NCBI GenBank assembly: GCA_039962225.1
Contig: JAMPKV010000009.1
Coordinates: forward strand, 1 to 64,000
Origin: Microcoleus sp. AS-A8
GTDB lineage: Bacteria > Cyanobacteriota > Cyanobacteriia > Cyanobacteriales > Coleofasciculaceae
Length of the DNA: 64,000 nt
Direction of reading: 5' to 3'
The notes beneath the pieces were generated by a model that saw nothing but the letters and a program-made list of their open reading frames with translations, made no database searches and was not told the origin of the DNA. The first letter of the stretch is position 1. Every line of letters starts with the position of its first letter. A program made the position numbers and the translations under genes. Shown in pieces: positions 1 through 64,000 of the stretch.

Positions 1-1
1 T

Positions 2-1636
2 GTGACCAAGACTTTTTTTGGAGAGCGATCGCGTCAAAGACTACTCCTCGATTGTCCTTTTAGAACTCCATATCTTGCTTGTTCGGGTATATCTGCCAAA
101 GTGGGATGCTCCCAGCAATTTTTCAACGACACGAAACTAACTCTCACCCGCATTTATAACCAGTTGCTGTTCTTAAATCTGGAATTGCAAGATTTAGACA
201 GTACCCAATTTGACGAATTACAAGCATCACCAGCTCTACAAGAGTACAGCCACTACCTCAATCGCATCGCCCAGTTTAGCCCCCATAGGCTCCCGGAAGA
301 AGCAGAGCGAACCCGAAACCGGGATATGCTCACAGGACGGCTGGCATTTCTTCATCTGTACTCGGTTCATCGGGGTGAGCAGGACTATGAACCCGTAGCA
401 ACGCCCGATGGCAAAAAGGTTGAGACTCAAGCCGAACTGGAGGCTCTGCTGTTTCACTCAGAGCATGACGTGCGTTATGACGCCTACGGCTCATTGCGCC
501 AGGAGATGGAGCAACAGAATAGATTGTATGGCTTTATTCTGAATGCGATTTGCCAAGACCACCACATTGAGAGCCAGATGCGGGGGTATCCTTCCACATT
601 CCATAAGCAGTTATTGGCGGCGGATATGCCGGAGTCGGTATTCCGCGCCATTATGGATAGCACAGGCGATCGCATCGACTTATTCCAACGCTATTACCAG
701 TTGAAGGGGAAAGCGATCGGGCAAAAAATCCGTACTTGCGATCTTGATGCTCCTTGGACAGCGGATGATCCATTGCTGAAGGTGGACTATAAAACGGGTG
801 TGCAAACGCTGCTCAATGCTTTGAAGCCGTTTGATGTCTTTTATGCGAACAGGGCATCAGACTTTTTCTCCAAGAGGTGGGTTGATGCCAAAGTGCGTCC
901 TGGCAAGGCTAGCGGAGTCTTCAGTTTTCCGACTTTTGCCAAGCACACTTACTTGTCGCTCTCTTACACAGAAGATTATCATGCGCTGTTTACCTTGGCT
1001 CACCAAGTTGGGCAGGGATTACATTTCGCTAAAACATGCGATCGCCAAACGTATTTCAACAGTCAATCGTCCCTATTGTTGGCCGAAGTTGCCTCAATTT
1101 TCAATAAACTGCTGTTGTTCGACTACCTGCTTAAAGAAGCTGCTGATGATCAGCACCGCCAGCAAGCCGTGCTGACGCGGCTGCTGGACGATCAACTCAA
1201 TCTAATCTTTTATCAAACTACCATTAGCGGTTTGGAACTCGCACTCCATGAACGGGCGGCTCAAGGTAGTTTTGATCACTCCTTTGTTAACGAGCAGTGG
1301 CTGGAATTTTATCGCCAACTCTGTGGTGAGGCTGTAGAAGTTTTGCCAGGAAATCAATATGACTGGGCAGGAATGAGTCATATTTTCACTCAGCCGTTCT
1401 CTAGTTACCAGTATGCAGCAGCCAGCATTGTCAGTTTGGCTTGTTACCAGCAATACCAAGTAGCTGGAAAAGACTTTATCCCTAGCTATTTTGATTTCCT
1501 CGCTGTCGGGGGTAGTATGAATCCAGTGCAGGCTTTACGCCAGACCGTTGGAGTCGATTTGGAAGACCCAGCAACTTTTAATGGCGCTCTCTATTACGTT
1601 GAAGGGTTGATTGAGCAGCTACAGGCCATGCTTTGA
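2..1636 (+). CDS. M3-family (oligoendopeptidase F-like) protein, 5' partial, probably inactive
   Basis: Residues from about 42 to the end follow the M3B oligopeptidase fold, a thimet-like zinc peptidase that normally cleaves short peptides in the cytoplasm. The family landmarks RPGKASGVFS, the sheet before the zinc helix and the C-terminal SHIFTQPFSSYQYA segment are all present. The zinc motif, however, reads HQVGQ at residues 334-338 where active members have HExGH: the catalytic Glu and the second His are both Gln. The downstream AEVAS glutamate is kept, but the following F-x-E is F-N-K. The gene touches the window edge, and the first 40 or so residues do not look like the family, so the true start or a frame break lies upstream. 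It is most likely a pseudo-peptidase of unknown role. It converges on the next gene across a palindromic repeat. Confidence 0.8.
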   Translation: MTKTFFGERSRQRLLLDCPFRTPYLACSGISAKVGCSQQFFNDTKLTLTRIYNQLLFLNLELQDLDSTQFDELQASPALQEYSHYLNRIAQFSPHRLPEEAERTRNRDMLTGRLAFLHLYSVHRGEQDYEPVATPDGKKVETQAELEALLFHSEHDVRYDAYGSLRQEMEQQNRLYGFILNAICQDHHIESQMRGYPSTFHKQLLAADMPESVFRAIMDSTGDRIDLFQRYYQLKGKAIGQKIRTCDLDAPWTADDPLLKVDYKTGVQTLLNALKPFDVFYANRASDFFSKRWVDAKVRPGKASGVFSFPTFAKHTYLSLSYTEDYHALFTLAHQVGQGLHFAKTCDRQTYFNSQSSLLLAEVASIFNKLLLFDYLLKEAADDQHRQQAVLTRLLDDQLNLIFYQTTISGLELALHERAAQGSFDHSFVNEQWLEFYRQLCGEAVEVLPGNQYDWAGMSHIFTQPFSSYQYAAASIVSLACYQQYQVAGKDFIPSYFDFLAVGGSMNPVQALRQTVGVDLEDPATFNGALYYVEGLIEQLQAML

Positions 1637-1707
1637 GAATCAGCTAATTTTGCTTAGTTAAGCGATTTTCTAGTGAACTTCAATTGATTGCAACACAGTC
1701 GTTTGTA

Positions 1708-1728
1708 GGGCACGATATGATCGTGCCC
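1708..1728. terminator. Palindromic repeat, likely bidirectional terminator
   Basis: A 9-bp perfect stem (GGGCACGAT/ATCGTGCCC) around a 3-nt loop sits between two convergent genes. A close relative lies at 20873-20892, also between convergent genes. Confidence 0.55.
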
Positions 1729-1755
1729 CTTCCGTTTCACGATATTAATTTCGGA

Positions 1756-2646
1756 TTAGACAGAAACAGCAACTGGATATAGAGTTGGATCGCCAGCAGC
1801 AGAGACTAGGTCGGTATAGCCCGCCATAGGAGCGGAAACGGGAACTGTCGTAGCATCTAAACTGAAAGAACCAGAGGCTACTTCTATCTGATTAATGTTG
1901 AAAAGCTGAGCCCAGGCCAGGAAGGAATCCACGTTAGAGGGCAGGTCTATTTCCAATAGATTAGTGACGTTGACGAACTCACTTAATACTAAATCTACGC
2001 TGAAATCTCCTTCTGCTGTGATTGTAGATGGCCCGACCAAGCTTCCCTCTACCACGGTAGGATCGAACCCATCAATAACAAAAGTATTTTGCTCACCCAG
2101 ATAGTTAAAGTTCAAGCCAGTGGTTCCTGCCTCCGAAGTGAGGGTGCCACTTCCTGTCAACTCCAAGTCAAATAAATTATCGACAACTTCTATGGCTGAA
2201 TTGGCATCTGTAATGTCTAAAGCATCTAAAATTTCCAGAACTGAATTGGGAACAGTAATACCGAAATCACTTAATAAATCCAGAACTGGAGTATCAGGAC
2301 TAATGCCGAAGACCTGACTAATTAAAGGAAAATCTATTGTAATATCACCATCAGAAATATCACCCGTCGGCAATTCGGCTAGGTCACTGGGAACAGAAAA
2401 ATTTCCTTGAAAATCTCGATTAACGCTTACCTCAAGTGGTAATTCTACGGTGAATTCATTTTCAACTATCCCAACTATCAATGGGTTAAAGTTAACCGTT
2501 GTAGAAATCATCCCGGCATAATCGAGCGCTGTAAAATTAGCTAAATTAGCTAGGGTTGGAACTTGAGCAACGGGTGAACAAAGAATACAAGCTGTTTCTT
2601 CGTCGTCAATTGTTGTATCTTTTGGATCTATCCACTGTTCTGTCAT
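1756..2646 (-). CDS. Hypothetical acidic protein of unknown function
   Basis: About 296 residues starting at an in-frame ATG (MTEQWIDPKD). The open frame extends a further 25 codons to a GTG at 2721, but that GTG lies inside the right end of the neighbouring IS element, so the ATG, weakly preceded by AGGGG, is preferred. The protein is acidic and rich in Thr, Val, Leu and Asp, with alternating hydrophobic stretches that suggest beta structure. It has no clear signal peptide or transmembrane helix. The N-terminal region contains a CILC pair. I do not recognise a family. The IS insertion about 70 bp upstream has probably separated the gene from its original promoter. Confidence 0.6.
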   Translation of the reverse strand: MTEQWIDPKDTTIDDEETACILCSPVAQVPTLANLANFTALDYAGMISTTVNFNPLIVGIVENEFTVELPLEVSVNRDFQGNFSVPSDLAELPTGDISDGDITIDFPLISQVFGISPDTPVLDLLSDFGITVPNSVLEILDALDITDANSAIEVVDNLFDLELTGSGTLTSEAGTTGLNFNYLGEQNTFVIDGFDPTVVEGSLVGPSTITAEGDFSVDLVLSEFVNVTNLLEIDLPSNVDSFLAWAQLFNINQIEVASGSFSLDATTVPVSAPMAGYTDLVSAAGDPTLYPVAVSV

Positions 2647-2714
2647 CGTCGCTACCCCTGTTTTTGTGTAAGTTTTGAGTGCCTCAGCAGCTAGGCCGAA
2701 AGAAACACAATTAG

Positions 2715-2870
2715 TTGACACTCCTCGCCCTAGAAGGACGAGGATTCTTTCTTCACGGGGAGCGCAACCGCTTTACCCTCAGAAAGCATCTTCACCGTGT
2801 GTCCCACGGCTGCAAGCCCTCTCACGAGAACTACTTGAGCGGCTGCAACATCTCTATCGGTTGTGTAGCC
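2715..2870 (-). ncRNA. Putative TnpB guide RNA (reRNA/omega RNA) at the element's right end
   Basis: In characterised TnpB elements the guide RNA overlaps the 3' end of tnpB and runs out of the right end into flanking DNA. The matching place here ends at the right-end hairpin, so the guide would begin at the flank just below 2715 (CTAATTGTG... on the minus strand). Only the hairpin is directly visible. The 5' boundary is an estimate. Confidence 0.35.
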
Positions 2871-3953
2871 GCAATATTGGCACGAATGGACTCTTTCGGA
2901 TAACTCCTTCTTACCTGTTTCAACAAAGCAGTTAGGGCATATCTGACTCGTCTTTTTGCTATCCACTTTGAGAAAAAATACACCTCGCTTACGGCAACAT
3001 TGCTCTAATATCTGGAAAAACTGACCCCAACCCGCATCTAGACAATGCTTTCCTAAGAAGCCGCGAACTAGACCTTTAAGGTTCAAGTCTTCCACAAATA
3101 TCATCCCTGCCCAGTCGCAGAGATTGTGAGCCAAAAGCCAGTAATAGTTTTTCCTTGTGTTAGCAATTCGTCCGTGTAATTGACTTACTTGGCGTTGTGC
3201 CTTCCTACGGTTGTTTGACCCCTTGACCTTTCTCGAACACTTACGTTGCAGCAATTTAAGCTTGCGTTCGAGCTTCTTGAAAGGTCGTGGATTGGGAAAC
3301 AATTTACCGTTAGAGACCGCAGCCAAGTGACTAATTCCGACATCAACCCCAATCGCTTCGCCATGCGGCATGACATCTGGGATGTTTACATCCCACTGCA
3401 ATGACAACATGGCATACCAGCCGCTAGCGCGTCTCACGATTCGCACCTGTTTTAGGGTTGCGCCATCCCTGATGGGACGCGACTGACGGAACTTAACCCA
3501 ACCAATTTTGGGTAACTTGACCGCACTGTTTTGAATGGGGTTAACTCCCATCTGGGGGAACACAAACGAGCGCATCGTCCCCACTTTCTTAAAGCGGGGA
3601 AAACCGTGTCCTTGTTCCCACATACTGACAAACGCTTGCTCAAGACGCTTTAACGTTTGCTGTAAAACGTGAACTTGCAGGGCATTAAGCGCAGGTATTT
3701 TAGCCCTAGCTTCGGTTAATCCTTTGCACTGACTAGCGTAAGTGGGTCTTTTAGTGCCCACGGGAATAATGTATTCGGACTGGAGAGAGCAAGCATTCAC
3801 CTGACAGCTACGAGACTTAAACCAGTCCTTGCGTTCAGCTAACGCATAGTTATACACACGCCTGCACTGCTCTAACCACTCCTCAAAAAGGGCAACTTGC
3901 GCTGACGTAGGTTTAAGTTTGTACTCGTAAGTGAGGGTAAACACTTGTTGCAT
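2730..3953 (-). CDS. tnpB: TnpB, RNA-guided RuvC-like nuclease of IS200/IS605
   Basis: A full-length TnpB of about 407 residues. The N-terminal helix-turn-helix (YEYKLKPT.AQ) is followed by the beta-barrel region. Counting from the upstream GTG codon, all three RuvC carboxylates are present: D205 in IGVDVGIS, E289 in IFVEDLNLKG and D369 in TDRDVAAAQ. The zinc ribbon is CPNC...CQYC (340-362). TnpB proteins are guided by a right-end RNA to cut DNA beside a short TAM, which helps the element persist. A GTG directly precedes the chosen ATG, and AGGAGG lies only 2 nt before that ATG. The stop codon falls inside the right-end hairpin, as usual for the family. The gene shows no frameshift and could be functional. 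Confidence 0.93.
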   Translation of the reverse strand: MQQVFTLTYEYKLKPTSAQVALFEEWLEQCRRVYNYALAERKDWFKSRSCQVNACSLQSEYIIPVGTKRPTYASQCKGLTEARAKIPALNALQVHVLQQTLKRLEQAFVSMWEQGHGFPRFKKVGTMRSFVFPQMGVNPIQNSAVKLPKIGWVKFRQSRPIRDGATLKQVRIVRRASGWYAMLSLQWDVNIPDVMPHGEAIGVDVGISHLAAVSNGKLFPNPRPFKKLERKLKLLQRKCSRKVKGSNNRRKAQRQVSQLHGRIANTRKNYYWLLAHNLCDWAGMIFVEDLNLKGLVRGFLGKHCLDAGWGQFFQILEQCCRKRGVFFLKVDSKKTSQICPNCFVETGKKELSERVHSCQYCGYTTDRDVAAAQVVLVRGLAAVGHTVKMLSEGKAVALPVKKESSSF

Positions 3954-4028
3954 CACCTCCTTCTTGACTTTATTTTATCCGGTTTGACCTATCGATAGCT
4001 CGATTTATCAAGGTACTTTCAAAGAAAA

Positions 4029-4064
4029 GCCGTCCTAGAAGGACAGCGGAGCGAAGGGGAGCAG
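4029..4064. repeat. Hairpin end sequence shared with the IsrB-like element
   Basis: This segment closely matches the plus-strand sequence at 44629-44663: GCCGTCCTA, a short A-rich loop, AGGAC, GCGGAGC and terminal GAGCAG are all shared. Here it lies at the upstream (left) end of the minus-strand tnpB element. At 44629 it is the downstream end of the isrB-like gene. Confidence 0.7.
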
Positions 4065-4085
4065 CTTGAATCCCATTAGTTTCGG

Positions 4086-5291
4086 TCATGAATCTTGCGA
4101 TCGCAAAAATCCAGCCATTCGTTCCACCGCCATTTCCAGAATGGCTGGCTCATGCACCAACGCAAACCGGACATATCCTTCGCCAGCTTTGCCGAAACCC
4201 GCTCCCGGTGAAGCGGCAACGCCTGTTTTTTCCACGAGTTGAGTACAGAATTTTACCGAATCATTCGTCCAAGGCTCTGGCAACTTAGCCCAAATATACA
4301 TTGTTGCGTTTGGGGTCGGAACCTGCCAACCGATTTGGTGCAAGGCTTTGACGAACGCATCCCGTCGTTGTCGAAAAATTTCTACCGATTGCTGGACGCT
4401 ATCTTGAGGCCCTCGTAAAGCTGCGATCGCACCATTCAAAATCCCTCGATATTGGTTGAAATCAACGGCGGCTTTCACCTGCCGCAACGCTCGAATCAAC
4501 TGAGCATTGCCAATCGCATAACCGATGCGAAAGCCGCCCATATTATAAGACTTGGAAAACGTAAAAAACTCGATCGAAACTTCCTTATCTGGGTCGGCTT
4601 GCAAAATTGAAGGAGCAAGGGATTGTGGATTGGGTGTTTCCCCGGTGTCTTCTGCGAACACTAAATCTGCATAGGGGAAGTCGTGAACTAAGACTAACTC
4701 ATGTTCACGGCAAAACGCGACGGCCTCCCGGAAAAACGACAAGGGCGCGATCGCCGTCGTAGGATTATGAGGATAGCTCAACACCATCATCCGGGATTGA
4801 GCGAGTACAGGTGTGGGAATGTCTTCAAATACGGGTAAAAAGTTATTTTCTGCCAGTATGGGCATGGTATAGATCTGACCGCTAGCCAGATAAACACCAC
4901 CCGCATGAGAGGGATAGCCTGGGTCTAACAACAGGGCAAAATCTCCTGGGTTCAGGACGGCTAGCGGTAAATGAGCGGTACCTTCTTGAGAACCAATCAG
5001 GGGAAGCACCTCAGTTTCTGGATTAACTGAGATGCCAAATCGTTGGGTGTACCAGTCAGCGGCTGCCTGACGAAAGGCTTGAGTGCCATGAAACAGCAAG
5101 TAGCCGTGAGTACTGTTGTCTGACAAAGACTCTTGAATCGCCCCTAGGACGTGTTCTGATGCCGGGAGGTCAGAAGACCCTAAGGAGAGGTCAATAATGT
5201 TCTGTCCAGAGGCTTTGGCTTTGGCTTTCGCCTGATCCATATCAGCAAACACATTGGCTTGCAGGGGTTGTAAACGCTTGGCAAACTGCAT
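4086..5291 (-). CDS. PLP-dependent class I/II aminotransferase, LL-diaminopimelate aminotransferase-like
   Basis: About 401 residues with a fold-type I aminotransferase layout. They include the glycine-rich GSQEGTAHL segment that binds PLP phosphate, the conserved LSYPHNPTT, the HDFPYADLVF aspartate/tyrosine pair contacting the PLP ring, and the Schiff-base lysine in FSKSYNMGGFRIG. The closest families are DapL-type LL-diaminopimelate aminotransferases (lysine and peptidoglycan synthesis) and related aspartate/alanine aminotransferases, so the substrate is not settled by sequence alone. The start is the ATG of MQFAKRL. An upstream in-frame codon at 5345 would add 18 residues from repeat-flanking DNA and is less likely. 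The gene appears monocistronic. Confidence 0.85.
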   Translation of the reverse strand: MQFAKRLQPLQANVFADMDQAKAKAKASGQNIIDLSLGSSDLPASEHVLGAIQESLSDNSTHGYLLFHGTQAFRQAAADWYTQRFGISVNPETEVLPLIGSQEGTAHLPLAVLNPGDFALLLDPGYPSHAGGVYLASGQIYTMPILAENNFLPVFEDIPTPVLAQSRMMVLSYPHNPTTAIAPLSFFREAVAFCREHELVLVHDFPYADLVFAEDTGETPNPQSLAPSILQADPDKEVSIEFFTFSKSYNMGGFRIGYAIGNAQLIRALRQVKAAVDFNQYRGILNGAIAALRGPQDSVQQSVEIFRQRRDAFVKALHQIGWQVPTPNATMYIWAKLPEPWTNDSVKFCTQLVEKTGVAASPGAGFGKAGEGYVRFALVHEPAILEMAVERMAGFLRSQDS

Positions 5292-5353
5292 CTTTTTTGT
5301 TGCTTGTTGTTTTTTGAAGGATTCCCAACAACCCACAACCAACACCGCATCAA

Positions 5354-5451
5354 TAGTGCAGCGTGGCAGAAATAACTATCCAGTTGAAAAAGGTTAAAAA
5401 GCTTACTGTACAAACTTTCTTGCCTTCTGCCTTCTGCCTCCTGCCCTCTTG
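5354..5451. repeat. 98-bp dispersed repeat, copy 1
   Basis: Nearly identical to 35392-35489, where it follows kaiC. The first 75 bp differ at about three positions. The last 25 bp are a CCTTCTGCC-type tract. A similar tract occurs inside 55414-55531. Confidence 0.85.
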
Positions 5452-5473
5452 AAAAAAGGGGGTTGAGTTTTTG

Positions 5474-5809
5474 CTAAGAAGCGGGGGATAAATGAGTGTC
5501 TATCAGGCTGACTAATTTCTGCTTGCTAATTGCACCTTCATGGGATTGAGCAATCTCACCGTTCTTAAATACAAGGAGTGCGGGAACACCTTCGACGTGG
5601 TACCTTTTCACTGTGTCAGGATTTGGATCGACTTCCATCTTGAACACCTTTAAGCGATCGCTATAAGTATCAGCCACCCAATCCACGGATGGCGCTACCA
5701 AGCGACAAGGGCCACACCAAGACGCCCACAAGTAGACCAGTACAGGTTGCTCGGCTTTTAAAACTTCGGTTTCAAACTCAGAATCTGTAATTGAAATAGC
5801 GTTACTCAC
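5474..5809 (-). CDS. trxA: Thioredoxin
   Basis: About 111 residues with the complete thioredoxin fold: YLWASWCGPCRLV carries the redox-active WCGPC pair, and the cis-proline is in VEGVPALLVF. It reduces disulfides of cytoplasmic targets, presumably with electrons from ferredoxin- or NADPH-dependent thioredoxin reductase. The start is the GTG of VSNAISITD, because GGAGGG sits 4 nt upstream and the family N-terminus aligns there. An open frame continues 13 codons further upstream to 5848. It is slightly divergent from the canonical m-type protein (VDWVADTYSDR region). A single gene with no obvious operon partner. Confidence 0.92.
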   Translation of the reverse strand: MSNAISITDSEFETEVLKAEQPVLVYLWASWCGPCRLVAPSVDWVADTYSDRLKVFKMEVDPNPDTVKRYHVEGVPALLVFKNGEIAQSHEGAISKQKLVSLIDTHLSPAS

Positions 5810-6186
5810 AAAACCCTCCATCAATACAACTGTTTCTATTTCGCTCACTGAGCAGATTATCTTGTGGAAAAATTAACCAGGATTGGCAAGCGAGCAAGTT
5901 TGCCTGTAGCTTTACATTTAATACAGTAAATCAGTCCCAGCCTTTGGCGGTAGGAGCCTTTATTATCTCCAATTAGCTATATACCTATCAATTTTTTGGG
6001 GCTATCTAGCTGTGCGACTGTATTCAGTGATGTTCCTGCTTCACGCAGCCGCCAATCTGCTCAACAATAATTAAGACCTGGATAGACTCTCTGCATCCAC
6101 TCCACCTTTAGAGTCAGTGGGATTAAGGTTGAGTCGCCTATCAAGGTCTTGGTTCGCAGAGGGTATGGTCAAAAGCTTGCCGACAC
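5810..6186. other. Intergenic region, no gene seen
   Basis: About 380 bp between thioredoxin and the first Vipp1-like gene. It must hold the thioredoxin promoter and the end of the Vipp1-like transcript. No convincing ORF, RNA or repeat was seen. Confidence 0.5.
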
Positions 6187-6957
6187 TTATAAATTGTCGA
6201 TTTGCTTTCGCAGGGCTTCCAATTCAGCATCAACGGCTGCATTAGACGAGGGAGAGGCTTTTTCCTGAGAGGCTGGTAGCGCTTGCTGTGATACAGAACC
6301 CCCAGTCAACTGTGCTTTCATCTGCGCCAACTCATCATCAACGTCGCTGCCGCCTTCGAGCAGGGCAAATTGAGCTTCTAAGTTATTACCTGCCAGTTCA
6401 TTGCCAGCCTGAGAACGAGCCTCCAGCTCCAAAACTTTGTCTTCCATGCGCTCAAAAGCAGCCATTGCCGAGCCGGTACCCAAGCGACCAATTGTACCTT
6501 GCAACTGCTCGTTGGCTTTAGCCGCGGCTGCACGAGACTTGAGCATATCCTTCTTGGTCTTAGCTTCGGAGATCTTACTTTCCAAAGCAATCAGGTTCTT
6601 TTTGAGGCTGTCTACTTGAGTAGTCTGCTGATCCAGCATGGTTTTCTGAGTAGCTGCCGCTTCGGCAACAGCCTTCTTGCGCAGAAGTGCCTCCCGCGCT
6701 AGGGTCTCATCCCCTTTGCTGAGCGCGAGTTGGGCACGGTTCTGCCAGTTGTTGGCTTCGGATTGGTTTTTGTTGTATTGTTGCTCCGTGCGTTTTTGAG
6801 TGGCAATAGCCCTAGCCACTGCTTGGCGCAGTTGGATCAGGTCTTCTTGCATATCAATAATGGCTTGCTCCAGAATCTTTTCTGGATCTTCAGCCTTGCT
6901 CACCATATCGTTCAGATTTGCTCTGACGACTCTGCTAAGGCGGTCAAATAATCCCAT
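6187..6957 (-). CDS. PspA/IM30 (Vipp1-like) membrane-remodelling protein, paralogue 1
   Basis: 256 residues, almost entirely helical, beginning with the amphipathic helix MGLFDRLSRVVRANLNDMV that inserts into membranes. The long coiled-coil hairpin contains the conserved QLRQAVARAIA and LESKISEAKTKKD segments. After the PspA core (about 215 residues) there is a linker and a final helix (AVDAELEALRKQIDNL), the C-terminal extension that separates Vipp1 from classical PspA. Such proteins form ESCRT-III-like rings and rods that maintain thylakoid or plasma membranes. A second paralogue lies 427 bp upstream on the same strand; which one is the housekeeping Vipp1 cannot be decided here. Confidence 0.9.
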   Translation of the reverse strand: MGLFDRLSRVVRANLNDMVSKAEDPEKILEQAIIDMQEDLIQLRQAVARAIATQKRTEQQYNKNQSEANNWQNRAQLALSKGDETLAREALLRKKAVAEAAATQKTMLDQQTTQVDSLKKNLIALESKISEAKTKKDMLKSRAAAAKANEQLQGTIGRLGTGSAMAAFERMEDKVLELEARSQAGNELAGNNLEAQFALLEGGSDVDDELAQMKAQLTGGSVSQQALPASQEKASPSSNAAVDAELEALRKQIDNL

Positions 6958-7384
6958 GACGCTGTCTATCCTCTTGGAACGTATAAAGTAGTTTTAACGC
7001 AGACTCTACGCTATCAGCCGACTGCTGATGCGTTGCGGTTTGAGCAATTAAGGCTATCCCATCTCTAGTCATCAAGCACAACTTTGAAGTCACTCAAAAC
7101 ACATAGGCTCAAGCCATGGAGACAAGACGCTTTAATCCAGTGTAAAAACTTCCAGCCCAAAAGCGCTAGATCATAGCCCGGTTCTCCAATTGTCAAGGAT
7201 GAGAAGATGCATGACTCACCTCCTTGGCTCAGGTGGTGGGGGAGTGGGGCAGTAAGTGGGAGAGTAAAAAAAAATTAATCATGATTCTGTCAGCGGAAGC
7301 GAGAACAAAGAGTGGGATAAATTCTCGACTCAAATCCCGAAATTAAACAACCAACCTTTCTCCCTATCTCCCCCTCCTCTTCAC
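6958..7384. other. Spacer between the two Vipp1-like genes, no gene seen
   Basis: About 430 bp, long enough for an independent promoter for the downstream paralogue. No ORF or structured RNA was recognised. Confidence 0.5.
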
Positions 7385-8146
7385 TCAAGAACCTTCTATT
7401 TCAGAGCGTAGTTTTTTCAGCTCGGCTTCAATTTCTGGATTTTGGGCAGATGATGTCTGAGCAGACGGTAATTTGGCCGATTCGGTGCCAGTCATCAAGT
7501 TGGCTTTCATCGCCGCCAACTCGCTATTCACCTCATTGCCCCCTTCTAGAGAGGCAAATCTCTTTTCCAAATCGCTGCTTCCCAATTCGGCTATGGCTTC
7601 GGACTGGGCTTCGAGCTGCATGACTTTTTCTTCCATTCGCTCAAAGGCACTGAGCGCCGTGCCCGTCCCCATATTGCCCAGCATCTCGTTAATTTTCTGG
7701 GACGCCTGAGCGGAGCGGGCTCTAGCGATATACAAGTCTTTTTTCGTTTTCGCTTCTGAGATTTTACTCTCTAGCGCCCGCATATTTTCTTTGAGCTTGC
7801 TGACCACAGTACTTTGCTGTGTCAGCTGGGTTCGCATGGCTTTAGCCGTCTCCTGATAGGATTTCCGCCGGGTTAGAGCTTCCCGTGCCAGGTTGTCATC
7901 CCCGTTTGACAGAGCCAATTGGGCGCGGTTATACCACTCTTGGGCAGTGGTTTCAGCCTGAGCGGCTTGTCGCTCGGTACGTTTTTGGGTAGCGATCGCC
8001 TGCGCTACAGCTTGTCGTAGCTGAATCAAATCCTGCTGCATCTCCTCAACAGCTTGTTCGAGCACTTTTTCTGGGTCTTCGGCTTGCCCGATCAGGTTGT
8101 TGAGGTTGGCGCGAATTACGCGCAGGATGCGATCAATCAATCCCAT
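7385..8146 (-). CDS. PspA/IM30 (Vipp1-like) membrane-remodelling protein, paralogue 2
   Basis: 253 residues with the same plan as its neighbour: an N-terminal amphipathic helix (MGLIDRILRVIRANLNNLI), a coiled-coil core with QLRQAVAQAIATQKRTER and LESKISEAKTKKD, and a short C-terminal helix (EIEAELKKLRSEIEGS). The two proteins are clearly tandem duplicates and differ most in the linker and at the tip of the hairpin. Heteropolymer formation is possible. The start ATG is well placed, and the ORF length matches Vipp1 rather than the shorter PspA. Confidence 0.9.
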   Translation of the reverse strand: MGLIDRILRVIRANLNNLIGQAEDPEKVLEQAVEEMQQDLIQLRQAVAQAIATQKRTERQAAQAETTAQEWYNRAQLALSNGDDNLAREALTRRKSYQETAKAMRTQLTQQSTVVSKLKENMRALESKISEAKTKKDLYIARARSAQASQKINEMLGNMGTGTALSAFERMEEKVMQLEAQSEAIAELGSSDLEKRFASLEGGNEVNSELAAMKANLMTGTESAKLPSAQTSSAQNPEIEAELKKLRSEIEGS

Positions 8147-8241
8147 AGCAGCTCTCCATTCACATCACGGGTCGGGGGATTTTTAACATCATGGTACCTC
8201 ACCGTCAAGACCCGATTTGAGATTTTAGAATTAGACCTGCC

Positions 8242-9687
8242 CTAAGGATGATAAATCGAGGCATTAATGCCCTGTTTCTTGAGTGTCTCCACTAATGTTT
8301 TCGCCTGAGACTCCAGCTTGAACGCTCCCATATAGATCCTTTTACCTTCTGGAACGCTTTGCACATAAGCATCAGGTACAATGGTCTTGGCTTGCGCCAG
8401 ATCCCGATTGCTACTGTAGTTCATCAACACATAATAGAAATTGCCCTTAGCAGATGCAGGACTGGCGGCTTGTTGTGTTGCCGCAGAGGATGCTTTTGAG
8501 TTCGGCTTGGTAACGGGTGTGGTCGGTGCCAGTAACGGTCTGGAATTCACAGAAGATAGATTGGATGGGTTCGCTCTGGGTGCGACCGTGGGTAGCGGGG
8601 GTAAGGGAGCTATAGGAGCCACCGTAGACGGAATCGTTTCTGGCTGTCCTGGAGAGGGCAGGAGTGCCGAAGATATATCTGAAGAGCTTCCAGGCAGGGC
8701 TGAGTTAGGAATCACAGGCGGAGCTTGTTGTGTCGCCCCAGAGTCAGTCCCTTGAGGTTGCGAGGGGACTACAGACTGAGTCTGTGTCGGGCTAGGTTCC
8801 AAGTGGCTTAAGGTATCTAAACCCACTTCGGGAAATTCCTCAGCGGCAAGATTGGGTCCTTTGATGGTTGGTGAATTCTCGGAGGGAGTCGTTTTCGCGG
8901 GAATCGGTTGCGTTGTTTTTTGAGCCGTGGTCGTCGTCTTTGAGCCAAACCATCGGTTAGGATTTAGCGCACTGAGTGTGGATGGATTCTTGAATATATA
9001 CGCCAGAGTCGCGCCAGAAAGCAGCAATAGTAATAGAGAGCCGACACCGAGTGGAGTTAGAACTCTATCGATCAAACGCTTGCGGGAGCGAGGAGGAACC
9101 TCTTCTTGATCCAAACTCCGCAGCAATTTTTCTGAGGATTCCAGATAATCTTCTGGTTGTGATTGGGCTGCCGCTAACGGCACCAAATCCCCATTCTCCT
9201 GTGCTGGCTTTTCCGAAGGAGCTAGTTGATCCGTCACATCTTCGGCTTCATCCCAAGCATCTGTGTTAGTTCCCGAAGCCGCCACTAACGGCTCTCCCGA
9301 CTCCCTTACCGTTGAGAATGAAGACTCTCGCTGGCCCATTTGCTCCATGGGTTCGTGACTTGTCTCCTGAGGCGATGTCGCCGCCTGCGATGGGTTCACC
9401 ATCACTAAGGGAAATGAAATCTGGGGAGCTGTACTCATCCCCAAGGCGGGTCGTTGAGTTTTCTTGGCTCCTTGATCGACCGCAATTAATTCGAGCGGTT
9501 TACGAATCTGGTGACGACCGAGACCACTGGGTTGCATGACGGGTCGTCCTGCGCGCTGGCGTCGGTAGCGAGCTAACTCTTCTTCTAACTGCACATCTAT
9601 GCTACCCAGAGCCGCCTGCAAAACTGGATGGATTGACGGGTTGGATGAGGAGGGAGTTGTGGATTCAATTGTAGTGTTTTGGCTCAT
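8242..9687 (-). CDS. SPOR-domain single-pass membrane protein
   Basis: 481 residues. A cytoplasmic N-terminal part of about 205 residues is rich in Ser, Pro and Glu and begins with a conserved-looking LEEELARYRRQRAGRPV helix. A transmembrane helix follows at about 211-231 after a basic patch (PPRSRKRLIDR). Then come about 170 residues of Pro/Ser/Thr-rich periplasmic linker and a C-terminal SPOR-like domain (about 405-481: FYYVLMNYSS..., RIYMGAFKLESQAKTL). SPOR domains bind denuded peptidoglycan at septa, so a role at the cell wall or division site is plausible but inferred. The upstream partner cannot be seen; the gene is alone. Confidence 0.8.
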   Translation of the reverse strand: MSQNTTIESTTPSSSNPSIHPVLQAALGSIDVQLEEELARYRRQRAGRPVMQPSGLGRHQIRKPLELIAVDQGAKKTQRPALGMSTAPQISFPLVMVNPSQAATSPQETSHEPMEQMGQRESSFSTVRESGEPLVAASGTNTDAWDEAEDVTDQLAPSEKPAQENGDLVPLAAAQSQPEDYLESSEKLLRSLDQEEVPPRSRKRLIDRVLTPLGVGSLLLLLLSGATLAYIFKNPSTLSALNPNRWFGSKTTTTAQKTTQPIPAKTTPSENSPTIKGPNLAAEEFPEVGLDTLSHLEPSPTQTQSVVPSQPQGTDSGATQQAPPVIPNSALPGSSSDISSALLPSPGQPETIPSTVAPIAPLPPLPTVAPRANPSNLSSVNSRPLLAPTTPVTKPNSKASSAATQQAASPASAKGNFYYVLMNYSSNRDLAQAKTIVPDAYVQSVPEGKRIYMGAFKLESQAKTLVETLKKQGINASIYHP

Positions 9688-10654
9688 GAGGAAAGCTTGG
9701 GAGTGAGTATTGGAATAGAAGGGCCTGTATAGAGCTTTCGATGTATGACTCTCGCTGTCAGTTTATTACAAGCTTTTGAGTTTGGCAGAGGTAGAGCAAG
9801 AGCAGATTTTGCATCTGTTGTTTATCGAGAACGAGGATTCTGCTCTTAGGTGTTCCCCTTTTGAGGATGGCTCCTAAACAGTCCATGGGGTTGGGATAAA
9901 CAGATTATCAGCGTAAATCTCTCGATCATATAATAGGTGCGCCTCAAAATCAGCCACAATGGCAAGGGCGAGAGCGGCTTCAAGGCTTAGCCATTATGGG
10001 CTTGAAAGAGTGGAAGCCCCCAGGTTATACCATTTTGGATTTGGGATGCAATGATTTTGGATTCTGAAAGCCTTGTCTGTCAGTGGTTTCAGAAATTCAG
10101 ATTTAGCCAGTTTCAACGCCAATGTTTTCGCATTAGATACATCCTCCTGTCATCTGCATTCAGGGGTATTCTCGATAATTTCATGGCTCGACCAGCATGA
10201 AGTACTAAGTACCTATTTCAGCTTGGCTGCTAAGCTCTACGCGGCTTGATCACTTCCCACAATCAGCAACGAGGGATAAGAATTGGTTACCGTCATCCCT
10301 CTTAAGTATTACTAATTCCTTTAAGGGTTGTTACCTGAGCCGACGGTTTAGGCGATTATTCCTGCTCTAAATTTTATATCAAGGTTTATTACTATCTTTG
10401 GTTTGGCTTGATCCCTGTATGGTTTTAAGGGAATTCCGTACATTTTCTCAGAAAAAATCGGTTTCTGTTAAAGTTCTTAACTATATATATTTCTATATAT
10501 AACAAGATACTAAAGAAAATCTAAAACTCTCAGTTCCCTGAAGAATTGCTCTAACCTAGACTGGCTCACAGCTTGCCAGCCTTAATATACCTGAATGGGG
10601 GATCGGAAAATTAAAGGGCAAGAAGCAATAAAATTCCTTATCAAAAAAAATCCA
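9688..10654. other. Long intergenic region, no gene recognised
   Basis: Nearly 1 kb between divergent genes. It contains an AT-rich stretch with repeated TATATA (about 10490-10502), suitable for a promoter of the small gene at 10655. No ORF with coding character and no known RNA was recognised. Confidence 0.45.
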
Positions 10655-10972
10655 ATGACGACTTTAAATTTTGCCACATCTGCTTGTCGCTGCTGCCGCT
10701 ATTACCAACCAGAGGGACGGCGTGGAGGGATGTGTCAGCAACTTAGCGTACCCGTCAGAGGAAGCTGGAAAGCTTGTTCTTTAGCTACCGCGCCTTTTGA
10801 ACCAGCTTGGAGGAGAATGGAAGCGATTTGGGGGAATGACCTGTTAGGGATCAAAGAAAGCTTGACGGTTAATTGTTCGTTGACAGTCTCAGCTCAGAAC
10901 CTCTCCGAAGAAAGCGCTCTCTCGTCAGATGAAGCACTGAAAGCTAAACCAGTACTTGTAGAAATTGCTTAA
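10655..10972 (+). CDS. Cys-rich conserved hypothetical protein
   Basis: 105 residues from the ATG of MTTLNFATSA. An in-frame ATG 60 bp upstream gives a Lys-rich extension that looks untranslated. The N-terminal half has a cysteine pattern C-R-C-C-R-Y-Y, G-G-M-C and W-K-A-C within 40 residues, which looks like a metal or Fe-S site. The second half is low-complexity and probably disordered. Proteins with this CRYYxPEGRRGG...C pattern are, to my knowledge, common and uncharacterised in cyanobacteria. No neighbour suggests a role. Confidence 0.7.
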   Translation: MTTLNFATSACRCCRYYQPEGRRGGMCQQLSVPVRGSWKACSLATAPFEPAWRRMEAIWGNDLLGIKESLTVNCSLTVSAQNLSEESALSSDEALKAKPVLVEIA

Positions 10973-11277
10973 TTCTTTTTCAGCATTACCTCGATAAGCA
11001 GTCTGGCAAGAGTTAATTCCGGTCATTATAAATAAGACATTTGAGAAAATTCATGTAAAAAATCTAAAAAAAGATTTGCGAGTTGGATCGGTAGAACTTT
11101 TGCACCAGTCTTTCCCGCTTAAAGGCTAAAAATGTCCTCTCACCTTGCCAGTAAAACTCAAACGTTTGAGTCACTTGGAATAAACAGGTAGAGTAGTGAA
11201 CTACCTACACTGCCTGAGGACAGGTCAGTGTAGGCTTCTGAAATGCCTAAAGCAGGAGGATATGACGTAGGGAGTGG
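10973..11277. other. Intergenic region between convergent genes
   Basis: About 305 bp containing an imperfect inverted repeat (CCTACACTGCCTGAGGAC... GTCAGTGTAGG, about 11202-11234) that may terminate transcription of menB or the small gene. Nothing else was seen. Confidence 0.45.
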
Positions 11278-12111
11278 TTACGGTAACCAGGGGTATTGAC
11301 GGAAATTGGGCGATCGCTTTTCCAGGAACGCTTGTTTCCCTTCTGCCCCTTCCTCCGTCATGTAATAGAGTAAGGTGGCATTTCCGGCAAGTTCCTGGAG
11401 ACCCGCTTGACCGTCACAGTCAGCGTTAAAGGCCGCTTTTAAGCAACGGATGGCGATCGGACTATGGGCTAAAATTTCATTCGCCCACTGCAGACCCTCC
11501 GCTTCTAGCTGATCGACTGACACAACACAGTTAACTAGACCCATTTCCAGTGCCTGAGAGGCTGTGTACTGGCGACAGAGGAACCAAATTTCTCTGGCTT
11601 TTTTTTGTCCAACGACTCTGGCGAGATAGCTAGCGCCAAACCCTCCATCGAAACTTCCGACTTTTGGGCCAGTTTGACCAAAAATCGCATTATCAGCCGC
11701 AATACTTAGGTCACAAATCAGGTGTAAAACGTGACCCCCCCCGATCGCATATCCTGCAACTAAGGCAATCACCACCTTGGGCATGGAGCGAATCAGGCGT
11801 TGTAAATCGAGTACATTTAAGCGGGGAACGCCTTCATCGTCCACATACCCCGCCTTCCCCCGCACGCTTTGGTCACCGCCAGAACAAAAAGCGTATTTCC
11901 CATCTGTATGAGGCCCAGCACCCGTCAACAGGACAACGCCAATAGAGGGATCTTCACGAGCATCACAGAAAGCATCATAGAGTTCAAAGACGGTTTTGGG
12001 GCGAAAGGCGTTGCGTTTGTGAGGGCGATTAATCGTGATTTTGGCAATACCGTCGGTTTTGTGATAAAGGATATCTTCGTAGGTTTTGGCGGTTTGCCAG
12101 TCAATTTGCAT
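11278..12111 (-). CDS. menB: 1,4-dihydroxy-2-naphthoyl-CoA synthase
   Basis: 277 residues, a crotonase-fold enzyme that cyclises O-succinylbenzoyl-CoA in phylloquinone synthesis (the photosystem I quinone in cyanobacteria). Conserved MenB signatures are present: [25 protein letters not shown] (oxyanion hole), AGYAIGGGH, and [15 protein letters not shown] with the glycine of the bicarbonate-dependent type. The tail [12 protein letters not shown] is typical. The start is the ATG of MQIDWQTAK; a GTG 21 nt upstream is less likely. It is divergently transcribed from the small gene at 12163 with about 50 bp between starts. Confidence 0.95.
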
Positions 12112-12162
12112 AAACTTTAGGTACTTCCACACAGAAGTGATGACTAGGACTCAATTGAATCT

Positions 12163-12363
12163 ATGACACAACCAGAGTCAATTCCACCCTTGACAAAGCG
12201 AGAGTATTTGGCGTCTTTGGCCTTACAAGGACTCTTAAACAATCAATACACGGTTAAGCTGCTACTCAAAGAGAGTCGTGGCAACTACGAACTCATGCCT
12301 GGATTATTAGCCGAAAGCGCTGTGAGAATTGCGGATTCGTTGATTGAACGATTGGAGGGCTAA
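12163..12363 (+). CDS. Small conserved hypothetical protein
   Basis: 66 residues with the pattern LTKREYLASLALQGLLNN and a C-terminal AVRIADSLIERLEG helix. This resembles short helical proteins found in cyanobacteria and phages, whose function is unknown. A 7-bp hairpin begins right after the stop codon. Confidence 0.65.
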   Translation: MTQPESIPPLTKREYLASLALQGLLNNQYTVKLLLKESRGNYELMPGLLAESAVRIADSLIERLEG

Positions 12364-12387
12364 CCTCTAGATCACCTAGCCTAGAGG
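12364..12387 (+). terminator. Hairpin after the small gene
   Basis: CCTCTAG and CTAGAGG form a perfect 7-bp stem with a 10-nt loop immediately after the stop codon. A second small palindrome (GGGTGTGACACCC) lies at 12408-12420. No clear T-run follows either. Confidence 0.45.
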
Positions 12388-12560
12388 ACTCAGGTAAATC
12401 AGCTTGCGGGTGTGACACCCTTGCCTCAGTCCACCCCTGTCAACTTTCTGACCCAGACACCTGATAGGCTGTAGGAATGAACCAGATTCTGCGGTAAGAG
12501 TAAAGCTTAATCCCAGAATCAGAGGACAAAGTCGGATATTTCCGGGTTTGTATCAGTTTT

Positions 12561-13541
12561 ATGGAGCAGGCTTCCTTGTTTTTCAGCGTCGTCATTCCCA
12601 CCTATAATCGCAAACCTATTCTGGAAAAATGCCTGAGAGCGATAGAAAATCAGCAACTCAGGGATGGTAGTGTTGTTGCCGGCTACGAAGTTGTCTTAGT
12701 GGATGATGGCTCAACCGATGGCACCTTGGAGTGGTTAGAGTCCCACAAGAGCGAGTTTCCCCATGTGCGATCGCACGCTCAAGACCACATGGGGCCAGCC
12801 GCCGCCCGAAATTTGGGGGTAGAGCAGGCTAAGGGTGACACCATTATCTTTATAGATAGCGATCTAGTTGTCACGGAACAGTTCCTTCAGGCTCATGCCG
12901 ATGCGTTGGTGCAGGGACAGCAGCAACTAGGGAGCGTTAGCGAAGCGGCTCCAGAGGAGGCTCGCTGCTTCACCTATGGCTGGGTGATTAATACCTGTAA
13001 TTTCGACAATCCCACATCGGAACCCTACAAAATCACAGATTTTTCAGCCGCCTATTTTGCCACCGGGAATGTGGCGATCGCACGTAAATGGCTCGAAAAA
13101 GCCGGACTCTTTGACACCCGCTTCCAACTCTATGGTTGGGAAGACTTAGAACTGGGTGTCAGACTCAAACAACTCGATTTAAAACTGATTAAATGTCCCG
13201 AAGCTGTAGGCTACCACTGGCATCCCCCTTTTGCTTTAGACCAAATTCCCCGCATGATTGACCGAGAAATTCAGCGGGGACGTATGGGTGTTTTGTTTTA
13301 TGAAAAGCACCCCACTTGGGAAGTACGGATGATGATTCAGATGACTTGGTTACATCGCCTACTTTGGGGTATCCTCTCCCTGAGGGGCAGGCTGAATGAA
13401 CGAACAATGGCTCCTTTTTTACAATGGCTGATTAATCAAGGTAAGCCCCAATTAGCCTTAGAAATTGCCCGAATTTTTCTCAATTGGTATAACGTTCAAG
13501 GTGTTTATGCGGCTTATGCTGAAACTCAGATCAACCATTAA
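12561..13541 (+). CDS. Family 2 glycosyltransferase
   Basis: 326 residues. The GT-A domain starts with FSVVIPTYNRKPILEKCL, followed by VLVDDGSTDGTLEWLE and the metal-binding FIDSDLVV. The second half has a galactosyltransferase-type motif YGWEDLELGVRLKQL, typical of chain-extending transferases. It probably adds sugars to a surface polysaccharide or lipid; the substrate is unknown. Codons for QLGSVSEAAPEEA (about 12928-12966) arise from a palindromic repeat-like sequence inserted in frame. The stop codon overlaps the convergent histidine-kinase gene by 4 bp. Confidence 0.85.
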   Translation: MEQASLFFSVVIPTYNRKPILEKCLRAIENQQLRDGSVVAGYEVVLVDDGSTDGTLEWLESHKSEFPHVRSHAQDHMGPAAARNLGVEQAKGDTIIFIDSDLVVTEQFLQAHADALVQGQQQLGSVSEAAPEEARCFTYGWVINTCNFDNPTSEPYKITDFSAAYFATGNVAIARKWLEKAGLFDTRFQLYGWEDLELGVRLKQLDLKLIKCPEAVGYHWHPPFALDQIPRMIDREIQRGRMGVLFYEKHPTWEVRMMIQMTWLHRLLWGILSLRGRLNERTMAPFLQWLINQGKPQLALEIARIFLNWYNVQGVYAAYAETQINH

Positions 13542-15205
13542 TCCGTAATGGGTATCTCAATCCTAAACTCTGTTCCTTGCCCTGGTTGTGACACGCATTG
13601 TAGGGAACCTTCATGTTGCTCGACTACAATTTTATGGCTGATTGATAGCCCTAACCCTGTGCCATCTCCCACGGCTTTTGTGGTAAAAAATGGATCGAAT
13701 ATGCGTCTTTTTATGGCATCAGAAATACCTGAACCATTATCAGTAATGCTAATCTTGACTCGCTCTCTTGTGAGTTGATTGCTCGATGGAGTTATCTCAC
13801 CGATAGGGTGAACGACTTTGGTGCAAATAGTGATACAAGGAGTTATTCCTTGTTTACTTTCTATCGTTGACTCCTGACTACTCTCAAAAGCATCAATCGC
13901 GTTGCTCAAGAGGTTCATAAAAACTTGGTTTAGCTGTCCGGCGAAGCAATTCACTAACGGAATGTCGCCATACTTTCTAACCACGTTAATGGCGGGTCGA
14001 GTTGCTGTAGCTTTCAGTCGATGCTGCAAGATTAACAATGTGCTGTCGATTCCTTCGTGGATATTGACAGGCTTCTTTTCCGCTTCATCCAACCGGGAAA
14101 AGTTCCGTAATGACAAAACAATTTGATGGATACGCTCTGTCCCCAACTTCATAGAGGATAAGATTTTAGGTAAATCTTCAGCGATAAAATCTACATCTCT
14201 GGCTTCTAATTGCTGTTGGATCTCAGAAACTGGACTGGGGTAATGGTGTTGGTAAAGAAATAGGAGTTCTAGTAAGTCTTCAATATAATCAGTAATGTAA
14301 GGAAGGTTGCCATGAATAAAGTTGACGGGATTGTTGATTTCATGCGCGACACCAGCCACCAGTTGTCCCAAGCTAGACATCTTTTCGGTTTGAATGAGTT
14401 GGGCTTGAGTGTGTCGCAACTCTTCTAGGGTTTGGTGTAGTTGCTGATTACGGCGACGCAGTACCTCCTCCACTTTTTTACGCTTGAGCATCGTGCGTTC
14501 TAACTTCGAGAGATGAATCCGGAGTTCTAGCTGCGACATGACTTGGCGACTCAACGCCCATAAGGCTTCTTTCTGCTCTAGGTTGAGAGTGCGGGGAATT
14601 CGATCAATCACGCACAGAGTACCGAGAGCAAAGCCATCGGGTGTCACCAAAGGGGCACCCGCATAAAATCGAATCTTGGGGTCAGTTGTAACTAGAGGGT
14701 TAGTGGCAAACCGCTCATCTTCTAATGCATTGGGCACCAGCAGCAATTGCTCCGGTTGCCCAATGGCATGAGCACAGAATGCTACTTCTCTGGGGGTTTC
14801 CGTTGCCTCCGTGCCAATTTTTGACTTAAACCACTGCCGATGAGCATCAATTAAGCTGACTAAGGCAATGGGAGTGCCACAAATATGCGCGGCTAAGGCT
14901 GTTAGATCATCAAATTCAACTTCTGGGAATGTATCAAGCACGTTATAGCGTTCGAGTGCCTTGAGCCTAGCTACTTCGTTATCCGGCTTGGGTGTGGCTT
15001 TGGCTGACTGCGCCTCTCGATGGCTAGGGGGTGTTTGAGAAATCGAGGATGTAGTTTGGTCTAGTGTAAGTTCCTGAGTTGTCGGCTGTGGCGACCACCT
15101 GGGTGGCCTGAAAGAGCCACCCCCTTTTTGTCGAGAACCCATGTTCAAGGCTGACATCCACTGCCGGAGAAGCCTCACTGCTTTTTTGAGAATCTTTTTA
15201 AGCAT
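13538..15205 (-). CDS. GAF-domain sensor histidine kinase
   Basis: 555 residues. A basic, possibly amphipathic N-terminus (KKILKKAVRLLRQW) precedes a GAF domain (about 85-235) with VSLIDAHRQWFKS and the FCAHAI segment seen in light/redox-type GAFs of this class. A coiled coil leads to the HisKA box SLGQLVAGVAHEINNPVNF, with the phospho-accepting His in HEINNP. The HATPase domain has N and G boxes (NLLSNAIDAF, DNGSGI, GTGLGLSI). It is soluble or peripheral, with no transmembrane helix. No response regulator is adjacent. It is convergent with the glycosyltransferase. Confidence 0.9.
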   Translation of the reverse strand: MLKKILKKAVRLLRQWMSALNMGSRQKGGGSFRPPRWSPQPTTQELTLDQTTSSISQTPPSHREAQSAKATPKPDNEVARLKALERYNVLDTFPEVEFDDLTALAAHICGTPIALVSLIDAHRQWFKSKIGTEATETPREVAFCAHAIGQPEQLLLVPNALEDERFATNPLVTTDPKIRFYAGAPLVTPDGFALGTLCVIDRIPRTLNLEQKEALWALSRQVMSQLELRIHLSKLERTMLKRKKVEEVLRRRNQQLHQTLEELRHTQAQLIQTEKMSSLGQLVAGVAHEINNPVNFIHGNLPYITDYIEDLLELLFLYQHHYPSPVSEIQQQLEARDVDFIAEDLPKILSSMKLGTERIHQIVLSLRNFSRLDEAEKKPVNIHEGIDSTLLILQHRLKATATRPAINVVRKYGDIPLVNCFAGQLNQVFMNLLSNAIDAFESSQESTIESKQGITPCITICTKVVHPIGEITPSSNQLTRERVKISITDNGSGISDAIKRRIFDPFFTTKAVGDGTGLGLSISHKIVVEQHEGSLQCVSQPGQGTEFRIEIPITD

Positions 15206-15424
15206 GAATTAAAAACGAGGCGTTTCATTAATGTACTGAGTTTAAAAAAAATTCGTGAAGGCTATACCAATCAAAAAACGTACATCAAAAATTGGCTAAT
15301 TATGCTACCCTAGAAAAGTTGTTTAATTCTGCACATTCAGGGTTTCGGGTGTTTCTAGAAGTATCAACAACTTGGAAATCCGCCTGGATGGAAGGTAAAC
15401 CCGAATCAGGAGTTCAAAAAAATA

Positions 15425-16228
15425 ATGCCAGTTATCTCTTTAGCGGAAATGCTAGAGTCAGGGGTTCACTTTGGTCATCAGACCAGACGGTGGAATCCCA
15501 AGATGGAGCCGTTTATCTACACCTCGCGGAATGGTGTCCACATTATTGACTTGGTGCAGACCGCCCAGTTAATGGAAGAAGCCTATAGCTACATGCGGAC
15601 GGCTTCGGAGCAAGGGAAGAAGTTTCTGTTTGTAGGCACAAAGCGCCAAGCGGCAGGGATTATTGCCCAAGAAGCGTCTCGTTGTGGAGCTTATTATGTC
15701 AACCAACGTTGGTTGGGCGGAATGCTCACCAACTGGGAGACCATTAAGACGCGGGTCGAGCGCTTAAAGGAATTAGAACGGCGCGATGAAAGTGGCGCAC
15801 TCGACTTGCTACCCAAGAAAGAAGCCTCCGTTCTGCGTCGGGAACTCGGCAAGCTTCAGAAATACTTGGGTGGCATCAAACTGATGCGGAAAGTCCCCGA
15901 TGTGGTGGTTATCGTAGACCAACGGCGCGAGTACAACGCTATTTTGGAATGCGAAAAGCTCGGATTAACCCTGGTGTCAATGCTGGATACCAACTGTGAC
16001 CCTGATGTCGTCGATATTCCGATTCCGGCTAATGATGATGCCATCCGTTCCATTAAGCTAATAGTGGGTAAATTGGCGGACGCCATCTATGAAGGGCGTC
16101 ACGGTCAGCTCGAAGCCGAAGAAGAGTACGAAGACTACGAAGGCGCAATGGACGATGTTGACGAGGAAGATGTTGACGAAGTCGACTCCTATGCAGCAGA
16201 GGATGACGAGGGTAGCGAAGAATCATAA
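15425..16228 (+). CDS. rpsB: 30S ribosomal protein S2
   Basis: 267 residues. It begins [25 protein letters not shown] in the S2 manner and carries conserved blocks such as [16 protein letters not shown] and DTNCDP. The C-terminal 35 residues are a strongly acidic Glu/Asp tail ([20 protein letters not shown]...), an extension seen in several cyanobacterial S2 proteins. S2 sits on the small-subunit platform and recruits S1. It is followed by tsf 39 bp downstream, the classical rpsB-tsf operon. Weak GGAG lies 11 nt before the start. Confidence 0.97.
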
Positions 16229-16267
16229 GTGTGTAATTTAGGTTCATAGAGTAGGGACAAAAGCAAG

Positions 16268-16927
16268 ATGGCGGAAATTTCGGCAAAACTCGTCAAGGAG
16301 CTGCGCGACAAAACCGGCGCTGGCATGATGGATTGCAAAAAAGCGCTCAAAGAGACTGAGGGAGACATCGCCAAGGCCGCTGAATGGCTGCGGCAAAAAG
16401 GCATTACCTCAGCCGAGAAAAAAGCGGGTCGCGTAGCCGCTGAAGGACTTGTGGGTAGCTATATCCACACCGGTGGCCGAGTCGGCGTATTGGTTGAAGT
16501 GAACTGCGAGACGGATTTTGTGGCTCGCCGCGAGGAATTCCAAGAGTTAGTGCGAAACATCGCGATGCAAGTTGCAGCTTGCCCGAACGTTGAGTACGTG
16601 AAGGTCGAGGACATCCCCGCAGAAATGGCACAAAGAGAAAAGGATATTGAGATGGGTCGGGATGACCTAGCGGGCAAGCCTGATAACATCAAAGAAAAGA
16701 TTGTTGTAGGTCGGATTGAAAAACGCCTGAAAGAGCTGTCTTTGATGGATCAACCCTACATCCGCGACCAAAGTATCTCAGTGGAAGAGTTGGTGAAGCA
16801 AACCATTTCTCTGTTGGGTGAAAATATCCAAGTCCGTCGCTTTACGCGCTACGTGCTCGGTGAAGGCATTGAGAAGGAAGAATCCAACTTTGCTGAGGAA
16901 GTTGCCGCACAGATGGGCGGTAAGTAA
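16268..16927 (+). CDS. tsf: Elongation factor Ts
   Basis: 219 residues, the short form typical of cyanobacteria and plastids. The UBA-like N-terminus ([20 protein letters not shown]) includes the TGAGMMDCK signature. The core carries [12 protein letters not shown], the EF-Tu-contacting TDFV motif that catalyses GDP release. The coiled-coil subdomain is reduced. It is cotranscribed with rpsB, and a long imperfect hairpin follows the stop. Confidence 0.97.
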
Positions 16928-16935
16928 ATAGGGGA

Positions 16936-16994
16936 GGACAGGGGTAAAGCGCTAAAAACTGTCGAGTTCATAGATGTATCTTTATCCCTTGTCC
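16936..16994 (+). terminator. Long imperfect hairpin after tsf
   Basis: GGACAGGGGTAAAG (16936-16949) pairs with CTTTATCCCTTGTCC (16980-16994), closing a loop of about 30 nt. It is plausibly the rpsB-tsf terminator. The remainder of the 300-bp gap up to 17235 shows no gene. Confidence 0.5.
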
Positions 16995-17235
16995 TTTGGG
17001 GCTACATCCATAAGACGGGCAAGCTAGTGATTAAGCCCCACTTTGTAGACGTTGCAAACTTTCAGAACGGTTTGGCATGGGTTGTGAGAAAGTAGCTAAT
17101 TGGCTGAGCGTGTGAGCAGCCTCTTAAACTTCCCCACTAATTCGCGTTACTCCCAGACAGCTCAATCAAACTCAAACTGACCTATCCCTCTTGATCAGCC
17201 GTTATCCTGGAGTAGGGAAGTAATAGCTATGCAGT

Positions 17236-18138
17236 ATGGCGAGAGCAATTGAGAGAATTGAGCAAGATTTAGCGGCCTTGGAGGAAGCGACTGCCCTTTT
17301 ACGGGCAGAACTACATAAGACTTATTCCCAATACCTACAGTTACTCGGACAAGCTGTGCGGCGTCAGCTGATTTTGGCAAGCTATCAAGTTTGTACTCAT
17401 GGGTATCCGGAAGCGTTTTTGAGTTTGTCTTTCAATCAGCGGCAAAAATTGCAGCAATCCATCCAACAAATGGGAAAGAAGGCTCAAGAACAGTTGCTCT
17501 CACACTTAGAAGCGTCGAAAAAAGTAACCAAGGCAGAAGTGACGGACAGCAATGAGCCAGTACCTCAGCCAGAACTCACGAATAGCGAACCACCACAGGA
17601 TGTTACTCCAGAACCCTTATCTATCGTTGAGCAGGTACCAGGCAACTTAGAAGCGCCAGAGACTATCAACATAACCAACCCAGAACTAACGAAACCCGAA
17701 CAACTAGCGCAGTGGCAGGAGGAGTTGGAGGAAGCTATAGGACAAACCTTGGAAACTCTCTCTTTGAACACCAACCGTTTATTGCAACAAACGGGTATCA
17801 TCCCCAGGAAATTACCAGCCGCTGTCTTAGAAGCAGCCACCAAAGCCGATAGTTCTACGGAGTCAGTAACAGTTGGCTCCCCCAATCTCTTAAACTTGTT
17901 GATGGAAACCGAAAGTGAGGATGATTCAGAAGACTCAACCTTAACCCGTATCATTGCCATTAACCTGCGTTTGTCAGAAATTGAGTTCGCTGACCCCGCC
18001 TTAAATGCTGGACGCAATCAAATTCGGAACCTTTCAGCCAAGAGAAATACGCTCCACCGAGAGTATCACAAAAAACAGCGAGAACGGTCTGTTGCTCAAG
18101 CCGAGGCTGCATGGCGAGCAAGCTGGTTTGAGGATTAA
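17236..18138 (+). CDS. Hypothetical protein with helical termini and disordered middle
   Basis: 300 residues. The N-terminal 100 residues are helical (AIERIEQDLAALEEATALL..., QLILASYQVCTHGYPEAFL). A Pro/Glu/Thr-rich linker spans about 105-165. The C-terminal 60 residues form a charged helix (LRLSEIEFADPALNAGRNQI... ending KQRERSVAQAEAAWRASW). No catalytic motif or membrane segment is visible, and I do not recognise a named family. It lies directly upstream of recG in the same direction, separated by a repeat. Confidence 0.7.
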   Translation: MARAIERIEQDLAALEEATALLRAELHKTYSQYLQLLGQAVRRQLILASYQVCTHGYPEAFLSLSFNQRQKLQQSIQQMGKKAQEQLLSHLEASKKVTKAEVTDSNEPVPQPELTNSEPPQDVTPEPLSIVEQVPGNLEAPETINITNPELTKPEQLAQWQEELEEAIGQTLETLSLNTNRLLQQTGIIPRKLPAAVLEAATKADSSTESVTVGSPNLLNLLMETESEDDSEDSTLTRIIAINLRLSEIEFADPALNAGRNQIRNLSAKRNTLHREYHKKQRERSVAQAEAAWRASWFED

Positions 18139-18140
18139 GG

Positions 18141-18205
18141 GCGGAAGGTTGAAAGTTGAGGGTTGAAAGTTGAAGGTTGAAAGTTAAAGATAATAACCTG
18201 CAACC
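18141..18205. repeat. Tandem GTTGAA-type repeat
   Basis: Degenerate tandem units of GGTTGAAAGTTGA, followed by AACCTGCAACCTGCAACC. Similar AACCTGCAAC sequence occurs at 43312-43321 next to the IsrB-like element. Confidence 0.6.
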
Positions 18206-18244
18206 TGCAACCGGCACACCGTCAATTTGAAAGAGGGGGAAATT

Positions 18245-20740
18245 GTGGCAATAGAATCACCCGATTGGCTGCGACTGCAAAAGGCTCTTACCATAGAAGC
18301 GGACAAAGGTTTTAGTGACTTGGTGGGTAACCAATATCGCTTCAGTGAATTTCTTTGCCTCTGTTTTGGCAAAACGCCTGACAACCTCATGCCAACGGAG
18401 AGACGCCAGTGGCAAGAAACCGCTGCCAAGTTTGCCCTTTATCCCCAGATGACGCTGCAACAACGGCAACATCTGGTCGCCGATACCCGCCGATTTCTGT
18501 ATCAACTCCAGCAAGATACTCAGCGCCTAAACGCTGAGAGTGCAGCCGCTACATCACCATCACAATCCCCTAACCTTAAAATCCCTCGCACGACTCCCTT
18601 AGTTCAACCTCAAACTGAAGTAACGGCAATTCCGACCCTGAATCTTGACCAATCCCTCTCTGAGGTAGAAGAAATTGGTACTAGAAGAAGTGGGTATTTA
18701 GCACGTCTGGGCTTAATAACACTACGAGATCTCCTCTACTACTACCCTCGTGACCACATTGATTATGCGCGTCAGGTGAATATCTGTAACCTGGAAGCTG
18801 GCGAAACTGTGACGATTGTAGGAACCGTCAAGCGCTGTAACTGCTTCACCAGCCCTAAAAATAAGAAATTAACGATTTTCGAGCTGTTACTCCAAGATGG
18901 AACGGGTCAGATTAAACTCAATCGTTTTTTTGCGGGTACTCGTTACAGTCATCGCGGTTGGCAGGAACAACACAAGTATCGTTATCCTCCTGGGGCGGTA
19001 GTGGCAGCATCGGGTTTAGTTAAGAAGAATAAGTATGGTTTGACCTTAGAAGACCCAGAACTGGAAGTTTTAGACCACACAGACGGTACCATAGACTCTC
19101 TGACAATTGGTCGAGTCGTGCCGGTGTATCCGCTCGTGGAGAGTGTACCTGCGGATATTGTGAGACTGGCTGTGCTTGCAGTGCTTCCCTATGCTTCCCA
19201 ACTGAAAGAGCCGCTTCCATCTGCCTTGCGGAAGCAGTACGGGTTGATAGGGGTGAGTGATGCGATCGCAAATATCCATTTTCCCGCCGATAGTGATATC
19301 TTGGCGGCAGCCCGACGCCGATTAGTCTTTGATGAGTTTTTCTATTTACAATTAGGGTTTCTCCAACGCCGTCAGGCTCTAAAGCGACAAGAAACCAGTG
19401 CAGCCCTCGCTCCCACGGGTCAACTCATTGACCGATTCCATCAACTCCTCCCCTTTGAGCTCACCCATGCTCAAAAACGGGTGATTAACGACATCCTCAA
19501 CGACTTGCAATCCTCTACCCCGATGAATCGCTTAGTGCAAGGGGATGTGGGTTCAGGGAAAACCGTCGTGGCTGTCCTCGCTATCCTGGCAGCGATTCAA
19601 TCCGGCTACCAAGCTGCGTTGATGGCTCCGACAGAAGTTTTAGCCGAACAGCATTATCGTAAACTCGTCGGCTGGTTCAACCTGCTGCATTTGCCAGTCG
19701 AATTGTTGACTGGTTCCACGACGACCAAAAAGCGCCGCCAAATTCATGCTCAGCTTGAAACCGGTGAATTACCCCTGTTGGTGGGGACTCATGCTCTGAT
19801 TCAAGACACCGTGAACTTCCAACAATTGGGTTTAGTCGTGATTGATGAGCAGCATCGCTTTGGCGTGCAGCAACGGGCGCGTTTACAGCAAAAAGGCCAG
19901 TCTCCTCATGTTCTAACGATGACAGCAACGCCCATTCCCCGCACTCTCGCACTAACCTTACACGGCGATTTGGACGTGAGTCAGATTGATGAATTGCCGC
20001 CCGGACGTCAGCAGATTCACACCACCGTACTATCAGGGAAGGAACGCAACCATGCTTATGAGCTGATTCGTCGGGAGATTGTGCAAGGGCGTCAAGCGTA
20101 TATTGTCTTGCCCCTGATTGAAGAATCAGAAAAATTGGATTTGCGATCAGCGGTTGAAGAGCATCAACGACTGTCTGAAAGTATTTTCCCAGAATGTCAG
20201 GTTGGTTTGCTCCATGGTCGCATGAGTTCAGCCCAAAAGGATGAGGCGCTGAATGCATTCCGGGACAACCAAACTCAAATCATCGTTTCGACTACCGTCA
20301 TTGAAGTGGGTGTGGATGTCCCCAACGCTACAGTGATGATGATAGAAAATGCCGAGCGTTTTGGATTATCTCAGTTGCACCAGTTGCGAGGTCGTGTCGG
20401 TCGGGGTTCTCACCAATCTTACTGCTTACTGATGAGCGGTTCCAAAACGGATACAGCCCGTCAACGTTTGGGTGTGTTGGAACAATCCCAGGATGGCTTT
20501 TTTATCTCTGAAATGGATATGCGCTTCCGGGGGCCGGGGGAAGTATTGGGTAAGCGACAATCAGGGTTAGCGGATTTTGCGTTAGCCAGTTTGGTGGAAG
20601 ACCAAGACGTTTTAAATTTGGCACGGGATGCAGCGGAGAAAATCATTATCCAGGATGACACCTTGGAGAGTTGGCCTTTGATGAAACAGGAGTTGGAATA
20701 TCGTTACTCTAAGCTCATGGGTGGCGCTATTTTGACTTAA
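18245..20740 (+). CDS. recG: ATP-dependent DNA helicase RecG
   Basis: About 831 residues. A cyanobacterial N-terminal extension (about 150 residues, Gln-rich) precedes the wedge/OB domain (TIVGTVKRCNCF...). Superfamily-2 helicase motifs follow: GDVGSGKTVVAVLA (I), TEVLAEQHY (Ia), IDEQHRFGVQQR (II), TATPIPRTLAL (III), VIEVGVDVPNATVMM (V) and QLRGRVGRG (VI). RecG remodels stalled replication forks and branch-migrates Holliday junctions. The GTG of VAIESPDWL is chosen because AGGGGG lies 5 nt upstream; a TTG at 18227 would add six residues. Confidence 0.95.
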   Translation: MAIESPDWLRLQKALTIEADKGFSDLVGNQYRFSEFLCLCFGKTPDNLMPTERRQWQETAAKFALYPQMTLQQRQHLVADTRRFLYQLQQDTQRLNAESAAATSPSQSPNLKIPRTTPLVQPQTEVTAIPTLNLDQSLSEVEEIGTRRSGYLARLGLITLRDLLYYYPRDHIDYARQVNICNLEAGETVTIVGTVKRCNCFTSPKNKKLTIFELLLQDGTGQIKLNRFFAGTRYSHRGWQEQHKYRYPPGAVVAASGLVKKNKYGLTLEDPELEVLDHTDGTIDSLTIGRVVPVYPLVESVPADIVRLAVLAVLPYASQLKEPLPSALRKQYGLIGVSDAIANIHFPADSDILAAARRRLVFDEFFYLQLGFLQRRQALKRQETSAALAPTGQLIDRFHQLLPFELTHAQKRVINDILNDLQSSTPMNRLVQGDVGSGKTVVAVLAILAAIQSGYQAALMAPTEVLAEQHYRKLVGWFNLLHLPVELLTGSTTTKKRRQIHAQLETGELPLLVGTHALIQDTVNFQQLGLVVIDEQHRFGVQQRARLQQKGQSPHVLTMTATPIPRTLALTLHGDLDVSQIDELPPGRQQIHTTVLSGKERNHAYELIRREIVQGRQAYIVLPLIEESEKLDLRSAVEEHQRLSESIFPECQVGLLHGRMSSAQKDEALNAFRDNQTQIIVSTTVIEVGVDVPNATVMMIENAERFGLSQLHQLRGRVGRGSHQSYCLLMSGSKTDTARQRLGVLEQSQDGFFISEMDMRFRGPGEVLGKRQSGLADFALASLVEDQDVLNLARDAAEKIIIQDDTLESWPLMKQELEYRYSKLMGGAILT

Positions 20741-20872
20741 AGGCGATCAGCTTATTCAAAGAACTTGTCTCCACTTTCTTTGTGGAGTTCTTGGAGGTAT
20801 TTTTCCCGCAGGTTATTGCTTATCTGGAACCCGGTTCTATAGCAATTCTCAGTTGCCTGTACTACACGGTAA

Positions 20873-20892
20873 GGGCACGACATGTCGTGCCC
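20873..20892. terminator. Perfect palindrome, likely bidirectional terminator
   Basis: GGGCACGACATGTCGTGCCC is a perfect 20-bp palindrome between the convergent recG and pyk genes. It is followed by a T-rich stretch on the plus strand and is related to 1708-1728. Confidence 0.6.
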
Positions 20893-20940
20893 CTACAGGG
20901 TTTTTCTTTACCAAACGCTCTTCTCTCAAGTCAAAAACAG

Positions 20941-22407
20941 TTAAATCGCCACCTGTTCCCCAATTCGGTGTGCCTTAATTAAATTCGTAACACCCGTAAT
21001 TGCCAGGGGCAAACCTGCAATCATCACCACAATATCTCCCTTCTCCACAAATCCATGTTGGAGAGCCGCTTGCTCCGCCAAAATAATCATGGCGTCTGTG
21101 TTATGAACTTCCTGCAACTGTAAAGACTGAACACCCCAGTAAAGTGTCAACCGACGCTGCACTTCTTCGGTTGGTGTGACAGCAACCACCGGAATCTGCT
21201 GGCGATACTTAGAGAGAAGGCGTGTGGTGAAACCGTGTTCTGTGAAGCAAATAATCGCCTTAGCATTAATATTCTGCGCCAGTTGACAAGCGGCATACCC
21301 AACCGCGTTGGAAATCGTGTGTTCCCGCTTCCCATTGATGAACATCGAAGACGCCGCCAAACGGTCCTCGGTGGTTTCGGCAATACTCGCCATCGTCTTC
21401 ACCGCTTCTACCGGGTAGCGACCCACTGAGGTTTCGCCCGAAAGCATAATCGCATCTGTACCCTCCAGAATCGCATTGGCAACATCAGAAACCTCAGCCC
21501 TGGTTGGGCGAGGGTTTTGAATCATCGATTCCAGCATCTGGGTTGCAGTAATCACGGGCTTTTGATAGCTGTGACAGGTGTCAATTAAGGTCTTCTGAAT
21601 GCGAGGAACTTCTTCCAAGAGCATTTCCACGCCCAAGTCTCCACGCGCCACCATGATTACATCGGCAGCCGCCACAACTGCCTCCATATCTTCTACCGCC
21701 TCGTGACGCTCCACTTTGGCGATGATGTGAGTCGATTTACCAGCGCTTCTCACAATCTCTCGGACTTGCTCCAAATCAGAGGCTTTCCGCACAAAGGACA
21801 AGGCGACGTAATCCACGCCTTGCTCTAAGCCAAACATCAAGTCTTCTTTATCCTTATCGGTTAGAGGAGGAGCTGAGATTGAACCGGTCGGGAGGTTAAT
21901 TCCCTTATGACTTTTTAACTCTCCCCCGTAGATAACGGTGCAGTGAATCTCATCCCCACTCACCTGCTCTACCTTAAGTTTGAGTAAGCCATCGTTGAGC
22001 AGGATGGCGTCTCCTGCTTTCACATCCTGAGCTAAGCTTTTGTAGGTTGAACTAAACCGTTGTGCTGTGCCGAGGATATCTTCCATCGTGATCGTCGTCT
22101 TCTCACCTTCTTGAAGAACGACGCCATCTTCCATGTCCCCAACGCGGATTTTAGGCCCTTGTAAATCTTGAAGAATGGCAATTGGGCGTTTGAGGTCAGC
22201 AGCAACTTTGCGAACGGTGCGGATGTACTCTAGATGGGTCGCGTGTTCGCCATGAGAGAAGTTCAGCCGAACCACGTTCATCCCAGCTTCGACCATGGCT
22301 TTGAGGGTGTCATAGTCAGAACTGGCAGGCCCAAGAGTGCAGATAATTTTGGTTTTACGCATAAACACGTCTACTCTGTCAAGAGTTTTTGTACTTATTG
22401 TGTCCAT
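20941..22407 (-). CDS. pyk: Pyruvate kinase
   Basis: About 488 residues, converting phosphoenolpyruvate and ADP to pyruvate and ATP. It shows the family order: RKTKIICTLGPAS, VVRLNFSHGEH, ILQDLQGPKIRVG, the active-site signature IIAKVERHEAVED with its lysine and Glu, VARGDLGVE, and TATQMLESMI with LSGETSVGRYP. The extra C-terminal domain (allosteric part) is present, but there is no PEP-utiliser extension. The first 15 residues are unusual, and an internal ATG at MRKTKIICTL (22362) is a credible alternative start. It lies downstream of gap on the same strand, a glycolytic pair. Confidence 0.95.
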   Translation of the reverse strand: MDTISTKTLDRVDVFMRKTKIICTLGPASSDYDTLKAMVEAGMNVVRLNFSHGEHATHLEYIRTVRKVAADLKRPIAILQDLQGPKIRVGDMEDGVVLQEGEKTTITMEDILGTAQRFSSTYKSLAQDVKAGDAILLNDGLLKLKVEQVSGDEIHCTVIYGGELKSHKGINLPTGSISAPPLTDKDKEDLMFGLEQGVDYVALSFVRKASDLEQVREIVRSAGKSTHIIAKVERHEAVEDMEAVVAAADVIMVARGDLGVEMLLEEVPRIQKTLIDTCHSYQKPVITATQMLESMIQNPRPTRAEVSDVANAILEGTDAIMLSGETSVGRYPVEAVKTMASIAETTEDRLAASSMFINGKREHTISNAVGYAACQLAQNINAKAIICFTEHGFTTRLLSKYRQQIPVVAVTPTEEVQRRLTLYWGVQSLQLQEVHNTDAMIILAEQAALQHGFVEKGDIVVMIAGLPLAITGVTNLIKAHRIGEQVAI

Positions 22408-22837
22408 TGCCTTCTACCTTTTATAGTTCTGCCCTTCCGGACGTTTAACAGAGTCTTGAATAAATGACGTTGACCCCTGAGAGTTCCTTTACATTTCGAT
22501 TAGAGAAATAGCTGTTATCTCGATTTAATTTCAATCTACGCTTAGCAGAATTAAGCTCTCACGATGTTAGCCCTACCGTTAAGTTCGGCGTTGATTGATG
22601 TTCCGTCATTGGCACGGAACTCCCACACAATGATACTCGTATTCTTGCCAAAGGAATGTTTTCTCTAACACTCTCAGCATAAATTCAAGATTAAAGAGGG
22701 TGAGCATTGCCCACCCTTGTTTTTGCTTGTAGAAATAGGTGAGGTTCAATTTCCCTATTTTTACTATCTTTCATCCCCTTTTTGAGAGGACTTTTCCGGT
22801 CATGCCGACGCTAAAAAGGGATTTTTGGCAATTAACA
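22408..22837. other. Intergenic region between gap and pyk
   Basis: About 430 bp containing the pyk promoter and the 3' end of gap. No ORF or recognisable RNA was seen. Confidence 0.45.
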
Positions 22838-23836
22838 TTAAGCCTTCACCTTTTCAACCGCGGCGCGAACCATTTGATTGGCATAACCCCATTCATTGTC
22901 ATACCAGCTCATGACTTTGACCAAGTCACCATCAACAACTTGGGTCATGGTTAAATCAACAATTGAAGCGTGGGCATCACCCACAATATCAGAGGAGACG
23001 ATTTCTTCATCAGAAGCGCTCATGATACCTTTATAGCGATCGCTTTCGGCTTCTTCTCGGAAAATAGTGTTAATTTCCTCAACCGTTGTGGGTCTTTCGG
23101 TGACGAAGACAATATCAGAGATAGAACCCACCGGAATCGGGGCACGAACGGCTACACCATCGAATTTCCCTTTATACTGAGGTAACACTTTGGTGGTTGC
23201 GATCGCAGCTCCTGTTGTACTCGGAACAAAGTTAGCCGCTGCCGCTCGTCCTTCACGCACTTGCTTTTTACTTGGCCCATCCACAATTGCCTGAGTGGCA
23301 GTATAAGCGTGAATAGTTGTCAGAATTGCTTTCTTGATACCAATTCGACGCCCCATCACTTCCACTACGGGTGAAATACAGTTGGTGGTACAACTGGCAC
23401 AAGAGAAAATGTTATCGGATTCTGGGACATGGTTAACCCCATATACTACCGTTTCGATTCCTTCACTCTTCGTGGGAGCCGAAAGAATCACGGATTTTGC
23501 ACCCGCCTGAATGTGTTTTTCTAACGCTTCCTTATTGGTGAAAAGACCTGTACATTCAAAGACTAAATCAATTCCCAAGCTCCCCCAAGGCAATTGAGCC
23601 GGGTCTCTTTCACTCACAACTTTGTAATGTTTTCCGTCTATAATCAAGCTATTTTCATCACTCTCAACCTTATTTTTAGACCGACCATAGACGGTGTCGT
23701 AGTTGAGTAAATAAGCCAGATTTTCCGGTGGAACGAGGTCATTAACCGCTACGAGTTCCAAATCGGGATTGTCCTGAATGATTTTAAAAACGGCTCTGCC
23801 GATTCTGCCGAATCCATTAATTGCTACTTTTGCCAT
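22838..23836 (-). CDS. gap: Glyceraldehyde-3-phosphate dehydrogenase, glycolytic NAD type
   Basis: 332 residues. The Rossmann motif is INGFGRIGR, with Asp at the adenosine-ribose position (VAVNDLVPP), which favours NAD. The catalytic Cys is in SCASCTTNCISP, with the catalytic His in TTIHAYTATQ, and the phosphate-binding and S-loop segments are also present. The sequence resembles Gap1/Gap3-type enzymes rather than the photosynthetic dual-cofactor Gap2, though this is not decisive. It oxidises glyceraldehyde-3-phosphate in the catabolic direction. It is upstream of pyk, consistent with a catabolic role. Confidence 0.93.
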   Translation of the reverse strand: MAKVAINGFGRIGRAVFKIIQDNPDLELVAVNDLVPPENLAYLLNYDTVYGRSKNKVESDENSLIIDGKHYKVVSERDPAQLPWGSLGIDLVFECTGLFTNKEALEKHIQAGAKSVILSAPTKSEGIETVVYGVNHVPESDNIFSCASCTTNCISPVVEVMGRRIGIKKAILTTIHAYTATQAIVDGPSKKQVREGRAAAANFVPSTTGAAIATTKVLPQYKGKFDGVAVRAPIPVGSISDIVFVTERPTTVEEINTIFREEAESDRYKGIMSASDEEIVSSDIVGDAHASIVDLTMTQVVDGDLVKVMSWYDNEWGYANQMVRAAVEKVKA

Positions 23837-24420
23837 TGTGACACTCCTTTGGCTGTGGATCGTTTTTCGAGCTTTCCCAAATAACTGCTCTTTCTTCCCG
23901 CCTTAGTCAACTTTCGTCAATTTTAGGTTCCCAACCAACTTTAACTACACCTATTTCAAGTTACCTGAAACTTAACAAAAAATTTGGTTGAATCGTCACA
24001 ATGGTCTAGTGGCCCAATCCAGGCATTCGTTTAAAAGTATCAAAGTGATACCAAGTCATAGTTTTGTTGCTACACAGACGCTTTTTCCATGGCTATCACA
24101 AGTCCCACGAATGAGCGGGAAGCCTAGTTGTGGAAGTGTCAAATTCTAAGTAAATACACAAAGGACGGATGCCCTAGCGAGGAATTGCTGAGTCATCTTT
24201 AATCATGAAATAAGAACATTTGGAGCAACCTTACTGAACTGACTTGAGTTATTAAGCCCCTAGACAACTGTTGAGCGCAAAGTCATTTATCCCCACTTCA
24301 TTCAAAAAAAATGAATTGAAAATGAATTAAAAATGAACCAAAAATGAAAAAGATTGACTTAGTCATTCAGCCAATAGCCTCTTCCTTTAACCGTTAATTT
24401 ATGATATAAAAAAAATAGTA
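23837..24420. promoter_or_regulatory. Divergent promoter region of gap and the UPF0016 gene
   Basis: The region holds an 11-bp tandem array at 24311-24352 and, on the plus strand, a TATGAT-like -10 hexamer at 24400-24405. This would start a transcript just before the manganese riboswitch. The rest shows no gene. Confidence 0.45.
24311..24352. repeat. Four-copy 11-bp direct repeat
   Basis: ATGAA-AT-rich units begin at 24311, 24322, 24333 and 24344, exactly one helical turn apart. On the minus strand this reads as TTTAATTC-like octamers separated by ATT. A regulator-binding array is possible. Confidence 0.6.
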
Positions 24421-24421
24421 T

Positions 24422-24574
24422 TGAAAGGGAGTAGCTCCTGGTAGCCAATTGACCAGGACACCTGAATCAACATACTGGCGAAAAGCCTGGTTCAGGTGAC
24501 AAGTTTTAACTCTCAGTTCAGCATGAGGCAGGGTTCTGGGCTGAAACTGCAAAAACTTGGGAGCGAGACTTTCA
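24422..24574 (+). ncRNA. yybP-ykoY (Mn2+) riboswitch aptamer
   Basis: The leader carries the class hallmarks: AAAGGGAGTAGC at the 5' side, TCAACATACTGGC in the middle and GCGAGACTTTC at the 3' side. The helices are visible: P1 TGAAAG (24422-24427) with CTTTCA (24569-24574); a 7-bp hairpin TCCTGGT/ACCAGGA; an 8-bp hairpin CACCTGAA/TTCAGGTG with inner GGC/GCC; and CAAGTTTT (24500-24507) with AAAACTTG (24552-24559). In this class two conserved loops dock and bind Mn2+. The downstream gene is a UPF0016 transporter, a known partner of this riboswitch. Confidence 0.88.
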
Positions 24575-24595
24575 CTGAGTTCACATCGGATGTGA

Positions 24596-24660
24596 GCTTG
24601 GTGAGGTTTTAGGCGTCTCATCAAGCTCTATCCGGTCAGCTGGAAATTGAGAGGAGCTTG
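24596..24660 (+). promoter_or_regulatory. Riboswitch expression platform controlling the ribosome-binding site
   Basis: Two mutually exclusive helices are visible. A 10-bp stem GCTTGGTGAG (24596-24605) with CTCATCAAGC (24617-24626) would leave the ribosome-binding site GAGGAG (24651-24656) free. Alternatively CAAGCTC (24622-24628) pairs with GAGCTTG (24654-24660) and hides part of it. Translation control by manganese is inferred. Confidence 0.65.
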
Positions 24661-24665
24661 AGAGA

Positions 24666-25307
24666 ATGTTAGCAGCTTTTACGGCAGGTCTATTACTGAT
24701 TACTATTTCTGAGTTAGGCGATAAAACTTTTTTTATTGCTGTTATTTTGGCTATGCGCCATTCACGACGCTTGGTCTTTTTGGGTGTTTTAGCCGCCCTA
24801 GCTGCCATGACCTTGCTATCTGTAATGTTAGGGCAGATAGTATCCTTGCTTCCCAAGCATTATATTCATTTTGGTGAAATTTCTTTATTTATCGGCTTTG
24901 GGTTAAAACTGATTTACGATGCTAGTCGAATGCCGATTAAATCAGAAAACTCAGGAGCAAAAGAAGCGGCCTGTGCGGTAGCTCAACAGAGCGAGGGAGG
25001 AACAATCACGATGCCTGCTAAGGGGTGGTCATTGTCTCCCAATCTGGCAATTTTGTTCCAAGCTTTTGTGATGACATTTTTAGCCGAGTGGGGCGATCGC
25101 ACTCAAATTAGTACGATTGCTTTAGCTGCTTCTTATCAGCCATTTGGCGTCACCACTGGAGCGATATTGGGGCATGGAATTTGTACGGCGATCGCTGTGA
25201 TTGGGGGACGTTTAATCGCCGGTCGAATTTCTGAACGGGTGGTTACGGCAATCGGTGGATTATTATTTCTCATTTTCGGATATGTTGCCATCTTAGAAGG
25301 CGTTTAA
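24666..25307 (+). CDS. mnx: UPF0016/GDT1-family manganese exporter
   Basis: 213 residues, about six transmembrane helices in two homologous halves. Each half has the family motif E-x-G-D-(K/R)-(T/S): ISELGDKTFF near residue 17 and LAEWGDRTQI near residue 140. These acidic motifs bind the exported cation. The cyanobacterial member (Mnx) exports Mn2+ from the cytoplasm to thylakoid lumen or periplasm and protects from manganese stress. The halves are joined by a soluble loop with SENSGAKEAAC. A manganese riboswitch directly upstream strongly supports the substrate. The ribosome-binding site is GAGGAG, 9 nt before the ATG. Confidence 0.92.
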   Translation: MLAAFTAGLLLITISELGDKTFFIAVILAMRHSRRLVFLGVLAALAAMTLLSVMLGQIVSLLPKHYIHFGEISLFIGFGLKLIYDASRMPIKSENSGAKEAACAVAQQSEGGTITMPAKGWSLSPNLAILFQAFVMTFLAEWGDRTQISTIALAASYQPFGVTTGAILGHGICTAIAVIGGRLIAGRISERVVTAIGGLLFLIFGYVAILEGV

Positions 25308-25381
25308 GAGAATTAATTTGCTTGCTGTCATGCTAATAGGAAAGTACAAAGTTCTGGTTTACAGTCTGCAAGGAGATGAGA

Positions 25382-25978
25382 ATGCCCGACTCTAAACCTT
25401 ATCAGCCTTCATTACTCAGATTCCTTCATGGAGTTAATGCTCTGATTGCTTTGTTAGCCATTATCACCTCATTTTGGGTATATAACACCTTCGATGGACG
25501 ATTGATTAAGCTACCACTACCAGAAATTAATGACATTATTGGGATTCATGGCACCTTTGGTTTAGCCTTGCTTCTGATGATGCCTGCTTTTGCCTTATAC
25601 AGTTTTCATGTGGGTCATAAACGTTTGGTACAATCCGACTCATTCGCAAAACTCACACAAATAGGTAAACCGATTTGGTGGTATAGCCTGCACCGTATCG
25701 TGAATACGCTAATGTTACTCGCTGCAACCTGGGCGTTAATCACTGGCAGAATGATGAAAGAAGAATGGCTTCCGACTAGGGAATTAGACCAGATTTGGTA
25801 TCAATTGCACCTCACAGGCTGGGTAATACTGATGGTTTGTTTAATCATGCACCTGTTGATGAGTATTAAGGTCGGTGGTTTGCCACTCATCGTTTCAATC
25901 TTTGAATTTAAATATCGTCCCGAAGATTCACCGGCTACCTGGCTTCAGCAAATACGTTCTTTTTTTAGTCGTTCCTGA
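25382..25978 (+). CDS. Cytochrome b561-like membrane protein
   Basis: About 198 residues with four or so transmembrane helices. Histidines in or near them (FLHGVNALI, IIGIHGTFG, SLHRIVN, YQLHLTGW, IMHLLMSI) could ligate b-type haem. It resembles the cytochrome b/b6 and b561-like families that move electrons across membranes; haem binding is inferred. The start at 25382 is chosen because AAGGAG lies 6 nt upstream; the ATG at 25376 would leave no spacing. It follows the manganese exporter by 75 bp and could share its transcript. Confidence 0.7.
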   Translation: MPDSKPYQPSLLRFLHGVNALIALLAIITSFWVYNTFDGRLIKLPLPEINDIIGIHGTFGLALLLMMPAFALYSFHVGHKRLVQSDSFAKLTQIGKPIWWYSLHRIVNTLMLLAATWALITGRMMKEEWLPTRELDQIWYQLHLTGWVILMVCLIMHLLMSIKVGGLPLIVSIFEFKYRPEDSPATWLQQIRSFFSRS

Positions 25979-26006
25979 CTCTCAAGAAGTTAACCACACT
26001 AGCGTG

Positions 26007-26120
26007 ATGAAACGAAATACTGTCCTAATCATTGCTGAAATCTTGGTGATGGGAGGCATTTTCACAGCCTTCATTGCACCCCTTGTATTCCCTTCCGATG
26101 AATCTAGCGAAGTTGGTTAA
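26007..26120 (+). CDS. Possible small single-helix membrane protein
   Basis: 37 residues (MKRNTVLIIAEILVMGG...) forming one hydrophobic helix and an acidic tail. The position directly after the b561-like gene suggests a subunit or accessory peptide. No strong ribosome-binding site is seen, so this could be a chance ORF. Confidence 0.4.
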   Translation: MKRNTVLIIAEILVMGGIFTAFIAPLVFPSDESSEVG

Positions 26121-26132
26121 TTGCAACAGTAG

Positions 26133-26158
26133 GGTGCGTTAACGAAGTATAACGCACC
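26133..26158. terminator. Palindromic repeat between convergent genes
   Basis: GGTGCGTTA and TAACGCACC pair as a 9-bp stem. This is the third convergent intergenic region in the window closed by a palindromic repeat. Confidence 0.55.
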
Positions 26159-26212
26159 GCCTTTTGAGAGTCTGTTACTACTTTCAATTAATATTTACTT
26201 GAGCAATTACCT

Positions 26213-27370
26213 CTAAGGATTACCTGGTTGATAAATGGCACCAGGGGTATGATCGGGATAAATTTCCACAACTAAATCTACATAGCTAGGATTGTGAGTG
26301 AGTGGCGTAATGAACAATTCTGGGTGAAGTGATTTCCAGAAATACTCGACAAATCGATCAATTTGTGATGCTGTCATTCCCGATTTCCCCGTCGCCATCA
26401 TTTGCTGTTCCGCCTGACGCCGCCATTGTTGACTGAGATGATAGTCAGTTGGGTAGAGCAGCATCAAGCGATCTAATCGTTCCCACAAGGGTAAATAGTC
26501 TTGGAGTCCCTGATTCATATCACGCGCAAATGCTTGATCAGCAAGGGTTTGAATCGGTGGGGGTGTGGGAGCGTCAAAGAGCGCTGGGTTAATGGGTCGA
26601 ACCCCAACAAACCATCCTTCAAACAGGATAATATCTATCCCTTCTACCGGTTCGGAAGTCGTGCGATCGCCAGCACCTCCCCAGGCAGATTTATCAAAGC
26701 GAGGGACGAGGATGGGGTTGGATTGGTTGGGTTGACGCAGTTGGTCTAATAGCTCTATACCCAGATCAATATCATGGGTTCCGGGTGGCCCGCGCCAGAT
26801 CAGGCGGGGGTCTTGTTCTTGGAGTTGTTGCCGTTCGGCGTAAGTTTTGTAGAGGTCATCCAGGGAAAGACTAAGGGTGCGGTAGCCTAATTGAGCAAGA
26901 ATTAAACTTAAAACCACTGTTAAAGTAGTTTTGCCAGTTCCTTGTCCCCCTACTATTCCCTGGATCACAGGACGCCCTAGTTGTTGCTTTAAGGTCGCCA
27001 GTTGTAAGGCAAAGGGGAGCCAGAGGCATAGGAGGGATAAAAGGATTTTGGATTGGGAAATTTCTGCGGCTTCCCCAGTGAGTTTTGTCGGAGGATGAAA
27101 AGACGGCAGAGAGAGAAGATCTGTGTAAACGGCTTGGAGAAGATGCGATAGTGACGTGTCTTCCAGAGGCGATTGCGCTTCTGGCATCAGTAGAGGCGAT
27201 CGCACTTGAATCAAGTCTGCCACACGGGCAGGTGTGAGGCCAAAAGCCTTTGTCCATTGTGGTGATTTTAGGGCTTCAGTGGCTAAATGTTGCCACTCCA
27301 CATGGCTTGGTGTTTGTCCTGCTGTCCAGTGATTGAGGATTTGAACCAGTGAGCTATCCGCTTGCGACAT
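26213..27370 (-). CDS. glyK: D-glycerate 3-kinase (plant-type GLYK)
   Basis: 385 residues. A P-loop GIVGGQGTGKTTL at about 140, SLDDLYKTYAER and GPPGTHDIDLG, PRFDKSAWGGAGDR and IILFEGWFVGVRP are all hallmarks of the plant/cyanobacterial glycerate kinase, which phosphorylates D-glycerate to 3-phosphoglycerate, the last step of photorespiration. The N-terminal 100 residues are a variable helical region. It is encoded 4 bp downstream of the Ycf20-like gene and certainly cotranscribed with it. Confidence 0.88.
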   Translation of the reverse strand: MSQADSSLVQILNHWTAGQTPSHVEWQHLATEALKSPQWTKAFGLTPARVADLIQVRSPLLMPEAQSPLEDTSLSHLLQAVYTDLLSLPSFHPPTKLTGEAAEISQSKILLSLLCLWLPFALQLATLKQQLGRPVIQGIVGGQGTGKTTLTVVLSLILAQLGYRTLSLSLDDLYKTYAERQQLQEQDPRLIWRGPPGTHDIDLGIELLDQLRQPNQSNPILVPRFDKSAWGGAGDRTTSEPVEGIDIILFEGWFVGVRPINPALFDAPTPPPIQTLADQAFARDMNQGLQDYLPLWERLDRLMLLYPTDYHLSQQWRRQAEQQMMATGKSGMTASQIDRFVEYFWKSLHPELFITPLTHNPSYVDLVVEIYPDHTPGAIYQPGNP

Positions 27371-27374
27371 ACTC

Positions 27375-27731
27375 TCAAGAGCCGAGTTTAAAGGCTTCTA
27401 CAAACATGCTGTAAGTCATACCAATTTTCAGAGCGTTCAGGACTTCCGTCAACAGAGAACGCCCAGTAGAATTTTCAGTCGATAGCCCCCGTTGCAGACT
27501 TTTACCATACACAATCCAACTAATCGTTTCGGTAAAAAGAATTAAAACTCCAGCTCCCACCAAATCCAACTTAGCAGCTTGCCCTGCTGTAGATGGAATA
27601 GCCGAGCCGAGGAAAGTCCCCAACAACAGGCTCATTAACACCAGCGAAAGGTGTCGCCAAGGATTAGCAAACCATCGCCCGAATCTTGCCAAGGCTCCAT
27701 TCACCAGATTATTGAGACGGGTATTTTGCAT
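27375..27731 (-). CDS. Ycf20-like (DUF565) membrane protein
   Basis: 118 residues with two to three hydrophobic helices (LSLVLMSLLLGTFLGSAIP and LVGAGVLILFTETISWIVYG) and the conserved opening LNNLVNGALARFGRWFANPWRH. This is the DUF565/Ycf20 family. In algae its plant relatives affect non-photochemical quenching, but the bacterial role is not established. It forms a two-gene operon with glyK. Confidence 0.82.
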   Translation of the reverse strand: MQNTRLNNLVNGALARFGRWFANPWRHLSLVLMSLLLGTFLGSAIPSTAGQAAKLDLVGAGVLILFTETISWIVYGKSLQRGLSTENSTGRSLLTEVLNALKIGMTYSMFVEAFKLGS

Positions 27732-27904
27732 GGCTAGACCGGGCTACGACAAACCGATAGTTATCATACTAATCAGATATTCACTTATCCAAACCAGCCG
27801 ACGACTGACTCGTGAACCGACCCACCTGAATCATACATTTTAGATGGGGAATTCGCGATCGCACTTATAGGACTGAACAATCAGGGAATCCTATTCTTTC
27901 CTAT

Positions 27905-28005
27905 CCAATAGGAATTAACAAAAAACTCGCCCTCGCCTTCTGTGCGTCCCTTGGCGAAACCTCTGTGACCCTCTGCGTTAAAAAATCATAGTACTCCGAT
28001 GCTAA
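27905..28005. repeat. Dispersed repeat, CTCTGCGTTAAAAA type, copy 1
   Basis: Related to 57500-57585: both contain runs of CTCTGCG/CCTCTGTG units, then TTAAAAAA and CCGATGCTAACGA/CCGATACTAACAG. The same CTCTGCGCCTCTGTGG motif occurs inside the DUF429 gene at about 41905. Confidence 0.6.
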
Positions 28006-28016
28006 CGAATGCGAAA

Positions 28017-31000
28017 TCACATCCCTAAAGCCTGATTGATCTGCTCCAATAACTGAGTCATTGACAGGGAATGTCCACGCAGAATTTGAGTAGCGACAGC
28101 CGTGAGTAGCGAGTCCAGATTAGATGTAGAGTCACCCCTCCCCATCATCGCTTGCTCCCTTAGTGATAATCGCGCCCCTACCACTGGACTATCGGCATTT
28201 AATCGATGATCCAGCACTAAAATTGGCGGTAGCTTTTGCTTTTGTAGCTGAGTCAGAGCCAGGAGTCCGCTCACCAACCCCGAAGCATCACTGATATCCT
28301 TAATCCGAATCAGCAGTAAGTCCACACTTTGCTCTTGGAGTTGATGATATATTTCTGTCCAAGAGCAGGAAAGTACGCTTCTAAACCCGGCGGTTTGGAG
28401 ATATTGCATCAGGGCTTGCAGCCAAGAAGATTGAGGTTTTAAAGGTGTGGCCATTTGGGAATATCTCCCCTTACCCCCTGCACTTCGTACCCTTCGACTC
28501 TGCCTCGCTTGTGGGTGATTTAGCTCCTGCGGAGTGACCCTGCTGTGAATCACATGCGTTTCCCGTTCAACGTGACTGACAGAAGAACCCGTTGCGTGAA
28601 GGCATCGCTGAAACGTCTGGCAGGGAAGACATTCTTGTCCTCCTGAGGATAAGGCATAACACTCCGTCTGTGTGCGATCTGCGCTTTCCTGTGGGACTTC
28701 GTGCTGCAACCCTTTCGCACCCGGCTGACTCAAACCCAGCAATGGGGAACCGTTAGGTTCCGCAACGCTTTCGCGATCGCTTCCTGCACAGCCGGAGGAA
28801 CAGAAAGACATAGGGTTGATTGTGGGGTCTTGGCTGAGTAAAAGTTGAGATAAGGAGTTCTCCTCTACCTCCATACCCCCCCGCTCCCCAATATCCATCA
28901 CTAAAATGCTGGGCATGTAACTCATCCCAGCCGCCACTTGCAGGACTTGCAGCAAAGCCGTGATTTTTGAAGCGTTATCGGGTGCTAAACAGGGATAGAC
29001 TGAAAGACCTGTGACTTGATTAGCCGCCTCTGTGGTCTGGTGATCCAACGTTACCAGGGGTATAGAGAGCAGGCCCGGATATAACGTGAACTGTTTTAAG
29101 TATGAGAGCGAATCTGCAATCTTCGCCGCATCAAGCAAGACCACATCAGGCTGCCAAACACGAGCCAATAATTCGGCCTGCTCTAAATCATCGGCTTCGA
29201 GAACTCGGTAATTGAGGTCTGAATGCTGAAGACTCAAGATCTCAGTGATTCCATAACTGAGGTTAGAGGAGTCAGAGGATGTTGGCAAATCGACAGGGGT
29301 TTGAGGGTACGTCTCTACAGGACTCAGGTGCAGAATCGTCAAACCCTTGCTGCTGGTCGGAGACTCCGGCTCTTCCAATCCCGTGAGGCTCTGGAGCAAG
29401 GCTGGCTTTTGCACGGGTAGGCTTAAGAAGCCATCCGCTTTGTTTTGATAAGCTTGCTGTTTTTCAGCCTGTGTTGCGGTCACCAACACTGGGATGTGAC
29501 TAGTTTGGGCATCTGACTTCAGGAGAGTCAAGACATCCCAGCCGGAAAGTTGGGGAAGGAGGGGATTGAGTAAGATGGCACGGGGTTGCAAGCCACGGGC
29601 TTTTTCGATCGCTTCCGTACCGGAACGGGCAATCACCACCCGATAGCCCAGACTCTTCAGTTGTTCGGTTAAACTGTCCAGGTAGCGAGGGACGGTTTCG
29701 ACGATTAACACCAAACGGTTGCGGATGGGGCATTGGGCATTAGGCATCGGGCAGGGGTAAATCTCCCCATCGACTCCCCTGGATTGAGGGGGGCAGGGGG
29801 GTAGGAGTAGGGTAAATTGGCTGCCTTCACCCGGTTTGGAAATAAACGAGACATCTCCGCCGTGCAAGCGTGCAAGGCGTTGAGTTAAGACCAATCCCAG
29901 ACCCGTTCCCTCGAAGCGACGAGTCAGAGGTTGTTCTAGCTGTTGGAATTTCTGAAAGATCAAGTGCTGCTTTTCGGGTGGGATGCCAATGCCGGTGTCC
30001 CAGACGGTGAAAGCAATCCAGCCTTCCCAAAGATTGACTCTCAAGCCCATTTCACCGCCGACATCTGTAAATTTGAGGGCGTTGGACAGTAGATGCACCA
30101 GCATTTGGCGTAGGCGTAGCTCGTCGGCAACAAGCGTGTCTAAACCGGGTTCAATCTCTAGGGTAAATTTGGTTTCTGTTGTGGGGTCTTCCTGTTGCTC
30201 TTTCTCTTGCTGGAGTTGACCGGCTTGGGAATAGGCGCGATCGCATACACTCTGAATCTGTACTGGCTCACAGGTCAATTCCAGTTGACCGGTTTCCATC
30301 CGCGTCAAATCCAGAATATCGTTGACCAGTGTCATGAGCTGACGCCCACTTTGATAAATCAGCCGAGCATAACGGGCTTGACGTTCATTGAGTTCTCCCA
30401 AGGCTTGGTCTTTCAACAGCGTTGATAAACCCAACACAGCGGTGAGCGGTGTTTTCAGCTCATGGCTAATACAGGCTAAAAACTCATCTTTCAGTCGGTT
30501 TAGGTGGATTAAATCTGCATTTTTGGCAGCCAGTTCTTTGGCCACTTGCTGCTGCTCTGTGGTGTCTTGAGCCAGCACAACACACAGGTCGGAGAGGCTC
30601 GCAGGATAGGAGGAAGAGGTAAGGTTTGATACATCCTCCCACGCTTGGGCTTTTTCTCCCTCAAACACCGCAGACGATAGGGGAATTTTGACAAAGGAGA
30701 AGACTCGCTCCTGAGTGTTTTTCAGCGCTTCCGGTGTTTGGGAAGAGGCTTGCCCTAGCGTCGAGGGTTTTTGGGTTTGGCTCATCCGTGGTGCGGATAA
30801 GATGACCTGCTGTGTAGAAACGCTCGTTGGCAAGCGAGGGGTATCCATGGCGCAGAAGTACTGAACTCCTGCTTGTTCGCCAGTCTTACCTCGTTGTTTA
30901 ACCCTCCTAGGAACAGACGAGAGGGATTCACACGGTGCCTGATTGGCTTCATTCGGTCGGGTGGTGGCACCATCCGATCTAGAAACACTCTCCCCCGTAG

Positions 31001-31985
31001 AGCATGGCTCACTCGCTCCAAAATCCAACATGGCAGCCGTCGTGCGTCTGACCCAGTCTAAGTTTGGCGATGTTCCAATCTGTTGACGCCAAATGAGATT
31101 TTGAGCCAGCACTTGCCCTGTTGTCGTTTGTATGCTTAAGGGTAAGGGCAAGTGTTCTAACAGTTGCACTAACGGTTTGAGGTTCGTGGGTTGGGGCTGT
31201 TCATCCCGACCCGTAGTTTCATGCTGGGCAGAGCTTGGCGCTAAGGATTTTAAGATCCGCCAGCTATTGAGCAATCCTAGGAACTTACCCTCCTCGTCTA
31301 CTAATGCCCAGTGCTGAGGAGATGACCGACATTCATAGGAGGAGGGAACCGGATCTGGAGTAAATCGGTGAGAGTTCAAGGGGACGTTGGCGGAACGGGG
31401 CGTTGGCGGAGCCTGCGCGTAGCGGGTCATCCGATCTGGGGCTGAAGGGGTGAGCGTGTAGCAAGAGGATGAGGTCGGGGGGGAGTCTCCGTAGGGGTTG
31501 TGGAACCCCCACTGAGTTCGGGAGTGAAATTCTCCTTCTCTGCCATCCGGGCTACATCCCGCCAACTCCTGTGGGGCTGGGCTGCTCAGGCTATCACTCA
31601 AGCTTTGGCTCCCCTGTGCCAAACCTCCCCAGTTCCGCGTCAGGCTATTTTCTGACTCTTGGAGATAGGGCCAGAATTGGCTTAAACTCAACTGAGCTGG
31701 TAGGATTGCCAAGGGTTCAATAATCGGCGGCTCTAGCTCAGAGATAGATCTGTTGCTATCTCTAGTTGTCATCGCGAGGGGAAACTCCCCTGACTGCCGT
31801 GCGGAGATTAGGTGAGGCATCACTTGGGACAGGTTGACGACTCCCAAGGGACAATGCTGTGGGCTGACCACAACAATTGCATGACACCCTGAGGAGGCAA
31901 AAATCTCCAGCACGTCAGCAAGACCAGATGTTTGTGAGCAAACAGGAGCGGCTTGAGCAAATTTTTTGAGACTGGGAGTTGGCAT
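28017..31985 (-). CDS. Hybrid sensor histidine kinase with CBS-like, PAS and pseudo-receiver domains
   Basis: About 1322 residues. Order: CBS-like halves (VLEIFASSGCHAIVVVSP; WALVDEEGKFLGLLNSW), a PAS-like region (LLEHLPLPLSIQTTTGQVL), coiled coil, HisKA (CISHELKTPLTAVLG) and HATPase (NALKFTD, DTGIGIPPEK, GTGLGLVL). Three receiver-like domains follow. The first has Asn at the phosphoacceptor site (RAILLNPLLPQLSGWDV); the others also lack canonical aspartate contexts, so they look like pseudo-receivers. Long low-complexity, Cys/Ser-rich stretches (about residues 140-215, 330-420 and 1080-1190) look like non-coding repeats retained in frame. The gene is divergent from kaiA, so a link to the clock is inferred. 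The start is the ATG at 31985; TTG at 31997 is possible. Confidence 0.85.
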   Translation of the reverse strand: MPTPSLKKFAQAAPVCSQTSGLADVLEIFASSGCHAIVVVSPQHCPLGVVNLSQVMPHLISARQSGEFPLAMTTRDSNRSISELEPPIIEPLAILPAQLSLSQFWPYLQESENSLTRNWGGLAQGSQSLSDSLSSPAPQELAGCSPDGREGEFHSRTQWGFHNPYGDSPPTSSSCYTLTPSAPDRMTRYAQAPPTPRSANVPLNSHRFTPDPVPSSYECRSSPQHWALVDEEGKFLGLLNSWRILKSLAPSSAQHETTGRDEQPQPTNLKPLVQLLEHLPLPLSIQTTTGQVLAQNLIWRQQIGTSPNLDWVRRTTAAMLDFGASEPCSTGESVSRSDGATTRPNEANQAPCESLSSVPRRVKQRGKTGEQAGVQYFCAMDTPRLPTSVSTQQVILSAPRMSQTQKPSTLGQASSQTPEALKNTQERVFSFVKIPLSSAVFEGEKAQAWEDVSNLTSSSYPASLSDLCVVLAQDTTEQQQVAKELAAKNADLIHLNRLKDEFLACISHELKTPLTAVLGLSTLLKDQALGELNERQARYARLIYQSGRQLMTLVNDILDLTRMETGQLELTCEPVQIQSVCDRAYSQAGQLQQEKEQQEDPTTETKFTLEIEPGLDTLVADELRLRQMLVHLLSNALKFTDVGGEMGLRVNLWEGWIAFTVWDTGIGIPPEKQHLIFQKFQQLEQPLTRRFEGTGLGLVLTQRLARLHGGDVSFISKPGEGSQFTLLLPPCPPQSRGVDGEIYPCPMPNAQCPIRNRLVLIVETVPRYLDSLTEQLKSLGYRVVIARSGTEAIEKARGLQPRAILLNPLLPQLSGWDVLTLLKSDAQTSHIPVLVTATQAEKQQAYQNKADGFLSLPVQKPALLQSLTGLEEPESPTSSKGLTILHLSPVETYPQTPVDLPTSSDSSNLSYGITEILSLQHSDLNYRVLEADDLEQAELLARVWQPDVVLLDAAKIADSLSYLKQFTLYPGLLSIPLVTLDHQTTEAANQVTGLSVYPCLAPDNASKITALLQVLQVAAGMSYMPSILVMDIGERGGMEVEENSLSQLLLSQDPTINPMSFCSSGCAGSDRESVAEPNGSPLLGLSQPGAKGLQHEVPQESADRTQTECYALSSGGQECLPCQTFQRCLHATGSSVSHVERETHVIHSRVTPQELNHPQARQSRRVRSAGGKGRYSQMATPLKPQSSWLQALMQYLQTAGFRSVLSCSWTEIYHQLQEQSVDLLLIRIKDISDASGLVSGLLALTQLQKQKLPPILVLDHRLNADSPVVGARLSLREQAMMGRGDSTSNLDSLLTAVATQILRGHSLSMTQLLEQINQALGM

Positions 31986-31997
31986 GGATATGACCAA

Positions 31998-32298
31998 TCT
32001 TGCTGAAATACGAAGAGGATGGCTAAAAACGCAGCACCTCCTCGTCTGAACTGAAAATGAAGCTGTTTATAGCTAAATCAGCTAAAGCAGAAAATTTTAG
32101 GCTAAAGCAGAAGGAATAGGTATTGCTCAATTATTGCTCCCGATCGGGGGCATGGATGGCATAGCAATTACAATTACTTACAATTCACAGATGGCTTAAA
32201 TTATTGTTAAGTATTTTTCTAAAGAAATTGTTAAAATGTACCCCATAAGACTGATGTAACGCTGTAAAGCAATCCTTCGTTTTTTAAACTATATTGTC
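31998..32298. promoter_or_regulatory. Divergent promoter region between the hybrid kinase and kaiA
   Basis: About 300 bp, AT-rich near kaiA, with several TTGTTA and TAAAAT hexamers (32200-32240) that could form a promoter. It has a short direct repeat of GCTAAA(T/G)CAG at 32070-32110. No ORF. Confidence 0.45.
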
Positions 32299-33216
32299 TT
32301 GCCTCCCCAACTAACTGTCTGTACCTTTGTGAATTCTGAACCCCTGGCTCAGTCATTGAGTCAGATTCTGAGTGGCGATCGCTATATTTGGCTCGCCGCT
32401 AGTTCAGAATCTAATTTTCTTGATGTGATTGAGCAACATAAACACCAGATCGATTGCTTAGTCTTAGAGGATAGTGGTTCTTTAAGGAACGTGATTCACC
32501 ACTTATGTGAACAAGGAACGCTGCTCCCTGTGATTATTTTGCCCAAAGAATCCAAAGAAATTTCTTTGTACACAACGAACAGCAGCCCACTTCCTCCAGA
32601 TCAGACAACCAATAATTCTTCCTCAGCACAGACCAATTATTTGTTCCACGCTGCTGAAGTTCGTCTCAGTCTTAGCCAATTGCCTGAACTCACGAGCTTT
32701 ATTGACAAGGCGATCGCCCAGTTTGTCACTCTGTCTCCTGTGTTTAGCTTACCCCATCTATTTACCACGGATGAGATCGCTACTGAGCTATCAAACCGCA
32801 GTTTCCTGCTTCAGCAGCAGCGTCGATTATCTGAAAAACTCAAGGAGCGACTCGGATACCTAGGTGTGTACTACAAACGAAACCCGCAGCTGTTTCTACG
32901 CCACTTACCGCCTCACGAGAGGCAAAAGATCTTAGAAAATTTAAAATCAGAGTATCGTCAGATTGTTCTGAAGTACTTTTCTCAAGACAATACTCTCAAT
33001 CAAAGAATTGATAACTTTGTTGATAAATCCTTTTTTGCCGATATTTCAGTATCGAGGATTGTCGAAATTCATATGGAACTGATGGAGGAATTTTCTAAAC
33101 AGTTGAAGCTAGAAGGGAGAAGTGAGGAGATTTTACTAGACTACCGCCTGACCCTGATTGATGTCATTGCTCACTTAGGCGAAATGTATCGTCGGTCTAT
33201 CCCCAGAGAGTCATAA
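32299..33216 (+). CDS. kaiA: Circadian clock protein KaiA
   Basis: 305 residues, the full-length form. The N-terminal pseudo-receiver (1 to about 135; VCTFVNSEPLAQSLSQIL..., CLVLEDSGS) is joined by a linker to the C-terminal four-helix domain (about 185-295; LKERLGYLGVYYKRNP, FADISVSRIVEIHMELM). That domain binds the KaiC A-loops and stimulates KaiC autophosphorylation. The start is a TTG. kaiB and kaiC follow in the same direction, the standard kaiABC order. Confidence 0.96.
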   Translation: MPPQLTVCTFVNSEPLAQSLSQILSGDRYIWLAASSESNFLDVIEQHKHQIDCLVLEDSGSLRNVIHHLCEQGTLLPVIILPKESKEISLYTTNSSPLPPDQTTNNSSSAQTNYLFHAAEVRLSLSQLPELTSFIDKAIAQFVTLSPVFSLPHLFTTDEIATELSNRSFLLQQQRRLSEKLKERLGYLGVYYKRNPQLFLRHLPPHERQKILENLKSEYRQIVLKYFSQDNTLNQRIDNFVDKSFFADISVSRIVEIHMELMEEFSKQLKLEGRSEEILLDYRLTLIDVIAHLGEMYRRSIPRES

Positions 33217-33344
33217 AAGCGGAATTTAGCGATAAGCTTTAGTGAGGCTCCTAACTATACATGTTTTAGTGGGAGCTTATTCCAGGTCATTCTTATATTC
33301 TGCTCCATCTCCTTACTGATTGCTCATTGCTCTTTACTTTCCCT

Positions 33345-33659
33345 ATGAGTCCATTAAAGAAAACTTATATTTTGAAGCTCTATGTGGCTGGAAACACACC
33401 CAACTCCGTCAGGGCTTTGAGAACACTAAAAACGATTCTCGAACAGGAATTTCAAGGAGTTTATGCTCTCAAGGTAATTGATGTCTTAAAAAGCCCACAG
33501 TTAGCTGAGGAAGATAAAATCTTGGCGACTCCCACTCTGTCGAAAGTCTTGCCGCCTCCTGTCCGCAAAATTATTGGTGATCTTTCAGACCGAGAAAAAG
33601 TCTTGATCGGATTGGATTTACTTTACGAAGAGTTACAGGAAGGAGAAGCCGACGATTAG
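33345..33659 (+). CDS. kaiB: Circadian clock protein KaiB
   Basis: 104 residues with a thioredoxin-like, fold-switching sequence: [57 protein letters not shown] and the acidic tail [13 protein letters not shown]. It binds phosphorylated KaiC on the CI ring and sequesters KaiA. The ATG of MSPLKKTYI is chosen over an upstream TTG at 33327. It is 128 bp after kaiA and 93 bp before kaiC. A small GACTGGGCGTC-type hairpin lies at 33678-33692. Confidence 0.97.
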
Positions 33660-33752
33660 AAAATAGCAATATTAACAGACTGGGCGTCTGTATAGGGTAA
33701 AATACATAGATTTCTTTTTCTTTGAGTAATATCTTGTTTTAGATCGATAAAT

Positions 33753-35312
33753 ATGAGTCAACTTAACCCCACTGAGCCAAAGCCAGACGAATCTGCATTG
33801 ATGGGAGTCCAAAAAATACGGACGTTGATCGAAGGCTTCGATGATATCAGTCATGGGGGCCTACCGGTTGGTCGAACCACATTAGTCAGTGGGACATCAG
33901 GCACGGGTAAAACATTGTTAGCCGTTCAGTTTCTTTATAACGGTATTGCCTACTTTGACGACCCCGGTGTTTTTGTTACCTTTGAAGAATCTCCTACAGA
34001 TATCATTAAAAATGCATATAGTTTTGGTTGGGACTTACAAAAGTTAATTAATGATGGCAAGCTGTTTATATTAGACGCTTCACCTGATCCAGAGGGACAA
34101 GAAGTTGTTGGAAATTTTGACCTTTCTGCTTTAATTGAGCGGATTCAGTATGGCATTCGCAAATACAAAGCCAAGCGAGTTTCTATTGACTCAATTACCG
34201 CGATATTTCAGCAGTATGACGCTGCCTCGGTAGTACGGCGAGAAATTTTTCGCTTAGTGGCACGCCTTAAACAAATTGGCGTAACCACAGTAATGACGAC
34301 AGAACGAATTGAAGAGTATGGGCCGGTGGCGCGGTTTGGGGTAGAGGAGTTTGTTTCAGATAATGTGGTGATTGTGCGTAACGTTCTAGAAGGAGAGCGT
34401 CGCCGTCGTACTATGGAAATTCTCAAGCTGCGCGGTACAACTCACATGAAAGGGGAATACCCCTTTACGATGACGAATCAGGGTATTAATATCTTCCCCT
34501 TAGGAGCGATGCGATTGACTCAGCGCTCTTCTAATACCCGTGTCTCTTCAGGGGTTAAAACTCTGGATGAAATGTGCGGCGGTGGTTTTTTCAAAGACTC
34601 AATTATTCTGGCAACGGGTGCTACGGGTACGGGCAAAACCTTGTTAGTTAGCAAGTTTATTGAAGATGCCTGCTTAAGAGGCGATCGCGCTATACTTTTC
34701 GCTTACGAAGAATCACGAGCTCAGCTATCTCGGAATGCTTATTCTTGGGGTATTGATTTTGAAGATTTGGAACACAAAGGCTTACTCAAAATCCTCTGTA
34801 CTTATCCCGAATCAGCAGGCTTAGAAGACCATTTACAAATCATTAAATCGGAGATTGCCGAGTTCAAACCGTCACGAATTGCGATTGATTCGCTTTCGGC
34901 GTTGGCACGGGGAGTCAGTAATAACGCTTTTCGGCAATTTGTAATTGGTGTAACTGGCTACGCTAAGCAAGAAGAAATTACTGGCTTTTTCACGAATACA
35001 ACTGACCAGTTTATGGGTTCCCACTCAATTACAGATTCCCATATTTCTACGATTACGGACACAATTTTGATGCTGCAATACGTGGAAATTAGAGGAGAAA
35101 TGTCTCGTGCCATTAACGTCTTTAAAATGCGAGGTTCCTGGCACGATACAGCGATTCGCGAGTATAAGATCAGTGAAGAGGGGCCAGAAATTAAAGATTC
35201 GTTCCGCAATTATGAACGAATTATCAGTGGTTCTCCCACTCGTATTGCTGTGGATGAAAAGAGTGAACTTTCCCGGATTGTTCAAGGAGTTCGTGGCAAG
35301 TCAGAGGAATAG
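33753..35312 (+). CDS. kaiC: Circadian clock ATPase/kinase KaiC
   Basis: 519 residues in two RecA-like rings. CI has Walker A GTSGTGKT (47-54) and the catalytic glutamates in FEESPTD. CII has ATGTGKTLL and YEESRAQ. The phosphorylation site region reads SITDSHISTITDT, keeping the Thr, Ser and Thr that are autophosphorylated; the residue between them that is Thr in Synechococcus elongatus is Ser here. The C-terminal A-loop and tail (SPTRIAVDEKSELSRIVQGV) are intact. All key features of a working oscillator are present. Confidence 0.98.
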   Translation: MSQLNPTEPKPDESALMGVQKIRTLIEGFDDISHGGLPVGRTTLVSGTSGTGKTLLAVQFLYNGIAYFDDPGVFVTFEESPTDIIKNAYSFGWDLQKLINDGKLFILDASPDPEGQEVVGNFDLSALIERIQYGIRKYKAKRVSIDSITAIFQQYDAASVVRREIFRLVARLKQIGVTTVMTTERIEEYGPVARFGVEEFVSDNVVIVRNVLEGERRRRTMEILKLRGTTHMKGEYPFTMTNQGINIFPLGAMRLTQRSSNTRVSSGVKTLDEMCGGGFFKDSIILATGATGTGKTLLVSKFIEDACLRGDRAILFAYEESRAQLSRNAYSWGIDFEDLEHKGLLKILCTYPESAGLEDHLQIIKSEIAEFKPSRIAIDSLSALARGVSNNAFRQFVIGVTGYAKQEEITGFFTNTTDQFMGSHSITDSHISTITDTILMLQYVEIRGEMSRAINVFKMRGSWHDTAIREYKISEEGPEIKDSFRNYERIISGSPTRIAVDEKSELSRIVQGVRGKSEE

Positions 35313-35391
35313 TTATGCTCGTCTTAAGGTAGCTTTGGCGGAAGCGATCGCATCTTCAACTAGGCGGGAGAAATAACAATGCGATCGCCCC

Positions 35392-35489
35392 TAGTGCAGC
35401 ATGGCAGAAATAACTATCCAGTTGAAAAAGGTTAAAAAGCTTACTGTATAAACTTTCTTTCCTTCTGCCTCCTGCCTTCTGCCTTCTTG
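35392..35489. repeat. 98-bp dispersed repeat, copy 2
   Basis: Nearly identical to 5354-5451 in the same orientation, located between kaiC and phoX. It ends in a CCTTCTGCC tract. Confidence 0.85.
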
Positions 35490-35552
35490 TACTAGGATGT
35501 TACCTAAAAAGTCTTGAATTTTTTCCAGACTAATGCTGCTTTCAAGGCAACA

Positions 35553-36887
35553 CTAGCCGACTTTTGACGGCCAAGGCCCCCAGATAGCAAAGGTAATGCC
35601 AGGGTCTTGAATATTGACAAACATTGTTTGACCGCTGGGTGAGAAGCAGGCTCCACAGAATTCACTGCTATTAAGCGCGTTACGCGCAAACTGATAGAGT
35701 TGACCGTTTGGAGTTACCCCGACTACATATTGGTTATTCGGGCCATCTTCACAAAGAATTAGATCAGCAGTAGGAGCTATGACAATGTTATCTGGTGCAT
35801 CTAATATCTCCGCGTTGTTGGGTTCGACAAATAGTTCGATAGTGCCACCCTGTTGAGCCGTTTGACCGGGAACGTAGCGCCAGACCTGACCTGCGCCAGC
35901 AGAACCACCATTTGTGCAGGTAAAGTAAAATTCACCCTTGCCGTACCATATCCCTTCTCCGCGTGTAAACCGGGCCGCTCCCTTACCGTAGCCTTGAACC
36001 CGCACGGTATCTGTGGCAGGATTGGGATTGTCGATGGTGACCCACTCTGCCGCCATCGGCTGACCCACAGGGATAGTGGCGGTAGATTTATTACTGGTGT
36101 CTACCCCAGGCTTGCCCTGAATCTTTAATGCTTGAAGAATACCCCCGGCTTGGAGGTTTCCAGCCTGATTGGGAATAAAGCGATAAAAAAGTCCATCTCC
36201 TCTGTCTTCTGTCTGATAGACAATCCCTGTTTTGGGGTCTACAGCAATGGCTTCGTGGTTGAAGCGACCCATTGCTATGAGGGGGACAGGGTCTACAAGT
36301 CCTGGTGCATTAGCTGGAACTTCAAAGTTATAGCCGTGAGGCTTTAAATTGATTGGGTGCGAGGTTGGAGTCTCAGTGGTTTCTTCACAGCTAATCCATG
36401 AACCCCAAGGGGTGGGTCCACCAGCACAGTTGCGATTGGTACCTGCTAATGATGCATAGTGGCTAATTAATTCGCGATTGGGTCCAATGATTAGGGTAGT
36501 GGTGCCACCTCGATTATTGGAGTCATACTGCTTGTTTGCGGGTGCAATTAATCCTGGCTTGTTAGTTTCAGTGGGAGCAAGTTCGTGATTTCGGACAAGA
36601 ATTACTGTGTTGTTGGCACCCGGAAAAGCCGCCATCCCATCATGATCGGCTGGCACTGGATTGCCATCGCTCATAATGTCGCCTGTGCGAGAGAAGGCTC
36701 GATATTGAAATCCTTGTGGTAAATCTAATAAGCCTTTAGGGTCAGGTACAAGCGCTCCATAACCTCCTCCACGGACTAATTGACCATTCGCTTGTTGGGC
36801 ATAAAGTGCCTTTAAGGGGGATGCAAGAACAGCAGTTGCGGCTCCCGCACCTGCTAGGGTGAAAAATTGGCGGCGTGATAAAGCCAT
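35553..36887 (-). CDS. phoX: PhoX-family alkaline phosphatase, Tat-exported
   Basis: About 444 residues. The N-terminus MALSRRQFFTLAGAGAATA is a twin-arginine signal, so the folded, metal-loaded enzyme is exported to the periplasm. The DUF839/PhoX beta-propeller is recognisable by VRNHELAPTE, NCAGGPTPWGSWISCEE, RFNHEAIAVDP, YQTEDRGDGLFYRFIP and CEDGPNNQYVVGV. PhoX hydrolyses phosphate monoesters using Ca2+ and Fe3+ and supplies phosphate under starvation. A two-octamer Pho-box-like site lies about 65 bp upstream of the start. Convergent with kaiC. Confidence 0.88.
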   Translation of the reverse strand: MALSRRQFFTLAGAGAATAVLASPLKALYAQQANGQLVRGGGYGALVPDPKGLLDLPQGFQYRAFSRTGDIMSDGNPVPADHDGMAAFPGANNTVILVRNHELAPTETNKPGLIAPANKQYDSNNRGGTTTLIIGPNRELISHYASLAGTNRNCAGGPTPWGSWISCEETTETPTSHPINLKPHGYNFEVPANAPGLVDPVPLIAMGRFNHEAIAVDPKTGIVYQTEDRGDGLFYRFIPNQAGNLQAGGILQALKIQGKPGVDTSNKSTATIPVGQPMAAEWVTIDNPNPATDTVRVQGYGKGAARFTRGEGIWYGKGEFYFTCTNGGSAGAGQVWRYVPGQTAQQGGTIELFVEPNNAEILDAPDNIVIAPTADLILCEDGPNNQYVVGVTPNGQLYQFARNALNSSEFCGACFSPSGQTMFVNIQDPGITFAIWGPWPSKVG

Positions 36888-36951
36888 TATGCCTTCCATA
36901 ATTGAACGCTTGAACAGGCTATCAATCGTTCATCAACCCTGGAGAAAGGTT

Positions 36952-36970
36952 TGATTAATCTCTAGTTAAA
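36952..36970 (-). promoter_or_regulatory. Pho-box-like operator upstream of phoX
   Basis: Read on the minus strand: TTTAACTA, 3-nt spacer GAG, ATTAATCA. The first octamer fits the cyanobacterial Pho-box consensus (YTTAAYYW) fully and the second at seven of eight positions, with the expected 11-bp period. A PhoB/SphR-type regulator is expected to bind. Confidence 0.5.
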
Positions 36971-37027
36971 TCAAATAAAGTTTTAGTAAAGTCTCTAATT
37001 GCGATTTGCATTTCTTCAATCTGCTCG

Positions 37028-38482
37028 TCACTCAACTTGCAAGTTACGGAGGAAGTAGAAGCGATCGCTCTTCCAATCAGTTCCCTCTTTTCGTCCCAAG
37101 TAACCTGTTAAAGGTGAGGAAAGCTCAATTAGTAAATTGTACACTTTAAAATCGTCTAGCTTAGAGCTTAAATCCTTGGCAAAAACAGCATTGTATTGAA
37201 CGCGAATTTCAACTGTTAGGTGTCCACTTCCTGGTTCGCCAAGCTGCTTCACGGCTTGAACAATGTGCGATCGCAGCTTAATGTTGTTCTGAACTTTCTC
37301 AATATATTCATCAATTCTAGGGTCAGTTTGTCCAGCTCCTAGATAAGTCTTAAGTTCAATGAGGTTGACTGAACCTGGATACTTGGCTTGTAATTCTACT
37401 AACTTCTGGAGAGTCATAGGATTGATAATACTGATAATTGATACATCAGCCGATTCTTTAAGATATTTGGTCGGTTCACCGGGACCAATAATCAACTTGA
37501 CAGCAATGTCATAGTCTTCTTTACCGAGATGCCTTTTGCCAATCCTGTCCAACTGCTCAACTGTCGAATCAGGAATACTTTTACCTGCTTTGCACTCTCC
37601 AACTAGTGGATAAGGCGTTGTACAGTATAAGTCCATGCCACCAGCACCCCCTTTTGCTGTAGGGTCAACGCCAAAGCCGAGAAAAGCTAGACTTTTATGA
37701 ACGATTTGTTCAAATGCTGTCCCTTTTTCGTAATTGCCGCCAATAGTAGCAGTGCCTAAATCATTGATGGTATATATCCAAGCCAAGTCTTCTGGGAGCG
37801 TGTTAGGTTGATTAGTCGCCCACCCTAAAAATTTCTGGATATGGTGATTCAAGCTTTCAGCGGCTGGATTACTAAGAGCTAACTGTGCGATCGCACTCTC
37901 CAACTCTTCCAACTCAGGATGTAAAGGTGGCTCTAGGTTTTCTAGCTGGCGGCGGCGTTGGGTGAAGATGCGATCGCTCAATACTGGCAAAGATTGAGTA
38001 ACAGTTAGGGAATTAAGCAAACCAACAAACTTTCCTATCTTTTCCTGACTGTTGAGATTTACCGCCACCTCAATCGGCTGAGGTAGTTGGTAGACGCGCA
38101 AGTAAGCTAGGAATATATGATGTCTTTGCCGAAGTACCTCCTGTAAGCATTCTGTTGTCCAGACGGTTAATCGCGACAAGGCAGGTAAAACGTCAGTATC
38201 ACCTATGCTTTGGCACAATTCGCATCTAGCCCAAACTTTTATTGAAACTGTTTCGGAACCTAACTGGGCAAGAGTTGTTTGAGCAATGGGCAAAAAATTT
38301 GAGCGATAGTACTGCTCAACTGGTAGTAAATTAGTTGAGACATCGCATGGATGAAGGACAAATTGCTGTCCTGGATTGATAAACGTCCGAGGCATAACTG
38401 CAACCATACGACCTTGCACTAAAGCCTCAATATCTGGAGCAGGTAGACACAGAGCCGTTGGAATTGAAACTAAATTAGTCAT
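37028..38482 (-). CDS. DUF1802-like / PD-(D/E)XK nuclease fusion, putative defence effector
   Basis: 484 residues. The N-terminal about 145 residues match the DUF1802 pattern (IEALVQGRMVAVMPR, LHPCDVSTNLLP, LSRLTVWTTECLQE, AYLRVYQLPQPIEV), a PUA-like fold of unknown function. After a helical linker comes an Mrr-like restriction-endonuclease core: E258 in FEQIVHKSL, D284 in GGMDLYC and E296-C-K298 in VGECKAGKS, the complete PD-(D/E)XK site. The C-terminal 150 residues are not recognised. Its start overlaps the ATPase stop by 4 bp (translational coupling). The DNA-cutting role is inferred from the motif. Confidence 0.72.
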   Translation of the reverse strand: MTNLVSIPTALCLPAPDIEALVQGRMVAVMPRTFINPGQQFVLHPCDVSTNLLPVEQYYRSNFLPIAQTTLAQLGSETVSIKVWARCELCQSIGDTDVLPALSRLTVWTTECLQEVLRQRHHIFLAYLRVYQLPQPIEVAVNLNSQEKIGKFVGLLNSLTVTQSLPVLSDRIFTQRRRQLENLEPPLHPELEELESAIAQLALSNPAAESLNHHIQKFLGWATNQPNTLPEDLAWIYTINDLGTATIGGNYEKGTAFEQIVHKSLAFLGFGVDPTAKGGAGGMDLYCTTPYPLVGECKAGKSIPDSTVEQLDRIGKRHLGKEDYDIAVKLIIGPGEPTKYLKESADVSIISIINPMTLQKLVELQAKYPGSVNLIELKTYLGAGQTDPRIDEYIEKVQNNIKLRSHIVQAVKQLGEPGSGHLTVEIRVQYNAVFAKDLSSKLDDFKVYNLLIELSSPLTGYLGRKEGTDWKSDRFYFLRNLQVE

Positions 38483-40410
38483 AGACTCAGTTTCTTGAGT
38501 AAATCATCTATTGCCACCTCAAAATCATCTATTTCAGGTAAATCTGGTATTGAGCTGCTTATGTTGTTGATTGTTTCTTCTTCTGGCACTGGGCTAGTAA
38601 TCTCCTCATCAACTACTCCCTCTGGAAGTTGACCAGATGGATCGCTCAATATCTCATGGATAAGATTGTTGTCGAACACTATCTTTTCACGACTGACAAA
38701 AGCCTTTATTTGCTCTTCACTCACCTCAAAATCTTCCGGCGCATTGCTAACAGCTCGAATCGCTAAAAGTGGCTTGATGTCTTCACTTCTCAACATTACC
38801 CATTCTCCGCCTAACTTTTTAGACAAAAGTTGATCTAAATACTCTTGTCCTTTTGTCTTGGGATTAACTGCCTTAGTACGAACTAAGCAACCGCGAGTCA
38901 TATCAAATTTTTGGTAGTCAATCAATCGCTTCAAGGTAGCACTTACAAACTTTGCACCAGAATTTTGAACAACTGCTACTACTATCTTGACGACTTTTCC
39001 ATCTTCTTTGCCAACAATTCTGAAGTGGAGGTAGCCTTTGTCTGCACTTTTAGCTTGAATATCCTCAATACGTTCAACTTGCACTCGTTCTATAGTCTCT
39101 CCTGCTAGTGTGAGGAAACCTAGACGCAGAGCATCAGCCAGCGTAGCATTATCCTCTAAATAGTCATCGATTGACTTCTCCAGTGCAGCCAACTCCTTGT
39201 TAAAGGCAATTCCAACTTTATGTAGTGGATCTTTTAGTGGAGCATCACCCTTGCCTACTTTCCAGTTCTCTGCACACCAGTTCAAAACTGCCCTTATAAT
39301 TGGCTTTTCTTTGCCAAGCTCTCTCAACTCACCTTCATTAAAGGGATAAACAGGAGTAGGTGGAGTCAAACCCTTTTTCTCATAAAACTCTTTTAACCAT
39401 TGAGAAACAACAGCCACAACACCATCAGCATTGAGAGGACTTAAATCAAAGGTTTTATTACCAATCCTATCAGTAACGGCTTGTGCCTCTGGCACGGCTC
39501 TGATTTGGTTTGTCCAAGTTAGAGGATACATAGCCATCATTAAAATGCCACGCTTGATTTTGCCGTACAGGTCTTTTGCTAAAAGAGCCGCAACCTGCGC
39601 CCTTGTAAAACCTCGCTCATTACAATCTATACTCTCTAGCTCATCAAAGCAGATTACCAGCGTTCTGTAGTCACCAATTAAGTCTAAAATTTGGCAGATA
39701 ATCTGCAATGCTTCAGCTTCTTTATCTTCTTGACTCTGACTTGGTAATCCCATTGCGTCAGCTTGTGACTGTGCTAAATCTCTTCCAGATAGCCAGTTGA
39801 TTGCGAAGGATACTTTATCTGGAGAAAGTGTCCATAGGAGAGCCTGAATTAAATAAGGATTTTCAATATTCGACTTGAGTTGAAGTACCTTGGCTGTCAA
39901 ATTATCAACCAATTTGGGATTTTGAGCTAATGCTCCAGGAAATCGGCTAATTAATTGCTGAGGCGTATACTCTTTCTTGATTGCCTCATTTACTAAAGCA
40001 GTAGCTAACTCTTGCCACTGCATAACACCTTGATTACCAGTCTGTTTAAGGCTGGATGCCAAAGTATCTAGAAACTTAGAATTAATTCGATTTAAATCGC
40101 CATACTCACTCATGTAGACAAAAAAAGACCCACCCTCAACCTTAAGCTGGCGACGAATTCGGCTGAGCAGGTGGCTTTTTCCTAGTCCTCTCTCAGCTTT
40201 GATCGTGATACCGAGAACTGAAAGTTGTCTGGCACGAATTTGTTCGATTGCCTGAAAAACACCGTTAGAGGCATGAGCATTTATGGAAGGTACATCAGGA
40301 AAACTCTGTTCCCAAACATCATGGCTTCTGACTACCAATGGCCTGTCAAATGGGTTTTCACTCTTGATGGCATGGTTGAGATCTGTAATGGCAGAAGGTA
40401 CGCTATTCAT
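38479..40410 (-). CDS. AAA/ORC-like P-loop ATPase of a putative defence module
   Basis: 643 residues. Walker A ERGLGKSH is at 73-80 and Walker B LVICFDEL at 251-258. The Asn-rich entry YMSEYGDLNRIN and a sensor-like region (LMMAMYPLTWTNQIRA) follow. The segment of about 480-580 (VAVVQNSGAKFVSATLKRLI, GCLVRTKAVNP, GGEWVMLRSEDIKPLLAIRAV) looks like a degenerate nuclease or nucleic-acid binding domain seen in ATPases of bacterial defence loci. The tail is acidic. It probably uses ATP to sense or remodel DNA for the neighbouring nuclease. I cannot assign it to a named system. Confidence 0.68.
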   Translation of the reverse strand: MNSVPSAITDLNHAIKSENPFDRPLVVRSHDVWEQSFPDVPSINAHASNGVFQAIEQIRARQLSVLGITIKAERGLGKSHLLSRIRRQLKVEGGSFFVYMSEYGDLNRINSKFLDTLASSLKQTGNQGVMQWQELATALVNEAIKKEYTPQQLISRFPGALAQNPKLVDNLTAKVLQLKSNIENPYLIQALLWTLSPDKVSFAINWLSGRDLAQSQADAMGLPSQSQEDKEAEALQIICQILDLIGDYRTLVICFDELESIDCNERGFTRAQVAALLAKDLYGKIKRGILMMAMYPLTWTNQIRAVPEAQAVTDRIGNKTFDLSPLNADGVVAVVSQWLKEFYEKKGLTPPTPVYPFNEGELRELGKEKPIIRAVLNWCAENWKVGKGDAPLKDPLHKVGIAFNKELAALEKSIDDYLEDNATLADALRLGFLTLAGETIERVQVERIEDIQAKSADKGYLHFRIVGKEDGKVVKIVVAVVQNSGAKFVSATLKRLIDYQKFDMTRGCLVRTKAVNPKTKGQEYLDQLLSKKLGGEWVMLRSEDIKPLLAIRAVSNAPEDFEVSEEQIKAFVSREKIVFDNNLIHEILSDPSGQLPEGVVDEEITSPVPEEETINNISSSIPDLPEIDDFEVAIDDLLKKLSL

Positions 40411-40474
40411 AAGTCGTGTGAGAGTTAAACAGTAGAAAAGTAAAAGAGTATGGGAACAGTTTGAATGAGTTAGT

Positions 40475-41173
40475 TTATGGGGTTAGACGCTTGGCATAGC
40501 AGCGTAACCCACTCACTTTGGTTGTGATAGAATCTTCAAGCTTGTCTGGGGCACTGTCTTCCACGCTGCCTTCGAGTAGCTGCAAAATATCATCAGCTTG
40601 CATCTCCAGCAGCCACTCATTGAACTGAGAGCGAGTGACGCGATCGCCAATTGCCCGCCGGATTCGATAAATCGGTACCAAGCTATCCAGGTTGTAGTCC
40701 TGATTAAGTTGGTCGTAGACATCCAACGCCATAGGCTTAAACTCGTCGTAAGATGCGATCGCAGTGGCTGTTGGTTTCGCTTGACCATTTGACGTACTCA
40801 CAGCACCATCCATATGACGAATCCACTTGAGCAAAGTATTGAAATCTTTTGCTCTAACTTGCTTGGCGTTAGACTCAAAATCAGGGCTTTTCAGCCCAGC
40901 GTCTAGCATGTGCAAACCCTTATCCGTCAGGGAAAGCTTGACCGATCTGTTTTTTGTGGCACTCGCGATCGCCCCCTCTTTTTCTAATTGTTCAAAAAAA
41001 ACCTGATAGTCTCCAGCCTTCTCCTTTGTCTGTAGAATTCGCTTAATTAATTCACTCTTCTTGACTTCGTGCCCTTCTCTGCCCATGTCCCACAAGGCAA
41101 GCAGCAAGCGAATCTTGGATTGCTGTTCGTTAACCCCTGAATCATTAGGTTTGGCTTTATTTTTTGCTGACAT
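40475..41173 (-). CDS. Winged-helix DNA-binding protein of a putative defence module
   Basis: 232 residues. The first about 75 residues form a winged helix (KIRLLLALWDMG...KKSELIKRILQ, FFEQLEKEGAIAS, VKLSLTDKGLHML). A second, shorter helical/winged region lies at about 160-205 (IYRIRRAIGDRVTRSQFNEWLLEMQ). It is first in a same-strand run with the ATPase (64 bp downstream) and the nuclease. It may repress the operon or tether the complex to DNA. No exact family is recognised. Confidence 0.62.
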   Translation of the reverse strand: MSAKNKAKPNDSGVNEQQSKIRLLLALWDMGREGHEVKKSELIKRILQTKEKAGDYQVFFEQLEKEGAIASATKNRSVKLSLTDKGLHMLDAGLKSPDFESNAKQVRAKDFNTLLKWIRHMDGAVSTSNGQAKPTATAIASYDEFKPMALDVYDQLNQDYNLDSLVPIYRIRRAIGDRVTRSQFNEWLLEMQADDILQLLEGSVEDSAPDKLEDSITTKVSGLRCYAKRLTP

Positions 41174-41348
41174 GTTGATAATTCTCAGTAATTTGAGTGA
41201 TAAGATAAAAGATTTACAAACTAATCCCTCAAGTTATTGTAACTACGTCGATTAAAAACAATAATCAGGAACGGCAATATATAATGCTTCCGTAAATTTA
41301 CGGAAATCTGAAATCTTTTATCCGTGAATTGAGGTTGCAATATCAGTG

Positions 41349-42125
41349 ATGAAATTTTTAGGAATTGACCTCGGCTGGACATCTGGAGCAAGTGGTCTAT
41401 GTTGCCTAGAATGGTCAGATGGCAGCCTACATCTACTAGATTTAGACCGACAGCAAACAACCACAGACATCTTAAATTGGGTAGACAAATGGACGGCACC
41501 CAGCGAACCCGCCATGATTGCCGTCGATGCCCCCACCCTCATTCCCAACACCACAGGGATGCGTCTACCCGACAAACTCACCCACCAGCACTTCCGCCAC
41601 TATCACGCCGGTTGCTACCCCGCCAATCTCGGACGCCCCTTTGCCCAACACACCATCGAATTTGGTCTAATCCTAGAAGCACGAGGATTTGTCCACGCCC
41701 CCATCATTACCCCCCAAATTCCAGGACGCTACCAAATCGAAGTCTATCCCCATCCTGCGATCGTCCATCTATTCGGACTCACCCGCATCCTAAAATACAA
41801 AAAAGGCAAACTCAGCGATCGCCACTCCGAACTCCTCAAACTCCACCAATACATCCTCACCATCCTACCCACCCTCACCCCCTCCCTAACCCTCCCCTCT
41901 CCCTGCCCTCTGCGCCTCTGTGGTTCGTTTCTTCCCACCGGAATCGCCCTCAAAGCGATCGAAGACCAACTCGATAGCCTGATCTGCGCCTATGTCGCCG
42001 CCCACTGGTGGTACTGGGGAAGCGATCGCAACTGGGTACTCGGCGACAGCACCACCGGCTATATCGTCATTCCAGCCCCCACAATCAATAACTCAAAGCT
42101 CAGCGATCGCTTTGTGGCAAAATGA
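41349..42125 (+). CDS. DUF429 protein, predicted RNase H-fold nuclease
   Basis: 258 residues. It opens with [15 protein letters not shown], a glycine-containing motif with the first acidic residue, then [12 protein letters not shown], and ends with [18 protein letters not shown], where an acidic pair completes the RNase H-like site typical of DUF429. The true function is unknown. Residues encoded at about 41880-41940 ([17 protein letters not shown]) come from a CTCTGCGCCTCTGTGG repeat kept in frame. The ATG at 41349 is preferred over the adjoining GTG. It is divergent from the winged-helix gene. Confidence 0.75.
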
Positions 42126-42162
42126 TAAGCGTAAAGAAAAGATTAACTATCAGGTAATTGAA

Positions 42163-43257
42163 GTGAGTCCAACTGCCCCAGCACCAATGACCGCTCGCCG
42201 CATGGTTTTTCCATTCACTGCCATTGTGGGTCAGGAAGAAATGAAACTGGCGCTACTGCTGAATGTGATTGACCCCAAAGTTGGCGGAGTCATGATCATG
42301 GGCGATCGCGGCACCGGCAAATCCACCACCATTCGGGCGTTGGCTGACCTATTACCAGAAATTGACGTAATCGCCGACGACCCCTTCAACAGCGACCCCA
42401 ACGACCCTGACGGGATAAGTGATAATACCTCATCACAAAATCCCTCAATTGTCAAGAAAAAAGTCCCGATGGTTGACCTCCCCTTAGGCGCAACCGAAGA
42501 CCGAGTCTGCGGCACCATTGATATTGAAAAAGCCTTATCCGAAGGCGTGAAAGCCTTTGAACCCGGACTGCTTGCCAAAGCCAATCGTGGCATCCTCTAT
42601 GTAGACGAAGTCAACCTATTAGACGACCACTTAGTCGATGTCCTCCTAGACTCCGCCGCCAGTGGTTGGAACACCGTTGAACGAGAAGGCATCTCCATTC
42701 GCCACCCAGCCCGCTTTGTTCTCGTCGGTTCCGGCAACCCCGAAGAAGGCGAACTGCGACCCCAACTCCTTGATCGCTTTGGGATGCACGCAGAAATCCG
42801 CACCGTCAAAGAGCCAGCCTTGCGTGTCGAGATTGTGGAACAACGGGCTGCATTTGACCAAAATCCCCAGGCATTCATGGAGCAGTATCAGCCTGAGCAA
42901 GAAGCCATGCAGCAAAAGCTTGTTGCCGCTCAACAGCTACTGCCTCAAGTCGAGCTAGACTACGACTTGCGGGTAAAAATTTCTCAAGTCTGCTCAGAAC
43001 TCGATGTAGATGGACTTAGAGGTGATATTGTGACCAATCGTGCTGCCAAAGCACTGGCGGCCTTGGAAGGACGCAACGAAGTCACCGTTGATGATATCCG
43101 CCGTGTGATCACCTTATGTCTGCGTCACCGTCTACGCAAAGACCCACTCGAATCCATTGACTCCGGTTACAAAGTAGAAAAAGTCTTTAGCCGCGTTTTT
43201 GGCTTGGAGGCGTCGTCAGCGGAAAATTCAGCCGCTACAGCCAATGGAGTTCGTTAA
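42163..43257 (+). CDS. chlI: Magnesium chelatase ATPase subunit I
   Basis: About 364 residues. The AAA+ subunit that, with ChlD and ChlH, inserts Mg2+ into protoporphyrin IX, the first committed step of chlorophyll synthesis. It has Walker [10 protein letters not shown], Walker [12 protein letters not shown], the ChlI insert [12 protein letters not shown], sensor [23 protein letters not shown], and the C-terminal helical lid. The chosen start is the GTG of VSPTAPAP; the open frame upstream overlaps DUF429 in another frame. An ATG eight codons further in is an alternative. Confidence 0.95.
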
Positions 43258-43266
43258 TTCAACGCA

Positions 43267-43318
43267 GGTTGGAACGTTGGCAGGTTGGAACGTTGGCAGG
43301 TTAAACGTTCTAACCTGC
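43267..43318. repeat. Tandem 16-bp repeat and hairpin after chlI
   Basis: Two identical units of GGTTGGAACGTTGGCA (43267-43282, 43283-43298). They are followed by an 8-bp perfect hairpin GCAGGTTA/TAACCTGC (43296-43318), which could end the chlI transcript. Confidence 0.65.
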
Positions 43319-43377
43319 AACTTGTTAATCTATTAACCAATAATCTGTTAACCTTCAACGTATTAGCCTGCAACTCG

Positions 43378-43585
43378 ACGTCACTGACCTCCGGAGTAGA
43401 GCGCGGAGGCTTGAAAGAGGAAGACTCACCACCTTCTTAATTCAGGACTAAAACAGTGTCTAGCCAATTGCTGAACTACCTGGGAGTGGTATCCCGCAAG
43501 ACGTTAAGAATGCCTCCCTAGTTTTTAACCCCTCTGGGGTCAGCGGCGAAGGGAAATATATACCTAGCAATAGGACTTATCGTCA
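43378..43585 (+). ncRNA. Omega RNA / HEARO-like RNA preceding the IsrB-like gene
   Basis: A GC-rich, structured 210-nt leader ends at the start codon. Visible elements: hairpin CCTCCG/CGGAGG (43388-43393, 43404-43409), hairpin ACCCC-TCT-GGGGT (43528-43540), a GGGA/TCCC hairpin near 43484-43497, and a long-range complement CTGACC (43384-43389) with GGTCAG (43538-43543). Weinberg and colleagues' HEARO RNAs were later recognised as IscB/IsrB omega RNAs located in exactly this position. The guide would be the flanking DNA just 5' of about 43378. Confidence 0.65.
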
Positions 43586-44620
43586 ATGTTTGTTCCCGTT
43601 GTAAACAGTGAAAACAGACCGTTAATGCCGACTACTCCAAGCCGTGCAAAGCGTTGGATTAAGTTAGGTAAAGCAACACCGTTCTGGAAGAAAGGAGTGT
43701 TTTGTGTTCGACTCAACGTAGAACCTTCTAACACAAATCGTCAGCCAATAGCGGTAGGAATTGACCCAGGTTCAAAGCGAGAAGCATTTACAGTCAAATC
43801 TCAAGCTCACACTTACCTCAATGTGCAAACCCATGCTGTTGACTGGGTGAAAGACCATGTTGAGGTGAGACGAAATATGCGACGAGCAAGACGCTTTCGC
43901 AATACCCCCTGTCGTCAAAACCGAGCTAACAGATTAGTCAATAAAACCCGCATTCCTCCATCTACCAAAGCACGATGGCAGTGGAAGCTAAGGATAGTTA
44001 ACTGGCTAACCAAGATGTTTCCTGTATCGGCTTTTGTTGTGGAGGACATTAAAGCCTGCACATGGAAGAACGGACGTAAGTGGAATGTTTCGTTCAGTCC
44101 CCTAGAGGTAGGCAAGCACTGGTTCTATTCTGAACTCAGAAAAATTGCTCATCTTGAGACTAAATCTGGAAACGATACTTACGAGCTGCGACAAAGTTTA
44201 GGACTTCATAAGTCCAAGCAGAAGCTGTCAAATAAGTTTGAAGCGCATTGTGTTGATTCTTGGGTGCTAGCTAATTGGTATGTGGGAGGACACACCGAAT
44301 CAGACAATATCAAACTGATTGAGGTTGTCCCACTAGAGTTCCATCGTAGACAATTGCACCGTTTACAACATGCTCCTGGACACATACGTTCTCGATATGG
44401 TGGAACCATTAGTGCTGGATTCAAGCGTGGCTCAATCGTTAAACATCCTAAATACGGGTTCTGTTACGTTGGCGGCTGGGCATTGTCTCCAACAAAGAAA
44501 GATCCAGGCCGGAAAACAATTAGCTTGCACAGTTTGAATACTGGCAAGCGGCTAACTCAAAACGCAGTGCCTATGGATTGCAAGTTTTTGTCTTACAACT
44601 CGTGGCGCATAGCAAATTGA
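43586..44620 (+). CDS. IsrB-like RNA-guided RuvC nickase (RRXRR protein, no HNH)
   Basis: 344 residues. The N-terminal PLMP domain has NSENRPLMPTTPSRAKRWI. RuvC-I is in AVGIDPGSKREAF (D60). An Arg-rich bridge helix follows at about 94-118 (RRNMRRARRF...). RuvC-II is in AFVVEDIKA (E153) and RuvC-III in FEAHCVDSWV (H221, D224). Only about 65 residues separate RuvC-II from RuvC-III, with no Cys pairs or HNH signature, so the second nuclease domain of IscB is absent; size and layout match IsrB. Known IsrB proteins nick one DNA strand guided by omega RNA. All catalytic residues are kept. An omega-RNA-like leader directly precedes the ATG. Confidence 0.82.
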   Translation: MFVPVVNSENRPLMPTTPSRAKRWIKLGKATPFWKKGVFCVRLNVEPSNTNRQPIAVGIDPGSKREAFTVKSQAHTYLNVQTHAVDWVKDHVEVRRNMRRARRFRNTPCRQNRANRLVNKTRIPPSTKARWQWKLRIVNWLTKMFPVSAFVVEDIKACTWKNGRKWNVSFSPLEVGKHWFYSELRKIAHLETKSGNDTYELRQSLGLHKSKQKLSNKFEAHCVDSWVLANWYVGGHTESDNIKLIEVVPLEFHRRQLHRLQHAPGHIRSRYGGTISAGFKRGSIVKHPKYGFCYVGGWALSPTKKDPGRKTISLHSLNTGKRLTQNAVPMDCKFLSYNSWRIAN

Positions 44621-44628
44621 TTTGTAAA

Positions 44629-44663
44629 GCCGTCCTAAAAGGACGCGGAGCTTTAGTGAGCAG
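44629..44663 (+). repeat. Right-end hairpin of the IsrB-like element
   Basis: CGTCCT-AAA-AGGACG stem, then CGGAGC and GAGCAG. It shares most positions with 4029-4064 at the end of the tnpB element. Confidence 0.7.
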
Positions 44664-44683
44664 TTTCTAACCCAGGAATTTCG

Positions 44684-45466
44684 ATGACAGAACCCCTGAT
44701 TGAACTAAAGGGAGTTAGCAAGTCTTTTGGTGATAATATCATCCTGGATCATGTTGACTTGACCATTTATCGGGGCGAGGCGCTGGGGATTATTGGTCCT
44801 TCTGGTACCGGAAAATCAACCATTCTGCGAATTATTGCGGGTCTCACTCCCGTTGAGACTGGGGAAATTTATGTGGCAGGGCAACAGCGCCAAGGTTTAA
44901 TCGAGGATGCCCAAGACCCCATTGGTATTGGCATGGTGTTTCAACAGGCGGCGTTGTTCGACTCGTTGACGGTGGAAGAAAATGTCGGTTTCTTGCTTTA
45001 CCAGCACTCAAAATTACCGCGCAAGCGGATTCGGGAATTGGTTGCTCGCAGCCTGGAGAAGGTCGGTTTACCAGGTATCGGCAACCGCTACCCATCTGAG
45101 TTATCCGGAGGGATGCGCAAGCGCGTCAGCTTTGCTCGTGCCATCATGGCTAACCCCGATAATGCCAAGGACAACCCGCAAGTTTTACTCTATGATGAGC
45201 CAACGGCTGGTCTTGACCCGATCGCTTCCACCGTGATTGAGGATTTAGTCCGTCAACTCCAGTTTGCCGATGAGGGTTGCGGTTCCTACGTCATGGTAAC
45301 TCACCAAGACAGTACGATTCGCCGCACGACTGACCGGGTTGTGTTTCTCTACAGAGGCAAGATACAGTGGCAAGGTAAGGTTAACGAGATTGATACGACG
45401 GATAATCCTCTAGTACGACAATTTTTTAGTGCTAGTATCACTGGACCCATTCAGGCAATTGGGTAG
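44684..45466 (+). CDS. mlaF: ABC transporter ATPase, MlaF-like
   Basis: 260 residues. Walker A GPSGTGKST, Q-loop FQQAALFDSLTVEENV, signature LSGGMRKRV, Walker B VLLYDEPTAGLD and the switch His in MVTHQDS. The pattern IELKGVSKSFGDN...ILDHVDLTIYRGE matches MlaF/TtgA ATPases that energise phospholipid transport between the envelope membranes. The MCE-domain partner (MlaD) follows 131 bp downstream; the permease MlaE is not in this window. The IsrB-like element ends 20 bp upstream and may have separated it from its promoter. Confidence 0.9.
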   Translation: MTEPLIELKGVSKSFGDNIILDHVDLTIYRGEALGIIGPSGTGKSTILRIIAGLTPVETGEIYVAGQQRQGLIEDAQDPIGIGMVFQQAALFDSLTVEENVGFLLYQHSKLPRKRIRELVARSLEKVGLPGIGNRYPSELSGGMRKRVSFARAIMANPDNAKDNPQVLLYDEPTAGLDPIASTVIEDLVRQLQFADEGCGSYVMVTHQDSTIRRTTDRVVFLYRGKIQWQGKVNEIDTTDNPLVRQFFSASITGPIQAIG

Positions 45467-45597
45467 GATACCTATATAGTGAATAGCGATCAGTTCACAG
45501 GCGGTTAGCTGTTATTTGTAATTCAGTATTGGTTCTGGGTAAGAGGTAGAGGGCAGAAAGCTAACAGTTAACAGCTAATAGCGAAGGAAGAAAAATT

Positions 45598-47067
45598 ATG
45601 CGATCGCGAACAGTTCGAGAAGGCTCTGTTGGATTGTTAATCCTGGTAGGACTTGCTGTATTTGTTGGTTTAGTACTATGGATACGAGACCAAACATTTG
45701 GCGATCGTAACTACCAGTTCAGCGTGAAATTTGCCAATGTTGCTGGCATGAAAACGGGTGCGATGGTACGCTATCGCGGTGTTAAGGTAGGGAGAATCAC
45801 GGAGATTGCACCGGAAACCAATGGCGTTAATGCCACTGTTGAAATTACGAACCCTGAGTTGTTAATCCCTAAAGATGTGGTCATTGAAGCCAATCAAGCC
45901 GGTTTAGTTGGCGAAGCCTCAATTGACATCACGCCCCGAACAACGCTACCAGTGGGAGCAGAGTCAATCAATCCTCGGAGTCGTCAATGCAATTCCACTC
46001 TAGTAATTTGTGACAACGATCGTCTCCAGGGTCGGATTGGTGTCAGTTTTGAGGAACTGCTACGCAACACCATTCGCCTCGCTGAAGTTTATACCGACCC
46101 CAAGTTTTTTGGTAACGTCCAAACTCTAACTCAAAACGCTGCGGTTGCTGCAACCAGTGTCACGCAACTGACCAACGAATTGACTCTTTTGTCTCGTTCT
46201 GCTCGACAAGAATTAGGTAGCTTCTCGACGGCTACCAATACCCTTTCTCGCACAGCGAATCAAACCATGGCTCAAGTTGGTGTTGCGGCGAATCGCTTTG
46301 GGAACACGGCGGATAGCTTAAGTAACACAGCCAATCAATATAGCGTGACCGCTGGCGAATTGACACAACTGGTTGCTACCGCCAATAATTTGGTGGCTAC
46401 AAATCGAGCTGGTTTGGTCGGAACATTAGATAGCGTCCGTCAAACCAGCGATCAACTGCGTGGACTTGTAGCTGGCTTCACACCTATATCAGCCCAGCTC
46501 AGCTCAGCGGCTGGTAAGCTTAACACCACCGCGGGTGAGATTAACGTCGGGGGACTGCTGAAGAATTTAGACACCCTCTCCGCCAATGCAGCAACCGCGT
46601 CCGCTAATCTGCGAGACATTTCCACATCCCTGAATAATCCCAATAGCGTAGTCCTCTTGCAACAAACTCTGGACTCAGCACGGGCAACGTTTGAAAATGC
46701 CCAAAAAATTACGTCGGATTTAGATGATTTAACCGGTGATCCAGCCTTTCGCGACAATCTGAGACAGTTAGTGAATGGGTTGGGTAAACTGGTTTCCTCC
46801 ACAGAGCAATTGCAACAGCAAGTCCAGGTGGCTCAGACCATCGAACCCGTCAGTACCGCGATTAACGCAACTGCCGACAGCGCGACTTCCAAAGCTGCGG
46901 AAAATACACAATCCCAACCTAACGTTGAGCTAGCAGCTCCCACTATGCCGCTCAATAGCCAGAAGGATTTACCCCCCCTATTTCCCCCAGCACCGAAGAA
47001 GCTGCCTTTACCTCAAGCCACCTCCCAGCCATTAGCTGAGATTAAAGGTGAGCGTCCGCCGAACTAG
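45598..47067 (+). CDS. mlaD: MlaD-type MCE-domain protein
   Basis: 489 residues. An N-terminal membrane anchor (GLLILVGLAVFVGLVLWI, about 11-28) is followed by one MCE domain (about 38-120: FANVAGMKTGAMVRYRGVKVG, IEANQAGLVGEASIDI). A long helical region has heptad-like Asn/Thr/Ser-rich repeats (LSNTANQYSVTAGELTQLV...). The C-terminal 60 residues are Pro-rich. It forms a hexameric lipid-conducting ring in the periplasm with the MlaEF transporter, the cyanobacterial/plastid lipid importer (plastid relative Ycf22/TGD2). Confidence 0.88.
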   Translation: MRSRTVREGSVGLLILVGLAVFVGLVLWIRDQTFGDRNYQFSVKFANVAGMKTGAMVRYRGVKVGRITEIAPETNGVNATVEITNPELLIPKDVVIEANQAGLVGEASIDITPRTTLPVGAESINPRSRQCNSTLVICDNDRLQGRIGVSFEELLRNTIRLAEVYTDPKFFGNVQTLTQNAAVAATSVTQLTNELTLLSRSARQELGSFSTATNTLSRTANQTMAQVGVAANRFGNTADSLSNTANQYSVTAGELTQLVATANNLVATNRAGLVGTLDSVRQTSDQLRGLVAGFTPISAQLSSAAGKLNTTAGEINVGGLLKNLDTLSANAATASANLRDISTSLNNPNSVVLLQQTLDSARATFENAQKITSDLDDLTGDPAFRDNLRQLVNGLGKLVSSTEQLQQQVQVAQTIEPVSTAINATADSATSKAAENTQSQPNVELAAPTMPLNSQKDLPPLFPPAPKKLPLPQATSQPLAEIKGERPPN

Positions 47068-47078
47068 AAGCTTGGTTT

Positions 47079-47378
47079 CTAACTCCAATCATCTTGCCCT
47101 TGTGAGTTGTTACCACGTTTGTAAACTTGACCCGTTGCATGGATCTGACGGGTCAACTCAAATAGCTGTTCTTCCGTCATCTGCCAACGTTGGAGAATAG
47201 CGTCCAAGTTTTGTTGAATCTCTCTCGCACCTGGAAAACTACAATAGCGAATCCGTAATCGGGCGAGTTCTGCATAATGGCGTTCACTAGGTTCTTCTCG
47301 TAAGAGACGCTCAACAATTTCTTGGTCGTTCTTCTGTTGAGGATGTTGCTGGTCTTTATTTTCTGCGGCTGAAGCCAT
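47079..47378 (-). CDS. DUF3288 protein
   Basis: 99 residues with the family pattern QQHPQQKNDQEIVERLL, ERHYAELARLRIRYCSFPGAREIQQNLD and LQRWQMTEEQLFELTRQIHA. A small soluble helical protein apparently confined to cyanobacteria, of unknown function. Convergent with mlaD, 11 bp apart. Confidence 0.82.
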   Translation of the reverse strand: MASAAENKDQQHPQQKNDQEIVERLLREEPSERHYAELARLRIRYCSFPGAREIQQNLDAILQRWQMTEEQLFELTRQIHATGQVYKRGNNSQGQDDWS

Positions 47379-47423
47379 ACGTTATATCACTTGCGTTTCA
47401 GTCGAGTTTTCCACATATCCTGA

Positions 47424-48218
47424 TTAGGCTTTTACTGTACCTTGAATCTTGACTTCATTTCCTACCTGTAAAATCTGTTCGGCTTGGGATTCTGGTATGC
47501 GTGTGTTGACACTGAGGCGGTAGAAGTGATTGAAGCGAGAGGCGGCTACCCATGAAGGTAAGCTTTCTTGACGTTTGGCGACAAAGATTTTTTGAAACTC
47601 TGGAGAGGCTTCGCCCGTGATTGAATCTCGTGTGGGTACGACACAACGCTGACAAGGATTGATGCCTTCAAACCGAACCGAGCCGATTTGAAACTGAATG
47701 ATCTTATCCGCTTCGCCAAATAATTGGTCTTCCCAAAAAGGCGGAACATTGGCAATTTCAACATTGGCTCGTAGGCGTCGTCGCATTTCATCTGTGCTGA
47801 TTTCAGAAAACCAACCTGCTACTGTTTCTATCGTGGCGGTACTAATTACAGTTGGCCCAGGAGCGTTGGTATCGTCAGGAAACCCTTGAAAAATGTTCTG
47901 TTGTAACTTTACAGTTTTGCCGAAATAGTGACTCAACCACGCTTCTAGTGCCGTTCGTTCGTCATCGAGGTGAAAAACTTGCGCTTGCTCTGTACCTTGG
48001 ATTTGTAGGGAAACAGTCCGAGCATCGAGGTCAAAAGATGATCGCAGTAAGTGAACTTTAGGATTACGCTTGCTATTGACGAATCGCCCTTGCTCGTCAA
48101 CAATGGCAAACTCTCGGTCATATTGCAGAGCACCACTTTTGAGCACCCTGGCTTGGGTGACGGCAACACCATCTAAGGACTTGATGGGATAAATGAAAAT
48201 CCAGGCAAGATCAGGCAT
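47424..48218 (-). CDS. MOSC-domain protein
   Basis: About 264 residues. An N-terminal MOSC beta-barrel (IFIYPIKSLDGVAVTQARVL..., YDREFAIVDEQGRFV) precedes the C-terminal MOSC domain with the conserved cysteine segment GINPCQRCVVPTRDS. Such proteins (YcbX/mARC-like) bind molybdenum cofactor and reduce N-hydroxylated compounds or carry sulfur; activity is inferred. The ATG of MPDLAWIFI is chosen. The open frame extends upstream by 20 codons, but those residues do not fit the family. Confidence 0.85.
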   Translation of the reverse strand: MPDLAWIFIYPIKSLDGVAVTQARVLKSGALQYDREFAIVDEQGRFVNSKRNPKVHLLRSSFDLDARTVSLQIQGTEQAQVFHLDDERTALEAWLSHYFGKTVKLQQNIFQGFPDDTNAPGPTVISTATIETVAGWFSEISTDEMRRRLRANVEIANVPPFWEDQLFGEADKIIQFQIGSVRFEGINPCQRCVVPTRDSITGEASPEFQKIFVAKRQESLPSWVAASRFNHFYRLSVNTRIPESQAEQILQVGNEVKIQGTVKA

Positions 48219-48286
48219 GGAGAAGACGAAGAGAATTGGATCAGATAATACCCTTGTACAATGTCGTTCGCACTCCATAGTCGTTA

Positions 48287-48892
48287 ATGCTCACAACTCT
48301 AGAATTGCGTTGGTTTGTTCGCGGTACACCAACAAATGAGGTGGAACACTGGTTTAATGTGGATTGTCCCGGTGAACTCTTGGGTTCGCCAGAAGAACGG
48401 GAAGACCTGTATTTATACACACCAGAGTGCGATTATCTCAATATCAAACTGCGCCAGGGAAGTTTGGAAGTGAAGTGGCGTAAGGCAGAAGTGGGGATTT
48501 TAAGATTTGGCGACTGTTGGCAGGGGAAAGCCGAAAAATGGCTGAAGTGGGTTTGTCAGGACTCCGATCAACAGAGCATGATGCCAGCTGATGTTGTTGG
48601 GGAAAAAGCGTGGGTTGGGGTGAAAAAGATGCGATCGCAGCGCCACTATCAAGGCATGACTTACGAACTCACCCAACTGAGTGTTACGAATGATGTCTGG
48701 TGGAGTATAGCCTTGGAAATGGTCATACCAGAGCGTCACACACGTGATAGCCGTAAGGCGGCGCAAGCCGTGGATCGCTTTGAGGCGAAAGTCAGCCAAG
48801 TCAGCCAAACTTATCGAGGGCCAACGTTAGAATGCGATCGCTCTTTTGCATATCCTACCTGGTTAGCTGGTTTGACTCAGAGGAATTTGTGA
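48287..48892 (+). CDS. Hypothetical protein, possibly CYTH-like
   Basis: 201 residues. The spacing of charged strands (LELRWFVRG, LNIKLRQGSLEVKWRKAEV, WWSIALEMV) recalls the CYTH/triphosphate-tunnel fold, but the ExExK signature is not exact, so this is only a suggestion. The C-terminus ends in an aromatic SYPTWL-like motif (FAYPTWLAGL). Divergent from the MOSC gene. No partner. Confidence 0.6.
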   Translation: MLTTLELRWFVRGTPTNEVEHWFNVDCPGELLGSPEEREDLYLYTPECDYLNIKLRQGSLEVKWRKAEVGILRFGDCWQGKAEKWLKWVCQDSDQQSMMPADVVGEKAWVGVKKMRSQRHYQGMTYELTQLSVTNDVWWSIALEMVIPERHTRDSRKAAQAVDRFEAKVSQVSQTYRGPTLECDRSFAYPTWLAGLTQRNL

Positions 48893-48966
48893 GAAACTAT
48901 AAAACTTTTGTCAATTATTAGCTATCCTGTTGGACAATAGCGCTACAGCTTTTGTTGGGACTTCAA

Positions 48967-49581
48967 ATGCGAATTTTAAATCGGCCTCCTCAGTCAGAAA
49001 CAGAGACAAGGCAGCGCATCCTCCAAGCGGCACAGCATTTATTTGCGAAGCGGGGGTATGACGGTACAACAACCCGTGACTTAGCAAGTGCAGCAGGAGT
49101 AGCAGAAGGTACCCTATTTCGCCATTTTGAGAACAAAAAGGCAATCTTAATTGAGGTAGCCACTCAAGGCTGGATAGAAATTCTTACCGATTTGCTGACA
49201 GAACTCAGCGAAATGGGTAGCTATAAAGCGGTGGCACAGGTGATGCGGCGGCGGATGATGCGAATGCATGAGAATGCCGATATGATGAAGGTTTGCTTCA
49301 TGGAGGCGCAGTTTCATCCGGAGTTGCGCGATCGCATTCAGTCAGAAGTGATTATTAAAATGACAGATGTTGCTGAAGCCTTTTTCCAAACCGCAATGGA
49401 TCGAGGCATTTATCGACGTGTCAACCCCAAAATAGTCGCGCAGGTCTTTTTGGGAATGTTTGCCGTTGCAGGTTTCAGTCATGAGACGATTATGGAGCCA
49501 GGAGCATCCCCCAAACAGATGCAAGAAATGGCAGAAGGGATTGCAGATATTTTCCTTAATGGCGTGTTAACCAAAGATTAG
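48967..49581 (+). CDS. TetR/AcrR-family transcriptional regulator
   Basis: 204 residues. The N-terminal HTH is canonical (RQRILQAAQHLFAKRGYDGTTTRDLASAAGVAEGTLFRHFENK) and is written here only by its boundaries, about residues 14-56. The ligand-binding C-terminal half is helical (MRRRMMRMHENADMMKVCFM). TetR regulators usually repress an adjacent efflux or metabolic gene; the target is not obvious here. The start is the ATG of MRILNRPPQ; ATG-like codons upstream extend the frame by five residues. Confidence 0.92.
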   Translation: MRILNRPPQSETETRQRILQAAQHLFAKRGYDGTTTRDLASAAGVAEGTLFRHFENKKAILIEVATQGWIEILTDLLTELSEMGSYKAVAQVMRRRMMRMHENADMMKVCFMEAQFHPELRDRIQSEVIIKMTDVAEAFFQTAMDRGIYRRVNPKIVAQVFLGMFAVAGFSHETIMEPGASPKQMQEMAEGIADIFLNGVLTKD

Positions 49582-49623
49582 GAACCGATGAAGGCTCAAA
49601 GGCATGAAGTATACAATTTATGG

Positions 49624-50076
49624 TTATACTTCATGCTTTTGAGCTAAATCACGCGCTTGCTTAATCCAAGATGCTACTTGGTCTACATGAGGACAGAGGT
49701 CTTTGCGCTGCATCATGGTCACTTGCAGACGTAAAATTTGTTGATGCAATCGGTGGATAGGAGTCTGAGCCAGTTGATGCACGGAACAGACACCGGCATG
49801 GAGTACGAGTCCGCAGTATTGGTAACCAATCCCTGGTATACGAGCCAAATCAGCCAGGGCAACCCACTTGTTCACATACTGAGTCTTGATTTGTAGCTGA
49901 TTAGCCAGTGATTGCCTGAGTTGCGGAGTGTTCGCTGTTTGTAAGAGTTGCCCAGTGGTTGTAATGCCCAATCCTTTGAGTTTGGTGTGATCCTGGGGGC
50001 TTAATCCCGGTAGTTGATCAATCGACCAGTTACAGCTTTGGGTTGCCTTACGCTGAATTTTGGGTTTGGAATACAT
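49624..50076 (-). CDS. DUF4332 helix-hairpin-helix protein
   Basis: 150 residues. The family pattern is clear: LPGLSPQDHTKLKGLGI, VNKWVALADLARIPGIGYQYCGLVLHAGV and ILRLQVTMMQRKDLCPHVDQV. The repeated GIG/GI turns suggest HhH-type DNA binding. It is common in cyanobacteria with unknown function. Convergent with the TetR gene. Confidence 0.8.
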   Translation of the reverse strand: MYSKPKIQRKATQSCNWSIDQLPGLSPQDHTKLKGLGITTTGQLLQTANTPQLRQSLANQLQIKTQYVNKWVALADLARIPGIGYQYCGLVLHAGVCSVHQLAQTPIHRLHQQILRLQVTMMQRKDLCPHVDQVASWIKQARDLAQKHEV

Positions 50077-50205
50077 CCCAATGACCTCGGAAATTTTTCT
50101 TGTACTAGGTTAGGTTAAACAAAAAGTCAATCTAGGAAGAGGAAATAGTTTCAGAGTCATGATAACTTTATAGTCATTCCCCTGAGGACTGATAGCAGTT
50201 TGGCA

Positions 50206-50967
50206 ATGCCACAATCTCTCCCCTCATCCTCTCAGACTCTGTCTGAGGACAAATGTCCAACCTGCGTATCCATCAAGTTGGAAGGAAAACTTGTTCAAGC
50301 AGAAAAGCAGGGCATTTTCAACCTCAAGCGTCAATCGGCTCAAACAGACCAAATCAAACTGTACTTGACTCTAAAATTTAAGGAACAGGAACAGCCGTTA
50401 CCCTTTGCTCGCCTTAAGTTTGGTCTAACCGGGGGAGAACTCCAGTTAAGGGTAGAAAATGGGGTAATTTCCCTGGCATCCCCAGGACTGAATGGAGCTT
50501 TTGAACTGTCTGGACAACAAGGAAGACAAAACCAGGAAGGCAGTGACGAACAAAGCTGTGTAACCGTCTCTGTAAAAGAGAAAAAACCTGCAATCAAGGG
50601 GGGTCTTGGTACCCAGAAAATAGCTGAAAAAGCAGAGCAAAACCCCTTGTCTATTTCTCAGGTCAGCACTCAGGGTTCACAGGAAAACTTAACCTGGGCT
50701 GTCTTTGCAGAGCAGAATCATTGTATTTTACAAGGCTCACTCCAGCCTACCTTATTGGGAACGTTGAAGGTAACAGCCAAGCCCTGCCGTGTGGAAGCCT
50801 TTTTTTCTGTATCGCTACAAGATATACGTATCACAGATGCTACAGGTCTGTTACCCCACACGCTCAGTAAAAAGAAGAGGGTAGTTCTCGAAAGAGCGCT
50901 CGTTCGTCGCTTACTCAAGCGAAAATTAAAGTCCTATCTGAGTCGATACGAACTGCGATATGACTAA
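50206..50967 (+). CDS. Conserved partner protein A of the pentapeptide module, copy 1
   Basis: 253 residues. A paralogue of the protein at 58744-59550; both share a Cys near the start (CP-C/PDC), LYLTLKFKEQ/LYLTIYFNEQ, KFGLTGGELQL/KFGLKGGELRL, a disordered Gln/Lys-rich middle, and a C-terminal helix KLKSYLSRYELRYD. The conserved KFGL-GGEL block is predicted beta-rich, and no catalytic site is visible. It overlaps the pentapeptide gene by 8 bp (ATGACTAA), so translation is coupled. The ATG is chosen; TTGGCAATG precedes it identically in both copies. No known family is recognised. Confidence 0.72.
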   Translation: MPQSLPSSSQTLSEDKCPTCVSIKLEGKLVQAEKQGIFNLKRQSAQTDQIKLYLTLKFKEQEQPLPFARLKFGLTGGELQLRVENGVISLASPGLNGAFELSGQQGRQNQEGSDEQSCVTVSVKEKKPAIKGGLGTQKIAEKAEQNPLSISQVSTQGSQENLTWAVFAEQNHCILQGSLQPTLLGTLKVTAKPCRVEAFFSVSLQDIRITDATGLLPHTLSKKKRVVLERALVRRLLKRKLKSYLSRYELRYD

Positions 50968-52012
50968 GGAAGCATTTGCTTTGCAATTTCACCACCTGAC
51001 CCAGCAAATTATGGGAGCGAGAACAGAAGACTTATCCCGATTAGCACAAATTGCTGGTGTCAATCTTTGCGAAGATTTTGTGGGCGTTGATCTGAGCGGT
51101 GAAGATTTGAGTGGGGATAAATTGAGCGGCGCTAACCTGAGCCGCGCCGATTTGAGTGGTACCAATCTGAGCCGTGCTAATCTCAATCGTGCAGATCTTA
51201 AGCATTCGGACTTGAGCGGTGCCGACTTGAGCGGTGCCGACTTGGGCGGTGCTAATTTGAGGGATGCTAATCTAAGCGGTGCTAACCTCAGAGGTGCCAA
51301 CTTCAGAGATGCCAATCTGTGGGGTGCGAATCTCAGTGGTGCGAGCTTAATCAGTAGCAACTTGATCAATGTCAACTTAATCGGGGCTAACTTAAGCAGC
51401 GTTAACTTGAGTAATGCCAATCTCAGGGATGCTAAGCTGAACGGATCTGACTTAAGTGGCGCTAACCTCAGCCATACTGACCTGAGAGATGCCAGTCTAA
51501 TTCATACCAAGATCATCAGTGCCAATCTGAGGGATGCCAACCTGAACGAGGCTGACTTAAGGGGTGCCACTCTGATTAGCGCTACCCTTAACCGTATCAA
51601 CTTAAGGGATGCTAACCTAATCGGAGCTGATTTCAGTGGTGCCGACCTGAGTGAAGCAGATTTGAGTGGTGCTAACCTGCTTAAGGCCAATCTAACTCGT
51701 GCCAATCTCCGTAACACTAACCTGAATGGCGCAAATATGAGCCGTGTCAATCTCAGTGGCGTTAAACTCCATGGTGCCAATCTCCGCAGCACTAACCTGA
51801 ACCGTGCCAACCTGAGTAATGCTAATTTGTGTGGTGCTGATTTTAAGCTGGCTAATCTCAGCCTTGCTAATCTGACCCTTGCGGATGTGAACCAGACCGT
51901 TTTTGCTTACAATTTGGGGATTACAGAAGCAATGAGGCGGGATTTGATCCAACGAGGAGCCATTTTTGAAGATAGGACAGGCGATTGTTCGCAGGTGGTG
52001 ACTCCTTGTTGA
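50960..52012 (+). CDS. Pentapeptide-repeat protein, copy 1 of the module
   Basis: 350 residues. An N-terminal helical cap (HLTQQIMGARTEDLSRLAQIAG..EDF) is followed by about 50 A(N/D)LxX pentapeptides forming a right-handed quadrilateral beta-helix. The C-terminal cap is VFAYNLGITEAMRRDLIQRGAIFEDR. The cap ends match the other two pentapeptide proteins here. It has no signal peptide. Such beta-helices can mimic DNA or act as scaffolds; the actual role is unknown. Cotranslated with partner A. Confidence 0.85.
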   Translation: MTKEAFALQFHHLTQQIMGARTEDLSRLAQIAGVNLCEDFVGVDLSGEDLSGDKLSGANLSRADLSGTNLSRANLNRADLKHSDLSGADLSGADLGGANLRDANLSGANLRGANFRDANLWGANLSGASLISSNLINVNLIGANLSSVNLSNANLRDAKLNGSDLSGANLSHTDLRDASLIHTKIISANLRDANLNEADLRGATLISATLNRINLRDANLIGADFSGADLSEADLSGANLLKANLTRANLRNTNLNGANMSRVNLSGVKLHGANLRSTNLNRANLSNANLCGADFKLANLSLANLTLADVNQTVFAYNLGITEAMRRDLIQRGAIFEDRTGDCSQVVTPC

Positions 52013-52293
52013 AGATCCATAACAGAGGCGATGGCGTGTAACTCATGGTACACACTCATGCCTATGCTCATTAAATCCCTGATTCTTCAACCCCCCACCA
52101 GACATCCTGTTCTCTGCACAAGGAAGTGTTAGATATTACATGGTAATGTTATTCTAGGTTTTCCCTAGGACTGAGGACACGCTTTATTTTTCGCAGTTTT
52201 ACAGCGTGAGTATCCTGGCGAAGACTTGCAATTGTTTGCTGTTATAGGCATAGCAGCAAGAGGTTTCTCCTCGAGCCGAAATGAGCAATTACG

Positions 52294-52821
52294 ATGACTT
52301 CAACAATATCAAAAAAAATCTGCATGTTGGGCGATTTTAGTGTAGGTAAGACCAGCTTGATTCGCCGTTTTGTAGATCGTCAATTTAGTGATCAATATCT
52401 TTCCACAGTCGGTGTGAAAATTTCTAGAAAGACGGTTGAATGCCAATTATTTGAACAGAAAAAACAGGTGAATATACAACTTCTAATCTGGGATTTAGAA
52501 GGAAATACTAAATTTAAGGCAGTGACTCCTACATATTTGCAGGGCGCTAGTAGTGCAGTGGTTGTTGCAGATATTAACCGTCAGGTAACTATCGATCATA
52601 TTTCCGATCATATCCAATGCTTTTTATCGGTTAACCCTAAGGGTTTTGTCATCGTTGCTTTAAACAAATCAGACTTAATAGATGAAGAAACTCGAAAAAA
52701 ATATTTAGAAAGTATTGCGATGAAGGCTCCCGATAAAATAATAGCCACCTATTCAACTTCAGCTAAGACAGGTTTATGCGTTGATGAAATTTTCCAAAAA
52801 CTAGCCTACCAAATGCTCTAA
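52294..52821 (+). CDS. Ras/Rab-like small GTPase
   Basis: 175 residues with G motifs of the Ras superfamily: G1 GDFSVGKT (13-20), switch-I Thr in YLSTVGV, G3 DLEGN (67-71) where Ras has DTAGQ, G4 NKSD and G5 TSAK. Replacement of the catalytic Gln by Asn suggests slow intrinsic GTP hydrolysis. No prenylation site. Prokaryotic Ras-like GTPases of this kind occur next to regulators of polarity, motility or sensing. The gene is 5 bp from the PAS protein gene and clearly cotranscribed. Confidence 0.88.
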   Translation: MTSTISKKICMLGDFSVGKTSLIRRFVDRQFSDQYLSTVGVKISRKTVECQLFEQKKQVNIQLLIWDLEGNTKFKAVTPTYLQGASSAVVVADINRQVTIDHISDHIQCFLSVNPKGFVIVALNKSDLIDEETRKKYLESIAMKAPDKIIATYSTSAKTGLCVDEIFQKLAYQML

Positions 52822-52826
52822 TCCGA

Positions 52827-53600
52827 ATGAATTCTCTCTTGCAGCAACTATTATCTCTTCGCCAAATTGAATATTTGGTTGTGGATCGGGAGTTGAATAT
52901 TTTAGAGACATCCTTAGGAGTCAAGAAGTTTGCCGATTGTCCTCAGGAAGTTAAACCGACAAAACCTGTCTGTCTCGGCTTTCCAGAACTGGTTGGAGTC
53001 GAAGATATTCTCCTTGCTATCCTGGAAGGGCGAAAGGATAGTTTTGAGTTAAAAGGTATTGGACGCTTCTCCCCACAAGGCCACTCATTGTATCTGGATC
53101 TTTATGTACTTAAACCTCAAAATATACAAGATTTAGGGAATCGGTTAGTTATTTTTATTGAAAACGTTACTGACAGAATGGTTTTGGAACAAAAATTCGT
53201 TCAAAGATCGAATGAAGTCACCCTTTTGTTAGAGGCTTGGGATTCTTCCAATGAATATTTAAATAAAATCCTCCAATCTCTGGCTAATGCTTTATTGGTA
53301 ACGACCCGATCAGGAATTATTAAAATGGTCAATCAATCGGCTAACAACTTATTTGGGTATAGCAAAGAGGAATTGATTGGCACGCAACTTTCTAAGCTGA
53401 TCATTGAATACAATCTATTATTAGAAGCCAGTCAACAATATTTTTTAGCCCAAGAATTTTCGCGGGAGGTAGAAGTGGTCGGTCTGACCAAACAGGGAAC
53501 ACAGGTCGCGCTCACATTCTCCTGCTCAGCCATTCAAACTAATAGAGAGAACATCCCAGACTACATTTATGTGGGTCGGAAGATTAGCAAACGCCAGTGA
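52827..53600 (+). CDS. Two-PAS-domain protein coupled to the GTPase
   Basis: 257 residues. A first PAS-like region (about 1-115) ends in VIFIENVTDRMVLEQKF. A short coiled coil leads to a second PAS (about 150-250: ILQSLANALLVTTRSGIIKMVNQSANNLFGYSKEELIGT...). There is no kinase, DNA-binding or cyclase domain, so it probably acts as an adaptor or sensor for the GTPase encoded 5 bp upstream. Confidence 0.8.
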   Translation: MNSLLQQLLSLRQIEYLVVDRELNILETSLGVKKFADCPQEVKPTKPVCLGFPELVGVEDILLAILEGRKDSFELKGIGRFSPQGHSLYLDLYVLKPQNIQDLGNRLVIFIENVTDRMVLEQKFVQRSNEVTLLLEAWDSSNEYLNKILQSLANALLVTTRSGIIKMVNQSANNLFGYSKEELIGTQLSKLIIEYNLLLEASQQYFLAQEFSREVEVVGLTKQGTQVALTFSCSAIQTNRENIPDYIYVGRKISKRQ

Positions 53601-54150
53601 AACCAAAAGCATTCCAGAGCAGCACAGTACGCCCCCTAATCCCCTGAATCATTTTGACTTGATCAACATGGGCAACGGGTGAGCAGGGGAAAATACATAA
53701 GCTACAGCGATGGTACGGAAAACAAAACCTGTCCTGGTATGAACTAGGGGGAGCGCGTAGCATAGCAACCGAAGCCTGAGCGCATTCTCTTAGGCTGCTA
53801 ACTTATCTCTTCCCTCAGGTTAATTCCAGTTTTGCTGTGTCTAACTTAGAAAGAATTTAGGAATAGGTCAGGGTGAGGCATTACACCCATATACCTAGGC
53901 AACCGCTTGAAGCCTCGTGCTAGCCTAGCTTTGTAGCGAAAGCAATCTCTGAACCCCTAATTCCCATCTTAACCATGCTACATCCTCTCCCCGCAACACC
54001 GTTGCCAGAGCCTGAGAATGATTACCCTAAAGGCTTGTTCAGGGAATGGAAGAGAACTCCTGTTGAAGCTTCTCACTTCAACAGAAGCAACAAGGGGTAA
54101 TCTTTGAGTAATCTCCCAGTGAGCGTTTTTCAACTATTTATTATTCTTCG
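53601..54150. other. Intergenic region with a hairpin before the FHA gene
   Basis: About 550 bp without a credible ORF. A 9-bp hairpin (CTGTTGAAG/CTTCAACAG, 54060-54084) lies about 65 bp before the FHA gene. A GCGTAGCATAGCAACCG repeat-like segment is at 53757-53773. Confidence 0.45.
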
Positions 54151-54573
54151 ATGCCTACACAACCCAATCAAAACCATTTATTGATTATTGAAGACGAGAA
54201 GGGACGTAGAGAATTTCCCTTAGAAGAGGCCGTATATTCTATCGGCAGAGACCCCAGTTCTGATATCCGTCTATTCTCTCAGTTTGTCTCTCGCCATCAC
54301 GCGACTTTGGTGCGACGGCAGCGCGAAGATGGCGGTCACTACTATCAGATTGTGGATGGCAATCTCAAAGGGAAACCCAGTGCCAACGGACTTTTGATTA
54401 ATGGTCGCAAACTCCAAGCCCACGATCTTGAAAATGAGGACGAGATTGTGTTTGGTCCGCAGGTGAGTGCCAAATATTACCTGCTCAGACAAACTATCAA
54501 TCCAACGGGGCCACTTGATGAGTTTGACATTACCCTGATCAGTCCTGGAATGATAGACGAGTTTGAAGATTAA
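54151..54573 (+). CDS. FHA-domain protein
   Basis: 140 residues, essentially one FHA domain. Phosphothreonine-binding landmarks are present: SIGRDPSSDIRL, SRHHATLVRR, ANGLLINGRKL and LENEDEIVFGP. FHA proteins bind phosphorylated partners of Ser/Thr kinases. No kinase is adjacent. The C-terminal tail (EFDITLISPGMIDEFED) is acidic. Confidence 0.9.
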   Translation: MPTQPNQNHLLIIEDEKGRREFPLEEAVYSIGRDPSSDIRLFSQFVSRHHATLVRRQREDGGHYYQIVDGNLKGKPSANGLLINGRKLQAHDLENEDEIVFGPQVSAKYYLLRQTINPTGPLDEFDITLISPGMIDEFED

Positions 54574-54643
54574 CAAACCTAGGTTTAGTCTCTACGCGGC
54601 TGAGGAAACCCTAGTAGGGCAAGCAGGACGTAGAATAGAGTAT

Positions 54644-54695
54644 CCCACGGTTGTAGCATTAGCGCAGCTCGGTGTGACGCTAGCGTGACCGTGGG
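54644..54695. repeat. Palindromic repeat downstream of the FHA gene
   Basis: CCCACGGT (54644-54651) and ACCGTGGG (54688-54695) form a perfect 8-bp stem with a 36-nt loop containing a shorter GCG/CGC pair. A REP-like element. Confidence 0.55.
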
Positions 54696-54766
54696 AGGAG
54701 CAATTTTGAGATTAGAGGATGTGAACCCGCATAACGACGTGATCCCACATCGCCGAAAATAAGGGT

Positions 54767-55405
54767 ATGACCAGCAACATGCTCAGGCAACCAGAACAAT
54801 GTATCCAGCTATCGGGTATTAGTTGGCAGACCTATCAAACGTTGTTAGCGGAACTGAGCGAACGTCGATTACGCCTTACTTACAATCGTGGCATCCTCGA
54901 AATCATGGCTCCCTCACCAGAGCATGAGCTTTACAAAAAGTTAGCTAGTCGCTTTGTCGAAACCATCGCTGAAGAACTGAGGATTAGTATCTATCCTCTG
55001 GGTTCCATGACGTTCAACCGTTCAGACCTGACTATGGGTCTAGAACCGGATGAATGTTTTTACATTCAGAATCAAAGTGCGGTTAAAGGCAAAAGGAAAA
55101 TTGACCTGACTCAAGATCCGCCACCTGATTTGGCGATCGAAATCGATATCACCAGTAGTGCCAAAAGCCGCTTAGAAGTTTTTGCCCATATCGGTGTTCC
55201 GGAAATCTGGCGCTACGACGGCATATTTCTGACCCTCTACAAGCTGCAAAATAAGACCTATGTTCCATCCCAGCAAAGTCTTAGTTTTCCAACTTTGTAT
55301 ATAGACAAAGTTGACCATTTTCTGCTTCAGGCTGGAGTCGTGGACTATTTAGAGCTAGTTAGCTCCTTTCGACGCTGGGTTAAAAGCCAGATTCGACAAC
55401 AATAA
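54767..55405 (+). CDS. Uma2-family (DUF820) putative restriction-endonuclease-fold protein
   Basis: 212 residues with the pattern SWQTYQTLLAEL, RGILEIMAPSPEHE, DECFYIQN and PDLAIEIDITSSAKSR, in which the Asp, Glu and Asp/Ser form a PD-(D/E)XK-like centre. Uma2 proteins are highly multiplied in filamentous cyanobacteria and are not linked to a defined function. The downstream end carries a MITE-like repeat. Confidence 0.85.
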   Translation: MTSNMLRQPEQCIQLSGISWQTYQTLLAELSERRLRLTYNRGILEIMAPSPEHELYKKLASRFVETIAEELRISIYPLGSMTFNRSDLTMGLEPDECFYIQNQSAVKGKRKIDLTQDPPPDLAIEIDITSSAKSRLEVFAHIGVPEIWRYDGIFLTLYKLQNKTYVPSQQSLSFPTLYIDKVDHFLLQAGVVDYLELVSSFRRWVKSQIRQQ

Positions 55406-55413
55406 TCAAGAAG

Positions 55414-55531
55414 TAAGCTGAGATGCATCTAAATTGCATACCTTGGTGATGAGATAAAAACTCTTATTCCTTCTGCCTTCTGCCCTCTGCCTTACCTCCT
55501 CGATAATGCAATTTAAATGCCGATTAGCTTA
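55414..55531. repeat. MITE-like element with imperfect terminal inverted repeats
   Basis: The first 26 bp (55414-55439) pair with the last 26 bp (55506-55531) with about five mismatches; the core GCATCTAAATTGCAT/ATGCAATTTAAATGC matches at 14 of 15. The interior holds CCTTCTGCC-type units. Confidence 0.65.
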
Positions 55532-55563
55532 TGAAGGGTGAAGAAAATTTTAGACTTCATCCT

Positions 55564-56943
55564 TTACTGGACTAATTCCTCGATCGCATCCGCATGAGTT
55601 GGCAAAGCGGCTGTGAGTACTTCGCTACCCTCCTCAGTGACCAAAACATCATCTTCAATGCGAATGCCTCGAATATCGTTAAACTGGGCAAGACGCTCCC
55701 AATTGACCACCTCCTGATATTTTGAGCGTAGTTGTTGGTCATGCAAAATTGCCGGGACTTGATAGAACCCTGGTTCAATCGTGACCAGCATTCCCGCTTT
55801 TAAGGGTCGATTGAGTCGCAGGTAGCATAAGCCGAAGCGCGAACTTCGCACTCTTCCTTCTTCATAACCCGCTAAATCTCCCAAATCTTCCATATCATGG
55901 ACATCCAAGCCCAGCAGATGACCCACACCGTGAGGAAAAAACAGGGCATGAGCATCCATTTCGACCAAATCTGACACCTGCCCTTGCAGAATGCCTAAAT
56001 CCACCAAGCCTTGGGCAATCACCGATGCCGCCAACAGATGGATGTCTAAATATTCGATTCCTGGGCGAATTTTGTCGATACAGGCATCATGGGCTGCCAA
56101 AACAATATCGTAGAGGTCGCGTTGAGTGGAGGAAAACTTTCCTGTAACAGGCCAAGTGCGCGTTACATCAGACGCCCAGCCCATCGATGTTTCAGCCCCA
56201 ACATCAGCCAGTAGCAAATCTCCCGGTTGCAAGGGATGGTGATACTGCTCATTATGTAATACTTCACCATGAACCGTGACAATGCCACCATAGGCATCTG
56301 TCATGTTGTGAGCCAGAATTACCTGTTCCATCGCACCCCTGACTTCGGCTTCTAACTTGGCCGTCGGGGTTGCCCTCATTCCCGCTTGATGAGCTTCTAC
56401 GGTGACGGCGGCGGCTTGTCGTAGTTGGGAGAGAGCACCTGCATCATGACAAAATCGCAAAAATGCGATCGCACGGGCTAACTCCAAGTCAATCCCTTGA
56501 GCCGCATCGGCTAGTGCTACGGATCGATTTAAGATTTGAGTTTGTTGCCCATAAGTGATGGCATCTTGAACGGCAATCGTCGCCGCCTCTGTGCCCCGTG
56601 ATGGCAGTTCTGACAGAGGAAAGGCCGCATCAGCCCCAATCTCTTGAGCGATTTCCTCTCGCTTGGGCATCTCCCCATGCCAGAGAGCACTGCTTGGAGG
56701 TGCCTCGTCCATAAACAGTTCTAGCTTTCCACCATGCAGGAAAATTGCCGCATTTTCTAGCGGTAGACCCGCAAAATAAAGGAAGTGGCTGCTCGCCCGA
56801 AACGGGTAAAGATTGGCCGGAAAATTGCGTGAACTGCGCTGCCCCGACCAGAGAATAGCGGGGAAATCGATCACTTTAGCGAGGCGTTGACGGCGCTCTC
56901 GCAGGGTTGTTGCAAGCGTACTGTTATGCTGTAGAGTCTCCAT
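55564..56943 (-). CDS. pepP: Xaa-Pro aminopeptidase (M24B)
   Basis: 459 residues. The N-terminal creatinase-like domain (ASHFLYFAGLPLENAA) precedes the pita-bread catalytic domain. Metal ligands are all visible: the two Asp in LLADVGAETSMGWASDVTRTW, the His in HGVGHLLGLDVHD, and the two Glu in TIEPGFYQ and RIEDDVLVTE. It removes N-terminal residues preceding proline using two Mn2+ or Co2+ ions. Cytoplasmic, alone. Confidence 0.92.
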   Translation of the reverse strand: METLQHNSTLATTLRERRQRLAKVIDFPAILWSGQRSSRNFPANLYPFRASSHFLYFAGLPLENAAIFLHGGKLELFMDEAPPSSALWHGEMPKREEIAQEIGADAAFPLSELPSRGTEAATIAVQDAITYGQQTQILNRSVALADAAQGIDLELARAIAFLRFCHDAGALSQLRQAAAVTVEAHQAGMRATPTAKLEAEVRGAMEQVILAHNMTDAYGGIVTVHGEVLHNEQYHHPLQPGDLLLADVGAETSMGWASDVTRTWPVTGKFSSTQRDLYDIVLAAHDACIDKIRPGIEYLDIHLLAASVIAQGLVDLGILQGQVSDLVEMDAHALFFPHGVGHLLGLDVHDMEDLGDLAGYEEGRVRSSRFGLCYLRLNRPLKAGMLVTIEPGFYQVPAILHDQQLRSKYQEVVNWERLAQFNDIRGIRIEDDVLVTEEGSEVLTAALPTHADAIEELVQ

Positions 56944-56982
56944 AATCAGGAGGGTAGCACGAGACGCTAAAAAGAGCAGCAG

Positions 56983-57249
56983 TTATTCCGGATCGTCATC
57001 ATTCTGGGTATCCTCATCCGGGTTTGTCTTTTGATTAGACTTAGCAGGCTGCTTTTTTTTGAGTTGTTTATTAGATTTTTGCTGCTCAACCTGGGTAGGC
57101 TTCTTTTGGGTTGTATTCTCAGTGGTTTTACCCCCTGGAAAGATTTTTTGGCAACCAGAAAGAGTTAATCCGCTAACGAGTAGTAACAAGACAAAAACGA
57201 CTAAATTAGCCCAAATTGGTTTTTGAATTTTCCTATTTGCTTCCAACAT
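56983..57249 (-). CDS. Small lipoprotein
   Basis: 88 residues. An N-terminal hydrophobic helix ends in a lipobox LTLSGC, where the Cys would be lipidated. The mature part is Lys/Gln/Thr-rich and acidic at the end (EDTQNDDDPE) and is probably unstructured. No family recognised. Confidence 0.65.
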   Translation of the reverse strand: MLEANRKIQKPIWANLVVFVLLLLVSGLTLSGCQKIFPGGKTTENTTQKKPTQVEQQKSNKQLKKKQPAKSNQKTNPDEDTQNDDDPE

Positions 57250-57668
57250 CAGCCACCTTTACTCTTAAAATTTTTAACTTCCTATATACCTAAGTTCGAG
57301 ATAGACTGATAGCCTGATTTTTTCCTCCCCCATTGAAGGCCAAAATTCCTTTTTGTTTCAGGTTACGTCTTTTATAGGGAACTCAAGTTTAATCTTCAGT
57401 CCGGTGGAAGATGCACTCTCTCCAGTGAGTTGTCCTTAGTCTATTATTTTTGCTAACTGATACCAATTCCTAAGCAATAACAATCAACAGGAATTGTCCT
57501 TTAAAAACTCTGCGTTCCTCTGCGCCTTCCTCGGTATCCCTCTGTGTTAAAAAAATAATATTCCGATACTAACAGATTCAATATGAATCCTAACCGAAAC
57601 CCAGAGATTTTCAACTTCAGAGTTTGAGACTCAATCTAATAGCTCCATGTTCCCGTATCTTCTAATTT
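57250..57668. other. Intergenic region with dispersed repeat copy 2
   Basis: About 420 bp; 57500-57585 is related to 27905-28005 (CTCTGCG units, TTAAAAAA, CCGATACTAACAG). No gene seen. Confidence 0.5.
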
Positions 57669-58751
57669 TTAATGAGGCGCTAGAACTTCCGATCGCTCAC
57701 TCGTTGAATCTTCAAAAATTGCCCCCCGCCGCAGCAAGACACGTTGTGTCTGAGCAGAAATTCCTAAATTCCTAGCAAACTGAGCATTCTCGACATCCGC
57801 CCCCCTCAAGTCTGCCTCGCTGAGGTTGGCATCGCTGAGGTTAGCACCACACAATTCAGCAATGCTCAGGTTGGCACGAATCAAGTTGGCACTGCCTAAG
57901 TTAGCAAGGCAGAGGTTGGCAAGGCTCAAGTCGGCAAGACTCAAGTCGGCACCCCTGAGATCCGCACCGCTCAGGTTGGTACGGATTAAGTCCGCATCCC
58001 TGAGGTTGGCGCGCATAAGGTCGGCACTACTCAGGTTGGCACGGATGAGGTTGACATCACTCAAATCGGCAAGACTCAAATTAGCCGCCTTAAGGTTCGT
58101 TCCCCTTAATTTGGCACAATTTAGCTTGGCTTCGCTCAGGTCGGCTTCGGTGAGATCTGCCCCATCGATCTCGGCACCTCTAAGATCAGCACCGCCAAGG
58201 TAGGCACGCCTCAGATAGGCTCCTTTAAGGTTGGCATGGCTCAGGTTCACACGACCCAAGTTGGCTCCCCGGAGTTTGGCATCGCTTAAGCTCACCCCTT
58301 GAAGGTTAGCATCCCTGATATCGGCCCCCCTCAGGTCGGCACCTCTGAGATTGGCACTACAAAGTATCGTTTCGCTGAGGTTGGTATCGCTCAGGTTCGC
58401 AGTGTGTAACTGAGTACTCTTGAGGTCAGCGCCCTTAAGGTTGGCACCTCTAAGGTTGGCACCTCTAAGGTTGGCATTGTCAAGATGAGCACCCCTAAGA
58501 TCCGTCCCCCTGAGGTCAGCACCTTGGAGATGAGCACCTCTAAGATCAGCTCCCCTCAGGTTGCAACCTCTAAAATCAGCCTCAATCAGATCGGCTTGAC
58601 TCAAATCAGTACCGCTCAAGTCAGCTTCGGCAAAATCTTCAGCAAGATTGAGACCCGCCAGGGTTGCGAGTTGCTCCAGATTGTCTGTTTCTGTTTCTAC
58701 AATTCGCTGGATCAGGATTTGCAGATCCAGTCGAGATTGGTCATCACTCAT
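57669..58751 (-). CDS. Pentapeptide-repeat protein, copy 2 of the module
   Basis: 360 residues, closely parallel to 50960-52012: helical cap (LQILIQRIVETETDNLEQLATLAGLNLAEDF), more than 50 A(N/D)L-type pentapeptides and the same C-terminal cap (ENAQFARNLGISAQTQRVLLRRGAIFED), given here only by their key residues. It overlaps the upstream partner gene by 8 bp. Probably cytoplasmic, with no signal peptide. The whole pair is inverted relative to copy 1. Confidence 0.87.
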   Translation of the reverse strand: MSDDQSRLDLQILIQRIVETETDNLEQLATLAGLNLAEDFAEADLSGTDLSQADLIEADFRGCNLRGADLRGAHLQGADLRGTDLRGAHLDNANLRGANLRGANLKGADLKSTQLHTANLSDTNLSETILCSANLRGADLRGADIRDANLQGVSLSDAKLRGANLGRVNLSHANLKGAYLRRAYLGGADLRGAEIDGADLTEADLSEAKLNCAKLRGTNLKAANLSLADLSDVNLIRANLSSADLMRANLRDADLIRTNLSGADLRGADLSLADLSLANLCLANLGSANLIRANLSIAELCGANLSDANLSEADLRGADVENAQFARNLGISAQTQRVLLRRGAIFEDSTSERSEVLAPH

Positions 58752-59550
58752 AATGCAACTCCGCTCGACTCAGATAGGGCTTTAATTTGGGTTCCAGCAA
58801 ACGCTGGATAATGAGTCTGTCTAACACTGCCCTTTTATTCCGACTAATGTCTGGCGGCCATAATCCTTCAGCATCCGTTAGACACACATCTCGCTTGGAA
58901 ACTTCAAACCTTGCTTCTATGCGACAAGGCAAGGCAAGTACATTAACAGTGGCAAGTTTGACCTGATTGAGTACCCCTTTTAATACAGGTTCACCAATTT
59001 CTTCTTCAAAAATCCAGACAGGATTTTCCTCGCTCACTTTAGTTGTTACGTGGCAAACTGTAACGGAAGCTTCAGGTGGAGACGGCTTTGGCTGTGTACC
59101 AAAATTTATCTGAGCTTGAGGTTTATTACCGTTGAAGTTAGAGATAATGGTGATTGGTTTTGCCGCCGCCCTTGGCGCAATTGCCTGTCCCAACGTACTC
59201 TTTCGCTCCTGACTCCTGTCGCGCTCTTGCTTTTTTGGGGAGTTTTTCAATTCAAGGGAGCCGACTAACTCACGAGACTCATAGGGAATTTCACTGTTTT
59301 CCAGTTTGAGTCTGAGTTCTCCACCTTTTAGGCCAAACTTAACGCGTCCCTTGTCCAGGGATTCCCACTGCTCGTTAAAGTAGATGGTCAAGTACAGGTC
59401 AATCGGTTGCCTCTGGGTTGAGGTTGTCCAAAATGCTGGATGCTCTGGGTTGTTGGGTTGAACCACAGTTCCGGCCAACTCCATATATAAGCAATCTGGA
59501 TATTTGTTTTCAGGCTCCGGCTGAGGCTGTTTTGAAAGGGGAGGATGCAT
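58744..59550 (-). CDS. Conserved partner protein A of the pentapeptide module, copy 2
   Basis: 268 residues. Homologous to 50206-50967 over both ends: YMELAGTVV, LYLTIYFNEQ, KFGLKGGELRLKLEN, then a Lys/Pro-rich linker and LKPYLSRAELHYE. The linker between the beta-rich halves is longer and differs in composition. The ATGAGTGA overlap with the pentapeptide gene repeats the geometry of copy 1, which implies conserved coupling. Function unknown; not a fragment of a known enzyme as far as I can see. Confidence 0.72.
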   Translation of the reverse strand: MHPPLSKQPQPEPENKYPDCLYMELAGTVVQPNNPEHPAFWTTSTQRQPIDLYLTIYFNEQWESLDKGRVKFGLKGGELRLKLENSEIPYESRELVGSLELKNSPKKQERDRSQERKSTLGQAIAPRAAAKPITIISNFNGNKPQAQINFGTQPKPSPPEASVTVCHVTTKVSEENPVWIFEEEIGEPVLKGVLNQVKLATVNVLALPCRIEARFEVSKRDVCLTDAEGLWPPDISRNKRAVLDRLIIQRLLEPKLKPYLSRAELHYE

Positions 59551-60205
59551 TGCCAAGCTTGAATCAGATAGTTCAAGGGGTTACTTTTGACACTACCAGG
59601 CGCTTCGATGCCTGGGATTCTTGGGCTGAGACGGCCTCTTTCAGCTTGCTTACTTAAGGTCTTTAATTCTGATGTCGAGCCGTTTTAATCTCCTCCTTAA
59701 GCGTTAGTTTCCGTATTTCCCACGGTACTTTTGCAGCTATTCAATCAAAATGCTACTCACTCTCATCTCACACAAGATTTTACCTTTCCCCTGAGTTCCT
59801 CAGATTTTTGGGTTGAACCTCATGCCGTGTATTCCTTTTTCTAGGTTCACTCCCTTTGGAGTTAGCATCGCTATGTTTAATGTGAGTGACGGAAATCACA
59901 TTTATTCAACATCATATCTATATTAATTAAAGTGAAATAAATATCTACATATGTGTAGTAAATTGTAAACAAACTCAATCTTAAGCCAGCCGAAATGGTC
60001 GTTTATTTTACAAAAGTTTATATTTTTGTTGACTTTTTCCCACCTAATTAGCTGATGTCCGGGAGCCTTGATTCTCCCTTAAACTCCGGTGTCCTGGTAG
60101 GGTAGGGCTGGCAGGATGTCACTGGGATATTCATCGGGTGAGGCCGCGCCTGTTTGTTACATGGGATGAAGTAGAGATTACAAAAATTTACAAATTATCT
60201 CACTT
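59551..60205. other. Long intergenic region, no gene recognised
   Basis: About 650 bp with AT-rich promoter-like sequence around 59920-60035. No convincing ORF or RNA; nothing else recognised. Confidence 0.45.
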
Positions 60206-61105
60206 TCACAGATTAGCCAAGCTGTAGCGCTCGCGTTCACCCTTCCCCCCCTGAAAAATTGCCCCTTGACGAATTAAATCCAGTTGTGTTTGCTCGCAAA
60301 TGCCTAAATTTCTAGAGAACAGAGCGTTTTTGACCGTGACACCTCGCCGCTTGCTGTCACTGAGATTGGCACTACTGAGATTGGCACCACTGAGATTGGC
60401 ACCACTGAGATTGGCACCACTGAGATTGGCACCACTGAGATTGGCACCACTGAGATTGGCAAGGCTCAGATCAGCTCCGATCAGATCGGCTCCACACAAG
60501 CTAGTTGAGCGTAAATCGGCACAAATGAGATCTGCTAAGCAGACGTTGGCACGAATTAAGACGGCATAGCGCAAATCAGCCCGAATCAAGTTAACCCCGC
60601 TGAGGTTGGTCGCACCCAAGCTAGAACCACACAGGTTGGCTCCTCCCAGATTGGCCCCGCCCAAGTTAGCTTGGCTCAGTTCTGCTCCGCCCAAGTTGGC
60701 TCCTCTCAAATCAGCTTCGCTCAAGTCAGCACGGAGCAAATTGGCAACAATCAAATTTGCATAGCTCAAATTAGCGTGATTCAAGTTGGATTCGCTCAGG
60801 TTGGCCCGCATGAGGTTGGCATGGCTCAAATCAGCCTCACTCAAGTTGGCCTCGCTCAAGTTGGCCTCGATCAGAATGGCACCTCTAATGTTGGCACCAC
60901 TGAAGTTAGTCCCACTGAGGTTAGCATTACCCAGGATTGCACCCCTGAGGCTGGTATTTCTCAGATCAGCTCCAGCAAAATCTTCAGCAGGATTGAGACG
61001 CGCAATTTTCACGATCTCTGAAAGATTGTCGGTTTCTGCTGTGATTACACATTGGATCAGGTCTTGCAGTTCCTGGAGCGACTGTTCGTCAATCGTGTCA
61101 ATCAT
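60206..61105 (-). CDS. Pentapeptide-repeat protein, solitary third copy
   Basis: 299 residues with the same helical cap (AETDNLSEIVKIARLNPAEDF) and C-terminal cap (NALFSRNLGICEQTQ, RQGAIFQGG) as the two module copies, so it belongs to the same family. It has no partner A gene next to it. Near its C-terminus are five identical LSGAN repeats plus LSSAN, encoded by identical 15-bp units, a sign of recent expansion. It lies 88 bp downstream of the response-regulator gene on the same strand. Confidence 0.85.
   Translation of the reverse strand: MIDTIDEQSLQELQDLIQCVITAETDNLSEIVKIARLNPAEDFAGADLRNTSLRGAILGNANLSGTNFSGANIRGAILIEANLSEANLSEADLSHANLMRANLSESNLNHANLSYANLIVANLLRADLSEADLRGANLGGAELSQANLGGANLGGANLCGSSLGATNLSGVNLIRADLRYAVLIRANVCLADLICADLRSTSLCGADLIGADLSLANLSGANLSGANLSGANLSGANLSGANLSSANLSDSKRRGVTVKNALFSRNLGICEQTQLDLIRQGAIFQGGKGERERYSLANL
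60361..60465. repeat. 15-bp tandem array inside the solitary pentapeptide gene
   Basis: Seven consecutive 15-bp units. Five copies of TGAGATTGGCACCAC (60376-60450) are identical; the first and last differ slightly. Confidence 0.85.
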
Positions 61106-61192
61106 GGGGCAACGACTTTCTACGGAGATTGGCTGAAATTTGAGTTGAATACAGGACGGATAACGATCATGAGTCTCGGCGCTGAGGAGATT

Positions 61193-63067
61193 TCACTTTC
61201 CTCGTTCGCCATTTTTGCCAAACCGTGCGTCCTGCAAGGTATTCCCAATGCCTTGAATTACACCCCGAACCACCAACCCAATGCTTCTACCGATAACTTG
61301 GGTGAGGACGTAAACGACACCTTTACCCGCCCAGGCAACAGTAGAACGCAGGCGAGGCGCGATCGCATCTCGTGTCTCAAAGGCTAACGTCACAGCTAAC
61401 GGAATACCTTGCAGTTGTTCTAACTCTTGACGGCGGGGGGCATAAATAGATGTTTGTTTGATGCCCGCACCGCTCAGCACGAACAACGGATATCGGCTCT
61501 CGAAGATAGCTTTTGGCTCTTCTATCCATTGGAAAAGGCGATATTTCCAAGATAAATTGTTGCGAAATCGAGCCATTTCTCGTGATGAAATCAGATGCTG
61601 AGCGTAAAAATTTTGTTTAATCGTTTCAATATCAGCAAATTCATTTAAGAGCGGTTGAATCACAGCATTAGCGACTTGAATAACTAGGTTTTGTAGCAAC
61701 ATTTCTGACTGAACTAGAGCTTCAGGTGTCCGAGCCGAATAAGATACATTATCAATTAATAAAGGAGTTTCAAACAGTTCTTGGGATAAAAATTCAACAA
61801 CTAAAGGAATTTTATCTAGAATAGAGGTTTGAATAATGACAGCGTAACCGAGCAAAATATTAACAATCTCTAAATTTTGGTTATCCAAGGGTAACGTGTA
61901 ATATTTACCCAAAAAATCGGTGACGGAAGCTTGCCACAAATCCAGTAAAATTTGCGCTCGCTTTGGGGGAAGTTGCTCAAGAGTGACCTGAGAAAAACGC
62001 AACTCCTCTAGGATTTGTTGCAATTTTCGTAAGACGATATAGAGTAAATCGCGTTTTTTTTCAGTTACGAGAATATCAATTTCTAACGGCACACCACTGA
62101 GATTGGGCAAGTCCGATTGGAGCATGGACAAGGTCAGCTCAAAGGGTGTGGCTGGCTGGAAACTTTGGGTTTGGGGATTGGGACTGGGGGATTGGACGTT
62201 GGCCGAGAGGACAGCAGGGGGTGAGGAAGCGATCGCAGAACGTAGCCCAGTCCGAGAGGGAATTTGTTCTACTCTTCGATCCGAACTTCGTCTCACGACT
62301 CCTGAGAGTAAATCCGAACTCGCGCTCTCTTCTACCACAATGACATCGGTGGGCAATAGCTGATTAACCGCCCAACGAGCGGCCAAAAGTTCTCGGCGGC
62401 GTCCACTCCAGAACAGCCAGTCGAAGTTGGAAAGATTAGGTTTTTGTAGTTCTTGGACTACCACTGCCAAGGACTCTTCGATTTGTTGGAGTCCATAGGA
62501 GCGCACTTTATGATGCCAGCTAGGAGGGCGTACAGAATTGATTAGTGGGGGTGGCAAGTCGGGTAGTCTGTGCCAATCGGATTCACCCGTGGCAAGCTGA
62601 CGGATAGCCTGGACGAGATCGGTAATGGCCACTCCTTTGGGACAATAGCCCTCAATGCCGAGCTGTTGGGCTGCCTTGAGGAAGAGAGGCTCGGATTGTG
62701 AAGTGAGCAGTAAAACCGGCAAATCCGGGTAATCGCCCTTCAAGCGTTGGCAAAGCGGCAATCCAGACAAGGGATTGGCGTTAGAGCGACCACTAACGAG
62801 TTCCAAAATGATCGCACTCACCGTAGTGGGCTGCAAGCGCATCAGGATATCTAGAGCTTCTGTTCCAGAATCGGTTTGCGCCACAACTTGTAGGTCAGGA
62901 AAAGCTTCCAGAGCTGTGCGTAGACCCAGCCGGAAGATGGGATCATCATCAATCAGGACAAGGCGAATCGGCGTCGCCTCTGTTTGATCGGGGGGTGAGG
63001 GCATTGGCAGAGGGGAGGAGGTTTCCTCTAGCATTTTATCCATCTCCCCATCTCCCCATTTTTCCAT
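61193..63067 (-). CDS. Response regulator with Ycf55 (DUF3685) domain
   Basis: About 624 residues. The NarL/FixJ-like receiver starts at about residue 34 (IRLVLIDDDPIFRLGLRTAL). The phosphoacceptor position reads SAIILELVSG, with Glu where Asp is normal, though the acidic pocket (IDDD), Thr in LLLTSQ and Lys in YCPKG are kept. The remaining about 450 residues match the Ycf55/DUF3685 layout (QILEELRFSQVTLEQLP, YYTLPLDNQNLEIVNILLGY). Function of Ycf55 is unknown. The Glu may mimic phosphorylation. The first 30 residues come from GGAGATGG-type repeat sequence, so the true start may be internal (near 63034). Confidence 0.8.
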   Translation of the reverse strand: MEKWGDGEMDKMLEETSSPLPMPSPPDQTEATPIRLVLIDDDPIFRLGLRTALEAFPDLQVVAQTDSGTEALDILMRLQPTTVSAIILELVSGRSNANPLSGLPLCQRLKGDYPDLPVLLLTSQSEPLFLKAAQQLGIEGYCPKGVAITDLVQAIRQLATGESDWHRLPDLPPPLINSVRPPSWHHKVRSYGLQQIEESLAVVVQELQKPNLSNFDWLFWSGRRRELLAARWAVNQLLPTDVIVVEESASSDLLSGVVRRSSDRRVEQIPSRTGLRSAIASSPPAVLSANVQSPSPNPQTQSFQPATPFELTLSMLQSDLPNLSGVPLEIDILVTEKKRDLLYIVLRKLQQILEELRFSQVTLEQLPPKRAQILLDLWQASVTDFLGKYYTLPLDNQNLEIVNILLGYAVIIQTSILDKIPLVVEFLSQELFETPLLIDNVSYSARTPEALVQSEMLLQNLVIQVANAVIQPLLNEFADIETIKQNFYAQHLISSREMARFRNNLSWKYRLFQWIEEPKAIFESRYPLFVLSGAGIKQTSIYAPRRQELEQLQGIPLAVTLAFETRDAIAPRLRSTVAWAGKGVVYVLTQVIGRSIGLVVRGVIQGIGNTLQDARFGKNGERGK

Positions 63068-63076
63068 CAACTGTCT

Positions 63077-64000
63077 TTAGTTGGATTCAAAGGGAGCGGA
63101 TTGTACTTCACCTTGACTGGCAGCCTTTTGTGCTGCCCAAGTGGAGATCGCCGCTTGAGCTTGTGGGTAAAGCGCTCGTTCGGGTGGAATCTGAGCCGCG
63201 GTTGCGATCGCAGCGTCAAAACGTCCTTGAGCCGCGAGAGCGGCTGCCGCATCCAGAATGGGACGGTCTTGGGCGGTCTGAACTTGGGCGACCCAGTTGG
63301 CGACCGCCTTCTGAGCTTCAGGATACAAGGGTCGATCAGAACGAATCTGTCCAGCGGTAGAAATCGCTGCGATTAAATCTCGACGTTGAGCAAACGCTTC
63401 AGCTAAATCCAGGATCGGTTGGTCTTCGAGGGCTTGAATCTGCCGAGTCCATTTCGCAATATCAGTTTGAGCCTCGATCCGCTGTGGCTGCCCCAGCTTA
63501 ATTTGACGGGCGAGTTCCACGGCTCCCTTGAGCTCTACGATGGTTCCCCCTTGAGCCAGTTGTTGAGCACTAGCGAGGGTATTGCGGTCATCGATGAGCT
63601 GAATTTCTTTGCGCCACTGGGCAATCAAAGTTTGGGCGCGTTGACGTTGGGGGCGTCCAGGCGCGACGCGAGTAGCTTGGTCAATGGCATAAGCCAAGCC
63701 GGTGCGTTGTTTGGAGCTAGCGAAAAGGTTGGCCAATTGCAACACAGACAGGTCTTGCAACTGAGATTGCCAGAGCGTGGCTTGTGATGAGGCCACTTTG
63801 TGTACTGGACTTTTTGACTCAATGGGGCGCACCGCCGCCAGCGCATCCATCAGGGCGAGGATATTGTCCTTCTTGGCCGTTTCACTGGCACGACTCAGGC
63901 GAATCCAATCCTGAGCTTCCGTGTACTGGGGAGTCGTGACCGGAATCTTCTCTAGCACCTTAACGACTCCGGCAAAATCCTGCTGTTGGAACAGATTGGT
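63077..64000 (-). CDS. Helical-repeat (TPR-like) protein, 5' end beyond the window
   Basis: The frame stays open from a possible GTG at 63958 to the window edge, so the visible 308 codons are the C-terminal part. It contains about five degenerate repeats of 35-40 residues ending in W-x-x-Q/I (RPLYPEAQKAVANWVAQVQ, RALYPQAQAAISTWAAQK), often with the segment PILDLAEAFA/PILDAAAALA. This resembles SEL1/TPR solenoids that mediate protein contacts. It ends 9 bp before the ATG of the response regulator gene and is probably cotranscribed with it. No exact family is named. Confidence 0.7.
   Translation of the reverse strand, partial: TNLFQQQDFAGVVKVLEKIPVTTPQYTEAQDWIRLSRASETAKKDNILALMDALAAVRPIESKSPVHKVASSQATLWQSQLQDLSVLQLANLFASSKQRTGLAYAIDQATRVAPGRPQRQRAQTLIAQWRKEIQLIDDRNTLASAQQLAQGGTIVELKGAVELARQIKLGQPQRIEAQTDIAKWTRQIQALEDQPILDLAEAFAQRRDLIAAISTAGQIRSDRPLYPEAQKAVANWVAQVQTAQDRPILDAAAALAAQGRFDAAIATAAQIPPERALYPQAQAAISTWAAQKAASQGEVQSAPFESN

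What the first reader, a model, noticed from the sequence alone, without database searches (positions are those of the whole stretch)
50206..59550. Duplicated two-gene module: unknown protein A overlapping a pentapeptide-repeat protein
Both copies (50206-52012 and 57669-59550) have the same order and the same 8-bp start-stop overlap. The A proteins share KFGL-GGEL and the LKxYLSRxEL C-terminus; the pentapeptide proteins share unusual N- and C-terminal caps. Conservation of the overlap in inverted copies implies the pair works as one unit. I know of no description of this pairing.
Basis: partly seen in the sequence, partly recalled or inferred. Interest (0 to 1): 0.72.

Follow-up and report, generated by a model that had tools for sequence, protein, structure and literature searches.

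The report
Two-part docking module on pentapeptide proteins
In many cyanobacteria an undescribed protein domain is made together with, or fused to, proteins that begin with a short helical tag and usually continue as a pentapeptide-repeat rod, which looks like a plug-and-socket system for attaching one regulatory part to interchangeable working parts.

Summary
Two paralogous gene pairs (50206-52012 +, 57669-59550 -) each encode an uncharacterised protein A whose stop codon overlaps the start of a pentapeptide-repeat (PPR) gene by 8 nt. The interpretation needs changing. Across Cyanobacteria, A's constant partner is a ~35-residue helical domain ("H") at the start of the PPR gene, not the repeats themselves. 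Of 89 distinct A domains, 56 are followed by an H gene (44 with exactly 8-nt overlap), 28 are fused A-linker-H-PPR, and 5 lack a nearby H. After H the protein is usually PPR, but can also carry cNMP-binding, S24 peptidase, kinase+GTPase, GAF, NfeD or ribosomal-L5 domains; in Microcystis there is no PPR. In one other family, A is reduced to a ~75-residue gene keeping only A's C-terminal helix, upstream of the H gene in 29 of 30 genomes. Best explanation: A is a beta-sandwich adaptor whose C-terminal helix docks on H, in cis or in trans, coupling A to exchangeable effectors. No Pfam or NCBIfam model covers A or H, and the searches of open literature found no description. Binding and cellular role are inferred, not shown.

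The parts
50206..50967 (+). A1: 253-aa protein A, beta-sandwich plus C-terminal helix
   Evidence: ORF; homologous to A2; no Pfam/NCBIfam match
50827..50946 (+). A1 C-terminal 'docking' segment (TGLLPHTLSKKKRVVLERALVRRLLKRKLKSYLSR)
   Evidence: corresponds to A2 residues 223-262; most conserved part of A and the only part kept in mini-A genes
50960..50967 (+). 8-nt start/stop overlap, ATGACTAA
   Evidence: sequence
50960..52012 (+). PPR1: H domain + pentapeptide repeats + C-cap, 350 aa
   Evidence: Pfam PF00805 E 5e-108
50984..51088 (+). H domain of PPR1
   Evidence: A4 profile, E 5e-14
58744..59550 (-). A2: 268-aa protein A
   Evidence: ORF; AlphaFold2 model with core pLDDT above 90
58765..58884 (-). 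A2 C-terminal docking segment (residues 223-262, helix 237-256)
58744..58751 (-). 8-nt start/stop overlap, ATGAGTGA
   Evidence: sequence
57669..58751 (-). PPR2: H domain + pentapeptide repeats + C-cap, 360 aa
   Evidence: Pfam PF00805 E 5e-96
58623..58727 (-). H domain of PPR2
   Evidence: A4 profile, E 3e-14
60206..61105 (-). PPR3: third H+PPR gene, 299 aa, about 650 nt upstream of A2 on the same strand, without its own A
   Evidence: same H domain; an H-type PPR gene also sits upstream of A2 in L005, L006, L008 and L010
60968..61072 (-). H domain of PPR3
   Evidence: A4 profile, E 7e-18
52294..52821 (+). Ras-like small GTPase next to copy 1
   Evidence: PF00071 E 1e-26; adjacent to copy 1 in the sister genome (L039) and just before A in Symploca (L036, L043)

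Best explanation
A and the N-terminal helical domain H of the downstream gene are the two halves of a heterotypic docking pair. A is a cytosolic beta-sandwich domain ending in a conserved segment (GLWPxDISxNKxAVLERxI) that forms a helix. This helix packs against H, which sits on the N-terminal end of the pentapeptide rod (or of another effector). The two are joined covalently in the widespread A-linker-H-PPR proteins. In the window's family they are encoded as two genes with an 8-nt overlap, so that translational coupling gives matched amounts and assembly at the ribosome. H marks what may be attached: mostly a PPR rod, sometimes with a signalling or effector domain behind it. A is the constant regulatory or sensing part. 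Shown: gene order, overlap, fusions, co-occurrence, exchange of domains behind H, and selective retention of the C-terminal helix. Inferred: physical binding, binding by that helix, and a regulatory role for A.
For: Fusions: 28 distinct A-(16-31 aa)-H-PPR proteins, one in the sister species. Adjacency: 56 split A genes are followed by an H gene, 44 with exactly 8 nt overlap, in 12 of 14 clusters. Co-occurrence over 293 genomes: 154/8/11/120. Several A-only genomes carry fused proteins whose H has diverged. H is constant while the rest changes: cNMP-binding, S24 peptidase followed by UmuC-type polymerase, NfeD-C; kinase+GTPase, GAF, aspartyl-protease-like; ribosomal L5; no PPR in Microcystis. 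Docking helix: f38 and f12 genomes carry a 70-94 aa mini-A gene that keeps only A columns ~207-254. The f38 version matches A by hhalign (probability 93%, E 4e-7). In f38 mini-A is in 30 of 42 genomes, all of which have H, and lies 115-504 nt upstream of H on the same strand in 29. In 26 fused proteins the only invariant residues of the A part (L184, W185, P191, N192) fall in this segment. The fused protein is modelled with pTM 0.82 and pLDDT 87, high for two independent domains. Gene pairs from -8 to +10 nt are enriched in subunits of complexes (PMC10666635).
Against: No interaction has been measured, and no two-chain prediction or interdomain error map was available. PPR3, 11 genomes and many f38 genes show H without a full A. 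The mini-A genes are 115-504 nt from H, so strict translational coupling is not universal. H without PPR is seen in one lineage only (Microcystis). Neighbouring conserved genes may work in one pathway without touching. Conservation of A's last residues is partly forced by the overlap.
Confidence: 0.66

Rival explanations
1. A is a dedicated folding cap or chaperone for the pentapeptide tower: its C-terminal helix together with H closes the N-terminal end of the beta-helix, and A has no separate regulatory role.
For: In solved PPR proteins helices cap the ends of the tower (PMC8145042). Alignments of the fused model to several PPR structures begin at A's C-terminal helix, residues 190-195, consistent with that helix sitting at the cap position. 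The fused form is common.
Against: H occurs without PPR in Microcystis with A still overlapping it. PPR3 and the f38 proteins have H+PPR without the A sandwich. Most PPR proteins fold without any A.
Confidence: 0.17
2. A and H-PPR act in one pathway and are only co-transcribed; the overlap is ordinary operon compaction with no direct binding.
For: Short overlaps are common in prokaryotes; only about 30% of such close pairs in E. coli encode subunits of one complex.
Against: 28 one-chain fusions, a mini-A gene kept next to H in 29 of 30 genomes, and constant H with changing C-termini.
Confidence: 0.1
3. The pair is part of an anti-invader or programmed-cell-death system in which A senses and the H protein is the effector, like the constant-component plus variable-effector systems of multicellular prokaryotes.
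For: Constant 5' gene and variable 3' gene parallels the EACC1 two-gene systems (PMC7159879). In Moorena a copy of A sits at the end of a caspase-NB-ARC-TPR locus. The effectors include a kinase, a GTPase and a UmuD-like peptidase.
Against: No PADLOC hit for A1, A2, PPR1 or PPR2. Distribution is broad and many genomes outside the window's family show a single fused gene, and dN/dS is low. The Moorena locus is split by a frame change and recently derived.
Confidence: 0.07

Closest known systems
EACC1 two-gene systems (effector-associated constant component 1; PMC7159879)
   Same: 5' gene constant, 3' gene with a constant N-terminal part and variable C-terminal domains; adjacent pair
   Different: EACC1 is a transmembrane protein paired with a caspase; A is soluble, a predicted beta-sandwich, and its partner starts with H. 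No Pfam match of A or H.
Effector-associated domains (EADs) and bacterial Death-like domains (PMC7159879, PMC8195603)
   Same: Small helical domain at the terminus of diverse effectors, in cyanobacteria
   Different: EADs couple by two copies of the same domain; here A carries no H, so the coupling would be heterotypic
HetL-HetR (PMC7476756)
   Same: A cyanobacterial pentapeptide protein acting through a protein partner
   Different: HetL is described as a single-domain pentapeptide protein; HetR is not a match to A in any search made here
Pentapeptide-repeat proteins (PF00805), e.g. Alr5209, Rfr23, NleL
   Same: PPR1, PPR2 and PPR3 belong here by sequence; the fused relative also by modelled fold
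   Different: No solved member matches the A or H domains by sequence
Cohesin-dockerin (works like, not a member)
   Same: A beta-sandwich module paired with a small helical tag carried by different working domains
   Different: No sequence relation found; dockerin features of H not tested; no secretion signal seen on A or H

Membership tests
Pentapeptide-repeat protein (PF00805) | at least 8 tandem A(D/N)LXX repeats | tested here: met
   PPR1, PPR2 and PPR3: PF00805 E 5e-108, 5e-96, 6e-95
Pentapeptide-repeat protein (PF00805) | right-handed quadrilateral beta-helix | tested here: met
   Model of the fused relative matches PPR structures, e.g. 2g0y Z 20.4, 1.6 A over 121 residues; the window's own PPR genes were not modelled
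Effector-associated domain (EAD) systems | the same small domain on both the core component and the effector | tested here: not met
   H profile finds only the H genes in the window genome, not A1 or A2
EACC1 two-gene system | 5' protein with a single conserved transmembrane helix | tested here: not met
   Hydropathy of A1 and A2 peaks at 0.83 and 1.27 over 19 residues, no TM segment; no Pfam match
EACC1 two-gene system | 3' protein with N-terminal caspase-type peptidase | tested here: not met
   3' proteins start with H; Pfam finds no peptidase C14 in any H protein scanned
alpha-2-macroglobulin receptor-binding-like beta-sandwich | shared fold with sequence relationship | tested here: inconclusive
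   VIA-align Z 11.2, 3.0 A over 123 residues, 6% identity (1edy), with many unrelated sandwiches at Z 9-10; no sequence match
Known anti-phage defence families (PADLOC) | match to a defence-system model | tested here: not met
   No hit for A1, A2, PPR1 or PPR2
RfrA (manganese uptake regulator, Synechocystis) | 398-aa protein with the pentapeptide domain at the N-terminus | tested here: not met
   Published description (PMC8145042); in the fused A-H-PPR proteins the repeats are C-terminal. RfrA's own sequence was not compared
Cohesin-dockerin | calcium-binding F-hand pair in dockerin | not tested
   No direct comparison made

The most novel reading that the evidence does not exclude
A and H are a previously undescribed heterotypic docking system that is nearly confined to, and widespread in, Cyanobacteria. 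The docking element is the C-terminal helix of A, which survives alone as a mini-gene family. Through H it recruits exchangeable effectors (PPR rods, kinase, cNMP sensor, UmuD-like peptidase, ribosomal protein L5) to a constant sensing part.
Probability: 0.5. Interest if true: 0.75.

Novelty: new variant of a known kind. Interest (0 to 1): 0.6.

Why it matters
More than a quarter of all pentapeptide-repeat sequences are cyanobacterial, and their biochemical roles there are almost completely unknown (PMC8145042). HetL-HetR was described as only the second protein complex known for such a protein (PMC7476756). A dedicated partner domain found in more than half of the sampled genomes of the order gives a concrete handle. 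It predicts a binding site, a deletion that should abolish binding, and single-copy fused genes that can be knocked out. It also gives profiles for two unclassified domains, and natural domain swaps (ribosomal L5, UmuD-like peptidase, kinase, cNMP sensor) with which to ask what the tag is for.

Tried and rejected
Foldseek's top hits for A (pore-forming toxins, E 5e-4) were rejected: TM-score about 0.25-0.3 and rmsd 14-25 A make them spurious. The macroglobulin receptor-binding-like fold was kept only as a fold resemblance. RfrA as a relative: rejected, because its repeats are N-terminal. Synpcc7942_1361 (2-nonanone study): a signal-peptide PPR gene with no link to A seen. EAD and EACC1 membership: no homotypic domain, no TM helix, no Pfam match; TRADD-N was noted from the papers but not compared directly. 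The class-level search with the fused alignment hits 307 of 390 genomes, but mostly through the repeats, so its count was not used. My first regex-based detection of H missed half of the partners and was replaced by a profile. The own-genome third copy was first read as frameshifted; comparison with the sister species shows that homology simply stops at A residue ~205, so the front of A is missing, not shifted. The careful tree did not finish; the quick tree was used only for 'fused is one side of a branch' (SH-aLRT 92) and for placing the two copies apart; the root, and hence whether fused or split came first, is unknown.
Full report
THE OBSERVATION. Two gene pairs are present exactly where stated. 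A1 (50206-50967 +) overlaps PPR1 (50960-52012 +) by 8 nt, and A2 (58744-59550 -) overlaps PPR2 (57669-58751 -) by 8 nt. A1 and A2 are homologous over their whole length (36% identity, E 9e-51). Neither matches any Pfam or NCBIfam model, nor do 31 relatives consistently match one. No solved structure is related by sequence. PPR1, PPR2 and a third gene, PPR3 (60206-61105 -), are pentapeptide-repeat proteins. All five are under purifying selection between the window genome and its sister species (dN/dS 0.10-0.29). The window genome belongs to a GTDB family whose named members include Coleofasciculus, Symploca, Moorena and Symplocastrum (names matched through shared loci, an inference).

A IS A FAMILY. 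In the window's family 21 of 22 genomes have A, with up to five matches each. In 293 genomes of the order, 162 have it. In a sparser sample of the phylum 47 of 386 do. A pattern scan of 84,980 bacterial and archaeal species genomes found 43 loci, all cyanobacterial, with the caveat that the scan uses two short patterns. A1 and A2 lie in different clades of the A tree, so the duplication is old.

THE PARTNER IS H, NOT THE REPEATS. Reading the downstream genes showed a ~35-residue, apparently helical domain at their start (consensus xLxxxIQxIxxAxTDNFxELAxIAxLNPxxDFAGA), called H here. It has no relative in solved structures beyond its last residues, which run into the repeats. Among 89 distinct A domains, 56 are followed by an H gene, 28 are fused in one chain as A-linker(16-31 aa)-H-PPR, and 5 have no H in reach. 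Of those 5, two are the Moorena loci described below, one is at a contig end, one is a Symploca A with no H gene nearby, and one is the second of two tandem A genes. What follows H varies: PPR alone (most); PPR plus cNMP-binding domain (Moorena); PPR plus S24 peptidase, followed by a UmuC-type polymerase gene (L064); PPR plus NfeD C-terminal domain (L104); PPR plus protein kinase plus GTPase (L196); PPR plus GAF (L207); PPR plus an aspartyl-protease-like domain (L205); PPR plus complete ribosomal protein L5 (L220). In Microcystis the part behind H has no repeats and no Pfam match. Across the 293 genomes A and H occur together in 154, A alone in 8, H alone in 11, neither in 120. Related genomes and fused proteins inflate this, so no p-value is claimed. 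In the window genome the full-length H profile finds four places: PPR1, PPR2, PPR3 and a locus on another contig.

THE OVERLAP. 44 of 56 split pairs overlap by exactly 8 nt, present in 12 of 14 clusters made at 50% identity. In most pairs the overlap makes A end in Tyr-Asp or Tyr-Glu and the H protein begin Met-Ser, Met-Thr or Met-Asn, so part of the 'conserved C-terminus' is tied to the overlap. In the literature, pairs spaced -8 to +10 nt are enriched 4.5-fold (E. coli) to 8-fold (Haloferax) in subunits of one complex, and -8 couples less efficiently than shorter overlaps (PMC10666635).

THE DOCKING HELIX. Three observations point to A's C-terminal helix as the part that goes with H. (i) In an alignment of 26 fused proteins the only invariant residues of the A part (L184, W185, P191, N192) lie in the segment GLWxHDIxPN that leads into this helix. 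(ii) Where A has been lost or shortened, this piece remains: fused to H-PPR in L194, L198 and L201 and in the window genome itself, where homology to the sister's intact fused gene stops at A residue ~205. This is weak by itself, since it is simply the piece nearest to H. (iii) In another family (f38) and in f12 genomes a separate 70-94 aa gene upstream of the H gene keeps only this segment. The f38 profile matches A columns 222-254 (hhalign probability 93%, E 4e-7). In 42 f38 genomes it occurs in 30, all of which have H; one further genome has H only, eleven have neither. In 29 of the 30 it lies 115-504 nt upstream of H on the same strand. A separate gene that keeps only this helix next to H is the strongest single argument.

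STRUCTURE. A2 is modelled as a beta-sandwich with a long C-terminal helix (residues 237-256) and a final strand; most of the core is above pLDDT 90, with a disordered loop at 107-160. The best structural resemblance is the alpha-macroglobulin receptor-binding domain (Z 11.2, 3.0 A over 123 residues), with many unrelated sandwiches close behind, so this is a fold resemblance only. A fused relative (L098) is modelled with mean pLDDT 87 and pTM 0.82. In comparisons with solved PPR proteins several alignments begin at A's C-terminal helix (for example 2o6w from residue 194, NleL from 191), consistent with it sitting at the N-terminal cap of the tower.

MECHANISM. Most likely A and H are a heterotypic docking pair: A's C-terminal helix packs on H at the base of the pentapeptide rod, covalently linked in the widespread fused form and as two coupled subunits in the window. 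H would be the tag that lets different working domains join A. What A senses or does is not known; no Pfam domain or membrane segment was found. The neighbourhood gives one hint: a Ras-like GTPase adjoins copy 1 in the window and its sister, and lies just before A in Symploca. In Moorena a copy of A ends a caspase-NB-ARC-TPR locus, but a frame change splits that locus and it is recently derived.

COMPARISON. The organisation (constant part plus variable effectors) resembles the EACC1 and effector-associated-domain systems of multicellular prokaryotes (PMC7159879; PMC8195603). It fails their defining features: no transmembrane helix, no caspase in the H proteins, and no copy of the same domain on both partners. 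No description of A, H or their pairing was found in the open-access library; subscription journals were mostly not searchable. I therefore rate it a new variant of a known kind: new domains in a familiar kind of organisation.

LIMITS. No binding or function has been measured. Sampling is uneven and relatives are not independent. Start codons are predicted. The H profile is short. The tree is a quick one without a root. Numbers of 'H without A' outside the order are not reliable because repeats dominate the profile used there.

Noticed in passing
L220:1573-2619 (+): H-PPR protein fused to a complete ribosomal protein L5 (Pfam L5 N- and C-terminal domains), encoded directly after an A gene whose extra N-terminal extension looks like a helix-turn-helix.
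   Followed up: partly
L094:1725-4729 (+), also L095/L030: Moorena locus: caspase and NB-ARC domains in one frame, TPR plus an A domain in an overlapping frame; the same arrangement in two Moorena genomes, either a shared frameshift or two genes.
   Followed up: partly
L064:2198-3720 (+): H-PPR-S24 peptidase (UmuD-like) gene overlapping a UmuC-type polymerase gene, so an A gene heads an apparent SOS-polymerase operon.
   Followed up: no
L196:1773-4676 (+): A 968-aa H-PPR protein with a Ser/Thr kinase domain and a GTPase domain; the kinase part matches PADLOC PD-T4-6 kinase models, probably as a general kinase match.
   Followed up: no
window 52294-53600 (+): Ras-like GTPase followed by a PAS protein next to copy 1; the GTPase also neighbours A in Symploca genomes in a different gene order.
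   Followed up: partly
window 60206-61105 (-): Third H-PPR gene upstream of A2; an H-type PPR gene in this position recurs in L005, L006, L008 and L010, so A2 may serve two partners.
   Followed up: partly
window 50989-51420 (-), 51502-51810 (-), 57826-58203 (+), 60671-61021 (+): Long open frames antisense to the pentapeptide genes, produced by the repeat periodicity; not genes.
   Followed up: no
L110:4710-5546 (+) and other Microcystis loci: H followed by a ~230-residue domain with no Pfam match that appears to have replaced the pentapeptide repeats, since sister loci L118 and L195 keep the repeats.
   Followed up: partly
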